From the NCBI RefSeq assembly GCF_947490405.1, contig NZ_CANLGU010000001.1:620001-684000 (forward strand): a stretch of 64,000 bases of DNA, given 5' to 3'. The notes beneath the pieces are model-generated. The model was not told the origin of the DNA. It did not search any database and was given only the letters and a program-made list of their open reading frames with translations. Made by a program: the position numbers and the translations under genes. The DNA comes from an uncultured Algibacter sp. GTDB lineage: Bacteria; Bacteroidota; Bacteroidia; Flavobacteriales; Flavobacteriaceae. Shown here piece after piece: positions 1 through 64,000 of this stretch (the first letter of the stretch is position 1; each line of letters begins with the position of its first letter).

Positions 1-372
1 AAAAGAACAAAAAAAGGATTTAAACAAATTGATGAAGACAACACTTTAGAGCCTGGGTTTACTGAATTTAATAAGTGTGCAGATATTCATTTAACTAAAG
101 ATGAACGTTTTGTTTATGGATCTAATCGCGGCGAGAATACTATTGCAGTTTTTGAACGTAATATCAAAAACGGAAAACTAGACAAAATTCAAAGCATGTC
201 TGTTCATGGTGATTGGCCACGGAACTTTAGTTTAGACCCAACAGGAAAATTTCTATTGGTTGCTAATATGAGAACCGAAAATATAGCAGTATTTAGTATT
301 GATAAAAACGCAGGCACACTTAAATATTTACACGACTTTAAGGTGCCAGAACCTGTGTGCTTAATATTTTAA
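1..372 (+). CDS. Lactonase family protein (YbhE/Pgl-like beta-propeller), 3' end only
   Basis: An open frame enters from the left edge and stops at 370-372, giving the last 123 residues. The residues fit the C-terminal blades of a seven-bladed lactonase of the 6-phosphogluconolactonase (YbhE) family: a blade with the run NRGENTIAVF, a loop VHGDWPRNFSLDPTGKFL, then ANMRTENIAVFSID and a closing VPEPVCLIF. Family members hydrolyse sugar lactones such as 6-phosphogluconolactone; the substrate here cannot be read from the fragment. The start and any signal peptide lie outside the window, so the cell compartment is unknown. An independent promoter for rpsP follows directly. Confidence 0.8.
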   Translation, partial: KRTKKGFKQIDEDNTLEPGFTEFNKCADIHLTKDERFVYGSNRGENTIAVFERNIKNGKLDKIQSMSVHGDWPRNFSLDPTGKFLLVANMRTENIAVFSIDKNAGTLKYLHDFKVPEPVCLIF

Positions 373-380
373 ATAAAGTA

Positions 381-409
381 TTGGTTTTTAAAAAAATATG
401 GTATATTTG
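381..409 (+). promoter_or_regulatory. Bacteroidota-type promoter for rpsP
   Basis: TTG at 381-383 and TATATTTG at 402-409 match the phylum's -33 TTG and -7 TAnnTTTG elements with an 18-base spacer. Transcription should begin near 413-416, about 40 bases before the rpsP ATG. The leader contains a short hairpin (GAGGT 427-431 with ACCTC 437-441). Confidence 0.75.
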
Positions 410-456
410 CGCCCTTATTAATAACCGAGGTCGAGAACCTCAAATAATTAATTATT

Positions 457-972
457 ATGCCAGTAAAAATAAGATTACAAAGACACGGTAAAAAAGGAAA
501 ACCTTTTTATTGGATTGTAGCAGCTGATGCACGATCAAAAAGAGATGGTAAATACTTAGAGAAATTAGGTATCTACAATCCAAATACAAACCCAGCAACT
601 GTTGAATTAAACGTTGATGGTGCTGTAACATGGTTACAGAATGGTGCACAACCAACTGATACTGCCAAAACATTATTGTCTTACAAAGGTGCTTTATTAA
701 AAAATCATCTTGCAGGTGGTGTTAGAAAAGGCGCTTTAACTGAAGAACAAGCAGAAGCAAAGTTTACTGCTTGGTTAGAAGAAAAAGAAGCTAAAATTCA
801 AGCTAAAGCTGATGGTTTATCTGATGCTGAAGCTAAAGCTAAAGCTGAAGCATTAGCTGCTGAAAAAGCTGTAAATGAAGCTAGAATAGCTGCAGCGGCT
901 CCTGTTGTTGAAGAAGCTGAGGAAGCAACTGAAGAGGCTGCTCAAGTAGAAGCTTCTAACGAAGAAGAATAA
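457..972 (+). CDS. rpsP: 30S ribosomal protein S16
   Basis: S16 of the small ribosomal subunit, needed for 30S assembly. The N-terminal part, about residues 1-80, is the conserved S16 fold, beginning MPVKIRLQRHGKKGKPFYWI. At 171 residues it is about twice the length of the E. coli protein. The extra C-terminal half is a low-complexity Ala/Glu/Lys helix (about residues 110-171) ending in an acidic tail, an extension familiar from Bacteroidota S16. It has its own promoter and a terminator at 994-1024, and rimM follows as in many genomes. The Ala/Lys/Glu codons look like a tandem repeat in DNA but are coding. Confidence 0.97.
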   Translation: MPVKIRLQRHGKKGKPFYWIVAADARSKRDGKYLEKLGIYNPNTNPATVELNVDGAVTWLQNGAQPTDTAKTLLSYKGALLKNHLAGGVRKGALTEEQAEAKFTAWLEEKEAKIQAKADGLSDAEAKAKAEALAAEKAVNEARIAAAAPVVEEAEEATEEAAQVEASNEEE

Positions 973-993
973 AAAAATAATTTTTATACTTTT

Positions 994-1024
994 AAACTCC
1001 GATAGCAATATCGGAGTTTTTTTT
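994..1024 (+). terminator. Intrinsic terminator after rpsP
   Basis: AAACTCCGAT (994-1003) pairs perfectly with ATCGGAGTTT (1010-1019) across a 6-base loop and is followed by a T run. Confidence 0.88.
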
Positions 1025-1064
1025 GTGAAATAGTATTTAGGTTCACAAAATACGTAATTGAACA

Positions 1065-1192
1065 AATCCCGATGAAGATGGGAATCTTAATTAACTAATT
1101 AATGAGTAGCCCTTGAAACTCGCGAATTTTCGGGATAGGGTGACAAACTTAAAAATAGATTCACGCCTTCGCGGGAATGACAAAAATGAATC
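1065..1192. repeat. Decayed intergenic repeat (GATTC..CGCGGGAATGAC type) before rimM
   Basis: The segment 1157-1181 reads AGATTCACGCCTTCGCGGGA followed by ATGAC, the half-palindrome that translates as DSRLRGND in one frame and is scattered through flavobacterial and other genomes. A related ATCCCGATGAAGATGGGAAT stretch lies at 1065-1086. Similar fragments occur in this window near 30951, 53737 and 56868. The repeat creates a false in-frame N-terminal extension on rimM. Confidence 0.6.
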
Positions 1193-1196
1193 CTCA

Positions 1197-1724
1197 ATGA
1201 CAAAAGAAGATTGTTTTTACTTAGGAAAAATTGTAAAAAAATATAGTTTTAAAGGTGAAGTTTTAGCAAAACTAGATACTGATCAACCAGAACTTTATGA
1301 AAATCTTGACGCTATTTTTTTAGAACTGCGCAACAATCTAGTGCCGTTTTTTGTTGAACGTTCGCAATTACACAAATCTGAATTACTTCGTATAAAATTT
1401 GAAGATGTAGATGCCGAAGCCGATGCTGATACCATCATGAAAAGCGGTCTATATTTACCTTTGGATTTATTACCAAAACTAAAAGGTAACAAATTTTACT
1501 TTCATGAAGTTATAGGCTTTACTATTAAAGACAAAAACTTTGGAAACGTTGGGATTATTAAAGCAATTAACGATACCACAGCCCAATCGCTTTTTGAAAT
1601 AGATAGAGATGGAACAGAAATCCTAATACCAATGAATGATGAATTTATTATCAATGTTGACAGAAAGCAGAAAACTATTATGGTTGAAACGCCAGAAGGC
1701 TTAATTGATCTATATATAGACTAA
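1197..1724 (+). CDS. rimM: Ribosome maturation factor RimM
   Basis: RimM binds S19 and helps mature the 30S head domain. The start is placed at ATG 1197 (MTKEDCFYLGKIVKKYSFKG), giving 175 residues, a normal RimM length. The frame can be read back to 1113, but those 28 residues are encoded by an intergenic repeat (DSRLRGND) and are not expected in the protein. The N-terminal beta-barrel domain (about 1-85, with GEVLAKLD) is followed by the PRC-type barrel (about 92-170, with GFTIKD and ILIPMNDEFI). It follows rpsP but is separated from it by a terminator and repeat, so it may have its own promoter. Its stop overlaps the stop of the convergent downstream gene by four bases. Confidence 0.94.
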   Translation: MTKEDCFYLGKIVKKYSFKGEVLAKLDTDQPELYENLDAIFLELRNNLVPFFVERSQLHKSELLRIKFEDVDAEADADTIMKSGLYLPLDLLPKLKGNKFYFHEVIGFTIKDKNFGNVGIIKAINDTTAQSLFEIDRDGTEILIPMNDEFIINVDRKQKTIMVETPEGLIDLYID

Positions 1725-2170
1725 ACAACAAAAGCTTCTCCTCTTTCAATTAAACGCGAGGTATACTGAATAATATCTCTTTGCCTAATCAATAATTTAC
1801 AAAGCTTTAAAGGCAAATTCATTTCCATCAGTAATTCATTGTATTTCTCAACACTAAATTGCTCAATTCTATAAACTTCATTTTGCAAGTTAAGCTCATC
1901 ATTAATTTGCAATGATTTTTTAAAACTTGATCTAATAAGCTTATTTCTTCTATTTAACATAATAGATTCTTGCTCTTTATCACCAAGCTTATTGACTTCT
2001 TTTAACAACAATTGACCAAACTGATTTCTAACTTCAATTTTATCTTTAAAAAAAGGTATAAACTCCTCGTTAGAAGTGTTTTTTTGAATTTTTTTATAGG
2101 TTTTTTCAACCTCTTCATTCATTATAATCAATTCATTCAGCTTACTTAAGAAATTATTTGAGCCTTTCAT
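1721..2170 (-). CDS. DUF2383/PA2169-like four-helix protein
   Basis: 149 residues with no signal peptide, almost wholly helical. The N-terminal part (LNELIIMNEEVEKTYKKI, then FFKDKIEVRNQFGQLLLKEV) resembles the DUF2383 domain of the ferritin-like superfamily, which forms a four-helix bundle of unknown function. The spacing of Glu and helix breaks fits, but I cannot confirm metal ligands. It converges on rimM with a four-base overlap and is transcribed alone. Family assignment is from memory of the pattern and is moderate. Confidence 0.6.
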   Translation of the reverse strand: MKGSNNFLSKLNELIIMNEEVEKTYKKIQKNTSNEEFIPFFKDKIEVRNQFGQLLLKEVNKLGDKEQESIMLNRRNKLIRSSFKKSLQINDELNLQNEVYRIEQFSVEKYNELLMEMNLPLKLCKLLIRQRDIIQYTSRLIERGEAFVV

Positions 2171-2312
2171 TTACAATGTGAAATTTACTTTTATTATTAT
2201 TACATGATAAATTTAATTTTAAATAGTTTTTTTTGGCACTTTATTCAACATAGTTTTACACTATTTATTAACTACTTTTTTATAATTACTTAATTTACTC
2301 TAAAACAACACT

Positions 2313-3029
2313 ATGTCTTCTAAACCATTTGCTTTTAAATATTTCAAAGTAACTCAAGATAAATGCGCCATGAAAATTGGAACAGATGGAGTGCTTTTAG
2401 GCGCATGGTCATCATTAGAAAAGAAACCATTATCCATTTTAGATATTGGCGCTGGTACAGGTATACTATCATTAATGTTAGCTCAAAGAAGTCGAGCCCA
2501 ACTTATTGATGCTATTGAAATTGATGACCAAGCTTATGAGCAGTGTGTAGAGAATTTTGAGCAATCACCCTGGGGAGATAGATTATTTTGCTATCATGCT
2601 TCTTTAGAAGAATTTGCAGAAGACATTGAAGATAAATATGATTTAATCATTTGCAATCCTCCATTTTATTCCGAAGATTTTAAAACTGATAACAAACAAC
2701 GAGATTTAGCAAGATTTCAAGACGCAATGCCGTTTGAGCATTTATTAGAATGTGTTTCAAAATTACTATCAGAACAAGGCACTTTTAACGTTGTTATTCC
2801 TTTTAAAGAGGAGGACAATTTTATAGAGTTAGCATCCCAACTTAATTTATTCCCCAATACAATACTTCAAATTAAAGGCAATCCTAATACTTTAATAAAA
2901 AGAAGTTTAATAGAATTCTCATTTCAAAATACAGATACCAAAACTGTTGGATTGATTATTGAAAAAGAAAGACATAAATACACAGAAGATTATATTAATT
3001 TGACTAAAGATTTCTATTTAAAAATGTGA
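2313..3029 (+). CDS. trmN6: tRNA1(Val) (adenine(37)-N6)-methyltransferase
   Basis: A 238-residue class I SAM methyltransferase. The SAM loop is DIGAGTG at residues 44-50, the acidic ribose-binding Glu is in AIEIDDQ near 68-73, and the amino-methylase motif NPPF lies at 115-118. The N-terminal segment FKVTQDKCAMKIGTDGVLLG is the hallmark of the YfiC/TrmN6 group, which methylates N6 of A37 in tRNA1(Val). The length is normal. The gene stands alone between a convergent neighbour and gcdH-like 3139, with no clear promoter match. Confidence 0.88.
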   Translation: MSSKPFAFKYFKVTQDKCAMKIGTDGVLLGAWSSLEKKPLSILDIGAGTGILSLMLAQRSRAQLIDAIEIDDQAYEQCVENFEQSPWGDRLFCYHASLEEFAEDIEDKYDLIICNPPFYSEDFKTDNKQRDLARFQDAMPFEHLLECVSKLLSEQGTFNVVIPFKEEDNFIELASQLNLFPNTILQIKGNPNTLIKRSLIEFSFQNTDTKTVGLIIEKERHKYTEDYINLTKDFYLKM

Positions 3030-3138
3030 TTTAATTAATAAAGATTATTTAAATTTGATGAATAATATTGATAATTTGACAACAAAAACATCATTTTACT
3101 AATTATCTTTCTTTAATTCATTTTTAAATTCAGTCTTT

Positions 3139-4317
3139 ATGCGACCAGATCTATTTGAAGCACCAGATTATTACAACCTTGATGAATTACTTACTGATGA
3201 ACACAAACTAGTTAGAGATGCTGCTAGAGAATGGGTAAAACGTGATGTTTCTCCTATAATTGAGGAATATGCTCAAAAAGCAGAGTTCCCAAAACAAATT
3301 ATTGGTGGTTTAGCAGAAATTGGTGCTTTTGGTCCTTACATTCCCATGGAATATGGTGGTGCTGGACTTGACCAAATAAGTTATGGTTTGATTATGCAAG
3401 AAATTGAACGTGGCGATTCTGGGGTACGTTCTACAGCTTCAGTACAATCATCATTAGTCATGTATCCTATTTGGAAATACGGTAATGAAGAGCAACGGAA
3501 TAAATACCTACCAAAACTAGCAAGTGGTGAATGGATTGGATCCTTTGGTTTAACCGAACCAGACCATGGGAGTAACCCTGGCGGTATGACTACCAATTTT
3601 AAAGACAAAGGCGACCACTATTTATTAAATGGTGCTAAAATGTGGATTAGTAATGCGCCTTTTGCAGAAATTGCTGTGGTTTGGGCTAAGGACGAAAGTG
3701 GACGCATTCATGGATTAATAGTAGAGCGCGGTATGGAAGGTTTTACTACGCCAGAAACACATAACAAATGGTCACTTCGCGCATCCGCAACTGGTGAATT
3801 AATCTTTGATAATGTAAAAGTACCTAAAGAGAACCTGCTACCAAATAAATCTGGACTTGGAGCTCCTCTTGGATGCCTAGATTCAGCACGTTATGGCATT
3901 GCCTGGGGTGCTATTGGTGCCGCAATGGATTGTTATGATACCGCATTAAGATATAGTAAAGAGCGTATGCAATTCGGTAAACCTATTGGGCAGTTTCAAC
4001 TGCAACAAAAAAAACTTGCCGAAATGATTACAGAAATAACAAAAGCGCAACTTTTAGCATGGAGACTTGGCGTTATGCGTGAAAATGGCACAGCTACTTC
4101 AGCACAAATCTCTATGGCAAAACGTAACAATGTAGATATGGCTATTAACATTGCTCGAGAAGCTCGACAAATGTTAGGTGGAATGGGTATTACTGGAGAA
4201 TATAGTATTATGCGTCATTCTATGAATCTTGAAAGCGTAATTACTTATGAAGGGACGCACGACATTCATTTGTTAATTACAGGATTAGATATTACTGGAC
4301 TCAATGCCTTTAAATAG
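3139..4317 (+). CDS. gcdH: Glutaryl-CoA dehydrogenase-like acyl-CoA dehydrogenase
   Basis: A 392-residue flavin acyl-CoA dehydrogenase with the usual N-terminal helical, middle beta and C-terminal helical domains. The middle domain has FGLTEPDHGSNPGGM, and the C-terminal signature contains the catalytic base Glu371 in TYEGTHDIHLL. The run MNLESVITYEGTHDIH is close to that of glutaryl-CoA dehydrogenases, which convert glutaryl-CoA to crotonyl-CoA in lysine and tryptophan breakdown. It is preceded by a 109-base gap and followed by a 136-base gap, so it is monocistronic. A saccharopine dehydrogenase at 33174 may feed the same pathway. Another short-chain acyl-CoA substrate remains possible. Confidence 0.85.
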   Translation: MRPDLFEAPDYYNLDELLTDEHKLVRDAAREWVKRDVSPIIEEYAQKAEFPKQIIGGLAEIGAFGPYIPMEYGGAGLDQISYGLIMQEIERGDSGVRSTASVQSSLVMYPIWKYGNEEQRNKYLPKLASGEWIGSFGLTEPDHGSNPGGMTTNFKDKGDHYLLNGAKMWISNAPFAEIAVVWAKDESGRIHGLIVERGMEGFTTPETHNKWSLRASATGELIFDNVKVPKENLLPNKSGLGAPLGCLDSARYGIAWGAIGAAMDCYDTALRYSKERMQFGKPIGQFQLQQKKLAEMITEITKAQLLAWRLGVMRENGTATSAQISMAKRNNVDMAINIAREARQMLGGMGITGEYSIMRHSMNLESVITYEGTHDIHLLITGLDITGLNAFK

Positions 4318-4382
4318 ATACTATAATTCATCTATTTAAAACTGATTATTTTACTACATCGTTATCGTATAAATATACTGAT

Positions 4383-4402
4383 AACATGACTTTTGACATG
4401 TT
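4383..4402. promoter_or_regulatory. Inverted repeat upstream of the PEPCK-like gene, possible operator
   Basis: AACATG (4383-4388) and CATGTT (4397-4402) form a 6-base inverted repeat around an 8-base spacer, a size typical of a dimeric regulator site. It sits about 30-50 bases upstream of a possible -7 element (TAGTTTTG, 4432-4439). A 6-base repeat can occur by chance in such AT-rich DNA. Confidence 0.3.
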
Positions 4403-4453
4403 TTTTACAAAGTTCTTATTATAGTTTTGTTTAAGAAATTTAAGTGAAACGTC

Positions 4454-7400
4454 ATGAAAGAATCAAGAAGAGACATTATTCAGTTTATTAACTTGCAATT
4501 AGCATCCATTGGTCAACCTACTTTTAAGGACAAAGCAGATAGCAAGGAAAAGTTTTGCGATCCTGAATTCGAAAAAACAACACGTCCATTAATAATGAGT
4601 CTTAGAGAAAAATCAAGGCTTTTAGCAGACCACTTATCTCCTGCCGATTTAAGAATTCAAAATTTTATAGACGACTATTTAAAAAATGCATCTGTTAACA
4701 TATCATACAAATTACCTAATAACACACTAATACTATCCAAAAAAGGACAAGCAAGAGAAGCTAGTTTACCACCTGATGGCAATTCTTTTGAAAGTGATTT
4801 AGTAAATTCAAAACGGCTTAAACAAGGGATTTTAAACAATCCGTTACATGATAAAAGAACAACCAAAGGCACTTTTCATATTGTTGAAGGCCCACTTCCT
4901 GTCCCTTTAGACAAAAAAGAAGTTCCTAGAGTGGTTTTAGCTCACTTTTTAAATGAAGCTTTTAAACCTTCTGATGAATTGAACACACTTCCTTTTACAT
5001 CAAATCAAAAGGATAAAGCCAAAACCATGGTTTCTATGCTTTTAAGACCAGTAGTATGCCCTGAGGTTAAAGGTATTATTTCAGAAAAAAGACTAGAAGT
5101 CCGATTTTTTGCACCTGGTTCTTTAGTTAGTAATTTAGATTTTGTTGAAAATATTTTTGGTAATGCTGGTAATCCTAATTTAGCACATAATGATGCTGCC
5201 TTAGACCCGGAACATTGGACAGGACATACAGGATGTATCATTCTTGCTCCACAGCTACTAAAACTAAAAAAGAAAGACGTAGGGCTCCCACATTTTGATG
5301 ATGCCACAGACCGTCAGAAAAAAGATGGCATGTGTTGGATCGAGGAAAACGAACTTTATAATGATGGTGGCGCTTTTAAGATTACTTGTAGAGACGAAAG
5401 TGGCGTTGTAGTTACTTTGATTGCTGATAACTATTACGGTTACTCAAAAAAAGAAATTAAAACTCAGATTAGTTATTCTGCTAACTTATATGGCGTTTTA
5501 GAAGAGGAACATGCAGGAGGTGCTATAGCATACGCTAGACGTGTTATGGGCGATACTGTAAATTGCAATGATTACAATCAATATTATGGGCTAGACCATA
5601 CGTTTGAAGATATAAAAACATTATTAGGAGACAGAATTGAGGTTAAACCCGAAAACTATGCAGTAGACAAAACATATCCTAACATTATTTACATCCCAGA
5701 ATCATCTTATTTCAACACCAATACAAACAACATCAGTTGGAGCTATAAAGGCAAAGAACAAAAATTAAAATTATCGCCTTTTAAGACCTACATTCACCCT
5801 TCAGGAAACAAATTAAGGTTAGAAAAACACAAATCTATTGATTTATGGCGCATTGTAGAAACCTATCCTGAAGGTGTATTTTGCCATAAACCTTGTACAG
5901 TATCTGGTGGAGGTAAATCTGAAATTTCTAAATCTATGCAGAACGCCATTACTTACGCAAGATTTAACATTCACAATATAGAGGAAGATTTTAAAAAAGC
6001 AGATGAAATTATTGAGTTTGATTACTCAACAAGATGGAAAATAAAAGATCCAAACAGACCAAAATCAAGATCATTATTGAGTGAAAAAAGGACCTTGGGC
6101 TCTGTTGTAAAACTTCTAACGCCTTCAGAAGAAAACTCAGATGAGTTCAATGAGTGGTTAGAAAATATTCCCGTTCATATACGTTCTTTAGTTTTATTTG
6201 TTAAAAGGTTATTTAGACAAGCCCATGGTGGCAACCTTAACTGGAAAGACTTAATGTCTGTAGATATTATTAACGGCGTTAGAGGCACTTCTTTAATCTA
6301 TAATAACAACCCTGTGGTTGGTAGCTATGTGCGTATTGGTTTTAATCAACAAGGCAACTGGATGTTGAATAAATTACGTTCAGACTTTGCTGCAAGTGAA
6401 AAAATTCAAACGGAAGATGATATTTCTGCATCTATAACTATCCCTAGAAATCAGTTTAAAGATTTAAATCCTGAATATACAAATGAAAGTGTAAAAGTGT
6501 TAACAAACTGTGAGGCGCATTTATTCCAAAGACCAGATGAGGCCATTGTAAGAGGGTATGATAAAGGTGCTGAATTAGATATTATATCAAATGGCAGATT
6601 CTTAACCAATTATGAAATGTTAACAAAAAAGGATGCTATTGAAATTTATGAAGACACTATAAATTATGACAAGTATACACAACCTGTTCAAGATTTTCTA
6701 AAAGAAGTTATTGACAGTGATGATGAAGATATTCAGTTTGTACTACCATCTCACCCAAGAATTATTGAAGATGGTTTACCAACAAAAAACCCACGTTATT
6801 TAGAGCCAAATAGGTTTTATAATGAAACAGAAGCATCTTACATCTCAGACATGGGAGTTCGTTTAAGAAGAAAAATTAAACTAGATGATCCCGTAATTCA
6901 TGTTGTAAATGCTGTTTTACCTGGCAGAAGAAATAACCCAGTTGATAGAGAGGCAGGCATTAGACCATTGGCAGTATACAACCCAATACATTATCAGGAA
7001 ACTCCAGAGTTATTTATGGATTTTATTTGTAGTTTAACAGGTAAATCACCATCAACTACAGGAGCAGGATCTGAAGGGGCTTTAACTAAAGCACCGTTTA
7101 ATATGCTAACACCAACAACAGATTTAAACAATGCATTATTATCCCATATTTTAACAGAATCTAACGGATTTAGTACAGCCGCTGGTTACGTTGGAGCCGA
7201 AAATAAAATAGACCATGATGTAAGTTTATTAATACCAGAAATATGGGCTAGAATGGCTCCAGAAGATAGAGATCCAAACAACCTCATCGAAAATGGCTCT
7301 CTAGAAAAACTTGAAGATTTTGAATATGAAGGCAAAAAAGTTTTAGCAAGTAGGTTGGGTTATAGAATTACTAAAACTTTTGCTCTACTTTGTTTGAACA

Positions 7401-7912
7401 GAATTTTTGATGAGCCTACAGCGGTATTTAATAAAAGAATGTTAAAACCAGAACTTCAAGGTATGGAAGATTATGTTGATGGCATCAATAATATAGTTGA
7501 AGCACAACAAAAAGTAGCTCTTAATTATTTTGAAGATGGCAGTGTAGAAGCAGCTATTCCACCATTAAAAATCTTATTACACATCATGGCCTATGGTAAA
7601 TATGAAGGTAAGGATATCAGTGATCCAGAGTTACGTAAGTATTTTGATAGAGATTATGTTTTAAATAGTGAATGGTATAAAGAACGATTGAAGCTAAAAC
7701 AACAAAAAGATATTAGTTTCTATGAATCCCAAGTAAACTATTTGGAAGATTTCATTAACAATCCAGACAACATAACGCTTGTTGCTGAAATGCATATTAA
7801 AGACCGATTAAAATCTGTAAAAGCATTACATGAAAAAGTAAAATCTGACAACTATCTAGATAGTATAGTTGGAACAATTGGGGCAGATCCATTGTACAAA
7901 AAACCTTATTAA
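4454..7912 (+). CDS. Large PEPCK-like protein, probable PPi-type phosphoenolpyruvate carboxykinase
   Basis: A 1152-residue soluble protein with no signal peptide or membrane segment. I recognise features of the large pyrophosphate-dependent PEP carboxykinases described in Entamoeba and Propionibacterium, which interconvert PEP plus CO2 plus phosphate with oxaloacetate plus PPi and are about 1100-1200 residues long. The features are a Gly-rich loop CTVSGGGKS at residues 481-489, and a C-terminal core with LPGRRNNPVDREAG, then SPSTTGAGSEGALTKAPFN near 865-885. The match is from memory and not from alignment. No ATP-PEPCK kinase-1a loop of the GxSGTGKT type is present. A separate ATP-PEPCK is encoded at 30988. 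The gene is monocistronic, with a possible -7 element TAGTTTTG at 4432-4439 and a strong palindromic terminator at 7944-7969. If the assignment is wrong, it is a conserved large protein of unknown function. Confidence 0.6.
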   Translation: MKESRRDIIQFINLQLASIGQPTFKDKADSKEKFCDPEFEKTTRPLIMSLREKSRLLADHLSPADLRIQNFIDDYLKNASVNISYKLPNNTLILSKKGQAREASLPPDGNSFESDLVNSKRLKQGILNNPLHDKRTTKGTFHIVEGPLPVPLDKKEVPRVVLAHFLNEAFKPSDELNTLPFTSNQKDKAKTMVSMLLRPVVCPEVKGIISEKRLEVRFFAPGSLVSNLDFVENIFGNAGNPNLAHNDAALDPEHWTGHTGCIILAPQLLKLKKKDVGLPHFDDATDRQKKDGMCWIEENELYNDGGAFKITCRDESGVVVTLIADNYYGYSKKEIKTQISYSANLYGVLEEEHAGGAIAYARRVMGDTVNCNDYNQYYGLDHTFEDIKTLLGDRIEVKPENYAVDKTYPNIIYIPESSYFNTNTNNISWSYKGKEQKLKLSPFKTYIHPSGNKLRLEKHKSIDLWRIVETYPEGVFCHKPCTVSGGGKSEISKSMQNAITYARFNIHNIEEDFKKADEIIEFDYSTRWKIKDPNRPKSRSLLSEKRTLGSVVKLLTPSEENSDEFNEWLENIPVHIRSLVLFVKRLFRQAHGGNLNWKDLMSVDIINGVRGTSLIYNNNPVVGSYVRIGFNQQGNWMLNKLRSDFAASEKIQTEDDISASITIPRNQFKDLNPEYTNESVKVLTNCEAHLFQRPDEAIVRGYDKGAELDIISNGRFLTNYEMLTKKDAIEIYEDTINYDKYTQPVQDFLKEVIDSDDEDIQFVLPSHPRIIEDGLPTKNPRYLEPNRFYNETEASYISDMGVRLRRKIKLDDPVIHVVNAVLPGRRNNPVDREAGIRPLAVYNPIHYQETPELFMDFICSLTGKSPSTTGAGSEGALTKAPFNMLTPTTDLNNALLSHILTESNGFSTAAGYVGAENKIDHDVSLLIPEIWARMAPEDRDPNNLIENGSLEKLEDFEYEGKKVLASRLGYRITKTFALLCLNRIFDEPTAVFNKRMLKPELQGMEDYVDGINNIVEAQQKVALNYFEDGSVEAAIPPLKILLHIMAYGKYEGKDISDPELRKYFDRDYVLNSEWYKERLKLKQQKDISFYESQVNYLEDFINNPDNITLVAEMHIKDRLKSVKALHEKVKSDNYLDSIVGTIGADPLYKKPY

Positions 7913-7943
7913 GCTTAGTTATATTTAATTATTAATTAGTAAA

Positions 7944-7969
7944 AAAACCGAGTTAATTAACTCGGTTTT
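7944..7969. terminator. Palindromic terminator after the PEPCK-like gene
   Basis: A perfect 26-base palindrome made of AAAACCGAGTTAA and its complement, with flanking A and T runs. It can stop transcription of the upstream gene and lies immediately before the next promoter. Confidence 0.85.
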
Positions 7970-7971
7970 CT

Positions 7972-8001
7972 TTGTTGTGGCAAACTCAAACTATATATTT
8001 G
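7972..8001 (+). promoter_or_regulatory. Bacteroidota-type promoter for the 8017 gene
   Basis: TTG at 7972-7974 (a second TTG follows at 7975) and TATATTTG at 7994-8001 give the expected TTG-N19-TAnnTTTG arrangement. It begins three bases after the upstream terminator. The -7 element lies inside the longest possible open frame of the next gene, so the true start codon must be downstream of about 8005. Confidence 0.75.
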
Positions 8002-8016
8002 CCCAAAATTGAGCTT

Positions 8017-8388
8017 TTGCGAAAATTAACTGCAACATTTTTTATTTTCTTATACATGATTGCCATGTTAAGACCTGTACAACCTTATGTTGAGTATGTG
8101 CTTAATCAAGACTACATCGCAGAATTTTTGTGTATTAATAAAGATAAGCCAAAGTTACAATGTAACGGAAAGTGTCATTTGGTAAAAGAATTAGAAAAAC
8201 AACAAAAAAATGAGCCAAAAGGCTTGCGAGTTCTCTTAGAAAACTACCCAATAGGCTTTGTTATAATCTATCAAATTCAAGCCTTAAATAGCTTTACAAC
8301 TTTAAAAAGACTTACATCTATCCCATATAAAAAATTATATCATTTTGATTATAATGATAGTGCGTATCAACCACCCGATGTTGTGTAA
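8017..8388 (+). CDS. Small Cys-motif membrane protein, probable metal (copper) homeostasis partner
   Basis: The frame is open from 7972, but a strong promoter covers 7972-8001, so the likely start is TTG 8017, giving 123 residues beginning RKLTATFFIFLYMIAMLRP after the initiator. One N-terminal hydrophobic segment (about 4-22) is followed by a region with a Cys pattern FLCINKD and CNGKCHLVKEL, then a tail outside the membrane. I do not know a named function. Small Bacteroidota proteins with a CNGKC(H/Y)L motif often sit beside metal transport genes. The next gene encodes a Met- and His-rich outer-membrane protein 79 bases downstream, probably in the same transcript. Copper or another soft metal is an inference. 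An ATT start at 8008 or ATG at 8056 cannot be excluded. Confidence 0.6.
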   Translation: MRKLTATFFIFLYMIAMLRPVQPYVEYVLNQDYIAEFLCINKDKPKLQCNGKCHLVKELEKQQKNEPKGLRVLLENYPIGFVIIYQIQALNSFTTLKRLTSIPYKKLYHFDYNDSAYQPPDVV

Positions 8389-8467
8389 TACTTACTTCAA
8401 AAAAACAACTTCCTAAAAATTATTTTTCAGGAATAAACTTTTTACATCATATTTTTAAAATTACACA

Positions 8468-9487
8468 ATGAAGAATTTACTCATTGCAATACTTTGTGTT
8501 GCAACAACAATAGCTTTTGCTCAAGAAAAAGAAGAAAACAACAAATGGACATCAAGCAGGCCTGATGGGCATGCGCCAATATCTGTAATGGCAGATCACA
8601 CACACCATAAAGGTGAATTTATGTTCTCCTACAGGTATATGACCATGGATATGCGCCAATTAAGACAGGGCACAAATGATGCTTCAACAGCAGATGGTCA
8701 TACGAATTATATGGTTGCACCTCTAGACATGGTTATGAATATGCACATGTTGGGTGTAATGTACGCACCTTCGGATAAAATAACCATAATGGCTATGGCA
8801 AACTATCTTGAAAACGATATGAACTTGCAAATGCGAAACGGCAATCTATTTTCAACCAATACATCTGGTTTAGGCGATGTATCTGTAAGTGCATTATATA
8901 GTATTTTTAATAAAAACAGACATGCCATGCATGCACAAGTTGGAGTTAATATCCCAACGGGAAGTATAGAAGAAAAAAACATACTACCTGTCTCAATGGG
9001 TAATGCTGTTCAGCTTCCTTATCCAATGCAAACAGGAACGGGGTCTTTTGGTGCTAATTTAGGCTTAACCTATTTAGGGCAATGTGATAAATTTTCTTGG
9101 GGACATCAATTATCTGGAATGATAAATATTAATGATAATGACCAAGATTATAAATTCGGAAACCGTTATAAATTAAATAACTGGATTGCTGCCAAGGCTG
9201 GAGAAAACTTAAGTGTTTCTCTAAGGCTAGAAGGTGTATTAGTTGACGAAATTGATGGCTCAAGTGAGTTATTAAACCCAATGATGGTAACTACTGCAGA
9301 TACGGTTAACTCTGGAGGTACATTTATAAACTCTGGTTTTGGATTAAACTACATGATTGTAAATGGAAGTTTAAAAGGTTTACGATTTGCTACCGAGATA
9401 AGCACACCACTTTATCAAGATTTAAATGGAATTCAACTTAAACAGAATTACAATTTAACATTTGGATTACAGTATGCATTTCATTAG
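8468..9487 (+). CDS. Met/His-rich outer-membrane beta-barrel protein, possible copper-related
   Basis: 339 residues with a clear signal peptide (MKNLLIAILCVATTIAFAQ). The mature N-terminus is rich in His and Met (MADHTHHKGEFMFSYRYMTM, then MVMNMHMLGVMY), and the rest alternates as amphipathic beta strands ending in a terminal aromatic-His residue. This resembles outer-membrane proteins annotated simply as transporter or hypothetical, several of which lie near copper genes. Met and His clusters bind Cu(I)/Cu(II), so a role in metal binding or export is plausible but unproven. It follows the small CNGKC protein and is closed by a terminator at 9513-9541. Confidence 0.6.
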   Translation: MKNLLIAILCVATTIAFAQEKEENNKWTSSRPDGHAPISVMADHTHHKGEFMFSYRYMTMDMRQLRQGTNDASTADGHTNYMVAPLDMVMNMHMLGVMYAPSDKITIMAMANYLENDMNLQMRNGNLFSTNTSGLGDVSVSALYSIFNKNRHAMHAQVGVNIPTGSIEEKNILPVSMGNAVQLPYPMQTGTGSFGANLGLTYLGQCDKFSWGHQLSGMININDNDQDYKFGNRYKLNNWIAAKAGENLSVSLRLEGVLVDEIDGSSELLNPMMVTTADTVNSGGTFINSGFGLNYMIVNGSLKGLRFATEISTPLYQDLNGIQLKQNYNLTFGLQYAFH

Positions 9488-9512
9488 AAAGCCCTTTTTG
9501 TTTCAAATCATA

Positions 9513-9541
9513 AAAAAGCATCTCGAATGAGATGCTTTTTT
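9513..9541 (+). terminator. Intrinsic terminator
   Basis: AAAAAGCATCTC (9513-9524) pairs with GAGATGCTTTTT (9529-9540) across a 4-base loop, ending in a T run. It ends the metal-linked pair. Confidence 0.88.
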
Positions 9542-9588
9542 ATACATTTTAGTTTTCCTCAATTAAGTCGTATCTTTAAAATAAAAAA

Positions 9589-10362
9589 ATGAAATTTAAA
9601 CTAACATTGCTATGTTTTAGTTTGAGTATTCTTTTGTCTTTTGGATGCTCTGAAAATTCTGAGTATGACATTCAAGATGAAGAAACTGAAATTGTTAATG
9701 AGAGCGAAGAAACTGAAAAAGAAGAAACAGGAGAAGGAACCAATAACGAAACTTCTAATGGGAATACCCTTAAAATTCTTTCTTTAGGAGACAGTTATAC
9801 CATAGGACAAAGTGTTTGTGAAACTTGTAGGTTTCCAGAACAACTAAAGGAGAGTTTAAAACGAAGAGTAGAATCTACTTCCAACATTCAACTTAATATT
9901 ATCGCGCGAACTGGATGGACTACTTCTAATCTAAAAAATGCTATTGTTACTCAAAACCCTGCAAATGACCAAGATTTAGTTACATTGTTAATAGGTGTAA
10001 ATAATGAATATCAAAATCGACCATTTTCAATTTACGAAACAGAGTTCCCTCAGCTAGTCAATACTGCAATTCAAAAAGCTAAAGGTGATAAAAACAAAGT
10101 TATTGTTATTTCTATTCCCGATTATGCATATACACCCTTTGGAAAAGGCAACAGTGCTATCTCGCAACGGCTAGATCGCTATAATGATTTTGCAAGAGAT
10201 TACTGCTCGAATAATAATATAAGCTATGTATTTATTACTGATATTACAAGACAAGGCTTAAACAGACCCGAACTTGTAGCCTCAGATGGTTTACACCCGT
10301 CTGCTTTGGCATATACTAAGTTTGTAGAACGTATTCTTCCTGTAGCTCTAGGAAAACTTTAA
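9589..10362 (+). CDS. SGNH/GDSL hydrolase lipoprotein
   Basis: 257 residues. The signal sequence ends in a lipobox (LLSFGC, Cys20), so the mature protein should be lipid-anchored. An acidic Glu/Thr/Asn-rich linker (about 21-60) leads to an SGNH hydrolase domain: block I LSLGDSYTIG with Ser69, a Gly at 136 and Asn at 138 in LIGVNNE, and block V DGLHPS with Asp233 and His236. All catalytic positions are present, so esterase or lipase/deacetylase activity is likely; the substrate is unknown. It is monocistronic between two strong terminators. Confidence 0.85.
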   Translation: MKFKLTLLCFSLSILLSFGCSENSEYDIQDEETEIVNESEETEKEETGEGTNNETSNGNTLKILSLGDSYTIGQSVCETCRFPEQLKESLKRRVESTSNIQLNIIARTGWTTSNLKNAIVTQNPANDQDLVTLLIGVNNEYQNRPFSIYETEFPQLVNTAIQKAKGDKNKVIVISIPDYAYTPFGKGNSAISQRLDRYNDFARDYCSNNNISYVFITDITRQGLNRPELVASDGLHPSALAYTKFVERILPVALGKL

Positions 10363-10378
10363 ACACCCATAAAAATAA

Positions 10379-10407
10379 AAAAAGCGTTTCCATTAGAAAC
10401 GCTTTTT
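10379..10407 (+). terminator. Intrinsic terminator
   Basis: AAAAAGCGTTTC pairs with GAAACGCTTTTT across a 5-base loop (10391-10395), followed by T residues. It ends the SGNH gene 17 bases before the next start codon. Confidence 0.88.
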
Positions 10408-10423
10408 TGTTTACATTTACTAT

Positions 10424-11323
10424 ATGTTTTCATCCAAGAAAAGATTAGATAACGCTTACAAAAATGCTAAAGTCATTGATTTTGATGATGATAGTAAATT
10501 TATTTTATTTAGCGATTGCCATAGAGGTGATAATAGTTTTGCAGATGATTTTGCAAACAACCGAAACATATACTTTCATGCGCTTAAACATTATTATGCA
10601 GAAGGCTTTCAGTATTGTGAACTTGGTGATGGTGACGAACTCTGGGAAAACTTATCTTTCGACTCCATATTAAATGCACATAAAAATGTGTACATGCTCA
10701 TGAAACTTTTTCATAAAGATAATCGACTACATATGATTTGGGGCAACCACGATATGGTGTATCGCAATCCAGAATATGTAAAAAAACATTTATCAACTTA
10801 TTTCGACCCGAAAATAGGTGAAGACGTTGAGCTTTTTGGAGATATTACTTATCATGAAGGAATTGTTTTAAAACACTGTATGACAGGACAAGAAATATTT
10901 TTAGCTCATGGTCATCAAGCAGATTGGTGGAATTTCTTGTTTTGGAAATGGAGCCGTTTTATGGTTAGAGTTTTATGGAAACCTCTTAACGTTATGGGAA
11001 TTGCAGACCCCACAAGTCCTGCAAAAAACTACAAAGAGCTTATTAAAGTAGAACGTAGAACTAAAAAATGGATTACCGAAAACAACAATTTAATGACCAT
11101 TTTTGGGCACACGCATAGACCTCGTTTTCCTGAACCTAGCGATATTGCGTTTTTTAATGACGGTAGCTGTGTACACCCTAGAAGTATTACAGGCATTGAA
11201 ATTGAAAACGGAACTATTTCATTAATTAAATGGCAAATAGCAACCCGAGATGATGGAACATTACAAATTGTTAGAGTACTGTTGGAAGGCCCTGTAAAAC
11301 TTTCGAATTATAAAACCGATTAA
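10424..11323 (+). CDS. Calcineurin-like metallophosphoesterase
   Basis: 299 residues with all the dinuclear-metal motifs of the superfamily: SDCHRGD (Asp31, His33), LGDGDE (Asp69), WGNHD (Asn108, His109), AHGHQ (162-164) and FGHTH (228-231). The Asp-Cys-His first block and overall layout resemble UDP-2,3-diacylglucosamine pyrophosphatase relatives, but the membrane context needed for LpxH is not evident and the substrate is open. It has no signal peptide. The DUF1853 gene begins immediately after its stop, suggesting a two-gene operon. Confidence 0.85.
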   Translation: MFSSKKRLDNAYKNAKVIDFDDDSKFILFSDCHRGDNSFADDFANNRNIYFHALKHYYAEGFQYCELGDGDELWENLSFDSILNAHKNVYMLMKLFHKDNRLHMIWGNHDMVYRNPEYVKKHLSTYFDPKIGEDVELFGDITYHEGIVLKHCMTGQEIFLAHGHQADWWNFLFWKWSRFMVRVLWKPLNVMGIADPTSPAKNYKELIKVERRTKKWITENNNLMTIFGHTHRPRFPEPSDIAFFNDGSCVHPRSITGIEIENGTISLIKWQIATRDDGTLQIVRVLLEGPVKLSNYKTD

Positions 11324-11335
11324 TTGGTTTTTGAA

Positions 11336-12139
11336 ATGATAAACGTTCTCCAAAAACAATATGAAGGCTTTTTAAAAACACCGTGTTTATGGAAAAGTAA
11401 CTCCGTTTTTGATTTACAACAATTTGAAATTACTTCTGCTTTAAAAAAAATAGATATTGTTTTAAATGACAATTTACGCTTAGGAAAATATGTTGAGCGC
11501 TTGGTGTCTTTTGAATTAGAACAGCTAAATGATATTTCTATTTTAGCTGAAAATATTCAAATTCAAGATGAGAAGATTACTTTAGGCGAGATAGATTGTT
11601 TACTTCTAAGAAATGACAAACCTATTCATCTTGAGGTTATTTATAAATTCTACCTGTATGATGAATCAGTTGGAAATTCTGAAATCGACCATTTTATTGG
11701 TCCGAATAGGAAAGACTCTTTAATTGAAAAGCTTACTAAATTAAAAGAAAAACAATTACCGCTTCTTTATTCTGATGCGTGTAAACCGTATTTAGAAGCA
11801 CTTGATTTAAAACCAGAAAAAATAATTCAGCAAGTCTATTTTAAAGCACAACTATTTATGCCTTTTTCAAAGTCGAATATTGAACTTAAAACTTTGAATA
11901 CTGCGTGTATCTCTGGGTTTTATATTAACCAAAATGAATTACACCTTTTTGAGAATTGTAAATTTTACATACCTAATAAAAAAGATTGGCTACTGTTACC
12001 ACATACACACGTAGAATGGACAAATCTTGAGGCTTTTAAAACAACAACTCAAGATTTTTTTGAGCAAAAATTTTCTACTTTGTGCTGGATAAAATTTAAA
12101 AACGGGGCATTAAAAAAACTATTCTTGGTTTGGTGGTAG
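11336..12139 (+). CDS. DUF1853 family protein
   Basis: 267 residues from ATG 11336; a TTG at 11324, just after the upstream stop, would add four residues. The core GEIDCLLLRN and HLEVIYKFYLY, followed by FIGPNRKDSLIEKL, is the DUF1853 signature. The spacing of Asp (in GEID) and Glu (in LEV) resembles the PD-(D/E)XK nuclease fold, but whether it cuts nucleic acid is unknown. It is soluble. It is coupled to the metallophosphoesterase gene and followed by a flavobacterial repeat. Confidence 0.75.
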   Translation: MINVLQKQYEGFLKTPCLWKSNSVFDLQQFEITSALKKIDIVLNDNLRLGKYVERLVSFELEQLNDISILAENIQIQDEKITLGEIDCLLLRNDKPIHLEVIYKFYLYDESVGNSEIDHFIGPNRKDSLIEKLTKLKEKQLPLLYSDACKPYLEALDLKPEKIIQQVYFKAQLFMPFSKSNIELKTLNTACISGFYINQNELHLFENCKFYIPNKKDWLLLPHTHVEWTNLEAFKTTTQDFFEQKFSTLCWIKFKNGALKKLFLVWW

Positions 12140-12182
12140 GCGCTTAGGTTAATTCAAAGATATGACTTTAGCAAGCATGTCT

Positions 12183-12267
12183 GCGTTAGGGATTGCAGTG
12201 GAAATCCTTTTTGTGAGGCACGAATAAAAAGATTGTAACGAAAAGCCCGACCCGATAGGGTAACGCC
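12183..12267 (+). repeat. Flavobacterial intergenic repeat, copy 1
   Basis: Begins GCGTTAGGGATTG and ends AGCCCGACCCGATAGGGTAA followed by CGCC. Three related copies lie at 16492-16589, 34544-34701 and 53572-53709. The arms near the end can pair as ACCC-gata-GGGT, and an internal AATCCTTTTT can pair with AAAAAGATT. It occupies the gap after the DUF1853 gene and stops 11 bases from the end of the 12278 gene. Confidence 0.8.
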
Positions 12268-12277
12268 AAAAATTAAA

Positions 12278-12616
12278 TTATATGGAATAGGTTATGCTAT
12301 CGATTTTCGCTTCGTTTGCATTGGTTTTAATCATTGCTATAATATTTTCCATAACATTTTTACTAATAAACTTTTCACTAATACCAATTACTTTGTTTTT
12401 GGATACTTTAAATTCAAAATAAGGGCTTTCATTAAGAGAAATATGTCGCTCATACTTCTCATCTTTTAATGCGAATTTTTTAATTAGTTGAATGTAGTTA
12501 AAACAGATTAATCTTGAAGAATATCCGCGACTTGTAAATATAATTTGGTTGTGATTAGATTTTAAGAAAAATCTATATTTACCTGTTTCGTCTTTGAATA
12601 TTTTAAATAGTGCCAT
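12278..12616 (-). CDS. DUF1508/YegP-like protein
   Basis: 112 residues, soluble. The N-terminal half (FKIFKDETGKYRFFLKSN, then SRGYSSR and a Ile-Lys-Lys end) is a YegP/DUF1508 repeat; the second half may be a degenerate second copy. YegP-type proteins are small alpha/beta dimers of unknown role. It is transcribed alone, towards the repeat at 12183-12267. Confidence 0.65.
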   Translation of the reverse strand: MALFKIFKDETGKYRFFLKSNHNQIIFTSRGYSSRLICFNYIQLIKKFALKDEKYERHISLNESPYFEFKVSKNKVIGISEKFISKNVMENIIAMIKTNANEAKIDSITYSI

Positions 12617-12672
12617 TTATTAATCTCTTTATTATTGAGACCCGTTTTTTGGTGAAATGTCACTTTTATATT

Positions 12673-13002
12673 TTAACTTTCTGGAGCTAGTTCTACTTCT
12701 AAACCTTCCATTTCAGGAGTGATTTGAATTTGGCAACCTAAACGGCTATTATCTTGCACATCGAACGCTTCAGATAGCATTGCTTCCTCATCATCGCTCA
12801 TTTCTGGTAGTTCTGTATCACTTTTAACATAACACTGACATGATGCACACATAGCCATTCCACCACAAACGCCAATAGTACCCTCTGGAGCAAGCTCGTA
12901 AGACCTTACCACCTCCATGAGATTCATAGCCATATCTGTAGGGGCAACAATATCGTGTGTTACACCGTCTCTATCTGTGATTTTTATGTTTACGTCTTCC
13001 AT
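12673..13002 (-). CDS. 2Fe-2S ferredoxin, adrenodoxin type
   Basis: 109 residues from ATG 13002 (MEDVNIKITDRDGVTHDIVA). The cluster ligands are Cys46, Cys52, Cys55 and Cys90 (C-x5-C-x2-C-x34-C), with an extra Cys57. The LGCQI segment and the acidic C-terminus are typical of vertebrate-type/ISC ferredoxins, which carry electrons for Fe-S assembly or oxygenases. The frame can be extended to ATG 13032; homologues I remember begin at the shorter start, although a -7-like TAAATTTG on this strand at 13056-13049 fits either. Proximity to NifU-like and Mrp genes suggests an Fe-S role. Confidence 0.88.
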   Translation of the reverse strand: MEDVNIKITDRDGVTHDIVAPTDMAMNLMEVVRSYELAPEGTIGVCGGMAMCASCQCYVKSDTELPEMSDDEEAMLSEAFDVQDNSRLGCQIQITPEMEGLEVELAPES

Positions 13003-13213
13003 TACTTTTGTTATTACTTCTGTTAAAAGCATTTCATAATTCGTGCCACAAATTTAGCACAAGCGCTTCTATTTTCTATTTTTTTATTTATGAATTTACA
13101 ATGTGGAATAAAAAAATGCAGCATCCTTAAAATTCTAAGTATTTAAGAACCCCTTTTGCAGTGGTATGTTGTTTTAATTGAAACTTTTGCAGCTTTATTA
13201 AATTGACTAATAC

Positions 13214-13456
13214 TTAAGCGTCAATATTTACAACTTGTTCGATTTGTGGTGCATGCTTTTTGATGGTCATTTCTACACCGGATTTAAGTGTCATTTGATT
13301 GACACTACAACCCACACAAGCACCTTTCAATTGTACTTTAACTAGCTTATCATCTTCAATAGATAACAGAGAAATATCACCGCCATCACTCTGTAAAAAC
13401 GGTCGAATCTCTTCTAATGCAATTTCAACTTTTTCTTTTAGTTCTTCTGAAGTCAT
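13214..13456 (-). CDS. NifU-like C-terminal domain Fe-S scaffold protein
   Basis: 80 residues, the stand-alone NifU C-terminal (Nfu) domain. Cys47 and Cys50 in ACVGCSVNQMTL form the CxxC that binds a [4Fe-4S] cluster at a dimer interface for transfer to client proteins. It lies three bases downstream of mrp on the same strand, so the two are co-transcribed and likely act together in cluster delivery. Confidence 0.92.
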   Translation of the reverse strand: MTSEELKEKVEIALEEIRPFLQSDGGDISLLSIEDDKLVKVQLKGACVGCSVNQMTLKSGVEMTIKKHAPQIEQVVNIDA

Positions 13457-13459
13457 ATT

Positions 13460-14596
13460 TTACTTTTTAACTGCCGAACAACCTGCCATGGTTGTAATTT
13501 TAATGGCCTCGGTTGGTGGTAAACTATCATTTCGCCTCACTACTTCTTGAACTACATTTTGAGTTAATTTCTCAAAAGCTTGTTCTAGTGGTGTTGCGGT
13601 TTGCAATGCAGCTGGCCTACCAATATCTCCAGCTTCTCTGATACTTTTCACCAATGGCAATTCTCCTAAAAATGGCACATCCAAATCTTCGGCTAAATGT
13701 TTTGCACCTTCTTGTCCGAAGATAAAATATTTATTGTCTGGCAATTCCGCAGGAGTAAAGTACGCCATATTTTCAATAATTCCTAAAACAGGTACACTAA
13801 TACTATCTTGTTGGAACATGGCTACTCCTTTCTTGGCGTCAGCTAAAGCCACATTTTGTGGTGTGCTCACTACAACAGCTCCTGTAATAGGAAGCGATTG
13901 CATAATACTTAAGTGGATATCTCCCGTTCCAGGAGGTAAATCTAACAACAAGAAATCTAACTCGCCCCAATGTGCATCAAAAATCATTTGATTTAGAGCT
14001 TTTGCTGCCATGGGTCCTCGCCATACTACTGCTTGATTAGGCTGTGTAAAGAAACCAATGGACAATACTTTTACCCCATAATTTTCAATGGGTTTCATTT
14101 TTGATTTTCCATCAATATTTACCGCTAAAGGCTTTTCAGCTTCTACATCAAACATAATTGGGATAGATGGCCCATAAATATCTGCATCTAAAACACCTAC
14201 TTTAAAGCCCATTTTTGCTAAAGTCACAGCTAAATTTGCTGTTACTGTAGATTTCCCAACACCACCTTTACCCGATGCTACAGCAACAATATTTTGAATT
14301 CCAGGAATAGGTTTTCCCTTTATAACATTTGCTTTAGGTTTTTCTGGCGCTTCAACTTTTACATTTACTGTGATTTTTGCTTTTTCGTAAACCTTTTCAT
14401 GGATGGTTTTAAGAATGTCAACCTCAGTACGCTTTTTAGCTTGCAAACTCGGGTTTTTAATAGTAATATCAACAATAACCTCGTCTCCAAATGTGATGAC
14501 ATTTTTTACAGCGCCACTCTCTATCATATTCTGCCCTTCACCAGGAACGGTAATATTTTCAAGAGCTTTTAATATATCTTGCTTATTTAATTTCAT
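13460..14596 (-). CDS. Mrp/ApbC P-loop Fe-S carrier ATPase
   Basis: 378 residues. An N-terminal MIP18/DUF59 domain (about 1-85) is followed by the Mrp/NBP35 ATPase. The deviant Walker A is SGKGGVGKST at 108-117, with the sequence LDADIYGPS after it and LPPGTGD as the Walker B region. Mrp proteins bind and transfer [4Fe-4S] clusters. It is the first gene of the mrp-nfu pair. No CxxC is evident in the C-terminus apart from a terminal AGCSAVKK, so cluster ligands are uncertain. Confidence 0.92.
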   Translation of the reverse strand: MKLNKQDILKALENITVPGEGQNMIESGAVKNVITFGDEVIVDITIKNPSLQAKKRTEVDILKTIHEKVYEKAKITVNVKVEAPEKPKANVIKGKPIPGIQNIVAVASGKGGVGKSTVTANLAVTLAKMGFKVGVLDADIYGPSIPIMFDVEAEKPLAVNIDGKSKMKPIENYGVKVLSIGFFTQPNQAVVWRGPMAAKALNQMIFDAHWGELDFLLLDLPPGTGDIHLSIMQSLPITGAVVVSTPQNVALADAKKGVAMFQQDSISVPVLGIIENMAYFTPAELPDNKYFIFGQEGAKHLAEDLDVPFLGELPLVKSIREAGDIGRPAALQTATPLEQAFEKLTQNVVQEVVRRNDSLPPTEAIKITTMAGCSAVKK

Positions 14597-14636
14597 TTAT
14601 TAAGAATCATTCTAAAGGCAAAGATAGAGAATAAAG

Positions 14637-14666
14637 CTTGAAGATAGAAGCCAGAAGTTAGAAGTT
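14637..14666. repeat. Short AGAAG-type direct repeat in gap
   Basis: The stretch GAAGATAGAAGCCAGAAGTT followed by AGAAG repeats an AGAAGnnAGAAG motif, a pattern seen between genes in several flavobacteria. The rest of the 162-base gap between mrp and atl shows no gene. Confidence 0.4.
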
Positions 14667-14758
14667 TTATTGATGTGATTATTGGAGATTTTTATGAATG
14701 ATGGGTTTGTGATTATTTATAAATTAAAAGAAGCTAAATAAACTTCTAGCATAACAAA

Positions 14759-15088
14759 TTATAGTTCCTCTGACGGGTCCCAATAAACACTTTCAAGGTT
14801 TTGTATTTGGTTTTCAACCACTTCAACCCCTTCACTTTCTAGTAATTGTTGCATTAAATTAGTACCTTCAAAATGATGTTTACCGGTTAATAATCCTTTT
14901 CGATTTACCACACGATGCGCAGGAACATCTTTACCACCAGAACCATTCATGGCATAACCCACCATTCTCGCACTTCTAGCTGCACCTAAATATTTTGCAA
15001 TAGCACCGTAGCTAGTTACTCTTCCATAAGGGATTAATTTGGCAACTTCGTAAACCTTATCAAAAAAATTAAGCGTTTCAGGTTTCAT
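14759..15088 (-). CDS. Alkyltransferase-like protein (MGMT fold without the catalytic Cys)
   Basis: 109 residues matching the DNA-binding domain of O6-alkylguanine-DNA alkyltransferase. The helix-turn-helix region YGRVTSYGAIAKYLG and the arginine-finger region (SARMVGYAM, Arg41) are present. The acceptor motif PCHRV is PAHRV (56-60), so the reactive Cys is Ala57. Such alkyltransferase-like (ATL) proteins bind O6-alkylguanine and flag it for nucleotide excision repair and do not repair it directly. It is the last gene of the trmB-lysE-atl operon, two bases after the preceding stop. Confidence 0.88.
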   Translation of the reverse strand: MKPETLNFFDKVYEVAKLIPYGRVTSYGAIAKYLGAARSARMVGYAMNGSGGKDVPAHRVVNRKGLLTGKHHFEGTNLMQQLLESEGVEVVENQIQNLESVYWDPSEEL

Positions 15089-15089
15089 C

Positions 15090-15719
15090 TTATAAATCTT
15101 GAATTATGTTGATTAGTGTAACAATGGATATTACTCCTGTAACACCACCAATAATACGATTCATGTTTTTTTGAGAAGTAAGTGTTTTTCCTTTGATTTT
15201 ATCGAAGAAGAAAATATACATGTAAAGTGTTACAAAGGTTCCTGTGGCTGCTCCAATTACGTAAGCCATAATACTGGTTTTCTCAAAACTCATCCAGCCA
15301 AAAGATGCCAAAGTAATGGTCATATACGCTTGATATGGTATAGGAAACACATTGATAGCAGACATAAAAACTCCCTGAAAAAATCGACTATGCTTACTTC
15401 TTATCTTGGGTTCTATTTGTTGTTTAGGGGCTGATTTGGCTACAAATAAAAAATAAATAGTTATCAATATAAATATAACCAAAGCCACACTTCGCAGAAC
15501 ACCAACAACCTCTGGATGCATACTCAAATAACGTGCAAAAATACTTGCCAGATAGGTTTGTGCCAAAACAATAACACATACGCCTATTGAAAAAACAATA
15601 CCCCTAACATGGCCTTCTTTTAAGCTTATTTTGGCTGCTGTCATATTTAATAATCCTGGTGGAATTACCCCAATCATGGCGAAAAACAAACCCAAAAAGA
15701 AGATAAAAGTTATATTCAC
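15090..15719 (-). CDS. LysE family translocator
   Basis: 209 residues with about six hydrophobic helices in the LysE/RhtB pattern. The N-terminus has the characteristic GVIPPGLLNMTAAKISLKEG segment. Members export amino acids or derivatives; the substrate cannot be read. It begins two bases after the trmB stop and ends next to atl, forming a three-gene operon. Confidence 0.82.
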   Translation of the reverse strand: MNITFIFFLGLFFAMIGVIPPGLLNMTAAKISLKEGHVRGIVFSIGVCVIVLAQTYLASIFARYLSMHPEVVGVLRSVALVIFILITIYFLFVAKSAPKQQIEPKIRSKHSRFFQGVFMSAINVFPIPYQAYMTITLASFGWMSFEKTSIMAYVIGAATGTFVTLYMYIFFFDKIKGKTLTSQKNMNRIIGGVTGVISIVTLINIIQDL

Positions 15720-15721
15720 TA

Positions 15722-16396
15722 TTATTTGATTTTGAACCTAATATACGTAATTGGTTTGTTTTGTTCTAAATACTGAGATTCATAGAAAGTTTGGATGCTT
15801 GTTACTTCTTCTGGACTACCTTCTTGTTTATAAACATTATGATTTGCATATAACACTTCATGTCCAGCTCCATGCAACAACCCTAATGTATAACCATGCA
15901 TAAACTCACTATCTGTTTTCAGGTTTACAACACCATCTGAAGTTAGTATCTTTTTATAACGCTCTAGAAATGTAGCATTCGTCATACGATGTTTTGTTCG
16001 TTTATATTTTATTTGTGGGTCTGGGAAAGTAATCCAAATCTCATCAACTTCGTTTTCAGCGAATGCATGATCAATCAATTCTATTTGCGTTCTAAGAAAT
16101 CCTACATTTGATATATTTTCTTCTACAGCAGTTTTGGCACCTCTCCAAAAGCGTGCGCCTTTAATATCTATTCCAATAAAATTTTTGTTTGGGTATTTTT
16201 TGGCGAGTGCAACTGAGTATTCTCCTTTCCCACAACCTAATTCTAAAACTAATGGATTATCATTTTTAAAAAAACCAGTTCTCCAATTGCCTTTTAAATT
16301 GAAGTTTGACTGAACTAATTCATCTCTAGAAGGCTGAATAACATTACTAAATGTTTCGTTTTCTTTAAATCTTCTGAGTTTATTTTTGCTTCCCAA
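15722..16396 (-). CDS. trmB: tRNA (guanine(46)-N7)-methyltransferase
   Basis: 224 residues. The SAM-binding motif LELGCGKGEYSVALAKKYP and the catalytic segment ITFPDPQIKYKRTKHRMT identify TrmB, which makes m7G46 in tRNA variable loops. Residue order and length are normal. It is the first gene of the trmB-lysE-atl operon; the gap of about 200 bases upstream holds repeat copy 2 and the start of the divergent glycosyltransferase. Confidence 0.94.
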   Translation of the reverse strand: MGSKNKLRRFKENETFSNVIQPSRDELVQSNFNLKGNWRTGFFKNDNPLVLELGCGKGEYSVALAKKYPNKNFIGIDIKGARFWRGAKTAVEENISNVGFLRTQIELIDHAFAENEVDEIWITFPDPQIKYKRTKHRMTNATFLERYKKILTSDGVVNLKTDSEFMHGYTLGLLHGAGHEVLYANHNVYKQEGSPEEVTSIQTFYESQYLEQNKPITYIRFKIK

Positions 16397-16491
16397 AACC
16401 TTAACTATTTCTTATTATTATTTTTGAATTGGTAAAATTAAGGAAATATACGAGAGCCTTAATGGCTTATCTTTGAAATTAGCAAAAAAGT

Positions 16492-16589
16492 GCGTGAGGG
16501 ATTGAGGCCTTGTTGAAGCTCTTTTTGTGTTGTTGCACCTATGCAACACAAAAAAGCGACTGCCGAAAGCCCGACCCTTGGGCACGCCC
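16492..16589 (+). repeat. Flavobacterial intergenic repeat, copy 2
   Basis: Begins GCGTGAGGGATTG and ends AAGCCCGACCCTTGGGCACG followed by CCC. An internal hairpin pairs TTTTTGTGTTG (16522-16532) with CAACACAAAAA (16544-16554), an 11-base stem. The element ends nine bases before the glycosyltransferase start, so it may be part of that gene's leader. Confidence 0.8.
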
Positions 16590-16598
16590 AAATTAAAA

Positions 16599-17645
16599 AT
16601 GAAAAAACGAATTTTAGTTGCTCCTTTAAATTGGGGGTTAGGACATGCAACGCGTTGTATTCCTATTATTAACGCATTGATTAGCGAAGGGTTTGTACCT
16701 GTAATTGCTAGCGATGGCGTTGCTTTAACTTTGCTAAGGAAGGAATTCCCCAACTTACCTACAATTGAATTACCATCGTACAACGTTACTTACTCTAAGA
16801 ATGGCAAACTTTTTAAATTAAAGCTGCTTAAGGATTCGCCTAAACTCTTGAAGGCTATTAAGGATGAAAAAAAAACAATTTCAAAGATTTTAGAGTATAT
16901 TGATATTGCTGGTATTATTTCGGATAATCGCTTGGGGGTAAGACATAAAAAAGTACCATCTGTTTTTATTACGCACCAACTAAATGTTTTAAGTGGCAAT
17001 ACAACATGGTTGAGTACTAAAATGCACCAAAAAATTATAACGAAGTTTGATGAATGTTGGGTTCCTGATACTAAAGGTGATATGAATTTAAGCGGAAGAC
17101 TCGGACACACCAAAAACTTTGATATTCCTACAAAATATATTGGTCCGCTAAGTAGATTTACTAAAAAAGCCACAGCGATTAAAAATGATTTATTTGTTTT
17201 AATTTCTGGTCCAGAGCCGCAGCGAACCTTCCTTCAAAACAAATTATTGAGCGAACTTAAAAACTATACTGGAAAGATTGTATTTGTTAAAGGCATTATG
17301 GAAAAAGACCAAACCATACAGGTTTTAGGAAACATGACCATTTATAATTTTATGACTTCTGGTCTTTTAGAAAAAACCATAAATGAAAGCGCCTTAATAC
17401 TATCCCGTTCTGGATACACTACAATTATGGACTTGGCTAAACTTAACAAAAAAGCTTTTTTTATACCAACACCAGGACAGTTTGAACAGGAATATTTAGC
17501 TAAACGACTTACTGAAATGAGTCTAGTACCTAGTTGCAAGCAAAACGATTTTACACTTATGAAGTTGAAGGAATCTAATGCTTATGAAGGTTTAAATTCC
17601 TTTGGTTTTAAACCAGATTATAAAGATTTATTCAACCTTTTCTAG
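16599..17645 (+). CDS. GT28/MurG-like glycosyltransferase family protein
   Basis: 348 residues from ATG 16599 (MKKRILVAPLNWGLGHATRC). The frame extends to 16527, but those 24 residues are encoded by the repeat and are rejected. The N-terminal GLGHATRCIPIINAL loop and the C-terminal LSRSGYTTIMDLAKL with IPTPGQFEQEYLA fit the GT-B fold of MurG/GT28-type enzymes that use UDP-sugars. The acceptor is unknown. It is a lone gene that overlaps the 3' end of the histidine kinase by 18 bases. Confidence 0.8.
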   Translation: MKKRILVAPLNWGLGHATRCIPIINALISEGFVPVIASDGVALTLLRKEFPNLPTIELPSYNVTYSKNGKLFKLKLLKDSPKLLKAIKDEKKTISKILEYIDIAGIISDNRLGVRHKKVPSVFITHQLNVLSGNTTWLSTKMHQKIITKFDECWVPDTKGDMNLSGRLGHTKNFDIPTKYIGPLSRFTKKATAIKNDLFVLISGPEPQRTFLQNKLLSELKNYTGKIVFVKGIMEKDQTIQVLGNMTIYNFMTSGLLEKTINESALILSRSGYTTIMDLAKLNKKAFFIPTPGQFEQEYLAKRLTEMSLVPSCKQNDFTLMKLKESNAYEGLNSFGFKPDYKDLFNLF

Positions 17646-18671
17646 AGTGAAAGAAAACTCACTACCTACACCATATTCACTCTCTACATATATTTTTTCA
17701 TTGTGTGCTTCTATAATATGTTTAACTATAGAAAGTCCAAGACCTGAACCTCCTTCTTTTCTTGAGCCACTTTTATCTACTCGATAAAAACGCTCAAAAA
17801 GTCTTGGCATGTGTATTTTATCTATACCTTCTCCATTATCAGTTACTCGAACAATTACTTTATTTTTAATTAAGTTTTCGATACTAACCTCTGTAGTTCC
17901 TTTTTCACTACCATATTTTATGGAGTTTACTATTAAATTTGCTAACACCTGTTGAATGCGCTCTTTGTCTGCTTTAACCATAACTGGATTAGCATAATCT
18001 CTATCAAACATCAAAGAAATTTTTTTCTTGCTAGCTTTCATTTCTAACATTTCAAAAACATTTTCTACAAGCTCAACAATATCAAAAACTTCCACATTTA
18101 AACTTAAATCACCAACTTCTAACTTGGTAATCATATCCAAATCTTTAATAATATACCCCAATCGGTCAATCCCCTTACTAGCTCTTCGTAGGTACTTCTC
18201 TCTAATATTTCCATCATCCATGGCACCATCAAGAAGGGTTAAAATATAACCTTGTACTGTAAACAGTGGTGTTTTTAACTCGTGTGATACATTTCCTAAA
18301 AACTCTTTCCTATATTCTTCTCTAACTTTTAATGTTTCAATTTCAATCTTTTTATCTCTCGCAAACCTATCTATCTCTTCAGTTAAAGTCTGCATATTTG
18401 TTGTAATAGCACCTTTCGCCAAATTAGCTGATTCAAGAAGTGTTAAATCATCATAGATTTTTTTCACTCTCTTATAAATAAAACGCTCTACATTATATTG
18501 TATAATAAGAAATGAGAATATAAAAATACATACTGAAAACATTAACGGGTAATACCACTCAAGGCTATGATAGTAATACAAAAAAACACTCATTAAGAGT
18601 GTTGAGTATAGAGTGATATAAATTGCTGTACGCACAGCAAATCGATAAGATTTTTTAAATTTTGCTTGCAT
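17628..18671 (-). CDS. PhoR-like sensor histidine kinase
   Basis: 347 residues. Two close membrane helices (about 11-33 and 41-59) leave almost no extracytoplasmic loop, so sensing is probably in the membrane or cytoplasm. A linker and coil lead to the dimerisation domain with the phospho-acceptor His130 in NVSHELKTP. The ATPase domain has the N box ANLIVNSIKYG, G1 VTDNGEGI and G2 GGSGLGLSIVK. The start overlaps the response regulator stop by one base, so the pair is translationally coupled. Confidence 0.92.
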   Translation of the reverse strand: MQAKFKKSYRFAVRTAIYITLYSTLLMSVFLYYYHSLEWYYPLMFSVCIFIFSFLIIQYNVERFIYKRVKKIYDDLTLLESANLAKGAITTNMQTLTEEIDRFARDKKIEIETLKVREEYRKEFLGNVSHELKTPLFTVQGYILTLLDGAMDDGNIREKYLRRASKGIDRLGYIIKDLDMITKLEVGDLSLNVEVFDIVELVENVFEMLEMKASKKKISLMFDRDYANPVMVKADKERIQQVLANLIVNSIKYGSEKGTTEVSIENLIKNKVIVRVTDNGEGIDKIHMPRLFERFYRVDKSGSRKEGGSGLGLSIVKHIIEAHNEKIYVESEYGVGSEFSFTLEKVE

Positions 18672-19351
18672 TAGTCTACAAACTTATAGCCTACACCTTT
18701 TATAGTTTTAAAGCTTTTATCGCCTAATTTTTCACGAAGTTTTCTAATATGAACATCAATAGTTCTTCCTCCAACAACAACCTCGTTACCCCAAACAGCA
18801 TCAAGAATTTCATCTCTTTTAAAAACTTTTCCTGGTTTGGATGCTAGTAAAGATAATAATTCAAATTCTTTTCGAGGTAAAATTATCTCTTTTCCTTTAG
18901 AAACAATTTTATACTCATCCCTATTAATCTCTAAACTCCCTACCTTAACAGTATCAACAACATCTTCTTCCTTGAAACGCCTTAATAGCGCTTTTACTTT
19001 ACTCACTAAAACTTTTGGTTTTATGGGTTTTGTAATATAATCATCTGCTCCTGCATCAAAACCCGCTACTTGAGAATAATCTTCACCTCTAGCCGTTAAA
19101 AAGGTTATAATTGTGTTTTTTAAATCTGGATTTTTTCTAATAATCTCACATGCTTCAATACCATCCATCTCTGGCATCATAACATCCAATATAATTAAAT
19201 GAGGAAGCTCTTTTTTGGCTTTCTTCACACCCTCTTGCCCATTTTCAGCAGTAATAACTTGGTAGCCCTCACTGGATAAATTATATCCAACTATTTCTAA
19301 GATATCTGGCTCATCATCAACGAGTAATATCTTAACATCCTTTTTTTTCAT
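18671..19351 (-). CDS. OmpR/PhoB family response regulator
   Basis: 226 residues. The receiver domain has Asp12/Asp13, the phospho-acceptor Asp56 (LILDVMMPEMDG) and the conserved Lys in ITKPIKPK. A winged-helix DNA-binding domain follows (about 130-226), including GRTIDVHIRKLREKLG and IKGVGYKF. It is the first gene of the regulator-kinase operon. The 194-base gap upstream is shared with the divergent T9SS gene and holds an inverted repeat (19430-19449). The output genes are unknown. Confidence 0.93.
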   Translation of the reverse strand: MKKKDVKILLVDDEPDILEIVGYNLSSEGYQVITAENGQEGVKKAKKELPHLIILDVMMPEMDGIEACEIIRKNPDLKNTIITFLTARGEDYSQVAGFDAGADDYITKPIKPKVLVSKVKALLRRFKEEDVVDTVKVGSLEINRDEYKIVSKGKEIILPRKEFELLSLLASKPGKVFKRDEILDAVWGNEVVVGGRTIDVHIRKLREKLGDKSFKTIKGVGYKFVD

Positions 19352-19429
19352 CTATTGACATCATGTTTATTGAAGTAAAGATAAAACATCTAACATAATT
19401 TTTTCAAATTATCAAAATTAATAACATTA

Positions 19430-19449
19430 AGGTAACAAACACCTTACCT
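19430..19449. promoter_or_regulatory. Inverted repeat in the divergent regulator/T9SS gap
   Basis: AGGTAA (19430-19435) and TTACCT (19444-19449) form a 6-base inverted repeat with an 8-base spacer. It lies close to TAATTTTG on the minus strand (19420-19413), a possible -7 element for the response regulator. It could be an autoregulatory site. Confidence 0.35.
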
Positions 19450-19492
19450 GCATTTAAGATTTCGACCAATTACTGGAATCTTTAACAGTATT

Positions 19493-19526
19493 TTGGCATC
19501 ACTTTTGATGTAATACCTTACCTTTG
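19493..19526 (+). promoter_or_regulatory. Probable promoter for the small T9SS gene
   Basis: TACCTTTG at 19519-19526 matches the -7 element; TTG at 19493-19495 is at a 23-base spacing, the upper end of the allowed range. The start codon lies 20 bases after the -7 element. Confidence 0.5.
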
Positions 19527-19545
19527 TTAAACCAAATCGTAGTGT

Positions 19546-19887
19546 ATGAAAAAAATTTACTTTTTATTTTTATTCGCCGCTCTAACATGTTTTACGCACC
19601 AAAATATGGTTGCCCAAAACCATGCTAAGAATCCCTCTACGCAGCCTAATATTGAAGGATTATCCATTTACCCTAATCCTGTCAATCGAGAACAATCTTT
19701 TATAAACATTGCTTCTAAGCATAGTTTAGTAAAAACCATCGAGATTTTTGATGTTTTAGGAAAACAAGTATATGCCAACATTTTAACTGGAAAACAACTT
19801 AATATTTCTAGTTTAAGAAAAGGGGTTTATATTTTAAAAATCACTGAGAATAACATAAGCGAATCAAGGAAACTTGTTATAAGATAG
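19546..19887 (+). CDS. Small secreted protein consisting mainly of a T9SS sorting domain
   Basis: 113 residues. A signal peptide ends near MVAQ (residue 24). After about a dozen residues the rest of the protein is a type A T9SS sorting domain: LSIYPNPV at its start, IEIFDVLGKQVY in the middle, ISSLRKGVYILKI near the end and a basic terminus. There is almost no cargo between the signal peptide and the sorting domain. It would be exported to the periplasm and directed through the type IX apparatus. It is divergent from a two-component pair and followed by a terminator at 19908-19937. Confidence 0.85.
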   Translation: MKKIYFLFLFAALTCFTHQNMVAQNHAKNPSTQPNIEGLSIYPNPVNREQSFINIASKHSLVKTIEIFDVLGKQVYANILTGKQLNISSLRKGVYILKITENNISESRKLVIR

Positions 19888-19907
19888 CTTTGAAGGAATA
19901 CAAATTA

Positions 19908-19937
19908 GAAAGCGTTGTTTTTAACAGCGCTTTTTTT
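19908..19937 (+). terminator. Intrinsic terminator
   Basis: AAAGCGTTGTT pairs with AACAGCGCTTT (one G-U) across a short loop, with a following T run. Confidence 0.8.
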
Positions 19938-19945
19938 ATTTTACA

Positions 19946-19953
19946 TACTTTTG
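19946..19953 (+). promoter_or_regulatory. -7-like element before the LuxE-like gene
   Basis: TACTTTTG lies 15 bases before the start codon. No TTG is found at the usual spacing, so this is a weak prediction. Confidence 0.35.
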
Positions 19954-19968
19954 TGTCTTTGCTGAAGT

Positions 19969-20949
19969 ATGACTGATATAGATTCCATTTTTAACATAAA
20001 AAATCAAGCTGAATTTGAAGCTTTAAGTATAGCTACCTTTAAATTTCAGTTTGAAAATAATCGCATCTATCGTTCTTTTTGCGACTTGCTTTATAAACAC
20101 CCTAGCGAAGTAAAAACCTCAAAAGATATTCCTTTTTTACCTATCCAGTTTTTCAAAACAAAAAATATACTTAGCTCAAAAGAGGAAATTCAAAAAACAT
20201 TTACCAGTTCTGGCACTACCGGAAGTTTAACCAGTAAGCACCTTGTAACAGATTTAAACATTTACAAACAAAGTTTTATTAAAGGGTTTGAAGCATTTTA
20301 TGGCCCCATCGAAGATTATGTTGTTTTAGGACTATTACCTTCTTATTTAGAGCGAGAAGGTTCATCTTTAATATACATGGTAGACTGCATGGTTAAAACC
20401 TCTAAATATGAAGAAAGCGGATTCTATTTAAACAATCTAAATGATTTAAAGAAATCATTAATTAAATTAGATTCTGAGGGTAAAAACATATTACTTATTG
20501 GAGTTTCTTTTGCGCTTTTAGATTTAGTTGAAGCACATCAATTTAATCTAAAAAACACCATTATTATGGAAACAGGTGGCATGAAAGGTAGAAGAAAAGA
20601 GTTAATTAGAACTGAACTCCACAATAGACTAAAAAAAGGGTTTGGTGTTAAACATATACATAGTGAATATGGGATGACTGAACTTTTGAGTCAAGCCTAC
20701 TCCAAACAACATGGTATATTTAATTGCCCACCATGGATGCAAGTTTTAACAAGAGATACTGAAGATGCCTTAACCATTCAAAAAACAGGAAAAACAGGCG
20801 GTTTAAATATTATTGATTTAGCTAATATTAATTCTTGTGCTTTTATTGCAACACAAGATTTAGGACGCGTTAGTGATGATGGTTCTTTTGAAATTATTGG
20901 GCGTTTTGATGATTCAGACATTCGCGGTTGTAACCTTATGGTACTTTAA
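19969..20949 (+). CDS. LuxE/PaaK-like acyl-activating protein
   Basis: 326 residues of the acyl-protein synthetase (LuxE) family within the adenylate-forming superfamily. The nucleotide-binding loop is TSSGTTGSLTSK at 79-90. METGGMKGRRKEL and HSEYGMTELLSQAY are the later conserved motifs, and DLGRVSDDGSFEIIGRFDD near the end is the ATPase-type closing motif. LuxE activates fatty acids in bacterial luciferase systems. Here no luxAB or luxCD is near, so the role is probably activation of an aryl or fatty acid for another pathway. It is followed by a YHS protein. Confidence 0.8.
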   Translation: MTDIDSIFNIKNQAEFEALSIATFKFQFENNRIYRSFCDLLYKHPSEVKTSKDIPFLPIQFFKTKNILSSKEEIQKTFTSSGTTGSLTSKHLVTDLNIYKQSFIKGFEAFYGPIEDYVVLGLLPSYLEREGSSLIYMVDCMVKTSKYEESGFYLNNLNDLKKSLIKLDSEGKNILLIGVSFALLDLVEAHQFNLKNTIIMETGGMKGRRKELIRTELHNRLKKGFGVKHIHSEYGMTELLSQAYSKQHGIFNCPPWMQVLTRDTEDALTIQKTGKTGGLNIIDLANINSCAFIATQDLGRVSDDGSFEIIGRFDDSDIRGCNLMVL

Positions 20950-20996
20950 ATTGTAAGGTCTTCGTAATTTTTAGACTTAACATAAAACATATATTT

Positions 20997-21443
20997 ATGC
21001 GAAGCTTAATCATAATATTTACAATAACTATTTCTTCATTATCAGCGCAAACCATTGATTATAATTTAAAAAAAGGATATGCAGCAAATGGCTATGATGT
21101 TGTTTCTTATTTTAATAATAAAGCCATTGAAGGCAATAGAAATTTCACTGCCACATACGACAATACAAAATATAAATTTTCATCTGAAAACAATCTCAAT
21201 ACTTTTAAAAAAGACCCTAAAATGTATATCCCGCAATATGGTGGCTATTGCGCTTATGCTGTTGCTATAAAAAGCAACAAAGTTTCTATAAATCCCAAAA
21301 CATTTAAAATTAATGAAGGGAAACTCTATTTATTTTATAATGCTTGGGGAACCAATACGTTAGAGTTATGGCAAAAACAAAACGAAAGCGAATTACAAAA
21401 AAAAGCTGATGTTAATTGGGAAAATATAAAATTCAAAAAATAA
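20997..21443 (+). CDS. Secreted YHS-domain protein
   Basis: 148 residues with a signal peptide (MRSLIIIFTITISSLSAQ). The YHS-like domain is visible as YDVVSYFNNKAIEGN, FSSENNLNTFKKDPKMY and QYGGYCAYAVA. YHS domains are small metal-binding modules; the single Cys in GGYCAY is the likely metal or redox residue. It is predicted to be periplasmic. It may be co-transcribed with the LuxE-like gene 47 bases upstream. No partner that would define the metal is in the window. Confidence 0.82.
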   Translation: MRSLIIIFTITISSLSAQTIDYNLKKGYAANGYDVVSYFNNKAIEGNRNFTATYDNTKYKFSSENNLNTFKKDPKMYIPQYGGYCAYAVAIKSNKVSINPKTFKINEGKLYLFYNAWGTNTLELWQKQNESELQKKADVNWENIKFKK

Positions 21444-21533
21444 TATTTTCTTTTGTAAGCTATTAAAAAAGTACACGACAAAACCAATAACTAAGAAAAA
21501 GAAAAATTAGTTTTTAATTGGTTGGTTAGTCAC

Positions 21534-21563
21534 AAAGCCTGAGCTCTCACTCAGGCTTTTTTT
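21534..21563. terminator. Terminator shared by the YHS gene and tyrS
   Basis: AAAGCCTGAG (21534-21543) pairs perfectly with CTCAGGCTTT (21550-21559) and is followed by Ts. It sits between convergent genes and could work in both directions. Confidence 0.85.
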
Positions 21564-21567
21564 ATTA

Positions 21568-22863
21568 CTAAACTATTTGAAGCACAAAATAGTTCTTTTT
21601 TCCTCGTTGTAAAAGCACAAATTTATTGTTAATTAAGTCTTTTGAAGTGATACGGTAATCATCTTTTACTTTTTCTTTATTTACAGAAATTGAATTTTCT
21701 TTAAGTGCTCTTCGCGCCTCTCCATTAGACTTTAAAAACCCACCTTTTTCAGCCAAAGCTCCTATCATATCTAAACCATTATCAATTTCAGATTTCGATA
21801 TTTGTGTTTGTGGAACCCCATCAAAAACATCTAAAAACGTTTTCTCATCAAGTGCTTTTAAATCTTCACTTGTTGATTTTCCAAAAAGAATATTACTTGC
21901 TTTTACAGCATTCTCTAAATCCTGTTTAGAGTGAACCATAACTGTAATTTCTTCGGCTAAACGTTTTTGAAGCACTCTTACATGAGGTGCTTCTTTATGT
22001 TCTGCTATTAAATTATTTATTTCCTCTTCGTTAAGAAATGTAAAAATCTTGATATATTTTTCTGCATCCTCATCACTAGAATTTAACCAGTATTGGTAGA
22101 ACTTATAAGGTGAAGTTCTATTGGCATCCAACCAAACATTCCCGCCTTCTGATTTACCAAATTTAGAACCATCAGACTTTGTAATTAAAGGGCATGTAAT
22201 AGCAAAACCTTTTCCGCTAGCAATTCTTCTAATTAATTCTGTCCCTGTTGTAATGTTGCCCCATTGGTCGCTTCCTCCCATTTGTATCGAGCAATTACTC
22301 TCTTTATAAAGATGAAGAAAATCGTAACCTTGTACAAGCTGATACGTAAACTCAGTAAAACTCATACCTTCTGAAGACTCTGAAGAAATTCTGTTTTTTA
22401 CAGAATCTTTGGCCATCATATAATTAACAGTAATATGCTTACCAACATCACGAATAAACTCAAGAAAAGAGAAATCTTTCATCCAATCGTAATTATTCAC
22501 TAATTCTGCAGCATTTTCAGCATCACTTTCAAAATCTAAGAAATGTGCTAATTGTCCTTTTATAGCTTCTTGATTGTGTCTTAATGTTTTTTCATCTAAT
22601 AAATTACGCTCATTTGATTTCCCAGAAGGATCACCAATCATTCCTGTGGCACCACCAACTAATGCTACAGGTTTATGCCCACAACGTTGGTAATGTGCTA
22701 AAAGCATAATAGGCACTAAATTACCTATATGTAAAGAATCTGCTGTTGGATCAAAACCCACATAAGCACTACGCATGCTCTCCATTAAATGGTCTTCAGC
22801 TCCGGGCATAACCGTATGTATCATACCTCTCCAAGTTAATTCTTCAACAAAATTCTTTATCAT
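21568..22863 (-). CDS. tyrS: Tyrosyl-tRNA synthetase
   Basis: 431 residues from ATG 22863 ([14 protein letters not shown]). The frame extends to 22944, adding 27 residues that do not look like TyrRS and are omitted. The class I motifs are HIGN (SLHIGNLVP) and KFGKS ([12 protein letters not shown]). The tyrosine pocket includes QGYDFLHLY and MGGSDQWGN. The C-terminal S4-like RNA-binding domain is at about 365-431. It is a single gene ending at the shared terminator. The short gap upstream is divergent from the epimerase gene. Confidence 0.95.
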
Positions 22864-22984
22864 TTTTAATGCTTTAAGTTCAAATTTATAACATATCCAT
22901 ACTCGGATTTTCACAAAACTATGCAAAGATAAAAATACACGCATAATTACTTATGGATTCTGAATAATTCTTTAATTTAGTTGC

Positions 22985-23986
22985 ATGATTTTAGTAACAG
23001 GAGGAACGGGTTTAGTTGGTGGACATTTACTCTATAGACTTATTTCTGACCAAAAGAGAGTAAAAGCTATTTACAGAAACAAACGTAAACTTGAAAACAC
23101 CAAAAACATATTTTCTTGTTATTCTGATGATTCTGAAATACTATTTAATAAGATTGAATGGATTGAGGCTGACCTATTAGATATTCCAACTTTAACTAAA
23201 GCTTTTATAGACATAAAAACAGTTTATCACGCTGCTGCATTTGTCTCTTTTGAACCAGATAAATATCAGCTTCTAAGAAAAACAAATATTGAAGGCACTG
23301 CCAATATTGTAAACCTTTGTATTGCTAATAACATAGAAAAACTTTGTTATGTAAGCTCTATTGCCACTCTGGGAAGCACATTAAATAATGCTCCTATATC
23401 CGAAGACACCAATTGGAATCCTGAAGATGACAATAGTGTTTATGCTATAACTAAATACGGTGCTGAAATGGAGGTTTGGAGAGGCACACAAGAGGGTGTT
23501 GACGCCGTTGTTGTTAATCCCGGTGTCATTTTGGGTGCAGGTATTTGGAGATATGGTACAGGAAGCTTATTTAAAAAAGTACATAAAGGTTTAAAATACT
23601 ATACTTCTGGAACTGTTGGATTGATAGCTGTTGAAGATGTGGTTAACATTATGATTGCATTAGTGCATAGCCAAATAAAAAATGAACGATTTGTTTTAGT
23701 GACTGAAAATTGGAGTTACAAAGATTTTCTTGAAGCCGTAGCAGAATCTGTTAGCGTTAAACCTCCTAAAAAATTAGCGAGTAAACGCTTATTACGCATG
23801 GCTTGGAAATTGGATTGGTTGAAACATAAATTAACTGGAAAACGAAGACAGTTAACAAAACATATTGCCAAATCTTTAATAACAGAAACCCATTACAGTA
23901 GCAAGAAGATAAAAATAGCTTTAAATTATAAGTTTACAGCTATTGGTAAAGCAATTAGTTCTATTGGAACTAGTTATCTGAAATAG
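22985..23986 (+). CDS. NAD(P)-dependent epimerase/reductase (extended SDR)
   Basis: 333 residues. The Rossmann motif is TGGTGLVGGHLLYRL near the N-terminus, and the catalytic pair is YAITKYGAE (Tyr and Lys). The overall pattern resembles dihydroflavonol-4-reductase/3-beta-HSD-like extended SDRs. The substrate is unknown. Its end overlaps the DUF4296 gene by 17 bases convergently. Confidence 0.85.
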   Translation: MILVTGGTGLVGGHLLYRLISDQKRVKAIYRNKRKLENTKNIFSCYSDDSEILFNKIEWIEADLLDIPTLTKAFIDIKTVYHAAAFVSFEPDKYQLLRKTNIEGTANIVNLCIANNIEKLCYVSSIATLGSTLNNAPISEDTNWNPEDDNSVYAITKYGAEMEVWRGTQEGVDAVVVNPGVILGAGIWRYGTGSLFKKVHKGLKYYTSGTVGLIAVEDVVNIMIALVHSQIKNERFVLVTENWSYKDFLEAVAESVSVKPPKKLASKRLLRMAWKLDWLKHKLTGKRRQLTKHIAKSLITETHYSSKKIKIALNYKFTAIGKAISSIGTSYLK

Positions 23987-24518
23987 GCTCAACGATACTC
24001 TCCAATTCCTCAATACTTTCTTCTAAAAACACTTCATCGATCTTTATAGAATCCTTTAAAATATTCAAACCAAGGGAATCTTTACCAAGAGATTTTAACC
24101 GTTGTTTTTCCTTAAGAACTTTTTCTAAAGAATCTGCCTCTCTTTTGGTTTGCTCTTTCCACTCTTTTGCTTCCTGCTCTTTTAACACAGCTTTAAGTTT
24201 TTCTAAACTATCCGTAGTTTTTGTATAAATCTCTTCATAATCCTCAATATGATACGCATAATAATTATTACTCAAAGCGAATTGCAAGCTATCTATATTA
24301 TATTTTTCATAGATATAGGTATTTAAATTGAGACTACTATCTCGCATAATAAGTTTGTTTTTTGAACTTGACGATGTAATAAGTTTTGCATCAATTAAAA
24401 TATTAACCATTTTATTCTTAGAAATTAAATTCTTCGGTTTTTCTGGCCCTTTTAATTTATTGCAAGCTGTGGCAACAAAAACTATTCCTATTAATACTAT
24501 AACTCGATTTAAAATCAT
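23970..24518 (-). CDS. DUF4296 lipoprotein
   Basis: 182 residues. The lipobox VATAC gives Cys19. After it comes PKNLISKNKMVNILIDAKLI, the DUF4296 start. A Lys/Glu coiled coil (about 110-160) forms the C-terminal half. Function unknown. Its start overlaps the stop of pyrC by four bases, so it is translationally coupled as the last gene of the dpm1-pyrC operon, a gene order that recurs in flavobacteria. Confidence 0.82.
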   Translation of the reverse strand: MILNRVIVLIGIVFVATACNKLKGPEKPKNLISKNKMVNILIDAKLITSSSSKNKLIMRDSSLNLNTYIYEKYNIDSLQFALSNNYYAYHIEDYEEIYTKTTDSLEKLKAVLKEQEAKEWKEQTKREADSLEKVLKEKQRLKSLGKDSLGLNILKDSIKIDEVFLEESIEELESIVEPISDN

Positions 24519-25861
24519 CTATTAAATGTTAAGCGTTTTGCTGATTTAACGGAGCTAAACTTAGTATTTTCATAAACTAAGTTGCCATTTAAAAACGTAT
24601 GTGTAATTCTAGATTTAAATGTTGTCCCTTCAAAAGGCGACCATCCACATTTGTATAAAATATTATCTTTTGTAACTGTCCATGGATTATTCAAGTCTAC
24701 CATCACCAAATCTGCATAATAACCTTCTTTTATATAACCACGTCTTTCAACATCAAATAAAATAGCTGGATTGTGGCACATTTTCTCTACAATTTTTTCT
24801 AAAGAAATTTTTTCTTTATGATACATTTCTAACATTGCTGGTAAAGCATGTTGCACTAACGGGCCTCCTGAAGGTGCACTAGTGTAAACGTTTTTTTTCT
24901 CATCTATAGTATGAGGTGCATGGTCTGTTGCAATAACATCTATTCTATCATCTAGCAAAGCTTCCCATAATTGATCTCTATCGGTTTTTGCTTTTACAGC
25001 TGGATTCCATTTTAATAAAGTGCCTTTTTTATCATAATCTTCATCAGAAAACCACAAATGATGTATACAAACCTCTGCTGTTATTTTTTTATCTTTCAAC
25101 GGAATATCATTGGTAAATAAATTAGTTTCTTTTCCTGTAGACAAATGAAAAACATGTAATCTGGCACCCGTTTTTTTTGCAAGCTCAATAGCTTTAGATG
25201 ATGATAAATAGCAAGCTTCTTCGCTTCTGATTACTGGGTGGTATTTAATAGGAATATCATCTCCAAATTCATCAATATGCGCTTCAAGATTTTTACGAAC
25301 TGTGGTTTCATCTTCGCAATGTACAGAAATAACCATATCCGTACTTTTGAATATTTTTTCTAAAACTTCAGGATCGTCCACCAACATATTCCCTGTTGAA
25401 GAACCTAAAAACAGTTTCAATCCAGCAACTTGGTTTGCTTCAAGTTTTAAAATTTCATCTAAATTATCATTAGTTCCTCCAAACATAAACGAATAATTTG
25501 CCCAAGATGATTTTGCAGCAATATCAAACTTTTCTTCGAGCTTTTCAATAGTTGTAGTTTGTGGGTTTGTATTGGGCATCTCAACAAAAGATGTAATACC
25601 TCCAGCTATAGCAGCTTTTGATTCTGTTTCAATATTTGCCTTGTGCGTTAATCCGGGTTCTCTAAAATGCACCTGATCATCAATAGCTCCTGGCAGGATA
25701 TACTTACCTTCGGCATCAATTACCAAAACGTCTGCAGATTTGGCACTAATAGATTCTGAAATTTGTTTTATATATTGACCTTCAATTAAAATATCACCAC
25801 TAAAAATAGCACCTTCGTTAACTATATTAGCATTTTTTATAAGTGTAGTTTTTTTTTGCAT
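24515..25861 (-). CDS. pyrC: Dihydroorotase
   Basis: 448 residues of the amidohydrolase fold; dihydroorotase makes carbamoyl-aspartate and dihydroorotate interconvert in pyrimidine synthesis. The N-terminal motif is DDQVHFREPGLTHKA, with later VHCEDE, HVFHLSTGKE and ATDHAPHT for the metal ligands and catalytic Asp. The HxH pair is QVH here, with Gln in place of the first His. I recall this as a Bacteroidota variant. Allantoinase is the main alternative. Second gene of an operon, 24 bases after dpm1 and overlapping DUF4296. Confidence 0.86.
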   Translation of the reverse strand: MQKKTTLIKNANIVNEGAIFSGDILIEGQYIKQISESISAKSADVLVIDAEGKYILPGAIDDQVHFREPGLTHKANIETESKAAIAGGITSFVEMPNTNPQTTTIEKLEEKFDIAAKSSWANYSFMFGGTNDNLDEILKLEANQVAGLKLFLGSSTGNMLVDDPEVLEKIFKSTDMVISVHCEDETTVRKNLEAHIDEFGDDIPIKYHPVIRSEEACYLSSSKAIELAKKTGARLHVFHLSTGKETNLFTNDIPLKDKKITAEVCIHHLWFSDEDYDKKGTLLKWNPAVKAKTDRDQLWEALLDDRIDVIATDHAPHTIDEKKNVYTSAPSGGPLVQHALPAMLEMYHKEKISLEKIVEKMCHNPAILFDVERRGYIKEGYYADLVMVDLNNPWTVTKDNILYKCGWSPFEGTTFKSRITHTFLNGNLVYENTKFSSVKSAKRLTFNR

Positions 25862-25885
25862 ACTTTTTTATTTTTTAGAATCCCT

Positions 25886-26602
25886 CTAAAACAAACTTTT
25901 CAACTTCATAGAAATAACCCCAAAAATAGCTTCAGAAATAATACCCGAACTCAATTTAGATTCACCTCGTGTTCTATCTGTAAAAATAACAGGGACTTCA
26001 ACAATTTTAAACTTTTTTAAGTAGGCCTTAAATTTCATTTCAATTTGAAACGCATACCCAATAAATTTAACAGCATCTAAATCAATAGCTTCTAACACAT
26101 GTCTTTTATAACATACAAAACCTGCTGTTGTATCATGAATCTTCATCCCCGTAATTAATCGCACATATTTTGAGGCTAAATAAGACATTAAAACTCTTGC
26201 CATAGGCCAGTTAACAACGTTAACCCCTGTTTTATATCTAGAACCTATCGATATATCTGCACCTTCAAGATGGCAAGCATCGTAAAGTTTCAAAATATCG
26301 TTGGGATTATGAGAAAAATCGGCATCCATCTCAAAAACATAGTCATAGCCTTTTTGCAGACTCCATTTAAATCCATGAATGTAAGCCGTACCCAAGCCAG
26401 ACTTTGTTTTTCTTACTTCTAAGAATAGTCTTTCAGGGAATTTTTTTTGTAATTCTTTAACTTTTAACGCTGTTAAATCTGGTGAATTATCATCAACAAT
26501 AAGAATGTGAATATGGTCTGACTGTGATAACACCGCCTCAATTATAGCCTCAATGTTTTCAATCTCGTTATATGTTGGAATAATTACTATTGTATCTGCC
26601 AT
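25886..26602 (-). CDS. Polyprenol monophosphomannose synthase-like GT2
   Basis: 238 residues. The GT-A motifs are PTYNEIENIEAI, the nucleotide-metal DDNSPD and the DADFSHNP block, with ISIGSRY downstream. No C-terminal membrane domain, like eukaryotic DPM1. The enzyme transfers a sugar, usually mannose, from GDP-mannose to a polyprenyl phosphate carrier. It is the first gene of the dpm1-pyrC-DUF4296 operon. Confidence 0.88.
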   Translation of the reverse strand: MADTIVIIPTYNEIENIEAIIEAVLSQSDHIHILIVDDNSPDLTALKVKELQKKFPERLFLEVRKTKSGLGTAYIHGFKWSLQKGYDYVFEMDADFSHNPNDILKLYDACHLEGADISIGSRYKTGVNVVNWPMARVLMSYLASKYVRLITGMKIHDTTAGFVCYKRHVLEAIDLDAVKFIGYAFQIEMKFKAYLKKFKIVEVPVIFTDRTRGESKLSSGIISEAIFGVISMKLKSLF

Positions 26603-26723
26603 ATTACTCTCAGTACAGAAATCCTTTTATCTTTTTAGCAAATGTACATTAATCAACGTTTATTTATTTTAAATATTTGCTAATAATACATGTTAATTTT
26701 AAAAATTATAATAATTTTAACCC

Positions 26724-27371
26724 ATGCTTCGTCACATCGTTTCAAACGAAATATTTACCATACTATTGGTTTTAGGCTTAATTATTGTTGCCATTGCAAA
26801 ATTAATTTCTCCTAAACGATTTGACGATTTTATATTAGTCTTAGGTAACGACAAGTACCTTAAAATATATTCTAGAGATCAGAAGTTTTTCGATAATTTT
26901 GATGCTTTGTTATTTGCAAATTTAGTACTATCTCTTTCTGTTTTTTGCTTTATTATTTACAAAAAAATCACAGAAACATCTGATATTTCTGGAAATACCA
27001 TGTTTAAACTAACCTTTAGCATTGGAGTTTTTATTTTAATTAAAATACTTATTGAACGTTTGATTGGGAGTCTTTTTGAAATTGATAAACTTGTAGATCA
27101 ATATTTATTTCAAAAAACAAGTTTTAAAAATTATTTAGGATTGTTATTGCTACCTATTAATGCCTTACTTCTTTATAGTTTTCAGCCAACATTACCGCTT
27201 ATCTATGGTGTTATTTCGTTACTACTAATTGTTAATATCTTGGGTCTAATTAGTTCATTTAAAACGCATCAAAGTCTAATAAAGAACAACATATTCTATT
27301 TTATTTTGTATCTTTGCGCTCTTGAAATTACACCCTATGTCATTTTGTATAAGGTGTTTATTGCAAATTAA
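26724..27371 (+). CDS. DUF4271 membrane protein
   Basis: 215 residues with about six hydrophobic helices (for example IFTILLVLGLIIVAIAKLI and LLIVNILGLISSF). No catalytic motif is visible. This family is found in Bacteroidota and often lies directly before the hemD-type gene, as it does here, 20 bases apart. The function is unknown. Confidence 0.8.
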   Translation: MLRHIVSNEIFTILLVLGLIIVAIAKLISPKRFDDFILVLGNDKYLKIYSRDQKFFDNFDALLFANLVLSLSVFCFIIYKKITETSDISGNTMFKLTFSIGVFILIKILIERLIGSLFEIDKLVDQYLFQKTSFKNYLGLLLLPINALLLYSFQPTLPLIYGVISLLLIVNILGLISSFKTHQSLIKNNIFYFILYLCALEITPYVILYKVFIAN

Positions 27372-27391
27372 AAGAAAAACGACTTGCGCTT

Positions 27392-28141
27392 ATGAAAGTG
27401 AAAACCATTTTAGTATCTCAACCAGAACCTAAAATAGAGAACTCGCCCTACTTCGATTTACAAGAAAAGCAACGCGTAAAAATAGATTTCAGACCGTTTA
27501 TTCATGTAGAGGGTGTATCTGCTAAAGAGATTAGGCATCAGAAGATTGATTTAAGCAACTACACAGCTATTATTTTAACAAGTAGAAATGCTGTAGATCA
27601 CTTTTTTAGAATTGCAGAAGAAATGCGATTTAAAGTTCCAGACACAATGAAATATTTTTGTCAGTCTGAAGCTGTTGCATATTACCTACAGAAATACGTA
27701 GTTTATAGAAAACGTAAAATTTATGTTGGTAAGCGAACGTTTGCTGAACTTTCGCCTCTTATTAAAAAGTACAAAGACGAAAAATTCTTACTACCAAATA
27801 CTGATAAAGTAAAACCTGCTGTTCCGCAGATTCTTAATGATTTAGGAGTAGACTGGAAACAGGCAACGTTTTACAAAACAGTAGTTAGCGATTTATCTGA
27901 TTTAGCTGATGTCTACTACGATGTTTTAGTATTCTTTAGCCCCTCTGGAATTGAATCTTTATTCCAAAACTTTCCAGATTTTAAACAGAACGATACCCGT
28001 ATAGCTGTTTTTGGTAATACAACAATCAAAGCGGTTGAGGAAAAAGGATTACGTGTAGATATAGCTGCACCAACTCCTGAGACGCCTTCAATGACTATGG
28101 CTTTACAGAAATATATTGAAAAGGCTAATAAAGGGAAATAA
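27392..28141 (+). CDS. hemD: Uroporphyrinogen-III synthase
   Basis: 249 residues, a soluble bilobal protein. Key stretches are ILTSRNAVDHFFRIA, the Ser/Glu block with FCQSEAVAYYLQKY, and the later VLVFFSPSGIESLFQNFP. It cyclises hydroxymethylbilane to uroporphyrinogen III in haem synthesis. Sequence conservation in this family is low, but the SPSG motif and DUF4271 context support it. A strong terminator follows. Confidence 0.82.
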   Translation: MKVKTILVSQPEPKIENSPYFDLQEKQRVKIDFRPFIHVEGVSAKEIRHQKIDLSNYTAIILTSRNAVDHFFRIAEEMRFKVPDTMKYFCQSEAVAYYLQKYVVYRKRKIYVGKRTFAELSPLIKKYKDEKFLLPNTDKVKPAVPQILNDLGVDWKQATFYKTVVSDLSDLADVYYDVLVFFSPSGIESLFQNFPDFKQNDTRIAVFGNTTIKAVEEKGLRVDIAAPTPETPSMTMALQKYIEKANKGK

Positions 28142-28159
28142 AACTTTATTTAATGACAT

Positions 28160-28198
28160 AAAAAAAGCTATTCTAACAATTTAGAATAGCTTTTTTTG
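28160..28198 (+). terminator. Intrinsic terminator after hemD
   Basis: AAAAAAGCTATTCTAA pairs with TTAGAATAGCTTTTTT across a 4-base loop, ending in T run. The remaining bases to 28419 hold nothing I can identify. Confidence 0.88.
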
Positions 28199-28419
28199 GT
28201 TGAACAAATTTTTATTTTCTTTTTGATATAGAATTAGTTGTAGAACTATACCTCTATAAATTGCCACAACATAAAACCATATTCAAGATTATAGATATAA
28301 TTTAAAGATATAATAAGTATAGAAAAAAGATTTTAAACAAATTGTTTTTGAAGTTTAACCTTTTTTAATAATGAATTGATTTAATTGCATACTATCATTA
28401 AATTATTATTACATGAAAC

Positions 28420-28998
28420 CTACCATAAATCACTAACTTCTGAATACTCAATTTGCCATTTACTATTTTCCTTTTTTAATATATAAAGAACACCGTTACT
28501 ATCTAATTTACTTCTGCTAATACCTAAACCAAAAAAGACTTTTTCTTTATCTTTAGAGTAATAGAAATTTGAAAACCAAAATAAAAGGTCGAAATTTTCA
28601 AAATCTCTAGATTTTTTTATTTGGGTAGTATCTGCTAACATTATTTCATGCCCTTTTTCAGTAAATAATAATTTATCTAATTTATTTTTCTCAGAATTAA
28701 TCCCTTGCATCTCTATAATACCTTTATATTGTTTGGGAATGATTGCTTTTATTTCATCACTTGAAAAATCATATAAAGTGGGATATAAAGCTACTTTAAG
28801 TTTTACTTGTAGCAAAGAATCTCTAACTCGTTTGCTAATAACTGTTGTTATAGTATCATTTATAGCTGGTGGTGGAGGTAATGGAAATGCTTTCTTGTCT
28901 ATCATTAATGATATGATGTCGTTAACGTTTTCTTCATTAGCTTTATTTTTGCAACTAAAAATTAATAAAACAAAAAATACTATAATTAAATTTTTCAT
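28420..28998 (-). CDS. Lipoprotein of unknown function
   Basis: 192 residues. A signal sequence with lipobox IFSC (Cys16) is followed by a Pro-rich AFPLPPPPA segment, then a mixed alpha/beta domain with no motif I recognise. It is seven bases downstream of the 29006 gene on the same strand, so the two are probably one operon. No recognisable relatives elsewhere in the window. Confidence 0.75.
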   Translation of the reverse strand: MKNLIIVFFVLLIFSCKNKANEENVNDIISLMIDKKAFPLPPPPAINDTITTVISKRVRDSLLQVKLKVALYPTLYDFSSDEIKAIIPKQYKGIIEMQGINSEKNKLDKLLFTEKGHEIMLADTTQIKKSRDFENFDLLFWFSNFYYSKDKEKVFFGLGISRSKLDSNGVLYILKKENSKWQIEYSEVSDLW

Positions 28999-29005
28999 AC
29001 TTACT

Positions 29006-30709
29006 TTATTTACAAACTTGACTGTTTTGATTAGCTATAGCACGTAAATTTTGGTTAATTGTATTTTCAGCAGATGTCAATCTTTTTGAAGTATAACCAT
29101 ATTTAGTTAACCCATCCCACCCATATGCCATATAGTGGCTTAACGGGTAATTAAAGTTATCTAATTCTCGAACTGCGTTAGCTATTTGGGTTACATAGTT
29201 TTCTACCATATAATTATGATGAGCAACTTGCACCCAATTATAGTTATCATCTTGAGTATTTTCAGCCCATCCTTTATAATGAGCATATAGTTGAAATAAT
29301 CTAGGTCTATTATTTGGATTAACTCCAGATTCATACCTACTAACAAACCTGTGTATTTCCGCGTGTATTGACTCATGTAATATTAAAGCAGCAATACCTA
29401 ATCCACTCTGATTTATATCTTCTATAGTGACAACTATCTCACCTGTACTACCGATATTATCAGCATTTGTGCACGCATCATCAGTTTGTGTACAATTTCC
29501 AATTTGAAATATTAGATTGTAATTAACATCATTTATAAATTTACTTATTGTTTTTTTAAACAAATTTCCATTAGTTTGTTCCAGCTTATCATAAATACAC
29601 TTAGCCTTACCTGTTAACTTATTAATTATTTTATCATCAAAATCTATATCATCAATATTTGATCCATTTAAAAAAGACTCAAAAGCAAGTTTAGTAAAAT
29701 CCACAGCATCTTGAGGGTACTGTGTTAATAACAAGTCTAAATCACCAGAATTCATTTGATTTTCAAGAAACTCAAAAATAGTATTTTGTGTTTCCTGACT
29801 TAAACCTAAAAATAAGGTTTTCTCTATATCTGATAACTGAATATTAATAAAAGTCTTTTTCCTTTGTTCTTCTATAGATATTACATAAGGAGTACTAATA
29901 GGAGGATTATTAATTATTGAGCCTCCACCACGTCCACCAGAACCAGGTAAATTATTTGTGGAAGATGGTGTTGTATTGCTTGTGTCATTATCATAACTTT
30001 GACTACTCCCTTCATTTCCTGTATTGCTTGTTCCACTTCCATTGCTTTCGCTTCCTCCGCCTCCAGCGCAATCAAACTGTGTCCAAGTTACATATGTATC
30101 ATCCCACCCAGTCGAAGGACTATCTTCATAGGAACCAGCCCAACATGTTTCTGTTTCTATATCTATGTAAACTAAAGAATTGAGAACAACGTCTGCATCA
30201 AATTTTTCAAGATATGTCATCGAGGTCTTATCTTCAAGTTCTATAAAACTCAAATTGTTAATATTTTCTCTTTCTGAAGATGTCAAACTATAGCTGATAA
30301 TAAATGTATCATAATCATTCTTTGAGTTATTGAAAGAAAAAAACAGATTTTGAAATAAATCACTTATTTCACTATTCATTTTATAAATAGGAAATGTATA
30401 AGAATGATAGGTTCCATTGGATTTTTCTAAATATTTTGCTTCATCTGTATCTATGTAAAAATCATATTCAGCAATATAAATTGGTTTCTTTTGACTCGCT
30501 TTTGATACTCTGATATTATCTTGATCTCTGTCCTTTTTTATTGCTTTTATTTTATTTAATAAATTTGAGTTATTTGACAGTTCGCTAAACTTAACTTTGG
30601 ATATAGAATAAGGATTTGAATTGATTTCTTGTTGACTCTCTTTTTCGCAACTAAAAAAGTATAGAGCTATTAGAAATAAAAAAAGTAACGATTTGAAGTT
30701 TGAGGTCAT
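29006..30709 (-). CDS. Lipoprotein with an HExxH-type putative metalloprotease segment
   Basis: 567 residues from ATG 30709 (MTSNFKSLLFLFL), with a lipobox YFFSC (Cys21); the frame extends eight residues upstream. The N-terminal region (about 25-230) has no known motif. A Gly/Ser/Asn-rich linker (about 230-275) follows, then a C-terminal domain with LHESIHAEIHRFV, giving an HESIH zinc-type pentad near 443-447. HExxH fits a zincin active site, but the third ligand is not certain. The protein may be a lipid-anchored protease or a catalytically dead relative. It is cotranscribed with 28420 and lies in a small accessory-looking stretch. Confidence 0.65.
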   Translation of the reverse strand: MTSNFKSLLFLFLIALYFFSCEKESQQEINSNPYSISKVKFSELSNNSNLLNKIKAIKKDRDQDNIRVSKASQKKPIYIAEYDFYIDTDEAKYLEKSNGTYHSYTFPIYKMNSEISDLFQNLFFSFNNSKNDYDTFIISYSLTSSERENINNLSFIELEDKTSMTYLEKFDADVVLNSLVYIDIETETCWAGSYEDSPSTGWDDTYVTWTQFDCAGGGGSESNGSGTSNTGNEGSSQSYDNDTSNTTPSSTNNLPGSGGRGGGSIINNPPISTPYVISIEEQRKKTFINIQLSDIEKTLFLGLSQETQNTIFEFLENQMNSGDLDLLLTQYPQDAVDFTKLAFESFLNGSNIDDIDFDDKIINKLTGKAKCIYDKLEQTNGNLFKKTISKFINDVNYNLIFQIGNCTQTDDACTNADNIGSTGEIVVTIEDINQSGLGIAALILHESIHAEIHRFVSRYESGVNPNNRPRLFQLYAHYKGWAENTQDDNYNWVQVAHHNYMVENYVTQIANAVRELDNFNYPLSHYMAYGWDGLTKYGYTSKRLTSAENTINQNLRAIANQNSQVCK

Positions 30710-30950
30710 TTTAAAATAAATTTTCATAAACATATACAGTTAAGTTTAATAAATTAATTGTTTTATGCTATTAAACTTTTTTAAGAGAGAGATTTTGCTA
30801 TGAAGTAAATCTAATAAATATATTGCAAATTCCTACTTATAGTATGTGAAAAATCATATTTTTATATAGGAAAAAGTGTATTTATAATATAAAAGCCCCG
30901 TGTAAAAAGCTTCATAGAAGACACATCTTTGTTTTAAAATTCAATTTATG

Positions 30951-30974
30951 AGATTCCCGGTTTTGCAGAAATGA
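30951..30974. repeat. Decayed GATTCCC..AATGAC repeat fragment
   Basis: AGATTCCCGG followed by TTTTGCAGAAATGAC is a worn copy of the half-palindrome seen at 1157-1181 and 56925-56954. The rest of the 254-base gap (30734-30987) between the 29006 gene and pckA has no gene. Confidence 0.5.
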
Positions 30975-30987
30975 CAAATACTACAAA

Positions 30988-32604
30988 TTAAAACGCATAA
31001 CGCTGCGGACCACCACGCCTAATCTCTTCAGTACAATGCATTTCAAACTTTTTAAAATTTTCCCTAAACGCATTGGTTAATTTAAAAGCCATTTTATAAT
31101 AAGCTTCATCATCATTCCAAGTGGCTCTCGGACTTAATACACTTGTTGGCACGCCAGGACAAGTTCTTGGTTGCGCTACACCAAACACAGAATGAATATG
31201 GTAATCATCATAATTATACAACCCCAGTTTGCCTTCCAGAACCGCATTTATCATAGCTCGTGTGTATTTTAATTTCATTCGCGTTCCTACTCCATAAGGG
31301 CCTCCTGTCCAACCTGTATTTACCAACCATACATTCACACCAGCATCTATCATTTTTTTACTTAGCATTTCAGCATATTTAGCAGGATGCAATGGCATAA
31401 ATGGCGCTCCAAAACATGCTGAAAACGAAGGTTGTGGTTCTTTAACGCCTGCTTCAGTTCCAGCAACTTTAGCGGTATAACCCGATATAAAATGATACGC
31501 TGCTTGACTTGGCGTTAGTTTTGATATTGGAGGAATAACCCCAAAAGCATCAGCAGTTAAAAAGAAAATATTTTTTGGGTTTTTGCCAATTGATGGCACT
31601 TTTATATTTTCAATATGATTAATTGGGTAACTAACTCTAGTATTTTGAGTAATGGAAGTATCTTGAAAATCAACCTCTGCTTGATTATTCAAAATAACAT
31701 TTTCTAAAATCGCGCCTTTTTTTATCGCATCATAGATTTCAGGTTCATTTTCTCTAGATAAATTAATCACTTTTGCATAACAGCCACCTTCAAAATTAAA
31801 TACGCTGTTTTCGTTTGTCCAACCATGTTCATCATCACCAATTAAACTTCTATTTGGATCAGTAGATAAAGTTGTTTTACCTGTCCCAGACAACCCGAAA
31901 AAAATTGCAGTATCCTCATCTTTTCCAACATTAGCACTACAATGCATAGGCAATGTATTTTTAAATACAGGAAGTATAAAATTTAATGCAGAAAAAATAC
32001 CTTTTTTTATTTCTCCCGTATAACCTGTACCACCAATTAAAGCAATTTTTCTTGAAAAATTAAGAATCGCAAAATTGTGCTGGCGCGTTCCATCTATTTT
32101 AGCATCAGCCATAAAACCCGGAGCATTAACTATAGTCCACTCAGGATTAAAATTTTCCAATTCAGTTTCATCGGGACGCAAAAACATATTATATGCAAAC
32201 TGATTACTCCAAGGATACTCGTTAATAACACGAATACTCAATTTATAATTTTTATCTGCGCAAGCGTAACTATCTCTAACAAACAGTTCTTTTTCGGATA
32301 AATAATCTACAACCTTTGCGTACAACTCATCAAATTTTTTGGGTCCAAAAGGAATATTAATATCACCCCACCAAATACGGTCTTTGGTTATATCATCTTT
32401 AACAATAAATCTATCCTTTGGAGAGCGCCCAGTAAACTCCCCTGTATTAACGGCTAAAGCACCAGAAGATGCTTCTACCCCAAACCCTTTTTCAATTGAT
32501 GTAGCATGAAGTTCATCAGGAGATAATTGGTACTTTACTTTTGCATTTTTTATACCATATTGCTCTAACGATATCGTTTTCGTTACCTGATCATAATTTC
32601 CCAT
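30988..32604 (-). CDS. pckA: ATP-dependent phosphoenolpyruvate carboxykinase
   Basis: 538 residues, the usual length. Kinase-1a loop GLSGTGKTTLSTDP at about 238-251, kinase-2/metal segment LIGDDEHGWTNENSVFNFEG, and the substrate motif GEFTGRSPKDRFIVKD near the N-terminus. It converts oxaloacetate plus ATP to PEP and CO2, the first step of gluconeogenesis. It is monocistronic. A second, much larger PEPCK-like protein is encoded at 4454. Confidence 0.96.
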   Translation of the reverse strand: MGNYDQVTKTISLEQYGIKNAKVKYQLSPDELHATSIEKGFGVEASSGALAVNTGEFTGRSPKDRFIVKDDITKDRIWWGDINIPFGPKKFDELYAKVVDYLSEKELFVRDSYACADKNYKLSIRVINEYPWSNQFAYNMFLRPDETELENFNPEWTIVNAPGFMADAKIDGTRQHNFAILNFSRKIALIGGTGYTGEIKKGIFSALNFILPVFKNTLPMHCSANVGKDEDTAIFFGLSGTGKTTLSTDPNRSLIGDDEHGWTNENSVFNFEGGCYAKVINLSRENEPEIYDAIKKGAILENVILNNQAEVDFQDTSITQNTRVSYPINHIENIKVPSIGKNPKNIFFLTADAFGVIPPISKLTPSQAAYHFISGYTAKVAGTEAGVKEPQPSFSACFGAPFMPLHPAKYAEMLSKKMIDAGVNVWLVNTGWTGGPYGVGTRMKLKYTRAMINAVLEGKLGLYNYDDYHIHSVFGVAQPRTCPGVPTSVLSPRATWNDDEAYYKMAFKLTNAFRENFKKFEMHCTEEIRRGGPQRYAF

Positions 32605-32664
32605 AAATTCACATAAAATTATTTATTCAACAAAATTAAAACAATTATTTTAAGTATATATCAA

Positions 32665-33063
32665 TTATGTTGCCTTTTTAGACGAAATATTTATGAAATC
32701 AACAAACATAAAACCCCACGCCAAAATCAACAATAAACCCCCAATTGGTGTAATAAAACCAATAGACTTAAAGTTAAGTGAGGTTAACTCGTTGGTTGCT
32801 AACCCATAAATAGATCCTGAAAAAAACAAGACCCCAATAACCACTAAATAATAAATTGTTTTTTTAGTTTTAAGCTTTACTAAAGAGGTACTACCAAGAA
32901 ATAACAACAATAACGCATGATACATTTGATATCTAACTCCCGTCTCAAAAGTTTGTTGAAACTCAATTGAGATAAGTTCTTTTAAAGCATGAGCACCAAA
33001 AGCACCAAAAATAATACTCAAAGCACCTAATACAGTGCCAGTAATTAATATCGTTCTATTCAT
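32665..33063 (-). CDS. DUF423 membrane protein
   Basis: 132 residues with four hydrophobic helices. The N-terminal segment GALSIIFGAFGAHALKELIS and the central FETGVRYQMYHALLLL are the DUF423 (YgdD) signature. Function unknown. It is divergent from the saccharopine dehydrogenase gene and alone in its transcript. Confidence 0.85.
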   Translation of the reverse strand: MNRTILITGTVLGALSIIFGAFGAHALKELISIEFQQTFETGVRYQMYHALLLLFLGSTSLVKLKTKKTIYYLVVIGVLFFSGSIYGLATNELTSLNFKSIGFITPIGGLLLILAWGFMFVDFINISSKKAT

Positions 33064-33173
33064 TTTTATAAATTATTCGCAATAAATACATTTAATATTT
33101 ATTAATTTCGTAAAATTGAAAGCTTTTTAAGCTATTCACTAATTAAAAACAAAGTTACTTAACAAAAGGTTCT

Positions 33174-34538
33174 ATGCGAAAGATTTTAGTTATTGGTTCT
33201 GGTAAATCTACATCATATTTATTAAAATATCTGTTAGATAAATCTTTTGAAGAACAATTATTCATTACTGTTGGAGATTTATATATTAAACAGGCAAAAA
33301 AACTAATTGCTAACCATAAAAATGCAGAAGCCATAACGCTAGATGTATTTGATGAAATATCAAGAACTAACGCTATAAAAGAAGCAGATATTGTAGTTTC
33401 TATGCTACCAGCACGTTTCCATATTGAAGTTGCAAAAGATTGCGTTACCTATAAAAAAAATATGGTTACAGCATCTTATGTTAGTGAAGATATGCAAGCT
33501 CTAGATGAGCAAGCCAAAACCAACAACATCATCCTACTAAACGAAATTGGTGTAGATCCTGGAGTAGACCACATGAGTGCTATGCAAGCACTAGACCGTA
33601 TTAGAGACAAAGGCGGCAAAATAATATTGTTTGAGTCTTTTACCGGTGGGTTAATTGCTCCAGAAAGCGATGATAATTTATGGAACTATAAATTCACCTG
33701 GAATCCCAGAAATGTGGTAACTGCAGGACAAGGCGGTGCCGCTAAATTTCTACAAGAGGGCACTTACAAGTACATTCCCTATAACCGATTATTTAGGCGC
33801 ACCGAGTTTTTAGAAATTGATGATTTTGGACGTTTTGAAGTCTATGCCAATAGAGATTCTTTAAAATACCAAAACGCTTATGGTTTAGAAAACATTAAAA
33901 CTCTATACCGCGGCACTATGCGTCGCGTTGGCTTTAGTCGCGCATGGAATATTTTTGTAATTCTGGGTATGACAGATGATAGTTATACCATAAACGACAG
34001 TGAAAACATGAGCTACCGCGATTTCACAAATTCGTTTTTACCCTATAGCCCCACAGACTCTGTCGAGTTAAAGCTTCGCCATGAATTAAAAATCGATCAA
34101 GACGATATCGTTTGGGACAAACTCGTGGAACTTGATATTTTTAACCCAAACAAACCTGTAGAACTCAAAAAGGCAACACCTGCTCAAATTCTTCAAAAAA
34201 TACTAATGGATAGCTGGACCCTTTCAGATAAAGATAAAGACATGATTGTTATGTACCACAAATTTGGCTATGTTATAAACGACAAAAAACATCAAATAGA
34301 CACCAGTATGGTTGTTCTAGGCGAAGACCAAACTTACACCGCCATGGCTAAAACCGTTGGCTTACCCGTTGCCATGGGCACACTCGCTATATTAAATGGC
34401 AAAATCACCACACCAGGAGTTCAAATTCCAATTACCAAGGAAATTTACCAGCCCATTTTAAAAGAGCTAGAAACTTTTGGTATCACATTTCATGAAAAAG
34501 AAGTCCCTTATCTAGGTTATAACCCTTTAAATAATTAA
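33174..34538 (+). CDS. Saccharopine dehydrogenase (lysine/glutamate-forming family)
   Basis: 454 residues. Rossmann motif VIGSGKSTSYLLKYL at the N-terminus, NAD/NADP binding, then the saccharopine dehydrogenase C-terminal domain with EIGVDPGVDHMSAMQAL and ESFTGGLIAPESDDN. The enzyme acts at saccharopine, either in lysine synthesis or in breakdown. In flavobacteria, and with a glutaryl-CoA dehydrogenase gene at 3139, breakdown is the more likely direction, but this is an inference. The Lrp gene is downstream, behind repeat copy 3. Confidence 0.85.
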   Translation: MRKILVIGSGKSTSYLLKYLLDKSFEEQLFITVGDLYIKQAKKLIANHKNAEAITLDVFDEISRTNAIKEADIVVSMLPARFHIEVAKDCVTYKKNMVTASYVSEDMQALDEQAKTNNIILLNEIGVDPGVDHMSAMQALDRIRDKGGKIILFESFTGGLIAPESDDNLWNYKFTWNPRNVVTAGQGGAAKFLQEGTYKYIPYNRLFRRTEFLEIDDFGRFEVYANRDSLKYQNAYGLENIKTLYRGTMRRVGFSRAWNIFVILGMTDDSYTINDSENMSYRDFTNSFLPYSPTDSVELKLRHELKIDQDDIVWDKLVELDIFNPNKPVELKKATPAQILQKILMDSWTLSDKDKDMIVMYHKFGYVINDKKHQIDTSMVVLGEDQTYTAMAKTVGLPVAMGTLAILNGKITTPGVQIPITKEIYQPILKELETFGITFHEKEVPYLGYNPLNN

Positions 34539-34543
34539 TTTTT

Positions 34544-34701
34544 GGGCGTTACCACAAGGGTCGGGCTTTCCACTATATCTTTTCTGCGAAGCAGTCCCGA
34601 ACTAGTTTCGGGATCTCATGATTTAAGCCTATTTATTTTTTTTAATTAACATCAGTAATTCCAACGCTCCGCAAAAAAGGATGCCGTTTCAATCCCTAAC
34701 G
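34544..34701 (-). repeat. Flavobacterial intergenic repeat, copy 3
   Basis: Reverse orientation: starts GGGCGTTACCACAAGGGTCG and ends CAATCCCTAACG. At 158 bases it is the longest copy. Extra internal DNA holds a TCCCGAA..TTCGGGA hairpin (near 34594-34613). It lies between the saccharopine dehydrogenase stop, six bases away, and the Lrp gene. Confidence 0.8.
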
Positions 34702-34759
34702 TATTTTATAGTTTCAATTTAAAATCAAATATTTACATTTATGTTTTAAATTAAAACTC

Positions 34760-35230
34760 ATGAAACAAAAAAACAAAACCATCACCATTGATGGTATCGA
34801 TAAAAAAATATTACGAGCCCTAACCAATGATGCCAGAACCCCTATTTTAGAAATTGCCAGAAGTATAGGTATTTCTGGCGCAGCGATTCATCAACGCTTA
34901 CGAAAATTAGAAAAATCTAAACTCATTTCAGGTTCAAAATTCATTATAAATCATGAAGCTCTAGGCTTTACAACATTGGCCTTTGTTGGTATCTATCTTG
35001 ATAAAGCAGCAAACACAGATGAGGTGGTTAGAGCCTTAAAGCGTATTCCAGAAGTTTTAGAATGCCACTATACCACAGGCAATTACAGCCTGTTTATAAA
35101 ACTATTAAGTAAAGATAATTCACATTTAATGCGGTTACTCCACGAAAAAATTCAAACCATTACTGGAGTACAACGCACAGAATCACTTATTTCATTAGAC
35201 CAACAAATTGATAGACAAGTACATATATAA
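34760..35230 (+). CDS. Lrp/AsnC family transcriptional regulator
   Basis: 156 residues. The winged HTH (about 10-70) has LTNDARTPILEIARSIGIS and AIHQRLRKLEKSKLI. The C-terminal RAM/AsnC effector domain (about 75-156) has GIYLDKAANTDEVVRAL and HYTTGNYSLFIKLL. These regulators respond to amino acids. Its position next to saccharopine dehydrogenase suggests a possible link to lysine or another amino acid, separated by a repeat. It is followed by a long hairpin. Confidence 0.93.
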   Translation: MKQKNKTITIDGIDKKILRALTNDARTPILEIARSIGISGAAIHQRLRKLEKSKLISGSKFIINHEALGFTTLAFVGIYLDKAANTDEVVRALKRIPEVLECHYTTGNYSLFIKLLSKDNSHLMRLLHEKIQTITGVQRTESLISLDQQIDRQVHI

Positions 35231-35268
35231 AACATAAAATCCAAGAGTTGCTTGGATTTTATGTTTTA
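35228..35268. terminator. Long perfect hairpin shared by lrp and glyS
   Basis: TAAAACATAAAATCCAAG (35228-35245) pairs perfectly with CTTGGATTTTATGTTTTA (35251-35268): an 18-base stem with a 5-base loop. The lrp stop codon is the start of the stem. It can act as a bidirectional terminator between convergent genes. Confidence 0.7.
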
Positions 35269-35305
35269 TCTGAAATTACTACTTCCTTAATTTCATAGGT
35301 AATTC

Positions 35306-36850
35306 TTATTTCATCTTCATTAACCAATTACGCACATCAATATCCTTTTTAATAATCATGCGTAAATCTTCAATTTTAACACGTTGCTGTTCCATAGAAT
35401 CTCTATGGCGAATAGTAACTGTATTGTCTTCTTTAGTATCATGATCTACAGTAATACAAAATGGTGTTCCGTTAGCATCTTGTCTTCTGTAACGTCTTCC
35501 AACCGCATCTTTCTCATCATAAATTACATTAAAATCCCATTTTAACGACTCCACTATTTCTTTTGCAATTTCTGGCAAACCATCTTTTTTAACCAATGGT
35601 AAAATTGCTGCTTTAGTAGGCGCTAAAACGCTTGGTAATTTTAAAACAGTACGTGATTTTCCGTCTCCTAAATCTTCTTCTTGTAAAGCGTTAGAGAAAA
35701 CCGCAAGAAACATTCTATCTAAACCAATAGAAGTTTCCAATACATATGGTGTGTAACTCGCATTATCCTCATGATCAAAATATTGCAATTTCTTCCCAGA
35801 GTACTCCTCATGTGCTTTTAAATCAAAATCCGTTCTTGAATGGATACCCTCTAGTTCTTTAAACCCAAATGGGAATTTAAATTCAATATCTGCAGCGGCA
35901 TCAGCATAATGTGCTAATTTCTCGTGGTCATGAAAACGGTAGTTCTCTTTCCCCATTCCTAAAGATAAATGCCATTTCATCCTAGTCTTTTTCCAATGCT
36001 CATACCATTCTCCTTGGGTGCCTGGTTTTATAAAAAACTGCATTTCCATTTGCTCAAACTCACGCATTCTAAATATAAACTGTCTTGCAACAATTTCATT
36101 CCTAAATGCCTTACCAGTTTGTGCTATACCAAAAGGGATTTTTTGTCTACTTGTTTTCTGTACATTCAAAAAGTTAACAAAAATACCTTGAGCTGTTTCT
36201 GGACGTAAATATAAATCCATAGCTGTATCAGCCGAAGCTCCAAGCTTAGTTCCAAACATTAAATTAAATTGCTTAACGTCTGTCCAGTTTTTACTACCCG
36301 TTAAAGGATCAGCAATTTCTAATTCTTCAATTAAAGCTTTTACATCAGCTAAATCTTCATTTTCTAAAGATTTAGCCATTCTTGATAGTATTATGTTTAT
36401 CTTTTCTTGATAACCTAAAACACGTCCGTTGGTAGTAATAAACTCTTCTTTATTAAAAGCTTCTCCAAAACGTTTTGCAGCCTTTTTTACTTCTTTATCA
36501 ATTTTAGTCTCAATTTTAGCACAATAATCCTCAATTAAAACATCAGCTCTGTAACGCTTTTTAGAATCTTTATTATCTATTAATGGGTCGTTAAATGCAT
36601 CAACGTGCCCTGAAGCTTTCCAAGTAGTTGGATGCATAAAAATAGCTGCGTCAATCCCTACTATATTTTCATTCATTTGCACCATGGCCTTCCACCAATA
36701 GTCGCGAATGTTTTTCTTTAACTCAGCCCCGTTTTGTGCATAATCATAAACTGCACTTAAACCATCATAAATTTCGCTACTTTGAAATACATATCCATAC
36801 TCCTTTGCATGCGAAATTACCTTCTTAAATTGATCATCTTGATTTGCCAT
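35306..36850 (-). CDS. glyS: Glycyl-tRNA synthetase (alpha2 type)
   Basis: 514 residues from ATG 36850 (MANQDDQFKKVISHAKEYGY); the frame extends nine residues further. This is the single-chain dimeric class II GlyRS with motif 1-like LRPETAQGIFVNFLN, motif 2 FGIAQTGKAFRNEI and motif 3 GLDRMFLAVF. The anticodon-binding domain is at about 415-514 (VLAPTKAAILPL). The alpha2beta2 type is absent from the window. The gene is monocistronic. Confidence 0.95.
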   Translation of the reverse strand: MANQDDQFKKVISHAKEYGYVFQSSEIYDGLSAVYDYAQNGAELKKNIRDYWWKAMVQMNENIVGIDAAIFMHPTTWKASGHVDAFNDPLIDNKDSKKRYRADVLIEDYCAKIETKIDKEVKKAAKRFGEAFNKEEFITTNGRVLGYQEKINIILSRMAKSLENEDLADVKALIEELEIADPLTGSKNWTDVKQFNLMFGTKLGASADTAMDLYLRPETAQGIFVNFLNVQKTSRQKIPFGIAQTGKAFRNEIVARQFIFRMREFEQMEMQFFIKPGTQGEWYEHWKKTRMKWHLSLGMGKENYRFHDHEKLAHYADAAADIEFKFPFGFKELEGIHSRTDFDLKAHEEYSGKKLQYFDHEDNASYTPYVLETSIGLDRMFLAVFSNALQEEDLGDGKSRTVLKLPSVLAPTKAAILPLVKKDGLPEIAKEIVESLKWDFNVIYDEKDAVGRRYRRQDANGTPFCITVDHDTKEDNTVTIRHRDSMEQQRVKIEDLRMIIKKDIDVRNWLMKMK

Positions 36851-37006
36851 AGGTGCAAAAATAAAAAACCCTCTCAAACTAAATAGTATTCTTTAAAAAA
36901 AATATAATACCGTAAATTCAGTACATATAACAGTACGAATAATTGAACTCTAAACAAGACAATACTTCTAATTTCATCATTATTAAACTAAAACTCATAT
37001 TTTTTG

Positions 37007-37014
37007 TATTTTTG
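37007..37014 (+). promoter_or_regulatory. -7-like element before the two-propeller gene
   Basis: TATTTTTG lies 31 bases before the ATG. No TTG is seen at the expected spacing; weak prediction. Confidence 0.3.
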
Positions 37015-37045
37015 CAAAACTCAAACGCTATGAAAAATTTAAACC

Positions 37046-39586
37046 ATGAAAACATTCTCCCTACACCTTGTGGTGCTTATACTTTGTGTTTGTACGACAA
37101 ATTATGCTCAAATTACGTATGAACCTGCTTTTCCTAACATTAATTTTCAATTCCCTGTAGAAATTCAAAATGCTAACGATAACTCAGACAGATTTTTTGT
37201 TTTAGAGCAACCGGGAAGGATAAAAGTGTTTCCTAATCAAAGTGATGTTACTACTACATCATTGGGCACTTTCCTTGATATTACGGACCGAGTTCGTTTC
37301 ATTAGTGGACAAGAAATAGGATTACTGGGTTTAGCTTTTCATCCTCAATATATAACTAATGGCTTTTTCTATGTCTACTACATCGCAGATAGTCCAGTTA
37401 CTGGAATTTCTGAAAGAATAGTTTTATCTAGATTTTCTAGAAGTAGCTCAGATTCCAACTTAGCGGATGCAGCAAGTGAATTGGTTATTTTTCAATTTGA
37501 TAAAAACCAAGACAATAGTAACCATAACGGCGGTAAAATAGCTTTTGGACCTGATGGATATCTTTACATTTCTGTCGGTGACGGTGGCGGTGGAAATGAC
37601 CCCCAAGGGAATGCGCAAAACACCAATAATATTTTTGGCAGTATATTAAGAATTGATGTAGACTTGGATTCAAGTAATCCTGTAGAAACAAATCCAGTTT
37701 TACCTGATGGGAACTATGAAATTCCTAGTGACAATCCATTTCTAGGAGCTAGTGGTTTAGATGAAATTTATGCTTATGGTATTAGAAATACATGGAAAAT
37801 GTCTTTCGATGAAGTTACAGGTAGATTGTGGGGCGGTGATGTAGGACAGAATGCTTTTGAAGAAATTAATATTTATGAAAATGGTAAAAACTACGGATGG
37901 AGTCGTTTTGAAGCCAACACTATTGCAAATAGTGGAGTTACCATAACAGGACCAACAGAATCTCCAGTATTTTTCGCTAACCACAATCAAGGAGACCAAT
38001 CCATTACGGGTGGTTATGTATATAGAGGGTCTGAAATTACTAGTCTAAGTCCAGATATTAATTCTAAGTATATCTACGGAGATTACATTAGCGGAAGGGT
38101 TTGGTCTTTAGATTATAATGCTTCTACTGGAAACTCAAATAGAACAGAACTGTTCAAAACCTCAGGCGAATTTATATCTTCTTTTGGAGTTGATGAAAGT
38201 GGTGAATTATATTTTAGTGATTATGGCACTAATGCGCAACTTTACAAATTAATAGACGGTACTTCTCCACCTTCTGGAACCCCAGTAGATGGAATTGGAG
38301 AATGGGCAAGTTTAAATGAAGGTATTAGTAACGGAATTATAAATACAATAGTTACTGCTCCAAATGGAAATATATATCACGGCGGAAGCTTTAATACTGC
38401 TGGTAATGTAACCGCTAATAATATTGCCATGTGGAACGAAACTTTGGGTTGGCAGGCACTAGGCAGTGGATCTAATGGAACAATAAGCAGCTTATCAATC
38501 GCGCCAAATGGCGATGTATTTGCAGGAGGTTCTTTTACTGAAATTGGAGGCATAAGTGCTCAAAACATTGCTAAATGGGATGGAACTTCCTGGTCTGCTT
38601 TAGGCACAGGAGTTGATGGTAGTGTTGCTGCTCTTGCATTACGGCCTAACGGAAATTTATACGCCGGAGGTGTTTTTGAAACCGCTAATGGAAGTACTGT
38701 TAGAAATATAGCGGAATGGAATGGTAGTCAATGGAATGCGCTTACTGATGCTACCACTACTATTGCTGGAACAAATAATGAAATTAGATCTTTAGCGTTA
38801 GATAATGACGGAACATTATATGTGGGTGGGAATTTTGATGAAGCAGGTAATATAACTGCCAATAGAATTGCTACTTGGAATGGTATTAATTGGGGAACAC
38901 TTGGCACGGGCACAAGTGGATTCGTTCAAGCGATAGCCGTAACACCAACAGATGTATATATTGGTGGAAACTTTGCTATTGCTGGCGGGCAAACTGTAAA
39001 TCGTGTTGCTCAATGGAACAAAAGCACATTGTCTTGGTCTCCTTTAGATAACGGCGTAAATAATATTATAAACACCTTAATTCATGATGGCACTTACTTG
39101 TATGCAGGAGGTGCTTTTGATTTAGCAAATATTGATACAAACAATAGTAATATTGTTAACAATATTGCACGTTGGAGTACAACGGAAGGCTGGGAAGCTT
39201 TAGGGACTAATACTAGTGTTGGAGTTAATATAAAAATCAACACATTACAATTTGCAACAGATACTGATGGAACAGACAAACTATTTGCTGGTGGAAATTT
39301 TTCTACTGCAGGAGCAACCAACGCTAATAATACAGCTAGATGGGTATCTGAAAACCTTTTAAGTATTACTTCAACTAAAGACAAGTCAATTTTCGCTTAT
39401 CCTAACCCAACTAGCGGAAAGATATTTTTATCTGAAGAAAAGGCTTGGAAATTTTTAGATCTCACTGGTAAGGTTATTAATGAAGGTTTAAGCAAAACGT
39501 TGAATATTTCAAAATACGCAGAAGGTCTTTACTTTTTGAAATTTGAAAATGGCAAAGTACTAAAAATTATAAAAAAATCTAATTGA
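37046..39586 (+). CDS. Secreted PQQ-type sugar dehydrogenase-like protein with second propeller and T9SS domain
   Basis: 846 residues. A signal peptide ends near CVCTTNYAQ (about 1-23). Residues about 25-395 form a glucose/sorbosone dehydrogenase (GSDH) propeller: GLLGLAFHPQY, NSNHNGGKIAFGPDG with the catalytic-type His160, SVGDGGGGNDPQG and YGIRNTWKMSF. About 417-760 contains seven repeats of the pattern (Y/F)xGGxFxxAGxxTxNxIAxWN, enough for a separate seven-bladed propeller. The T9SS sorting domain (about 781-846) starts SIFAYPNPTSG and ends with LKFENGKVLKIIKKSN. It is therefore exported and probably surface-attached or released. PQQ dependence and substrate are not known. The next gene starts at its stop codon. 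Confidence 0.88.
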   Translation: MKTFSLHLVVLILCVCTTNYAQITYEPAFPNINFQFPVEIQNANDNSDRFFVLEQPGRIKVFPNQSDVTTTSLGTFLDITDRVRFISGQEIGLLGLAFHPQYITNGFFYVYYIADSPVTGISERIVLSRFSRSSSDSNLADAASELVIFQFDKNQDNSNHNGGKIAFGPDGYLYISVGDGGGGNDPQGNAQNTNNIFGSILRIDVDLDSSNPVETNPVLPDGNYEIPSDNPFLGASGLDEIYAYGIRNTWKMSFDEVTGRLWGGDVGQNAFEEINIYENGKNYGWSRFEANTIANSGVTITGPTESPVFFANHNQGDQSITGGYVYRGSEITSLSPDINSKYIYGDYISGRVWSLDYNASTGNSNRTELFKTSGEFISSFGVDESGELYFSDYGTNAQLYKLIDGTSPPSGTPVDGIGEWASLNEGISNGIINTIVTAPNGNIYHGGSFNTAGNVTANNIAMWNETLGWQALGSGSNGTISSLSIAPNGDVFAGGSFTEIGGISAQNIAKWDGTSWSALGTGVDGSVAALALRPNGNLYAGGVFETANGSTVRNIAEWNGSQWNALTDATTTIAGTNNEIRSLALDNDGTLYVGGNFDEAGNITANRIATWNGINWGTLGTGTSGFVQAIAVTPTDVYIGGNFAIAGGQTVNRVAQWNKSTLSWSPLDNGVNNIINTLIHDGTYLYAGGAFDLANIDTNNSNIVNNIARWSTTEGWEALGTNTSVGVNIKINTLQFATDTDGTDKLFAGGNFSTAGATNANNTARWVSENLLSITSTKDKSIFAYPNPTSGKIFLSEEKAWKFLDLTGKVINEGLSKTLNISKYAEGLYFLKFENGKVLKIIKKSN

Positions 39587-40260
39587 TAAAAAATCTAGTA
39601 AATTTATTCTTCCCGAAAGTATGTTATGCTTGCCATAACCAACTAAGCGATAATGAAGAATCTATTTGTTTAGATTGCCGCCATGATTTACCAGTAACTA
39701 ATTTTCATTTTGATAATAACGAAAGTGTAAACAAAGTGCTATACGGTAGAGCAAAAATTGAAAACGGCACTGCTTTATTTAGATTTGAAAAAAAAGGTAA
39801 CGTTCAGCGACTCATCCATAACCTTAAGTACAAAGGTCATGAACATATTGGTTTTGTTTTAGGAAATTGGTTAGGTGGAGAATTAAAATCTATTAAAGCC
39901 TATCAAAATATTGATGCCGTTATTCCTGTTCCACTTCATAAAAACAAATTAAAAAAAAGAGGTTATAATCAGGTGACAAAATTTGGACAACAAATAGCCG
40001 AAGCTTTAAACGCCAAATATCTAGACAATGTATTGATTAAAATTTCAAACACTAAATCTCAAACTAATAAAAGGAGATTTGCAAGATGGAATAGTGGGGA
40101 TGAGCTTTTTGCATTAAAAAATATTTCAGAAATTGAAAATAAGCATATTCTAGTTGTGGATGACATTATAACAACTGGAGCGACACTAGAAGCTTGTATA
40201 TCTGTTTTAAATGCAACAGAGCATATAAAAATAAGTGTTGCAACAATGGCAATAGCTTAA
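39583..40260 (+). CDS. ComF-family phosphoribosyltransferase-like protein
   Basis: 225 residues. Start is TTG 39583, overlapping the stop codon of the preceding gene. The N-terminal zinc-ribbon cysteines are CYAC (14, 17) and CLDC (29, 32). The PRPP-binding segment ILVVDDIITTGATLEAC is near 188-204. ComF proteins take part in DNA uptake in some bacteria and otherwise have a poorly defined role. The overlap with a secreted sugar dehydrogenase gene is probably positional only. Confidence 0.9.
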   Translation: MIKNLVNLFFPKVCYACHNQLSDNEESICLDCRHDLPVTNFHFDNNESVNKVLYGRAKIENGTALFRFEKKGNVQRLIHNLKYKGHEHIGFVLGNWLGGELKSIKAYQNIDAVIPVPLHKNKLKKRGYNQVTKFGQQIAEALNAKYLDNVLIKISNTKSQTNKRRFARWNSGDELFALKNISEIENKHILVVDDIITTGATLEACISVLNATEHIKISVATMAIA

Positions 40261-40295
40261 GTAAATAACCGTTATATTTTTTAGCATAATTCATG

Positions 40296-40303
40296 TACTT
40301 TTG
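40296..40303 (+). promoter_or_regulatory. -7-like element before the Ig-like lipoprotein gene
   Basis: TACTTTTG ends 19 bases before ATG 40323; no TTG at the expected spacing, so weak. Confidence 0.35.
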
Positions 40304-40322
40304 CTAAAATTTAAAATTGTTG

Positions 40323-41927
40323 ATGAACAAGACCCTTTCAAATTTTATTTTCACTTTAATCATTGGATTCTTTTTTATAAACTGTGCAAATCGTGGAACG
40401 CCTGACGGAGGGCCTAAAGATGAAACACCTCCAAGCATTATTAAATCAGAACCAGAAAATTATTCTACAAACTTCAAAAGCAATGAAATTCGAGTTTATT
40501 TTGATGAATATATAAAAATTAAAGACCTACAAAAGCAGCTTATTATTTCACCTCCTATGAAAACACAGCCTGATGTTACACCATTGGGTAATGCCAGCAA
40601 ATACATAACTATTAAAATTTACGACACCCTCCAACCTAATACCACTTATGCATTTAATTTTGGTAATAGTATAACAGATAATAATGAAGGCAACCCATAT
40701 CCTTATTATCGATATGTATTTTCAACAGGAGATCATATTGATTCTCTATCTGTAAACGGAAATATTGTTGACGCTTTAAAAAGAGAACCCGAAACCTTTG
40801 TAAATGTGGCTTTATACGAAGTTGATTCTACATTCACTGACTCTATAATCTATAAAGAAACTCCTAAATACATTACCAATACACTGGATAGCGTTACAAC
40901 ATTTTCTATTGAAAATTTAAAATCAGGCAAGTATTTGCTTATGGCTCTTAAAGATGGTAATGGCGATAACAAATTTCAGCAAAAAACAGATCAAATAGCT
41001 TTTCATAAAAGTTTTATTGAAGTACCAACAGACTCTTCGTATACATTAAGACTTTTCAATGAAGATATAGATTTTAAAGGCACAAGACCTCGTTTAATTT
41101 CTGGCGAAAAAATTGCTTTTGGCTACGAAGGCGATTACAAAGGCATGAAAATCGATATCATTTCTGAAACCCCTTCAGAATTTGAATATCGCGTTACAAA
41201 AGACCCTAAAACAGATACTTTAAATTATTGGTACAAACCGAGGTTAGAAGTAGACTCTTTGGTTTTTAAAGTGTCTAAAAAAGAATTTGAAAAAGAATTT
41301 ACAGCTAGAATCAGCGAACAAAAACGAGATACTTTAATAATTAGTACCTACCCTTCTGGAAATATTGGTTATGACGAAGATTTTAAAATTTCTGGAACAA
41401 CGCCTTTATTAAATTTTGATGATTCTAAAATATCTATGATGGATAAGGATTCAATTCAGGTAGAATTCACCACAGATTTTAACACCCTTTTAAACACATA
41501 TTCTATAAAATTTGACAAATCTGAAGATGATAATTACCGTATTCGAATACTTCCCGAGGCTTTTGAAGATTTCTTTGGAGATAAAAACAAAGACACAATA
41601 AACTATGCCATCAAAACACGAAAAGCTTCGGATTACGGATATGTACGTTTCACTTTAATAAATGCCTCATACCCAGTAATTATTCAGCTTACCGATAAAA
41701 GTGGCAGCGTCAAACATGAAAAATCCGTAAACAAAACTGGACCTGTTGACTTCCTAAATTTAGATGCAGGCATGTATTCAATCAGAATTATACATGACGT
41801 GAACGGAAACAAAAAGTTTGACACAGGAAACTATCTAAAAAATCTTCAACCTGAAAAAGTAAGTCATTTTCAGGAGATTGAAATTCGAGCAGATTGGGGA
41901 ATTGAAGAAACACTTTCTTTTAATTAA
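40323..41927 (+). CDS. Lipoprotein with bacterial Ig-like (SbsA-type) domain
   Basis: 534 residues from ATG 40323; TTG 40317 is an alternative. Lipobox FFINC followed by ANRGTPDGGPKDETPPSI. The SbsA/Big_5-type Ig-like domain covers about 30-130 (IRVYFDEYIKIKDL, QLIISPPM, ITIKIYDTLQPNTTYAFNFG). Later segments look like further beta sandwiches with a Spa-like YLLMALKDGNGDNKFQ and IRIIHDVNGNKKFDTGNY (Cna/prealbumin-like). Commonly annotated as Ig-like domain protein in flavobacteria; likely an outer-membrane surface lipoprotein of unknown role. It converges with the omega-amidase gene by eight bases. Confidence 0.82.
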   Translation: MNKTLSNFIFTLIIGFFFINCANRGTPDGGPKDETPPSIIKSEPENYSTNFKSNEIRVYFDEYIKIKDLQKQLIISPPMKTQPDVTPLGNASKYITIKIYDTLQPNTTYAFNFGNSITDNNEGNPYPYYRYVFSTGDHIDSLSVNGNIVDALKREPETFVNVALYEVDSTFTDSIIYKETPKYITNTLDSVTTFSIENLKSGKYLLMALKDGNGDNKFQQKTDQIAFHKSFIEVPTDSSYTLRLFNEDIDFKGTRPRLISGEKIAFGYEGDYKGMKIDIISETPSEFEYRVTKDPKTDTLNYWYKPRLEVDSLVFKVSKKEFEKEFTARISEQKRDTLIISTYPSGNIGYDEDFKISGTTPLLNFDDSKISMMDKDSIQVEFTTDFNTLLNTYSIKFDKSEDDNYRIRILPEAFEDFFGDKNKDTINYAIKTRKASDYGYVRFTLINASYPVIIQLTDKSGSVKHEKSVNKTGPVDFLNLDAGMYSIRIIHDVNGNKKFDTGNYLKNLQPEKVSHFQEIEIRADWGIEETLSFN

Positions 41928-42705
41928 TATTAAAAGTGTCCCTATCATCTAAAAACTTAAGTTTATTTCTGTAAGCCTCAATATGACGTTTCTCAAGATT
42001 TACAACTTGTACATCTTCTTCATTAGGCTCAAATCCAGTCATAAGATTTCCTAAAACATCATAAACTCCAGAGTGTCCAGAATACTTACTATTTACACCA
42101 TCAACACCAACCCTATTCACACCAACACAATAACACATATTCTCGATAGCTCTAGCTTTCAATAATGCATCCCAGGCAGAAACTCTGGGCTCTGGCCAAT
42201 TAGCTACATACAATAAAACATCATAATCTTCGGTATTTCTTGACCAAACAGGAAAACGTAAATCATAACAAATTAAAGGTCTAATTTTCCAACCTTTGTA
42301 ATGTACTATTACTTTTTCTTTCCCTGAACTGTATACTTTATCCTCACCAACTAAAGTAAAAGTATGCCTTTTATCATAAAATGTTACATGTCCTGAAGGC
42401 TCAATAAAAAGTAATCGATTGTAAAAGTTATTCTTTTCTGAAATAACAACACTACCTACAATGGCAGCATTTGCTTTTAAAGCCATCTCTTTCATCCATA
42501 AAACGGTATTGCCGCCCATGGTTTCAGCAACAAATTTAGCATTCATTGTGAATCCGGTTGTAAACATTTCTGGAAGCATAATAATATCTATGGCTTCAGA
42601 AATACCCTCAATCTTTTTAGTGAAATTTTGACGGTTTTTTGTTGGGCTTTCCCAAGTTAAATCAGACTGAATTAAAGCAATTTTAAGTTCGTTTTGCATT
42701 GACAC
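41920..42705 (-). CDS. Nitrilase superfamily amidohydrolase, probable omega-amidase
   Basis: 261 residues. All three catalytic residues are present: Glu46 in LPEMFTTGF, Lys112 in YDKRHTF and Cys146 in LICYDLRFP. The order and length match the YafV/Nit2-like omega-amidases, which hydrolyse alpha-ketoglutaramate and alpha-ketosuccinamate. An aminotransferase gene of the same strand is located nearby (43355), separated by a coiled-coil gene; together they fit the glutamine transaminase-omega-amidase (methionine salvage) route. Confidence 0.88.
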   Translation of the reverse strand: MSMQNELKIALIQSDLTWESPTKNRQNFTKKIEGISEAIDIIMLPEMFTTGFTMNAKFVAETMGGNTVLWMKEMALKANAAIVGSVVISEKNNFYNRLLFIEPSGHVTFYDKRHTFTLVGEDKVYSSGKEKVIVHYKGWKIRPLICYDLRFPVWSRNTEDYDVLLYVANWPEPRVSAWDALLKARAIENMCYCVGVNRVGVDGVNSKYSGHSGVYDVLGNLMTGFEPNEEDVQVVNLEKRHIEAYRNKLKFLDDRDTFNIN

Positions 42706-42804
42706 AACAATTTAATTAACGACACTTAAATTAGTATTTTACCTCTCTTTTACCAAAAGAAAAATGTTAATTCCTTATTATATTTATATGAACTAAAATT
42801 CTTT

Positions 42805-43302
42805 TTAAGAACGCTTTAATTTCTTTTTTGCTTTTTCTGAAGCTACTTTATACTTATCAATCTTCTCTAACCATTTTGCTTCATCTTGTGGAGATAGTTT
42901 GCCCCTCTTTTTTAACTTTTCGTATTTACTAATAGCAGCCTTGTGCTTTTTAGTAGTTTTATCGAAATTAGACTGTACTTTTTTTCTTTTCTTTAATTCT
43001 TTTTCTGCCCTTTTTTGCTTCTTTTCTGCTTTTTTCTGGTCTTTTTCAGCCTTTTCTTGCTCTTTTTCTGCTTTTTCTATACGTTTTTTGGTTGCTTCGG
43101 ATGCTTCAATTTGAGTCATTTTTTTATCAAAAGCTTGAAGAATATCTTGTTTTTCATCGACAGACAAAGTATCTGTTATATCCACACCAGCTTTAAAAAC
43201 TCTATCATTTTTTATTTCATAATTAACCCCATTCAAATTAATATCTTGAGCATTTAGCACGTTTCCTAATCCAATAAATAAAAGTAATAACAAAAATCTC
43301 AT
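42805..43302 (-). CDS. Secreted Lys/Glu-rich coiled-coil protein
   Basis: 165 residues with a signal peptide (MRFLLLLLFIGLGNVLNAQ). A short domain (NLNGVNYEIKNDRVFKAG, DTLSVDEKQDILQAF) is followed by about 85 residues of Lys/Glu/Ala heptads (KRIEKAEKEQEKAEKDQK and so on). Predicted to be periplasmic or exported. Function unknown. It lies between the omega-amidase and aminotransferase genes on the same strand. The opposite strand has long open frames that are only shadows of this skewed composition. Confidence 0.75.
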   Translation of the reverse strand: MRFLLLLLFIGLGNVLNAQDINLNGVNYEIKNDRVFKAGVDITDTLSVDEKQDILQAFDKKMTQIEASEATKKRIEKAEKEQEKAEKDQKKAEKKQKRAEKELKKRKKVQSNFDKTTKKHKAAISKYEKLKKRGKLSPQDEAKWLEKIDKYKVASEKAKKKLKRS

Positions 43303-43354
43303 AATTTCTTTTTTAAATTCTATGTTTTAGACACAGGCTTTTAAAAAAAGTTAC

Positions 43355-44497
43355 CTAAATCCTATTTAAGATTTTTGCTGCTTGTTTTAGTGTATCATCT
43401 TTTTTTGCAAAACAGAACCGTAAGACTTTATCATCTATATTATTATGATTAAAAACAGATAACGGAATCGAAGCTAAGCCATACTCAACAGTTAGTCTTT
43501 TTGCGAAATCCACATCATATTCTTGAGTGATCTCTGAGTAGTCTAGCACTTGAAAATAAGTTCCTTTTGATGGTTTAAATTTAAATTTAGTGTCCTTAAT
43601 TAAATTTAAAAACAAATCACGCTTTCTCTGGTAAAATGTAGACAATCTCAAATAATGCTCTGGTTCTTGCATATAATCCGCAATACCTTTTTGGGTAGGG
43701 TGGTGCACACAAAACACACTAAATTGATGCACTTGTATAAATAGTTTCATAAGTTCTTTAGGGGCGCAACAATAACCAATACGCCAACCTGTATTATGAA
43801 AGGTTTTACAAAAAGATGCTACGATAAAACTTCTTGATTTTAAATCTGGAAACAAGCAGGCGCTTTGATGTTTTTCCTCATCGTAAATCATGTGTTCGTA
43901 TACCTCATCACTTAAAACAATAACATTCGTGTTTTTAGTGATTCGTTCTAACTCTAACATATCTTCTTTTGAAAATACTGTACCACTTGGATTATGAGGC
44001 GTATTGACAATAATCATTTTAGTACGATTATTAACCTTTTCTTTTACTAATTCCCAATCTACGTTAAAACCAGGTGCTTCAAGCTGAATAGGGATTACTT
44101 TCCCCCCATTAAGCTTTATTCCAGGTTCGTAACTATCGTAAGCAGGTTTAAAAATAATGACTTCATCATCTTTACTAATAAAGGTTGAAAGTATTGTTGA
44201 AATAGCCTGAGTTACACCTGCAGTAATTGTAATTTCGGTTTCTGGATGATATGTTGTACCATAAAGTTCATGCATTTTTTTGGCAATAGCCTCTCGTAAC
44301 TCTAAATTGCCAGCCATTGGTGCGTATTGATTATAACCAGAATTCATTGCTTCACTAACTAAATCTATAAGCTTTTGGTCGCTACCAAAATCTGGAAACC
44401 CTTGAGACAAGTTTATAGCGTCGTGTACTTTGGCTAATTTGCTCATTACAGAAAAAATGGTAGTTCCTACCTCGGGTAATTTTGAATCATGTTGCAT
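43355..44497 (-). CDS. Class I/II aminotransferase, methionine/glutamine-type (YbdL-like)
   Basis: 380 residues. PLP-binding Lys231 in ASFCKTFHNTGWRIG, with NTPHNPSG and the SDEVYEHMIYD aspartate. The N-terminal INLSQGFPDFG is typical of kynurenine aminotransferase/glutamine transaminase K and of the E. coli methionine aminotransferase YbdL. Its product keto acid could be handled by the omega-amidase at 41920. The two genes are separated only by the coiled-coil gene. Confidence 0.88.
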   Translation of the reverse strand: MQHDSKLPEVGTTIFSVMSKLAKVHDAINLSQGFPDFGSDQKLIDLVSEAMNSGYNQYAPMAGNLELREAIAKKMHELYGTTYHPETEITITAGVTQAISTILSTFISKDDEVIIFKPAYDSYEPGIKLNGGKVIPIQLEAPGFNVDWELVKEKVNNRTKMIIVNTPHNPSGTVFSKEDMLELERITKNTNVIVLSDEVYEHMIYDEEKHQSACLFPDLKSRSFIVASFCKTFHNTGWRIGYCCAPKELMKLFIQVHQFSVFCVHHPTQKGIADYMQEPEHYLRLSTFYQRKRDLFLNLIKDTKFKFKPSKGTYFQVLDYSEITQEYDVDFAKRLTVEYGLASIPLSVFNHNNIDDKVLRFCFAKKDDTLKQAAKILNRI

Positions 44498-44528
44498 AGA
44501 AGTAAATATAGCAACTTCTAATAAAAGT

Positions 44529-45218
44529 TTAAATACCTAATTTGGAAAGCAATTCTTGCTTATAAGTCCGCCCAATAGGGATTTTATTGTCTTTAACATA
44601 AATAGTATTCCCTGAAATTTTGCTTACAAACGTGGTGTTCACAATAAAAGATTTATGCACTTGAATGAATACGTTTTTAGGTAGTTTTTCATTCCAGTTT
44701 TTTAAAGAATCAATATAAGAAAGCTTTTTGTTTCCTGTTACTACCGTGATATAATTACGTTCAGACTCTATGTACAATATATTATTTAATACAATTTTAT
44801 GGAGGGTTTTATCTACATTTAAAAAGATAGAGTTTTCATTTTCATTCGAAACAGGTTTAGGAATTTCAACCCTATCTTTAGCCTTGTTTATAGCTCTTAA
44901 AAATCGATCAAAAGAAAACGGTTTAACTAAATAGTCTACAATAGTAGCCAACTCAAAACTACCAACTGCATATTCTGAGTAAGCTGTGGTCATGATAATT
45001 GCAGGTGGGTTTTTAACCGTTTTTATAAAATCCAAACCAGACATATCTGGCAAATTAATATCAAGAAAAACCAAATCAACTGATTCTTGGTTTAAAAACG
45101 AATTAGCCTCAATAGCTGCCTGAAACGTTTTGACTAATTCTAGATTTGGTATTTTAGAAATAAAACGCTTCAAAATCTTTTGCGCAGGAATTTCATCTTC
45201 TATTATTACACAAGTCAT
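44529..45218 (-). CDS. LytTR-family response regulator
   Basis: 229 residues. The receiver has the acceptor Asp53 in LVFLDINLPDMSG and the Lys in LVKPFSFDRF. The C-terminal LytTR DNA-binding domain (about 130-229) includes YIESERNYITVVTGNKK and FIQVHKSFIVN. It overlaps the kinase stop by four bases and is the second gene of the kinase-regulator operon. Confidence 0.93.
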   Translation of the reverse strand: MTCVIIEDEIPAQKILKRFISKIPNLELVKTFQAAIEANSFLNQESVDLVFLDINLPDMSGLDFIKTVKNPPAIIMTTAYSEYAVGSFELATIVDYLVKPFSFDRFLRAINKAKDRVEIPKPVSNENENSIFLNVDKTLHKIVLNNILYIESERNYITVVTGNKKLSYIDSLKNWNEKLPKNVFIQVHKSFIVNTTFVSKISGNTIYVKDNKIPIGRTYKQELLSKLGI

Positions 45219-46186
45219 TTTAAATTTAGTTTAAGAGAAACATTAAACGTTTTATCTTTGTTAATATTAAACTCGTAATTGTCCTTATATATGAGTTCCA
45301 AACGTTTTTCTAAGTTTTGTAAGCCAATTTTCAAATCATTTGTTGTTAATTTTTCACTGTTATAATCATTTTCACAAACAAAGTTTAAAACGCCAGCTTC
45401 AACAACAATATCTACTTTAATTTCACTATTCAAAATACTGTGTTTAAAAGCATTTTCAATAATTGTTATTAAAAGCAAAGGTGCTATTTGATATTGATAA
45501 GCGTTTATGGTTTTAGTATAAATAATCTGCTTAACCCCTTCGGTTCTTATTTTCTGAAACTTTATATAGTTATCAATAAAATGAATTTCTTTTTCAAGTG
45601 AAATAGTCTTCTCATTACTTTCATACAACACATGCTTCAAATTATCAGAAAGCATTAAAATTAATTCTGGTGTATCGTGAGGTTTTTCAATAGAATAGGA
45701 ATAAATCGTATTCAAATTATTGAATAATACATGCGGATTGATTTGCGATTTTAAAAACTTTAATTCCATTTCTGCACGTTCCTTTTTTACAGCTTCAACT
45801 TCTTCTTGCTCATCTATAAATCGATACAAAACCCACACAAATGAGAAAAAAATAAGCGGCACTAAAGTTTGCCATAAATAATCGCTTAAGCATTTAGGAA
45901 TACTACAACCACATTGTGCAAAGGCATAACAATATAATTGGGTTGCAAAAAATGAAATACCTGCAAATACAAAAACGTATAATATGTAAAGCTTTTTTCT
46001 AACAAAAAAAGGAAGCAAAAAAAAGTGGTTTACATAAACAATGGCTATCAAAAGCGACACATATTGTAAAAACGGATTTTCTTTCCAATAATAATCAGAA
46101 AACAAAAACAAAGACACGAATACAAACAACATCCAAAATAAAATATGGACGAGAACTTGAGAGGTATTCTTATTTATAAAAGTCAT
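45215..46186 (-). CDS. LytS-like sensor histidine kinase
   Basis: 323 residues. About four membrane helices (for example VHILFWMLFVFVSLFLFS and FLQYVSLLIAIVYVN) fill the first 125 residues. They are followed by a coiled coil and the His_kinase domain, with acceptor His152 in SQINPHVLFNNLNTIYSYS. An HATPase domain follows, with PLLLITIIENAFKHSI. It is the first gene of the pair with the LytTR regulator. The signal sensed is unknown. Confidence 0.92.
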   Translation of the reverse strand: MTFINKNTSQVLVHILFWMLFVFVSLFLFSDYYWKENPFLQYVSLLIAIVYVNHFFLLPFFVRKKLYILYVFVFAGISFFATQLYCYAFAQCGCSIPKCLSDYLWQTLVPLIFFSFVWVLYRFIDEQEEVEAVKKERAEMELKFLKSQINPHVLFNNLNTIYSYSIEKPHDTPELILMLSDNLKHVLYESNEKTISLEKEIHFIDNYIKFQKIRTEGVKQIIYTKTINAYQYQIAPLLLITIIENAFKHSILNSEIKVDIVVEAGVLNFVCENDYNSEKLTTNDLKIGLQNLEKRLELIYKDNYEFNINKDKTFNVSLKLNLK

Positions 46187-46269
46187 TTTTTAAAAGTAAT
46201 CAGAAAAGTCAAAACCATCAAAGAATCTGTACAAATGTAAGTTTTGTAGTTATCAACGTAGAATTTGCA

Positions 46270-46279
46270 GTTTGCAAAC
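46270..46279. promoter_or_regulatory. 10-base palindrome in the divergent LytS/thioredoxin gap
   Basis: GTTTGCAAAC is a perfect palindrome located between the divergent LytS and thioredoxin-like genes. It could bind a dimeric regulator, but may be chance. Confidence 0.25.
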
Positions 46280-46382
46280 GCTAAACCCTTATACGTATGG
46301 CTATTCATGTAGAACATACAAGCTATTAGAAAGTTTCGTTTCTGAAAATTATGTTTGGGAATATCAATTAAAACATCAATTC

Positions 46383-47285
46383 ATGAAACGAGCAATTTTT
46401 ACACTCTCTATTTTACTTAGCCTACAGTTAGGTTTTTCCCAAACCTTAAATCATATCGAACTTGATAAAAAGGGCAACCAAATGCTTTTAGGAGAAATAA
46501 ACAAGAGTGGTTTAACGGGAAATTCTTTTAACAGTTGGTTCTCAAAAAATCATGAAGATTATTTAGTAAACAAATCGATTGTAAAGCAGCTAAAAGACTC
46601 CTTAAAACGTTATGAAGTCAAGATATTTTTAGGAACATGGTGTGGCGACAGCAAAAAAGAAGTCCCAAGATTTTACAAGGTTTTAGAGGCCGCTAAGTTT
46701 CCTAAAAATAAGCTACAAGTTATAGCTGTAAACAGAACAGAAGACGCTTATAAACAAAGCCCAAACCATGAAGAAAAAGGATTAAACATTCATCGTGTTC
46801 CTACCTTTATTTTCTACAAAGATGGAAAAGAAATGAATAGAATTGTAGAACATCCCAAAGAAACATTTGAGCGCGATATCTTGAGTATTGTAACGGATAA
46901 TAAATACAGGTCAAATTATTTGATTGCAAACTACATGGATCATTTACTAAAAACCAAATCGTTAGATAGTCTTAGAATCGATGAATCTAATTTAGTCGCT
47001 AGGTTTGCTGAATTCACAAAAGGCAGCAGAGAGTTAAACACGTATGGCTATTCGTTACTTCGCTCTAATCGTATAGAAAAAGCTTTATATGTTTTTGATT
47101 TTAACGCAAAAATGTTCCCCTACAGACACAATGTTTATGACAGTTTAGGCGAAGCCTATTTTAAAGCAGATAATCACTCTGAAGCTCTAAAAAACTATTA
47201 TAAAGTGTTAAGTTTAAAACCTGATGATAAAAATGCAATTGAAATGATTGAAAAAATTAAGTTAAAAACTGATGCTGAAAAATAA
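46383..47285 (+). CDS. Exported thioredoxin-like protein with TPR tail
   Basis: 300 residues from ATG 46383 (MKRAIFTLSILLSLQLGFSQ, a signal peptide ending at residue 20). The frame opens at 46272, but those 37 residues precede a good signal peptide and are not used. A thioredoxin fold (about 60-170) has FLGTWCGDSKKE with a single Cys87; the usual second Cys is Gly/Asp. RVPTFIFY is the cis-Pro region. A C-terminal TPR-like pair is seen (NVYDSLGEAYFKADN). Possibly periplasmic; the redox role is unclear because there is no CxxC. First gene of a three-gene overlapping operon. Confidence 0.82.
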   Translation: MKRAIFTLSILLSLQLGFSQTLNHIELDKKGNQMLLGEINKSGLTGNSFNSWFSKNHEDYLVNKSIVKQLKDSLKRYEVKIFLGTWCGDSKKEVPRFYKVLEAAKFPKNKLQVIAVNRTEDAYKQSPNHEEKGLNIHRVPTFIFYKDGKEMNRIVEHPKETFERDILSIVTDNKYRSNYLIANYMDHLLKTKSLDSLRIDESNLVARFAEFTKGSRELNTYGYSLLRSNRIEKALYVFDFNAKMFPYRHNVYDSLGEAYFKADNHSEALKNYYKVLSLKPDDKNAIEMIEKIKLKTDAEK

Positions 47286-47775
47286 TTACTATACTTTCTT
47301 TATAGTTATCCTTTTTGTTTTTGGATGTCAAAACTCAAAAAAGGTTCAGAAATATTATGAAAATCAAATTGGAGACACGCCTTTTGACAAAACTAAAGAC
47401 AAGCCTAATTTCAAATTCTGCGATTCTACCAAAGTACTACACAAACGGGCATATATTAGATACTCTGGCGGTGAAAAAGCTTTAGAAGAAGCGCTTATAA
47501 AAAAGTATATATTTCAGCCAAACTATAAAACATTTAGTGGTTATTTTATTATCCGTTTTGCCGTGAATTGCAATAATGAAACGGGACGATTTAGAATGGA
47601 AATTTTGGATACCAATTTCATGGAAACTAATTGTCCGAAAGATTTACAAAACCATATACTTTCAATAGCAAAATCCTTAAAAAATTGGCATCATCCTTTT
47701 TACAAAGGTAAAGATTATGATGGTTACCGATTTATAAATATAAAAATGAAAAACGGTAAAATTGTAAAGTCATGA
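47272..47775 (+). CDS. Lipoprotein of unknown function
   Basis: 167 residues. Signal and lipobox ending FVFGC, with QNSKKVQKYYENQIGDTPFD after. Two Cys (FKFCDST and AVNCNN) and another (ETNCPK) occur in the body. No domain recognised. It overlaps the previous gene by 14 bases and the next by four, so it is translationally coupled to both. Confidence 0.75.
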   Translation: MLKNNYYTFFIVILFVFGCQNSKKVQKYYENQIGDTPFDKTKDKPNFKFCDSTKVLHKRAYIRYSGGEKALEEALIKKYIFQPNYKTFSGYFIIRFAVNCNNETGRFRMEILDTNFMETNCPKDLQNHILSIAKSLKNWHHPFYKGKDYDGYRFINIKMKNGKIVKS

Positions 47776-48587
47776 AAACAACAACTTCTATTATTTTGTT
47801 TATGGCAAGTAGTTTTTGTTTCAGTCAAGTAAATTGCTTTATTTTCCTGGAAGGAAGTCCTGAAAGACAAGCTTGCGAACTTTGTGACGAAGCCATAAAG
47901 CACCCTCAGGGAAGCAAAGCATCTCAATTATTATTTGATAAAGCTATAGCAGTAGGACCAAAATTTGCCTGGGCTTATTACGAGAAGTCTGTACCTTATT
48001 TTAAACGTGGTTTTTTACTTGAAGGTTTAGAAATTCTAAACGAAGCGATACGATTAAAACCTCTGGAGTATCTCTGCTACAGAGCCTATTGGTATTGGCA
48101 ATATCGAAATTACAAACTCTGCATACAAGATTTAGAAACTTATTATAGTATGCCTAAAGCATTTATTCAATTTACACCAGGAGGTGAAAAAGATATGCGA
48201 ATTATTTTAGGTTTAGCATATGCTAAAACTGGGAATTATAAAAAAGGGATAGAAACTATTAAAACATGCATAAACAGTTATGATTCTGAAGATGACTTTG
48301 GTTTTGCAGATTATCATTCGCTTGCCATATTATATGTTAAAAATAAGCAATATGGTGAAGCCATCGATGCCATACAAAAACAATTACTTATAAATAAAGA
48401 CATTGCAGATTCTTACTATTACTTGGGGCTTGCTTACTTAGGCATACAGAATAAAACCGAAGCAAGAAAACAATTTGAAAATGCTATTTTAAAACTAAAT
48501 GATACCAACAGATACTTTAATACCAATGCAGGCTTTATGGTACATGAATCAGATGTGGTGGAAGCTTTGAATAATCTGAAAAATTAA
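47772..48587 (+). CDS. Secreted TPR-repeat protein
   Basis: 271 residues with a signal peptide (MKTTTSIILFMASSFCFS). Tetratricopeptide repeats run through the body: PKFAWAYYEKSVPYFKRGF, LEILNEAIRLKPLEYLCY, LGLAYAKTGNYKKGIETI and DSYYYLGLAYLGIQNKTEA. It probably is a periplasmic scaffold. Last gene of the operon with the thioredoxin-like and lipoprotein genes; they may form a complex. Confidence 0.82.
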   Translation: MKTTTSIILFMASSFCFSQVNCFIFLEGSPERQACELCDEAIKHPQGSKASQLLFDKAIAVGPKFAWAYYEKSVPYFKRGFLLEGLEILNEAIRLKPLEYLCYRAYWYWQYRNYKLCIQDLETYYSMPKAFIQFTPGGEKDMRIILGLAYAKTGNYKKGIETIKTCINSYDSEDDFGFADYHSLAILYVKNKQYGEAIDAIQKQLLINKDIADSYYYLGLAYLGIQNKTEARKQFENAILKLNDTNRYFNTNAGFMVHESDVVEALNNLKN

Positions 48588-48590
48588 AAT

Positions 48591-50363
48591 TTATACAATA
48601 TTCATTTTCTTTAATAAAAAAGACGCATTCATATTTTGACAAATTCCTTCTTTAAGTTTGTAATCAAAATGAAGTTCATCATTAATAATCTGTGCATCGA
48701 AAAAATAGTTCTTTACATCATCTAATTCATCCTCAATATTACATAAACTTAAATCATGCGTAGCAATAATACCTGTTGCATTAGAAGCCACCAATTTTTC
48801 AACAAATTTTTTAGAACCAATCGCTTTATCAGTACTATTTGTACCTTTTAAAATCTCATCTAAAACAATAAAATAAGGTTCTTTTTGAATAGCATCTACA
48901 ATAAATTTGAGCCGTGTTAATTCTGAGAAAAAGTACGAACTATCATCCGTTAAAGAATCAGACGTACGCATACTAGTGATTAATTTTACAGGAACGTAGT
49001 TACTTGATTTAGCACATATTGGCAAACCCACATTAGCCATAACAATATGCAAAGACACCGTTCTTAAAAACGTACTTTTTCCCGCCATATTTGCTCCTGT
49101 AACAATAAAAAATTGCTCATTATCAATAGTTAGATCACTATCCACCCGCTTTTCTTTGTTTAATAAAGGGTGCGCTAATTGTTGTGCTTTAATAATTTCA
49201 CCTTGATTCTTAACTTCAGGATAGACAAAATCAGGATGGTTATAAGCGTAATTCCCCAACGAATTATAGGCATCAAAAAAGGAAACCACTTCAAACCAAT
49301 CAGATACTTTATCTGCATATTTAAAAATCCATTGTTGGATTTTATAACTATTGCTTATATCTGTTAGAAAGTAGCCATTACCAAAAATTGCGCCTATGAT
49401 ATTGTTTCGATTATCTAATGCATCCAATGCTTTAGATAAATCTTTAAAAATAGCTGAAGCTTTCTTATCTACTGATTGAATTTGTTTTTGTTTAGCTTGC
49501 AATAATTCTGAAGAAAACGTTTCATTTTCAATTAAATCGAGTAAAAAAGCATACTGACGAAAAGTATCACGAACTTTATCTGTATTAGACGCTAAACTAT
49601 TTATTTTTTTTAGATGGCTTCCAGTTATGGCAAACCCAACAAGCAGCCAATACCCTATTAAGGTTTGATTAGTAATAACACCCAAAACAGTGAGTAAAAA
49701 AATAGCAACCGAACTTAACCCAAAAGCAATGGGTAACCAAGACATTATCTTAGGTAAAAATGGTTTGTAATTTTGCAACCATGAAATAATATGTTTTGCA
49801 GGAGTTTCAATATGAACCAAATTAGAAGTAGCTGAATAATATTGCCGCCACTTGGGTTTTGAATCCAGTTCCTTAATAGCTTCTTGTCTGAGATTTATGT
49901 CTTCAATATTATTAGCTTTTAAAACATCAGCTAATTTTTGGGTACCTTCTTTTATGGTTGTTCTATTAATACATTGAAAGAAAGATCCGCGTCCAAATAA
50001 ATCGATATCTAAACTATAGAAATGTGTTGCATCTTGAAATTCCATGCCATCAGCTCTCGAATGGAAATCTCCTGAAGTGATTTCAATTTCTTCTTCATTA
50101 ATAACTACCAAGGCTTTCTTAAAAGCACGTAGTCGTTTAATATCTGTATATTTTGAGAGCAAATAAATAAAAACTACAATTCCAAAAACTGCAATGGGAG
50201 CTGCTATTTGCCATGTATTAAAAAAGAAATAAACTCCAAAAACTGTAATTAAAAAAGTTAACACACGTAATGTGCTTAAACCTGCCATTTGCTTATACAA
50301 GCTTTTAGCCTCGGCTTGATACTTCTTTTTATGTTTTTTGTAATATTTTAATGGGGTTTTCAT
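48591..50363 (-). CDS. Membrane-anchored MutS-like ATPase
   Basis: 590 residues. The C-terminal ABC ATPase domain is MutS-like: Walker A TGANMAGKSTFLRTVSLH near 424-441, DDSSYFFSELTRLK as the signature region, Walker B FIVLDEILKGTNSTD and ATHDLSLC. Two hydrophobic pairs suggest membrane helices near 32-70 and 207-252. The mismatch-recognition domain of MutS is absent and no Smr nuclease domain is present, so it is not MutS1 or MutS2. Its job is unknown. It ends three bases after the convergent TPR gene. Confidence 0.85.
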   Translation of the reverse strand: MKTPLKYYKKHKKKYQAEAKSLYKQMAGLSTLRVLTFLITVFGVYFFFNTWQIAAPIAVFGIVVFIYLLSKYTDIKRLRAFKKALVVINEEEIEITSGDFHSRADGMEFQDATHFYSLDIDLFGRGSFFQCINRTTIKEGTQKLADVLKANNIEDINLRQEAIKELDSKPKWRQYYSATSNLVHIETPAKHIISWLQNYKPFLPKIMSWLPIAFGLSSVAIFLLTVLGVITNQTLIGYWLLVGFAITGSHLKKINSLASNTDKVRDTFRQYAFLLDLIENETFSSELLQAKQKQIQSVDKKASAIFKDLSKALDALDNRNNIIGAIFGNGYFLTDISNSYKIQQWIFKYADKVSDWFEVVSFFDAYNSLGNYAYNHPDFVYPEVKNQGEIIKAQQLAHPLLNKEKRVDSDLTIDNEQFFIVTGANMAGKSTFLRTVSLHIVMANVGLPICAKSSNYVPVKLITSMRTSDSLTDDSSYFFSELTRLKFIVDAIQKEPYFIVLDEILKGTNSTDKAIGSKKFVEKLVASNATGIIATHDLSLCNIEDELDDVKNYFFDAQIINDELHFDYKLKEGICQNMNASFLLKKMNIV

Positions 50364-50390
50364 TATAAGTAAATCTGCAATAAAGAAACA

Positions 50391-50418
50391 AAAAAAGCCC
50401 CGAAATCCTCAGAGCTTT
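50391..50418 (-). terminator. Terminator of the BI-1 gene
   Basis: On the minus strand, AAAGCTCTGAGG and a GGGGCTTTTTTT end can fold as an imperfect stem followed by T residues, downstream of 50442. Confidence 0.5.
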
Positions 50419-50441
50419 CATAATATTATATTGTTTAAATT

Positions 50442-51158
50442 TTAATCCCTAGACATAAATATTCTTAATATATACCAAAATAGTAACATCAAGGATGCAA
50501 ATAATCCTAAAGCAGCAGGAATATACTCTTCCTCACTATATTTATGTACTAAATTTGAAGTTTGATATAATATGCTTCCGCCAGCCAATAAACACATCCC
50601 CACAGAAAACCATAGCCCCATATTAAAGCCAAAAATGGTTCCCGCGATAATTAATCCAAGTGCAATAAAAAAACCAATAGTCAAACCTGTTTTTAAAAAA
50701 GAAAAATCCTTTTTTGTTACAAATACAACCGCAGATAAACCTGCAAATAATGCCAAAGTTACTATAGCAGCCTGTTGCAATATTTCATTCCCTGCATCCA
50801 TATAAGATGCAGCGATGTATATCATAGGAACAAAAATAAAGGCTTCAGCTAAAATGTATATACCATAAGCAATATACTGTTTGTTTTTATCTGTAGTTCG
50901 TAAAGCCATACTTTCGGCATAATTTGTTATTAGCATAAAGCCTCCTAACATAACTAACCAAAGATATCCTTCAGTCATTGATAATGCAAAATTCACAATA
51001 GTTTCACTTTGCAATAAAAGGTATTCAAAAAAAATAAATGCTAAAACACCACCAGCAACATGGGTGTAGGTTTTTTTATAAAAAGCTACACGCTCTTCAT
51101 TTGCTAGATGACTCACCAAGGTTCTAGCTGGCATTGGGTTTTCGAATTGATTATTCAT
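50442..51158 (-). CDS. Bax inhibitor-1/YccA family membrane protein
   Basis: 238 residues with about seven hydrophobic helices, including FALSMTEGYLWLVMLGGFML. A C-terminal hydrophobic and short basic end matches BI-1 proteins, which leak Ca2+ in other organisms. The substrate here is unknown. Its start lies 18 bases after the membrane zinc peptidase gene on the same strand, so they are probably co-transcribed. Confidence 0.88.
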   Translation of the reverse strand: MNNQFENPMPARTLVSHLANEERVAFYKKTYTHVAGGVLAFIFFEYLLLQSETIVNFALSMTEGYLWLVMLGGFMLITNYAESMALRTTDKNKQYIAYGIYILAEAFIFVPMIYIAASYMDAGNEILQQAAIVTLALFAGLSAVVFVTKKDFSFLKTGLTIGFFIALGLIIAGTIFGFNMGLWFSVGMCLLAGGSILYQTSNLVHKYSEEEYIPAALGLFASLMLLFWYILRIFMSRD

Positions 51159-51176
51159 ATTATCTAATCTTTTGTA

Positions 51177-51869
51177 TTAACTTCTTCTGTTTAAAAATAT
51201 ACTTACAAAATACAATAGTGTAGCCAAAGAACCTATTGCAGCTACTAAATATGTTCTTGCTGCCCATTTTAAAGCATCCTTTGCACCAGCATGCTCTTCT
51301 CTTGTAACCATGTTCTTATTTTCTAACCACGCTAAAGCTCTGTTACTTGCATCATATTCTACAGGAAGCGTAATAAAAGTAAAAAGTGTTGTTACGGCAA
51401 AAAGCGCAATCCCAAGTAAAAATATTCCATTTCCCAAAGCTGTTCCAGCGGCAGACATTCCAAGACCAACCATAATAACTATATTTGATAACTTACTACT
51501 TATACCAACTGCAGGTACAATAGCTGAACGCATTTTTAACCAACTGTAAGCCTGTGCATGTTGAACCGCATGACCTACCTCGTGTGCCGCAACTGCTGCC
51601 GCTGCTGCATTGCGTTGAGCATAAACAGATTCACTTAGATTTACCGTCTTATTTTGAGGGTTGTAATGATCTGTTAAACTTCCACTTGTGGAGACAACTG
51701 ACACATTAGTAATACCATGATCTGCTAACATTTTTTCAGCAATTTCTGCTCCACTCATTCCGTTTTGTAAAGTAATTTTGGAATAGTGTCCAAACTTGCT
51801 TTTTAGCTTGTTACTAACATAAGAACTAATCAAAAAAAGCAATCCTCCTAATATATAATATCCTATCAT
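51177..51869 (-). CDS. Membrane zinc metallopeptidase (YugP-like)
   Basis: 230 residues. HEVGH at 96-100 within AVAAHEVGHAVQHAQAYSW is the zinc motif. One N-terminal helix and two or three C-terminal helices (for example VAAIGSLATLLYFVSIFL) place it in the membrane. The YugP/PF04298 family is thought to act on membrane proteins. It is the upstream gene of a two-gene unit with BI-1. Confidence 0.9.
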   Translation of the reverse strand: MIGYYILGGLLFLISSYVSNKLKSKFGHYSKITLQNGMSGAEIAEKMLADHGITNVSVVSTSGSLTDHYNPQNKTVNLSESVYAQRNAAAAAVAAHEVGHAVQHAQAYSWLKMRSAIVPAVGISSKLSNIVIMVGLGMSAAGTALGNGIFLLGIALFAVTTLFTFITLPVEYDASNRALAWLENKNMVTREEHAGAKDALKWAARTYLVAAIGSLATLLYFVSIFLNRRS

Positions 51870-51971
51870 AATTTCTTGTAATTATTGTAAATTTACTAAA
51901 TCATTGTCAAAAATAACGCCAATTTTATAAACTGCACGTTTGTCAGACTTCATTCCTACCTTTATTTAAAA

Positions 51972-52007
51972 CAAAAACGCCTAACTCTTAACAAGAATTA
52001 GACGTTT
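51972..52007 (-). terminator. Terminator after alanine dehydrogenase
   Basis: On the minus strand AAACGTCTAATTCTT pairs with AAGAGTTAGGCGTTT with two G-U wobble pairs, followed by T residues. Confidence 0.75.
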
Positions 52008-52027
52008 CTACTAACTAAATTAAGTTC

Positions 52028-53122
52028 TTAAACCATTTCCATATCAAAGGCTTCAGCAATTTCTTTATAAACTATTTCTCCTTTTACAATATTTAATCCT
52101 TTTGCCAAAGATTTATTGTTTTCACAAGCTTTTTCCCATCCTTCACTTGCCAATTTAATAACATATGGCAAAGTTACATTAGTAAGTCCCATGGTAGATG
52201 TATAAGGTACCGCCCCAGGCATATTAGCAACCGAGTAATGTACAACCTCATCAATTATGTATGTTGGATCTTGATGTGTAGTAGGTTTAGTCGTTTCAAA
52301 ACACCCGCCTTGATCTACAGCTACATCAACCATAACCGTTCCAGGCCGCATTTCTTTCAACATATCTTTAGTAATTAATTTAGGCGCTTTAGCACCTTTT
52401 ATAAGTACGCCACCAATAATTAAATCAGAATCAACAATATGTTTTCTAATATTATACTCACTCGAATATTCGCTCACTACATTATTAGGCATTACATCAC
52501 TAACATGTCGTAACGCTTTCATATTTATGTCTAAAATATGAACCGAAGCACCCAAACCAGACGCCATACGTGCCGCTTGTAGTCCAACTACACCAGCACC
52601 AAGAATCAATACTTTAGCAGGCGGAACTCCAGGAATACCTCCCAATAAAATACCACGACCCATTATCGGTTTCTCAAGATATTTAGCTCCTTGCTGGATG
52701 GACATCCTACCTGCCACCTCAGACATTGGTATTAACAATGGCAGCGACCCATCTGCATCCTCAACCGTTTCATAAGCAATACAAACCGCTTTACTGTCAA
52801 TCATAGCATTTGTTAACACCTCACTAGAAGCAAAATGAAAATACGTAAACACCACCTGATTTGGCTTAATTAACTTGTATTCTGGCTCTATAGGTTCTTT
52901 AACCTTAACAATCATTTCTGCAGCAGCATAGACCTCCTCAATACTATCAAGAATAGTTGCCCCAGCTCCAATATAATCTTCATCTAAAAAACCACTATTA
53001 AAACCTGCATTTTGTTGCACGTAAACCGCATGGTCTCTTTTTGTTAATTCAAAAACTCCAGAGGGTGTCATCCCCACTCTGTTTTCATTATTTTTAATCT
53101 CAATAGGAACTCCAATTTTCAT
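52028..53122 (-). CDS. ald: Alanine dehydrogenase
   Basis: 364 residues. N-terminal PIEIKNNENRVGMTPSG (pyruvate Arg), VKVKEP with the catalytic-type Lys, YFHFASS with the catalytic His. The NAD loop is LGAGVVGLQAARMASGLGA, then DVAVDQGGC with the Asp. It interconverts L-alanine and pyruvate plus NH3. Normal length, monocistronic, with its own terminator at 51972-52007. Confidence 0.93.
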   Translation of the reverse strand: MKIGVPIEIKNNENRVGMTPSGVFELTKRDHAVYVQQNAGFNSGFLDEDYIGAGATILDSIEEVYAAAEMIVKVKEPIEPEYKLIKPNQVVFTYFHFASSEVLTNAMIDSKAVCIAYETVEDADGSLPLLIPMSEVAGRMSIQQGAKYLEKPIMGRGILLGGIPGVPPAKVLILGAGVVGLQAARMASGLGASVHILDINMKALRHVSDVMPNNVVSEYSSEYNIRKHIVDSDLIIGGVLIKGAKAPKLITKDMLKEMRPGTVMVDVAVDQGGCFETTKPTTHQDPTYIIDEVVHYSVANMPGAVPYTSTMGLTNVTLPYVIKLASEGWEKACENNKSLAKGLNIVKGEIVYKEIAEAFDMEMV

Positions 53123-53290
53123 AAATACGATATTTTATTTGTAAAAACCAGTGTAAAATTATAATAAAAATTTTAATATTATAACTAAAATCAAATTTTT
53201 GTTAAATTTTTTTCATAAAAAAACTCAAATAGCTAACTAAACCATAATTCACATCAGTTTAATAGGAATTTAAATAAAATCACGAAAAGT

Positions 53291-53551
53291 TTACTTTCTT
53301 GTATATTTTACTTTAAAATACATCAATAAAAACGAAGATAAAACGGTAATACTATTTGCAAAAATCATCGATGGGCTATTTTTCAAAATACCGTACCACA
53401 ACCACATCACAATACCAATAAAAAAAATCACTAACATTGGGAGCGACAAACTAGACACATCCTTAGTACGCCACGTTTTATAAACCTGAGGAAGAAACGC
53501 AGCCGTAGTCAAAATAGCAGCTGCAAAACCAATAATTTCAGTATCATTCAT
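53291..53551 (-). CDS. SemiSWEET sugar transporter
   Basis: 86 residues from ATG 53551 (MNDTEIIGFAAAILTTAAF); the frame opens at 53584, but those 11 residues include repeat sequence. Three hydrophobic helices with the PQ-type AAFLPQVYKTWRTKDVSSLS motif. SemiSWEETs are triple-helix bundles that dimerise to make a sugar pore. Repeat copy 4 begins 21 bases upstream of the start. Confidence 0.9.
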   Translation of the reverse strand: MNDTEIIGFAAAILTTAAFLPQVYKTWRTKDVSSLSLPMLVIFFIGIVMWLWYGILKNSPSMIFANSITVLSSFLLMYFKVKYTRK

Positions 53552-53571
53552 AGGCTTTAAATTTAATACTT

Positions 53572-53709
53572 GGGCGTTACCCAAAGGGTCGGGCTATTCG
53601 TTACAAGTCCTCGCACTTCCTTCGTCAGGCTGTGGGCAATCCACTTCAAATGCAAAGCATTCATGATTTCATTAATTTAAAATATTAACCAATGAATAAT
53701 CCCTAACGC
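53572..53709 (-). repeat. Flavobacterial intergenic repeat, copy 4
   Basis: Reverse orientation: GGGCGTTACCCAAAGGGTCG, then GGCTATTCGTTACAA, ending ATCCCTAACGC. The inner TTGTAACGAATAGCCCGACC on its own strand is very close to the TTGTAACGAAAAGCCCGACC of copy 1. Confidence 0.8.
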
Positions 53710-53736
53710 GGAACAAACCGTAATTTATTAATAACC

Positions 53737-53843
53737 CGTCATAACGAGGAGGCACGACGTGGTTATCTTTGTAAATTAAAACTTAATAGAGTAAAGCTTC
53801 AACAGATTGCCACATTACGCCCAAAAGCGTAATTCGCAATGAC
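53737..53843. repeat. Composite palindromic repeat next to leuS
   Basis: Begins CGTCATAACGAGGAGGCACG and ends ATTACGCCCAAAAGCGTAAT and CGCAATGAC, with AACAGATTGCCACATTACGC inside. The halves are related to the tcattgcgaggaggcacg..gcaatct element common in Bacteroidota. It ends one base before the leuS stop codon, so it is the 3' region of leuS. Confidence 0.65.
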
Positions 53844-53844
53844 A

Positions 53845-56841
53845 TTACCCAACAATGTTCACAATCTTCCCAGGAACCACAATCACCTTTTTAGGAGTAC
53901 GTCCTGCTAATTGCTCTTGTGTTTTTTCGTTTGCTAAAACGGCTTCTTCAATAGCATCTTTACTCATATCCAAGGGCAATTCCATAGTAAAACGCATTTT
54001 CCCATTAAACGAAATCGGGTAATTCTTGCTACTTTCCACTAAATGACTTGCATCAAATACTGGGAAAGGCGCTGTAGAAATCGAACCACTATTTCCTAAT
54101 TTGCTCCATAATTCCTCAGCAATATGCGGTGCATAAGGCGAAATTAAAACCAACAGAGGTTCTAAAATACTCTTGCTAGTACATTTTTGGGCTGTTAACT
54201 CATTAGCAGCAATCATAAAGGTAGATACCGATGTATTAAACGAGAAATTCTCAATATCTTCTTGAACTTTTTTAATGGTTTTATGTAGCGTTTTTAAATT
54301 GTCTTTTGTTGGTGTTGCGTCTGTAACTTTCAAGCCGTTATCATCAGCATATAATTTCCAAAGTTTTTTAAGAAACGAATGTACACCTGAAATACCAGCA
54401 GTATTCCAAGGTTTGTATTGCTCTAAAGGCCCTAAAAACATTTCGTAAAGACGAAGACTATCTGCGCCATAATCTGAAACAATGTTATCTGGATTAACAA
54501 CGTTATATTTAGATTTGGACATTTTTTCGACGTCGCGTCCTACTTTATAAACTCCATCTTCTAAAACAAATTCGGCATCTTTAAATTCTGGTCTCCACTT
54601 TCTAAAAGCTTCAATATCTAAATGGTCTGAAGAATTGACAAACGAAACATCAACATGAATAGGATTTATTGTAACTAATATATCGTTTATATCAATATTA
54701 TTAAAATACCCTTTTGATAATAGATAATCTTTTATAAAATTTCTTTGATCTCTAAGATAAATTTCCTCATTAACTTTTAAGTCTTGAATTAATCCACCTG
54801 ACAAAATGAAGATTGGTAGGTTGCTTATTAATTTAGATAAATATTCAATAACATTTGAAGTTTCAGACCACACTTTAGCTCCAAATTGCAGACGATAAAC
54901 AAAAGCACTAGTCCCCAAAATCATCCCTTGATTAATCAGCTTTTTAGCATATTCATCTTTAGGTACAACACCTTTATCAAACAAGAATTTTTGCCAAAAA
55001 CGTGAGTATAATAAATGTCCTGTGGCATGCTCGCTTCCACCTATATACAAATCAACATCTTGCCAATAGTCCATCGCTTCTTTTGATGCTATTTCATTTT
55101 GGTTATCAGGATCCATATAACGCATAAAATAGAATGAGCTTCCTGCCCACCCTGGCATGGTATTCAACTCAAGAGGATGAATGGTTTTATTATCAATCAA
55201 ATCATTAGAAACCACTTCATTCTTCTCGGTATCCCAAGCCCAAACGGTAGCGTTTCCTAGTGGTGGTTCGCCCGTTTCGGTTGGTAAATACTTTTCAACT
55301 TCTGGTAATTTAATTGGCAAATGCGCAGCATCAATCATTTGTGGCAACCCATTTACATAATACACAGGAAATGGCTCTCCCCAATAACGCTGACGACTAA
55401 ACACCGCATCGCGCAAACGGTAATTGGTTTTACCTTCGCCTTGTCCTATTTGTTCTAATTCATAAATAGCACGTTTGGTGGCTTTTTTATAATTCATCCC
55501 GTTTAGGAAATCACTATTTCCTATCACAGTTTTTGCTTTGTCTGAAAACGCTTCTTCAGAAATGTCAACCCCTTCAAATATATTAGGAATAGGGATATTA
55601 AAATGTTTTGCAAAAGCGTAATCACGCTCATCACCACATGGTACAGACATTACTGCTCCTGTGCCGTAACCAGCCAAAACATAATCGCCAATCCAAATCG
55701 GAATTAATTTTTCTGTAAACGGGTGAATCGCATAAGCTCCTGTAAACACTCCTGAAATGGTTTTTACATCGGCCATTCTATCGCGCTCGCTCCGTTTTGC
55801 AGTGGCTTCAATGTAGGCGTTAACTTCTTGTTTTTGTTCTGGAGTGGTTATTTGCTTTACCAAATCGTGTTCAGGAGCCAAGGTCATAAAACTTACTCCA
55901 AAAATAGTATCAGGTCTGGTAGTAAATACTTCAATCTCTGGAGCTTCTTTAACCTCATTAGAAACCACTTTGAATTTCACTTGGGCTCCAACCGATTTTC
56001 CAATCCAATTACGCTGGCTTTCTTTTAAGGAATCTGTCCAATCTATAGTTTCAAGACCTTGAAGCAAACGTTCTGCATAAGCAGAAATACGCATACTCCA
56101 TTGAGTCATTTTTTTTCTAACTACAGGATGACCACCTCGCTCTGAAACACCATTTACAATTTCATCATTAGCCAAAACCGTTCCCAATGCAGGACACCAG
56201 TTTACCTCGGTTTCAGCCAAATAGGTTAACCTGTATTGTAATACTATTTTTTGTTGTTCTTCAGCAGTAAATCCATTCCATTCTTCTGATGTAAAAGGTT
56301 CAGCATCATAATCACAAACGGCATTTATATTTGCGTTTCCAGACTCTTTAAACACATCAATCAAATCGGAAATAGCAAAAGCTTTTTCATGATCTTTACA
56401 ATACCAAGACTCAAATAGTTGAATAAAAATCCATTGTGTCCATTTGTAATAACTTGGGTCTGAAGTACGAACCTCTCGAGACCAATCAAACGAAAACCCT
56501 ATTTGATCCAATTGACGACGATAGGTTTTAATATTTTCAGCCGTAGTAATTGCTGGATGCTGCCCCGTTTGAATTGCATACTGCTCTGCAGGCAAACCAA
56601 AAGAATCATAGCCTTGAGGATGCAATACATTAAACCCTTGATGACGCTTATAACGCGCATAAATATCAGAAGCAATATATCCTAACGGATGTCCTACATG
56701 TAATCCTGCTCCACTTGGATAAGGAAACATATCCAAAACGTAATACTTTGGTTTGTCACTATTATTTTCGGCTTTAAACGTTTGGTTATCTGCCCAATAC
56801 TTTTGCCACTTTTCTTCAATTTTATTGAAATCGTACTTCAT
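53845..56841 (-). CDS. leuS: Leucyl-tRNA synthetase
   Basis: 998 residues, against about 860-880 in E. coli. The HIGH motif is HVGH (48-51), the KMSKS motif is at about 773-777, and the editing (CP1) domain is present ([16 protein letters not shown]). Two insertions stand out: an insert in the N-terminal catalytic region (about 160-215, with [11 protein letters not shown]), and a stretch near 650-728 between FVYRLQF and [10 protein letters not shown] that is longer than in flavobacterial LeuRS sequences I remember. The gene is bounded downstream by the composite repeat. Upstream is another repeat and the divergent EamA gene. Confidence 0.95.
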
Positions 56842-56867
56842 ATAATTTCTGCTAACGTGTTCTTAAA

Positions 56868-56954
56868 ACGTTATTGCGAAGGAAGCACGATTATGGCAAT
56901 CTCTATAATTGAAACTAAAAATTAAAAGATTCCCACGCTTCGCTCGGAATGACG
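56868..56954. repeat. Composite repeat upstream of leuS
   Basis: CGTTATTGCGAAGGAAGCACG then ATTATGGCAATCT (56868-56902) is half of the element near 53737; AGATTCCCACGCTTCGCTCG then GAATGACG (to 56954) is the half-palindrome seen at 1157 and 30951. The two halves meet as an imperfect inverted repeat around AATCT..AGATT. Confidence 0.65.
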
Positions 56955-57053
56955 AATTTGATGGCAAATTTACGTTTTATAAATAAACTTAAAAACCTTT
57001 TATTTTTAATAGTTTAATAAGTAAAATAGTATGCTGTTTTAATAATATACATT

Positions 57054-57061
57054 TACTTTTG
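57054..57061 (+). promoter_or_regulatory. -7-like element before the EamA gene
   Basis: TACTTTTG ends 19 bases before the TTG start; no TTG at the expected spacing. Confidence 0.35.
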
Positions 57062-57080
57062 ATGCTTTAACAACAACCTA

Positions 57081-57995
57081 TTGAATTCAAATATTTACAA
57101 AGCGCATTTTGCTCTTCTTGGAGCCAATTTAATTTACGGTGCTAATTATATTATTGCCAAAGGCATTATGCCTGAAAAAATAAATCCTAATGCCTTTGTA
57201 TTTATTCGATTAGCTTGTTGTGTAATTTTATTCTGGACTATTAAATTTTTCTTTGTTAAGGAAAACGTTGAACGCAAAGACTTTTTAAGATTGATACTTT
57301 GTGGTTTACTTGGTGCTGCAGCTAATATGCTATTTTTCTTTCATGGCATTAACTTAACATCACCAGTTGATGCATCAATAATCATGACCGTTACTCCTGT
57401 TATTGTATTAATTTTTAGCTTTTTTATTTTAAAAGAACGCATAACTAAAAATAAATTAATTGGTATTACAATTGCTGGTATTGGCGCAGTATTTCTTATC
57501 ATTTATGGGAGTAAAGCTACTGGAACGAGTTCGTTTATTGGTAATTTGTTTGTGTTTTTAAATGCTACTAGCTATGGTCTTTATCTGGTTATTGCAAAAA
57601 CACTAATGAAGAAATATAATGCCATAACAGTTATTAGTTGGATGTTTTTATTTGGGCTAATTTTTGTTGCTCCGCTTACTATAACTGATTTTATAAATAC
57701 AAATTTTGAAGCTTTTACTGTAAACACCTATTTAGTAATTGGCTATGTTGTTTTGTTTACTACATTTTTAGCCTACTTATTTAATGTTTATGCCCTTAAC
57801 CACGTTATGCCTTCTGTGACTAGTAGTTATATTTATTTACAACCTGTAATCAGTTTTATTATGGTAAGTATTTATGCCTATGTACTTATGCAAGATGCAT
57901 ACGCACAAGATATTGATCTCGTGAAAATTTTAAGTTGCATAATGGTTATTATTGGGGTGTACATTATAAGTAAACCTACAAAGAAGTTGACATAG
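57081..57995 (+). CDS. EamA/DMT family transporter
   Basis: 304 residues from TTG 57081. About ten hydrophobic helices in two EamA repeats (ALLGANLIYGANYIIAKGIM; GNLFVFLNATSYGLYLVIAK). Members export drugs or metabolites; the substrate is unknown. It is a single gene, upstream of ftsX. Confidence 0.85.
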   Translation: MNSNIYKAHFALLGANLIYGANYIIAKGIMPEKINPNAFVFIRLACCVILFWTIKFFFVKENVERKDFLRLILCGLLGAAANMLFFFHGINLTSPVDASIIMTVTPVIVLIFSFFILKERITKNKLIGITIAGIGAVFLIIYGSKATGTSSFIGNLFVFLNATSYGLYLVIAKTLMKKYNAITVISWMFLFGLIFVAPLTITDFINTNFEAFTVNTYLVIGYVVLFTTFLAYLFNVYALNHVMPSVTSSYIYLQPVISFIMVSIYAYVLMQDAYAQDIDLVKILSCIMVIIGVYIISKPTKKLT

Positions 57996-58080
57996 ACACA
58001 ACAATGTTGATATGTTTTAGTTTAAATAAATACATATTGTATATACTTTATTATTTTTACATGATTAATCCATTTTCTTT

Positions 58081-58959
58081 ATGAGTTCATCTTTTGAAAA
58101 ACACCAAAAACGTAGACTGATCTCTTCCTATTTTTCTGTAGTGTTAAGTATTGCCCTTGTTCTGTTTTTACTGGGACTTTTAGGGATGCTAATCTTAAAT
58201 GCTAAAAAGGTGTCTGACCATTTTAAAGAGCAAGTTGTAGTGACTATTTTTTTAAAAGATACCGCTAAAGAAGTGGAAACCAAACAGCTTGAAAAAAGTT
58301 TAGCTATGGCAGATTATGTAAAATCTACCGAGTATGTGTCTAAAGAACAAGCTGCCGAATTCATGAAAGCTGAAAACGGTGAAGACTTTATGGATTTTGT
58401 AGGCTACAATCCACTTCAAAATTCTATTGATGTACATTTAAAAGCCGATTTTGTAACCTCCGAACATCTTGAGAAAATTTCCGCGGAAGCGACAAGTAAA
58501 AACTTTGTTGAAGAAGTAACTTATGATAATGACCTTGTTAACCTCATGAACGACAATGTTAAAAAAATTAGTTTCTGGGTTCTTATCATTAGTGGCATTT
58601 TTACTTTAATTGCTGTATTATTAATTAATAGCTCTATACGTCTAGCAGTGTATTCCAAACGGTTTACTATAAAAACCATGCAAATGGTCGGTGCTACAAA
58701 ACAGTTTATTAGAAGACCTTTTGTATGGAAAAGTGTTCGTTTGGGTATGATTGGTGCTATTTTGGCGTTGGTAGGTATGGCTATTGTTCTATACTATTTA
58801 AATAAAACATTTACTGAGTTAGAATTACTTAGTAATCCCATTTTAGTTACTTTGTTGTTTGTTTTAATTTTTGCTCTTGGCATTGTTATTACATGGATAA
58901 GTACACATTTTGCTACGCAACGCTTCTTGAACCTAAGAACTAATGAACTATATTATTAG
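58081..58959 (+). CDS. ftsX: Cell division protein FtsX
   Basis: 292 residues. One N-terminal helix (about 16-38), a large extracytoplasmic loop with LKDTAKEVETKQLEKSLA, then three C-terminal helices. FtsX pairs with FtsE to control peptidoglycan hydrolases at the division site. FtsE is not in the window. DUF3098, uppP and truB follow, an order common in Bacteroidota. Confidence 0.92.
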   Translation: MSSSFEKHQKRRLISSYFSVVLSIALVLFLLGLLGMLILNAKKVSDHFKEQVVVTIFLKDTAKEVETKQLEKSLAMADYVKSTEYVSKEQAAEFMKAENGEDFMDFVGYNPLQNSIDVHLKADFVTSEHLEKISAEATSKNFVEEVTYDNDLVNLMNDNVKKISFWVLIISGIFTLIAVLLINSSIRLAVYSKRFTIKTMQMVGATKQFIRRPFVWKSVRLGMIGAILALVGMAIVLYYLNKTFTELELLSNPILVTLLFVLIFALGIVITWISTHFATQRFLNLRTNELYY

Positions 58960-59038
58960 TGTTAAAAACTGCAATTTTAGAATTAGATTAACATCCTTTT
59001 TAAATAAAAGCTTTAATTTGCAACAATACTTTTAAACG

Positions 59039-59290
59039 ATGGGAGAAAAAAAACGTAAAGAAAATTCAAAACCAGTTTTTGTATTCGGTAAAAAGAATTA
59101 CAAATTTATGTTTATTGGTTTAGCTATTATAGCATTAGGTTTTATTTTAATGGCCGGTGGTGGTAGTGATGACCCTAACGTTTTTAATCCTGAAATTTTT
59201 AACTGGAGACGTATTCGCTTATCTCCAACACTTATTCTTATTGGGTTTGGCATTCAGATTTATGCTATTTTACTAAATCCTGAAAAGTAA
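59039..59290 (+). CDS. DUF3098 membrane protein
   Basis: 83 residues. A basic N-terminus is followed by two helices (FMFIGLAIIALGFILMAGG and LSPTLILIGFGIQIYAIL), with SDDPNVFNPEIFNWRRIR between. A Bacteroidota-specific family found between ftsX and uppP. Function unknown; a link to division is inferred from context. Confidence 0.88.
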   Translation: MGEKKRKENSKPVFVFGKKNYKFMFIGLAIIALGFILMAGGGSDDPNVFNPEIFNWRRIRLSPTLILIGFGIQIYAILLNPEK

Positions 59291-59336
59291 TCGTTAGTCA
59301 TTTGGTTTATCAAGCCTAATAAACCAAAGATTACTT
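59285..59336. terminator. Hairpin between DUF3098 and glycerate kinase genes
   Basis: Two nested perfect pairings: AAGTAATC (59285-59292) with GATTACTT (59329-59336), and TTTGGTTTAT (59301-59310) with ATAAACCAAA (59319-59328). It lies between convergent genes and can end transcription in both directions, though there is no long T run. Confidence 0.55.
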
Positions 59337-59343
59337 GTTAAAA

Positions 59344-60468
59344 CTACAGTTGTTTTTTTGCAAATTTTTCAGCCATATTTTTAACATACAAAAAAGCATT
59401 AGCCTTGGCATCATCTAAATCTTGTGCATAATTAATAACTGCATCGGCATATTGTATACCACTATCTCTAAGTGCATTTTCATCTAAATCAATAATACCA
59501 CAAAACACTGCTACCTTTATTTTTTTTGCTTGAGATGAAATCAATACACCCTGAATTGTTTTACCAGACTGTGTTTGCACATCGAGCTTACCTTCACCTG
59601 TAATTAACCAATTGGCATTTTCAATTTTGGTATCGAAATCTATCAAATCCTTTATCAGTTCAATACCAGAAAACAAATTACCACCTAAAAATAGTTTTGA
59701 GGCTATACCCATACCTCCAGCTGCCCCTGCTCCCTTGACTAATTGCGGATTTACCTTAAAAACCTTTTCTAATAATTTTGATATATGTTGGAGTCCATTA
59801 TCCAACATGACAATATCATCAGTATTCGCTCCTTTTTGAGTTCCATAGGTATAAGCTGCACCATTTTTTCCATACAGCGGGTTTGTAACATCACATGCTA
59901 TTTTAAAACTAACTTTATCAAGTTTTGGGTGTATTTGTGAAATATCTATGGTTTCAATATTTAGTAAATTGGCTCCAACAGGATGCACTTGATTATTTTG
60001 TTTGTCTAAAAAATGATATCCCAAAGCAGTTGCCATACCTACACCACAGTCGTTAGTTGCGCTACCACCAAGTCCTAAAACAATCGTTTCCGCTCCTTTT
60101 TCAATAGCGTGCACAATCATTTCACCAGTACCTATAGTTGTGGCATTTTTGCAATCAAACTCTTTGTCTTTCAGAAGTTTTAACCCTGATGCTTCAGCCA
60201 TTTCAATAAAAGCCGTTTTTAAAACCTCATCAAATACATATGAAGCTTTAACTGGTCTAAAAAACGGATCGTTCACATGAACTTCAACAACTTCACCTTG
60301 CAAATAGTAATTTATTACATCATAGGTACCATCACCACCATCCGCTAATGGAAGTTTTAAAATATCAATATTAGGCTTTACGGCCTTAATACCAGCCTCA
60401 ACAGCGTTACAAAATTGTAATCCTGTAAGTGAATTTTTAAATTTATCTGGTGCAATAATTAGTTTCAT
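59344..60468 (-). CDS. Glycerate kinase
   Basis: 374 residues. The start MKLIIAPDKFKNSLTG and LADGGDGTYDVI and VLGLGGSATNDCGVGMATALG are the GlxK/GarK signature. It phosphorylates glycerate to 2-phosphoglycerate. Length is normal. It has no operon partner here. Confidence 0.93.
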   Translation of the reverse strand: MKLIIAPDKFKNSLTGLQFCNAVEAGIKAVKPNIDILKLPLADGGDGTYDVINYYLQGEVVEVHVNDPFFRPVKASYVFDEVLKTAFIEMAEASGLKLLKDKEFDCKNATTIGTGEMIVHAIEKGAETIVLGLGGSATNDCGVGMATALGYHFLDKQNNQVHPVGANLLNIETIDISQIHPKLDKVSFKIACDVTNPLYGKNGAAYTYGTQKGANTDDIVMLDNGLQHISKLLEKVFKVNPQLVKGAGAAGGMGIASKLFLGGNLFSGIELIKDLIDFDTKIENANWLITGEGKLDVQTQSGKTIQGVLISSQAKKIKVAVFCGIIDLDENALRDSGIQYADAVINYAQDLDDAKANAFLYVKNMAEKFAKKQL

Positions 60469-60501
60469 TCATCTAAAATACAATTCATTTATCTAAAGTT
60501 T

Positions 60502-60519
60502 AAAGCCTAAATAGGCTTT
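60502..60519. repeat. Short palindrome between glycerate kinase and uppP
   Basis: AAAGCCTAAATAGGCTTT is an 18-base perfect palindrome in the divergent gap. Its position is between the two start regions, so it may be an operator or a small terminator. Confidence 0.4.
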
Positions 60520-60535
60520 TGTATTGCTATTTTGA

Positions 60536-60543
60536 TATTTTTG
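60536..60543 (+). promoter_or_regulatory. -7-like element before uppP
   Basis: TATTTTTG lies only four bases before the ATG, so a transcript from it would be almost leaderless. No TTG occurs at 17-23 bases upstream of it. Confidence 0.35.
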
Positions 60544-60547
60544 CGCC

Positions 60548-61345
60548 ATGGATATTATTGACGCAATTATTTTAGGTATCATTCAAGGACTTACAGAATT
60601 TCTCCCTGTTTCATCTAGTGGCCATTTAGAATTAGGTAAAGCTATTCTTGGAGATAATTCTGTTCCAGAAGAAAGTTTATTATTTACCGTAGTACTTCAC
60701 TTTGCAACAGCACTTAGTACTATCGTTGTTTTTAGAAAAGATATATTAAATCTTATAAAAGGAGCTTTAAAGTTTAAATGGAATGACGATTTACAGTTCA
60801 TTTCTAAAATTGCACTTTCCATGGTTCCTGCTGTGATTGTTGGTTTATTTTTTGAAGAACAATTAGAAGCGCTATTTGGAGGAAATATTTTACTTGTTGG
60901 ATGTATGCTTATTGTTACAGCTTTACTACTATTTTTAGCAGATAAAGCCAAAGACACCAATAAAAAAGTATCTTTTAAAAATGCTTTTGTTATTGGTATC
61001 TCTCAAGCTATAGCCATGTTACCAGGAATTTCACGTTCTGGAGCTACTATTTCAACATCCGTTTTATTAGGAAATGATAAAACTAAAGCTGCTCGTTTTT
61101 CTTTCTTAATGGTTGTACCTTTAATTTTCGGTAAAATTGCAAAAGATGTATTGAGTGGTGATTTAACTTATGACTCTGGAAATTTCACAGCTTTATCTAT
61201 TGGTTTTGTTGCAGCTTTTGTAGCAGGATTATTTGCTTGCACTTGGATGATTGCTTTAGTTAAAAAAAGCAAGTTGACTTATTTTGCTATTTATTGTGTT
61301 ATTGTTGGATTGATTGCTATTGGGTTCGCACTATTAAACAACTAA
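60548..61345 (+). CDS. uppP: Undecaprenyl-diphosphatase (BacA/UppP)
   Basis: 265 residues with about eight hydrophobic helices. Conserved motifs are IIQGLTEFLPVSSSGHLEL at the N-terminus and LPGISRSGATISTSVLLG in the middle. It recycles undecaprenyl pyrophosphate to the monophosphate for cell-wall synthesis. truB starts one base after its stop. Confidence 0.95.
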   Translation: MDIIDAIILGIIQGLTEFLPVSSSGHLELGKAILGDNSVPEESLLFTVVLHFATALSTIVVFRKDILNLIKGALKFKWNDDLQFISKIALSMVPAVIVGLFFEEQLEALFGGNILLVGCMLIVTALLLFLADKAKDTNKKVSFKNAFVIGISQAIAMLPGISRSGATISTSVLLGNDKTKAARFSFLMVVPLIFGKIAKDVLSGDLTYDSGNFTALSIGFVAAFVAGLFACTWMIALVKKSKLTYFAIYCVIVGLIAIGFALLNN

Positions 61346-61346
61346 T

Positions 61347-62042
61347 ATGCTTACCAAAGACGATTATCTTTCCGGACAAGTTTTACTTATTGATAAGCCT
61401 TTAAATTGGACCTCTTTTCAAGTGGTAAATAAACTGCGTTGGGAAATCCGTCAAGCTTTTAACATAAAAAAAATAAAAGTTGGGCATGCAGGCACATTAG
61501 ACCCTTTAGCTACTGGCTTATTAGTTATTTGTACAGGAAAAATGACTAAGCAAATAGATACCTTTCAAGGTCAGATAAAAGAATATACAGGAACTCTGGT
61601 TTTAGGAAGCACAACACCTTCATTTGATTTAGAAACCGAAATTGACAAAACATTTCCAACGGATCATATTTCAGAAGAATTAATCCATCAAACTACCAAA
61701 CAATTTATTGGAGAGATTCAACAATATCCACCAGTGTTTTCTGCATTAAAAAAAGACGGGAAACGATTATACGAATTTGCCAGAGCTGGCGAAACTGTAG
61801 AAATAAAACCTAGAACGGTATCTGTTTCTGAATTTGAAATCACTAAAGTTGATGAATTAAACATAGCGTTTAGAGTAGTTTGCAGTAAAGGTACATATAT
61901 CCGCTCTTTAACTAACGATTTTGGAAAAGCACTTAATTCTGGAGCACATTTATCAAAACTAAGACGAACAAAAATTGGAGATTTTGATGTTAAAGAAGCC
62001 TTATCTATAGAAAAATTTATAGATAACTTATCTTCGGAATAA
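61347..62042 (+). CDS. truB: tRNA pseudouridine(55) synthase
   Basis: 231 residues. The catalytic loop is KVGHAGTLDPLATGLLVICT with Asp52, followed by YPPVFSALKKDGKRLYEFAR and SKGTYIRSLTNDFG. It makes psi55 in the T loop. Length is at the short end of the family because the C-terminal PUA domain is lacking. It directly follows uppP. Confidence 0.95.
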   Translation: MLTKDDYLSGQVLLIDKPLNWTSFQVVNKLRWEIRQAFNIKKIKVGHAGTLDPLATGLLVICTGKMTKQIDTFQGQIKEYTGTLVLGSTTPSFDLETEIDKTFPTDHISEELIHQTTKQFIGEIQQYPPVFSALKKDGKRLYEFARAGETVEIKPRTVSVSEFEITKVDELNIAFRVVCSKGTYIRSLTNDFGKALNSGAHLSKLRRTKIGDFDVKEALSIEKFIDNLSSE

Positions 62043-62080
62043 TTGTTGATACTTTACTTGCTTCTAAAACCAGATGTAAC

Positions 62081-62629
62081 ATGAAGCAAGTATACACATT
62101 GATTAGCTTTCTGCTTTTTTCTTCACAAATGATGTTTTCACAAGTTGAATCTGAAAACATCAACGGTTTGTTTTACAAAATCTCGCTGGCAACCACATTA
62201 ACAATCAATGAAGAATATCAAGCTTTTGATGATAGCGATGAATCACTAATCAATCCGAGTGCACTATATATAAACAATACATTTGGCTATCAATTTGATA
62301 TGCGCACTTCTATTGGCTTAAACCTTGGTTACAATTGGCACTCACAACAAGGCTTACACTTTGCTCCTGCATATTTAAGCCTTCGCCATAATTTTGTGGT
62401 AGATGACAGCAATATATTTGCGAGAGCTGGCTACGGAACACTTTTAGGCGTAAGTAAAGATTTTCAAAAAGGCAATATGTATAAACTAGGTTTGGGTGTG
62501 CAGATGTATGGAGACAACTATAATAAATCTGTACTTTTGGGTGTAGATTTTACAAGAAAACGATTCGGTTACAGAGCATTAGAAGGCTTATCTAGTATCT
62601 CTATTTTCCTAGAATTTATGCTTTTTTAA
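62081..62629 (+). CDS. Small outer-membrane beta-barrel protein
   Basis: 182 residues with a signal peptide (MKQVYTLISFLLFSSQMMFS). The rest alternates in beta strands (FGYQFDMRTSIGLNLGYNW, HFAPAYLSLRHNFVV, YKLGLGVQMYGDNYNKSVLL) and ends in an aromatic residue (FLEFMLF), typical of an 8-strand barrel. No named function. In the uppP-truB transcript region with 38 bases spacing. Confidence 0.72.
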   Translation: MKQVYTLISFLLFSSQMMFSQVESENINGLFYKISLATTLTINEEYQAFDDSDESLINPSALYINNTFGYQFDMRTSIGLNLGYNWHSQQGLHFAPAYLSLRHNFVVDDSNIFARAGYGTLLGVSKDFQKGNMYKLGLGVQMYGDNYNKSVLLGVDFTRKRFGYRALEGLSSISIFLEFMLF

Positions 62630-62685
62630 ACTTTTTAGCGTATTTTGCCGTATATATTAATACGATTTAGCATTAAAAAACCGTA

Positions 62686-63399
62686 TTGAGCCTCAATAAT
62701 CAACATAAAGCCCTACTTATTACACTTCTAATTACTGGAACTGTAGTACTCTCTGTTTTTAACTTAAGTCTTAAAAAACAGCGTGAGTTTATATCTGAAA
62801 GTTATTATGAAATTGAGCCTGAAAAAGAGCTTACCGAAGAAGAAATAAAGATTCTTGAAACTTTAGATAAATTAAACAATACTAAAGCTGAAACAAATAA
62901 AGCTTTTAATGAAGCAAACCAAAACAAACATTTTGCCCAAGCATATAAAACGATTGCACCGCCAGAAGATTATGTACCTAGATCTACAAATGCTTCAGAA
63001 AGTCAAATAGCAAAAAAAGTTTATGATATTCCTGATGATTCAAAACTAAATAGAGAGGAACTTTCAAAATTTAGTAAAGTGAATGATGTATTGAAAAAGC
63101 AGCAGTCTGATGGCGTTAATTCTAAAAGTTCAATTCGATTTTCTCTAACAAACAGGTCAAAAATCCATATCCCTATTCCTGTTTATTTATGCGAAATTGA
63201 TGGTAAAATAGTTGTAAATATTACTGTGAATTCTAAGGGTAATGTTATTGATGCATACGTAAATACATCTTCTACATCAAGAAATGAATGTTTAATTGAA
63301 CATGCTTTAGATTATGCTAAACAATCTCAGTTTAGCAGTGATGCTTCAAAAGAGACTCAAATAGGCTCTATTACTTTTTATTTTATTGGTAAGCGATAG
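62686..63399 (+). CDS. TonB-like energy transducer protein
   Basis: 237 residues from TTG 62686. One N-terminal helix (about 9-26, ALLITLLITGTVVLSVFNL), an acidic and helical linker (about 35-130), and a C-terminal beta-alpha-beta domain (IPVYLCEIDGKIVVNITVN, then SRNECLIEHALDYAKQSQF) that resembles TonB C-terminal domains. It is probably inner-membrane anchored. A Cys pair (YLCEID, RNECLI) is unusual. Overlaps the last gene by 17 bases, convergently. TonB identity is moderate. Confidence 0.65.
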   Translation: MSLNNQHKALLITLLITGTVVLSVFNLSLKKQREFISESYYEIEPEKELTEEEIKILETLDKLNNTKAETNKAFNEANQNKHFAQAYKTIAPPEDYVPRSTNASESQIAKKVYDIPDDSKLNREELSKFSKVNDVLKKQQSDGVNSKSSIRFSLTNRSKIHIPIPVYLCEIDGKIVVNITVNSKGNVIDAYVNTSSTSRNECLIEHALDYAKQSQFSSDASKETQIGSITFYFIGKR

Positions 63400-63967
63400 A
63401 TGGCTGTAATTTATTCAGTATTTCTAAAATATCACCCATTATGTTTTGCCCTTTATTACTATTGTACCAATGTTGCAAATCTTCTTTAAAATCTATTGTT
63501 AAAGCACCATACTTCACTTTAAACCTATTCACGTAACTTGAAGCTTCACTGGGTCTTGGCCCGTAAGTTGTTAAAACTTTATTAGTATCTGAATCTATAA
63601 TAATTAATTTAGGTATTGCCTTATTTCCATTGGTTAAAAAGGCACTCATTAATTCATCATTTTCATCTCTTAACACAACCCTAAAGTTTATGTTTGGGTT
63701 TAATTCTGAAATTTTATTAAAAACAGGAAGGATATGAGCCGCATCACCACACCAGCTTTCAGTAATAACTAACCAAGTTAATTTAGAATCAAAAGCTTCA
63801 ACAGCCTTTCTAATAACATTTGATATTTTAAGCGTTTTATCCCAACGCTTCATGCGCCTATTATTAAGTTTCGTATAACTAATAAAAGCTTGAGATTTAT
63901 TGCTACCAGTTGTAGAACTATTTTTTACAAGCTCATTAACCAAAGCTCTGTATGCCTCATAAGACAT
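63383..63967 (-). CDS. Thioredoxin-like protein with single active-site Cys
   Basis: 194 residues with no signal peptide. The thioredoxin fold has ITESWCGDAAHILPVFNK, Cys73 being the only Cys of the active-site loop, and KAIPKLIII as cis-Pro. This is the same WCGD pattern as the exported protein at 46383. A CxxC disulfide cannot form. It may be a peroxiredoxin-like or chaperone-type member. It is a lone gene reading into the window from its right edge; bases 63968-64000 hold nothing identifiable. Confidence 0.8.
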   Translation of the reverse strand: MSYEAYRALVNELVKNSSTTGSNKSQAFISYTKLNNRRMKRWDKTLKISNVIRKAVEAFDSKLTWLVITESWCGDAAHILPVFNKISELNPNINFRVVLRDENDELMSAFLTNGNKAIPKLIIIDSDTNKVLTTYGPRPSEASSYVNRFKVKYGALTIDFKEDLQHWYNSNKGQNIMGDILEILNKLQPSIAYQ

Positions 63968-64000
63968 ACTATTGTGTAAACCCGATTCAATAATAGTTTC

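What the first reader, a model, noticed from the sequence alone, without database searches (positions are those of the whole stretch)
48591..50363. MutS-like ATPase with membrane segments
The ATPase core of MutS is intact, but mismatch recognition is missing and four likely membrane helices are present. A membrane-tethered MutS relative would do something other than mismatch repair, such as handling DNA at the envelope.
Basis: partly seen in the sequence, partly recalled or inferred. Interest (0 to 1): 0.5.

Follow-up and report, generated by a model that had tools for sequence, protein, structure and literature searches.

The report
Membrane-embedded MutS-type ATPase, unknown client
A relative of the DNA mismatch-repair protein MutS that lacks its DNA-recognition parts and carries four probable membrane-crossing helices belongs to a widespread but uncharacterised bacterial family, so the label 'mismatch repair' is probably misleading.

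Summary
The ORF at 48591-50363 (minus strand, 590 aa) has an intact MutS ATPase domain V and a recognisable MutS core, and no Pfam match to MutS domains I, II or IV. Residues 30-48, 51-69, 209-227 and 229-247 are the four most hydrophobic stretches of the family average. The mid-protein segment reaches membrane level in 100 of 100 class i sequences (window included) and in 0 of 26 MutS1, MutS2, KamC and class iii proteins, so it is not ordinary buried core. Relatives occur in 100 of 149 genomes of the same family and 70 of 295 of the class. A second class with a hairpin in the same place occurs in Bacteroidota and on Bacillota plasmid records. The clan is separate from MutS1, MutS2 and KamC on the tree (100/98). 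The host has its own MutS1 and MutS2, and no operon partner is conserved. My reading is a cytosol-facing, membrane-anchored MutS-type dimeric ATPase that remodels a client at the inner membrane. This is a new variant of a known kind.

The parts
48591..50363 (-). membrane MutS-type ATPase ORF (590 aa), here called class i of the clan
   Evidence: relatives
50220..50276 (-). TM1, residues 30-48 (with near-invariant R33 at the cytosolic edge)
   Evidence: family-mean hydropathy 1.85; helix 4-46 in AF2; R33 in 99 of 100, gap in 1
50157..50213 (-). TM2, residues 51-69
   Evidence: family-mean hydropathy 2.41; helix 51-96 in AF2
49683..49739 (-). TM3, residues 209-227, in the stretch that by sequence order holds levers and clamp in MutS
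   Evidence: family-mean hydropathy 1.96; helix 210-226; place from hhalign, low local confidence
49617..49679 (-). TM4, residues 229-249
   Evidence: family-mean hydropathy 1.65 over 229-247, 17 of 24 over 1.6; helix 234-249
49209..50045 (-). MutS core/lever region (domain III-like), residues 107-385
   Evidence: hhalign to MutS1 from residue 126, prob 99.9; AF2 of residues 108-385 alone, all 50 listed VIA rows MutS-family, best Z 12.7
48594..49208 (-). MutS domain V ATPase, residues 386-590
   Evidence: PF00488; VIA Z 28.4, 405 residues, rmsd 4.0 over model residues 108-590
49071..49103 (-). Walker A VTGANMAGKST, residues 421-431
   Evidence: T422, G423, N425, M426, G428, K429, T431 invariant in the 24 rows of A1
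48921..48959 (-). trans-acting signature-like loop with D469, S476, E481 (residues 469-481)
   Evidence: 100 of 100 class i and 9 of 9 class ii at D469, S476, E481; trans role by analogy, recalled
48825..48872 (-). Walker B and following loop FIVLDEILKGTNSTDK, residues 498-513 (GTN where MutS1 has GTS)
48753..48764 (-). H-loop ATHD, residues 534-537 (MutS1 has ATHY)
   Evidence: H536 and D537 in 100 of 100 and 9 of 9
50393..50419 (-). terminator-like hairpin between the Bax1-I gene and this gene, suggesting a separate transcript
   Evidence: 1 found, mean 0.2 in shuffles; folding z -2.85

Best explanation
It is a membrane-embedded branch of the MutS ATPases. Two protomers pair through domain V and share composite ATP sites (inferred from conserved residues). 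The core and ATPase face the cytosol. Two helical hairpins per protomer (N-in, C-in, periplasmic loops of a few residues) hold it in the inner membrane, one of them in the stretch that carries levers and clamp in MutS. ATP-driven opening and closing of the dimer would then move the core relative to the membrane and remodel, release or reactivate a client there; I judge a protein or protein complex likelier than DNA. Shown by computation: MutS domains III and V, no match to I, II and IV, four hydrophobic helices, conserved catalytic residues, a separate clade. Inferred: dimer, topology, motion. Not shown: the client.
For: MutS ATPase and core by sequence and by predicted structure (pLDDT 89, VIA Z 28.4 over 405 residues; core alone pLDDT 92.6). 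Four membrane-level segments in the family average; mid-protein segment in 109 of 109 against 0 of 26 controls. D469, S476, E481 and H536 in 100 of 100 class i and 9 of 9 class ii. TM cores are poor in charged and polar residues, and conservation lies in core and ATPase, as expected if the work is on the cytosolic side. Precedents for non-DNA MutS relatives: MutS2 binds collided ribosomes and needs ATP hydrolysis to split them (PMC10897456, passages); NCBIfam names KamC an aminomutase reactivase (name only). A separate MutS1 can take the repair role.
Against: No client, partner or phenotype is known. The most frequent neighbour, a YjbR-family protein (18 of 80 loci; the eight loci printed are all Flavobacteriaceae), is often annotated as DNA-binding (recalled), which leans towards DNA. 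The dimer and membrane placement were not modelled and no coordinates could be inspected. TM4 is weakly hydrophobic, and two of its positions (234, 243) are polar or charged in 37% and 42% of weighted sequences.
Confidence: 0.55

Rival explanations
1. Membrane-held DNA handler: it grips or clears DNA at the inner membrane (incoming DNA, recombination intermediates, chromosome anchoring).
For: MutS ancestry; the YjbR-family neighbour in 18 of 80 loci; class ii copies on a Staphylococcus and a Ruminococcus plasmid.
Against: Domains I and IV, the DNA-contacting parts of MutS, are not found; the lever/clamp stretch holds a hydrophobic hairpin; no recurrent repair or DNA-uptake family stood out among 124 neighbours of 32 diverse loci, of which the 25 commonest families were shown; loops that would face the periplasm are about six residues.
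Confidence: 0.2
2. Membrane-side translation rescue: a MutS2-like ribosome splitter working on ribosomes at the membrane.
For: MutS2 uses the same kind of ATPase to split ribosomes (PMC10897456, passages); some members lie near translation genes (class i in L143 near the rplQ to infA cluster on the opposite strand; class ii in L164 beside genes that look by eye like rimP, nusA and infB).
Against: No Smr match in Pfam; the profile match to MutS2 is confined to the ATPase side, residues 340-590; the genome has its own MutS2; such neighbours are not recurrent.
Confidence: 0.1
3. ABC-transporter-like machine: the dimer brings eight membrane helices together and moves a substrate across or within the membrane.
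For: MutS domain V is an ABC-superfamily ATPase (recalled; called an ABC ATPase for MutS2 in PMC10897456); 2 x 4 TM helices in a dimer; long helices 4-46 and 51-96 run beyond the membrane segments.
Against: TM cores carry few polar or charged residues (exceptions in TM4) and are among the least conserved parts, so no polar-substrate path is evident; ABC_tran is below its cut-off (13.2 against 25 bits).
Confidence: 0.1
4. Soluble MutS relative whose hydrophobic helices are buried core.
For: TM4 is only moderately hydrophobic; the fold is predicted with confidence without any membrane.
Against: 0 of 26 soluble-type MutS relatives have such a segment in that place against 109 of 109; the N-terminal pair lies before the part that matches MutS structures, which begins at residue 107.
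Confidence: 0.04

Closest known systems
MutS (MutS1), DNA mismatch repair protein
   Same: Domain V ATPase with the same catalytic residues; core domain III fold (VIA Z 28.4).
   Different: No Pfam match to mismatch domain I, connector II or clamp IV; four TM helices; 119.8 bits against a cut-off of 480 in NCBIfam; separate branch on the tree.
MutS2 (endonuclease MutS2, ribosome rescue)
   Same: Core plus ATPase without domains I and II.
   Different: No Smr match and the protein ends after domain V; has TM helices; 89.5 bits against cut-off 400; profile match limited to residues 340-590.
KamC, lysine 5,6-aminomutase reactivase ATPase
   Same: MutS-type ATPase that by its name works on a protein; shares GTN after Walker B (sequence of L150).
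   Different: 0 of 2 with a mid-protein membrane segment; 81.2 bits against cut-off 300; separate on the tree.
Class ii membrane MutS (530-580 aa; e.g. S. epidermidis pNuk650 and R. albus pRUMAL01, annotated as MutS proteins)
   Same: Mid-protein membrane segment 177-198 residues before Walker A (9 of 9; class i 184-218), ATPase with GTN and ATHD.
   Different: N-terminal membrane segment in 7 of 9, one helix instead of a hairpin in those printed; own branch 100/97; grouping with class i only 91/63 (95/84).

Membership tests
MutS superfamily (domain V ATPase) | Pfam MutS_V over its cut-off with Walker A, Walker B, trans Ser and H-loop | tested here: met
   98.2 bits against 30.2; residues conserved
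MutS superfamily (domain V ATPase) | core domain III | tested here: met
   hhalign from residue 126, prob 99.9; core alone best matches MutS-family chains; Pfam MutS_III below cut-off in the window protein, 13 of 24 members at E <= 0.01
MutS1 mismatch repair | mismatch-binding domain I and connector II | tested here: not met
   no Pfam match at E <= 1; the chain before residue 107 holds TM1-TM2
MutS1 mismatch repair | DNA clamp domain IV | tested here: not met
   no Pfam MutS_IV at E <= 1, none in 24 members at 0.01; structural equivalence of the hairpin to the clamp could not be inspected
MutS1 mismatch repair | NCBIfam mutS cut-offs (480 and 641.7 bits) | tested here: not met
   119.8 and 93.9 bits
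MutS2 | NCBIfam mutS2 cut-off (400 bits) and Smr domain | tested here: not met
   89.5 bits; no Smr match and no chain after domain V
KamC | NCBIfam cut-off 300 bits | tested here: not met
   81.2 bits; two KamC over the cut-off form their own group on the tree
ABC transporter | ABC_tran nucleotide-binding domain over cut-off | tested here: not met
   13.2 bits against 25
Membrane MutS clan (classes i and ii, defined here) | membrane-level segment 177-218 residues before Walker A | tested here: met
   109 of 109 (window included) against 0 of 26 controls
MutS3-MutS8 subfamilies of the literature | phylogenetic placement with reference members | not tested
   no reference sequences were fetched; one search listed papers that mention MutS7 or MutS8 (PMC3166940, PMC3749498), not opened

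The most novel reading that the evidence does not exclude
A further kind of work for the MutS engine, beside DNA repair and ribosome splitting: a MutS lineage in which the stretch that forms levers and clamp became membrane hairpins, so that ATP-driven lever motion acts on the membrane or on membrane-protein complexes. It would be a MutS-derived counterpart of ABC membrane machines, found in Bacteroidota and on Bacillota plasmids.
Probability: 0.3. Interest if true: 0.8.

Novelty: new variant of a known kind. Interest (0 to 1): 0.52.

Why it matters
MutS proteins are read almost by reflex as DNA repair. Here a clan with that label ('MutS family DNA mismatch repair protein' on Bacteroides, Parabacteroides and Staphylococcus records) appears to be integral to the membrane, and for the window protein the only Pfam or NCBIfam model over its cut-off is the generic MutS_V. 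If the reading is right, counting these genes as mismatch repair is wrong, and a MutS-type engine with an unknown membrane client sits in two thirds (100 of 149) of the sampled genomes of the window's family. The client can be sought directly by deletion and co-purification in laboratory Bacteroides or Flavobacterium strains.

Tried and rejected
Neighbourhood: no partner is conserved. Among 80 genome-contig loci the commonest neighbour clusters within five genes were YjbR 18 loci, DUF4230 16, DUF4260 14, a Zn_peptidase_2 8, and, named by eye, succinate dehydrogenase genes 8-9 and molybdopterin genes 7-9; Bax1-I was seen in two loci (L037, L039) besides the window (L085 and L110 gave no MutS ORF). 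Of 40 further diverse loci, 8 were dropped because my motif search missed the gene; in the other 32, Pfam on 124 near neighbours found YceI in 5 proteins and no other family in more than 3, and the largest sequence cluster was 4 of 32, on the opposite strand. A protease theme (Zn_peptidase_2, Bax1-I, an M48 peptidase in L147, genes that look like hslVU before class ii in L162 and L163) was considered and dropped as not recurrent.

Net charge of the core as a hint of nucleic-acid binding: uninformative, the MutS1 core is itself negative. PADLOC: weak matches to ATPase parts, best E 1e-5. PHROGs: two unnamed families matching the ATPase side. KamC cut-off in Bacteroidota: 0 of 118 genomes over it. 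Structure of class ii was not obtained. VIA alignments could not be read residue by residue, so 'hairpin in place of levers and clamp' rests on a profile alignment of low local confidence and on sequence order. Co-occurrence with competence genes was not tested. Other phyla could be reached only through plasmid records, some of which are chromosomal by content (L143 carries ribosomal-protein genes; L144, L148 and L149 are of 1.8-2.6 Mb).

Literature: searches. No listed paper was on membrane-bound MutS relatives, judged from titles and abstract starts; two were opened for passages. One search had 2,540 papers of which 15 were listed, one search had 40 of which 10 were listed. The library lacks most subscription journals, so this is no proof of absence.

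Circularity and caveats: Walker motifs were used to pick 76 of the 100 class i sequences, so their perfect conservation counts only for the 24. Tree 53 warned that the long branches of class iii and of MutS1 plus MutS2 meet; the own MutS2 (L115) was missed by the motif there and included in tree 62. Which reference is MutS1 or MutS2 was my call from length and sequence. One of the 100 matches (G484) has an internal stop codon.

Full report
What is there. The ORF 48591-50363 on the minus strand encodes 590 aa. Its C-terminal third is a MutS domain V ATPase (PF00488, 98.2 bits, residues 420-577). No Pfam match to MutS_I, II or IV was listed at E <= 1. MutS_III is below its cut-off in this protein, but 13 of 24 family members match it at E <= 0.01. 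Profile alignment extends the relation to MutS1 over residues 126 to 577 (probability 99.9), and to MutS2 only over residues 340 to 590. The predicted structure is confident (mean pLDDT 89, pTM 0.87), and residues 107-590 match MutS structures (best VIA row Z 28.4, 405 residues, rmsd 4.0). Residues 108-385 folded alone (pLDDT 92.6) match MutS-family chains in all 50 listed rows, best Z 12.7 over 186 residues at 3.8 A. That Z is near the background the tool quotes for helical bundles, so the weight lies in the rows being of one family.

The membrane segments. Averaged over 24 relatives, the four most hydrophobic 19-residue stretches are 30-48, 51-69, 209-227 and 229-247 (1.85, 2.41, 1.96, 1.65); the next is 1.31. 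In the window protein alone three pass 1.6 and TM4 does not. With a common window defined from Walker A, the mid-protein peak is at least 1.6 in 100 of 100 class i sequences (window included) and 9 of 9 class ii, and in 0 of 6 class iii, 0 of 11 MutS1, 0 of 7 MutS2 and 0 of 2 KamC; an N-terminal peak is present in 99 of 100 class i and 7 of 9 class ii. The loops that would face the periplasm are about six residues and nearly uncharged on average, and the window's first 29 residues carry net charge +8 (family mean +2.2), consistent with N-in, C-in. TM cores are poor in charged or polar residues, with exceptions in TM4 (position 243 in 42% and 234 in 37% of weighted sequences). R33 at the cytosolic edge of TM1 is the one near-invariant residue apart from F65. 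TM1-TM4 average 1.24-1.55 bits of conservation against 1.82 (core, 107-204) and 2.52 (ATPase). That looks more like anchoring or hydrophobic contact than a polar transport path.

The engine. D469, S476, E481, D502, E503, H536 and the Walker A lysine are present in 100 of 100 class i and 9 of 9 class ii. The Walker motifs themselves were selection criteria for 76 of the 100. By analogy with MutS (recalled), S476 acts in trans, so a dimer with composite sites is inferred. Clan marks are GTN after Walker B (GTS in MutS1) and ATHD for ATHY.

The family. In the phylum survey 58 of 198 genomes have a match at E below 1e-50 by my count of the listed rows; in the class 70 of 295, in 51 of 156 genera; in the same family 100 of 149, each best match covering nearly the whole profile, one of them with an internal stop. 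Of the 20 genomes without it that one search lists (29 more are not listed), 11 are of 2.4 Mb or less, against 6 of the 100 with it, so it is accessory and its absence is commoner in small genomes. A second class of 530-580 aa, with a hairpin in the same place, occurs in Bacteroidota (L128-L133) and on Bacillota plasmid records (S. epidermidis L142, Subdoligranulum L145, R. albus L146). A third class of about 440 aa lacks the hairpin (L122-L127). On the ATPase tree classes i, ii and iii together are separated from MutS1, MutS2 and KamC with 100/98. Classes i and ii are joined with 95/84 in one tree and 91/63 in the other, so a single origin of the membrane form is likely but not shown. MutS3 to MutS8 were not sampled.

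Setting. The genome has two other MutS_V genes, an 870-aa one that groups with MutS1 and a 722-aa one that groups with MutS2, so mismatch repair has its own gene. Upstream on the same strand lie a Bax1-I family gene and a Zn_peptidase_2 gene. A terminator-like hairpin at 50393-50419 separates Bax1-I from the MutS gene, and Bax1-I was seen in only two related loci (L037, L039). No neighbour is kept across the family. The gene evolves under purifying selection (dN/dS 0.08 overall, 0.28 over residues 205-255, 0.04 over the ATPase; dS is near saturation).

How it may work. The best reading is an inner-membrane, cytosol-facing MutS-type dimer whose ATP cycle moves the core against the membrane and remodels a client there. 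[quoted passage not shown] A paper on plant MutS genes notes that some major MutS subfamilies are uncharacterised and gives the domain limits of MutS and MutS2 (PMC12292046, passages). NCBIfam names a MutS-type reactivase, KamC. The client here is unknown; DNA at the membrane stays possible at about one in five.

Novelty. For the window protein the only model over its cut-off in the Pfam and NCBIfam copies searched is MutS_V; at E <= 1e-10 all 24 members match four NCBIfam models only, two for MutS1, one for MutS2 and one for KamC. Records annotate such genes as 'MutS family DNA mismatch repair protein'; some of the records called plasmids look chromosomal. My literature searches (named under Tried and rejected) listed no paper on membrane MutS, in a library that lacks most subscription journals. 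I file it as a new variant of a known kind: the ATPase and core are MutS, the membrane architecture and probable role are not those of the described subfamilies I could test.

Noticed in passing
window 53845-56841 (minus): Leucyl-tRNA synthetase of 998 aa carries an extra stretch before the KMSKS loop (roughly residues 650-745) that is much shorter in L034 (942 aa); mechanical ORF lengths in five related loci range from 937 to 1031 aa, so the insert seems variable.
   Followed up: partly
L122-L127 (unnamed Bacteroidota genomes): A class of about 440-aa MutS-type ATPases (class iii) without the membrane hairpin, in two copies in G007 and, by frame length, two close together in G099; own branch on the tree.
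   Followed up: partly
L142 (S. epidermidis pNuk650) and other Staphylococcus plasmid records: A class ii membrane MutS gene lies on pNuk650 between an HTH regulator and an Fst-type toxin gene, with an AIPR-family gene nearby; 13 Staphylococcus records are among the 77 matches, of which only this one was opened.
   Followed up: no
L162 and L163: Class ii membrane MutS directly downstream of what look like hslV and hslU, same strand, in two genomes of one family (named from sequence by eye).
   Followed up: no
L050, L052, L057, L061 and others (18 loci): A YjbR-family (PF04237, tested on L061) gene stands next to or near the membrane MutS gene on the same strand in 18 of 80 loci.
   Followed up: partly
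window 51177-51869 and 50442-51158 (minus): Zn_peptidase_2 and Bax1-I family membrane genes stand 18 nt apart upstream of the MutS gene; in related Algibacter-type loci mostly the peptidase gene alone is beside it.
   Followed up: partly
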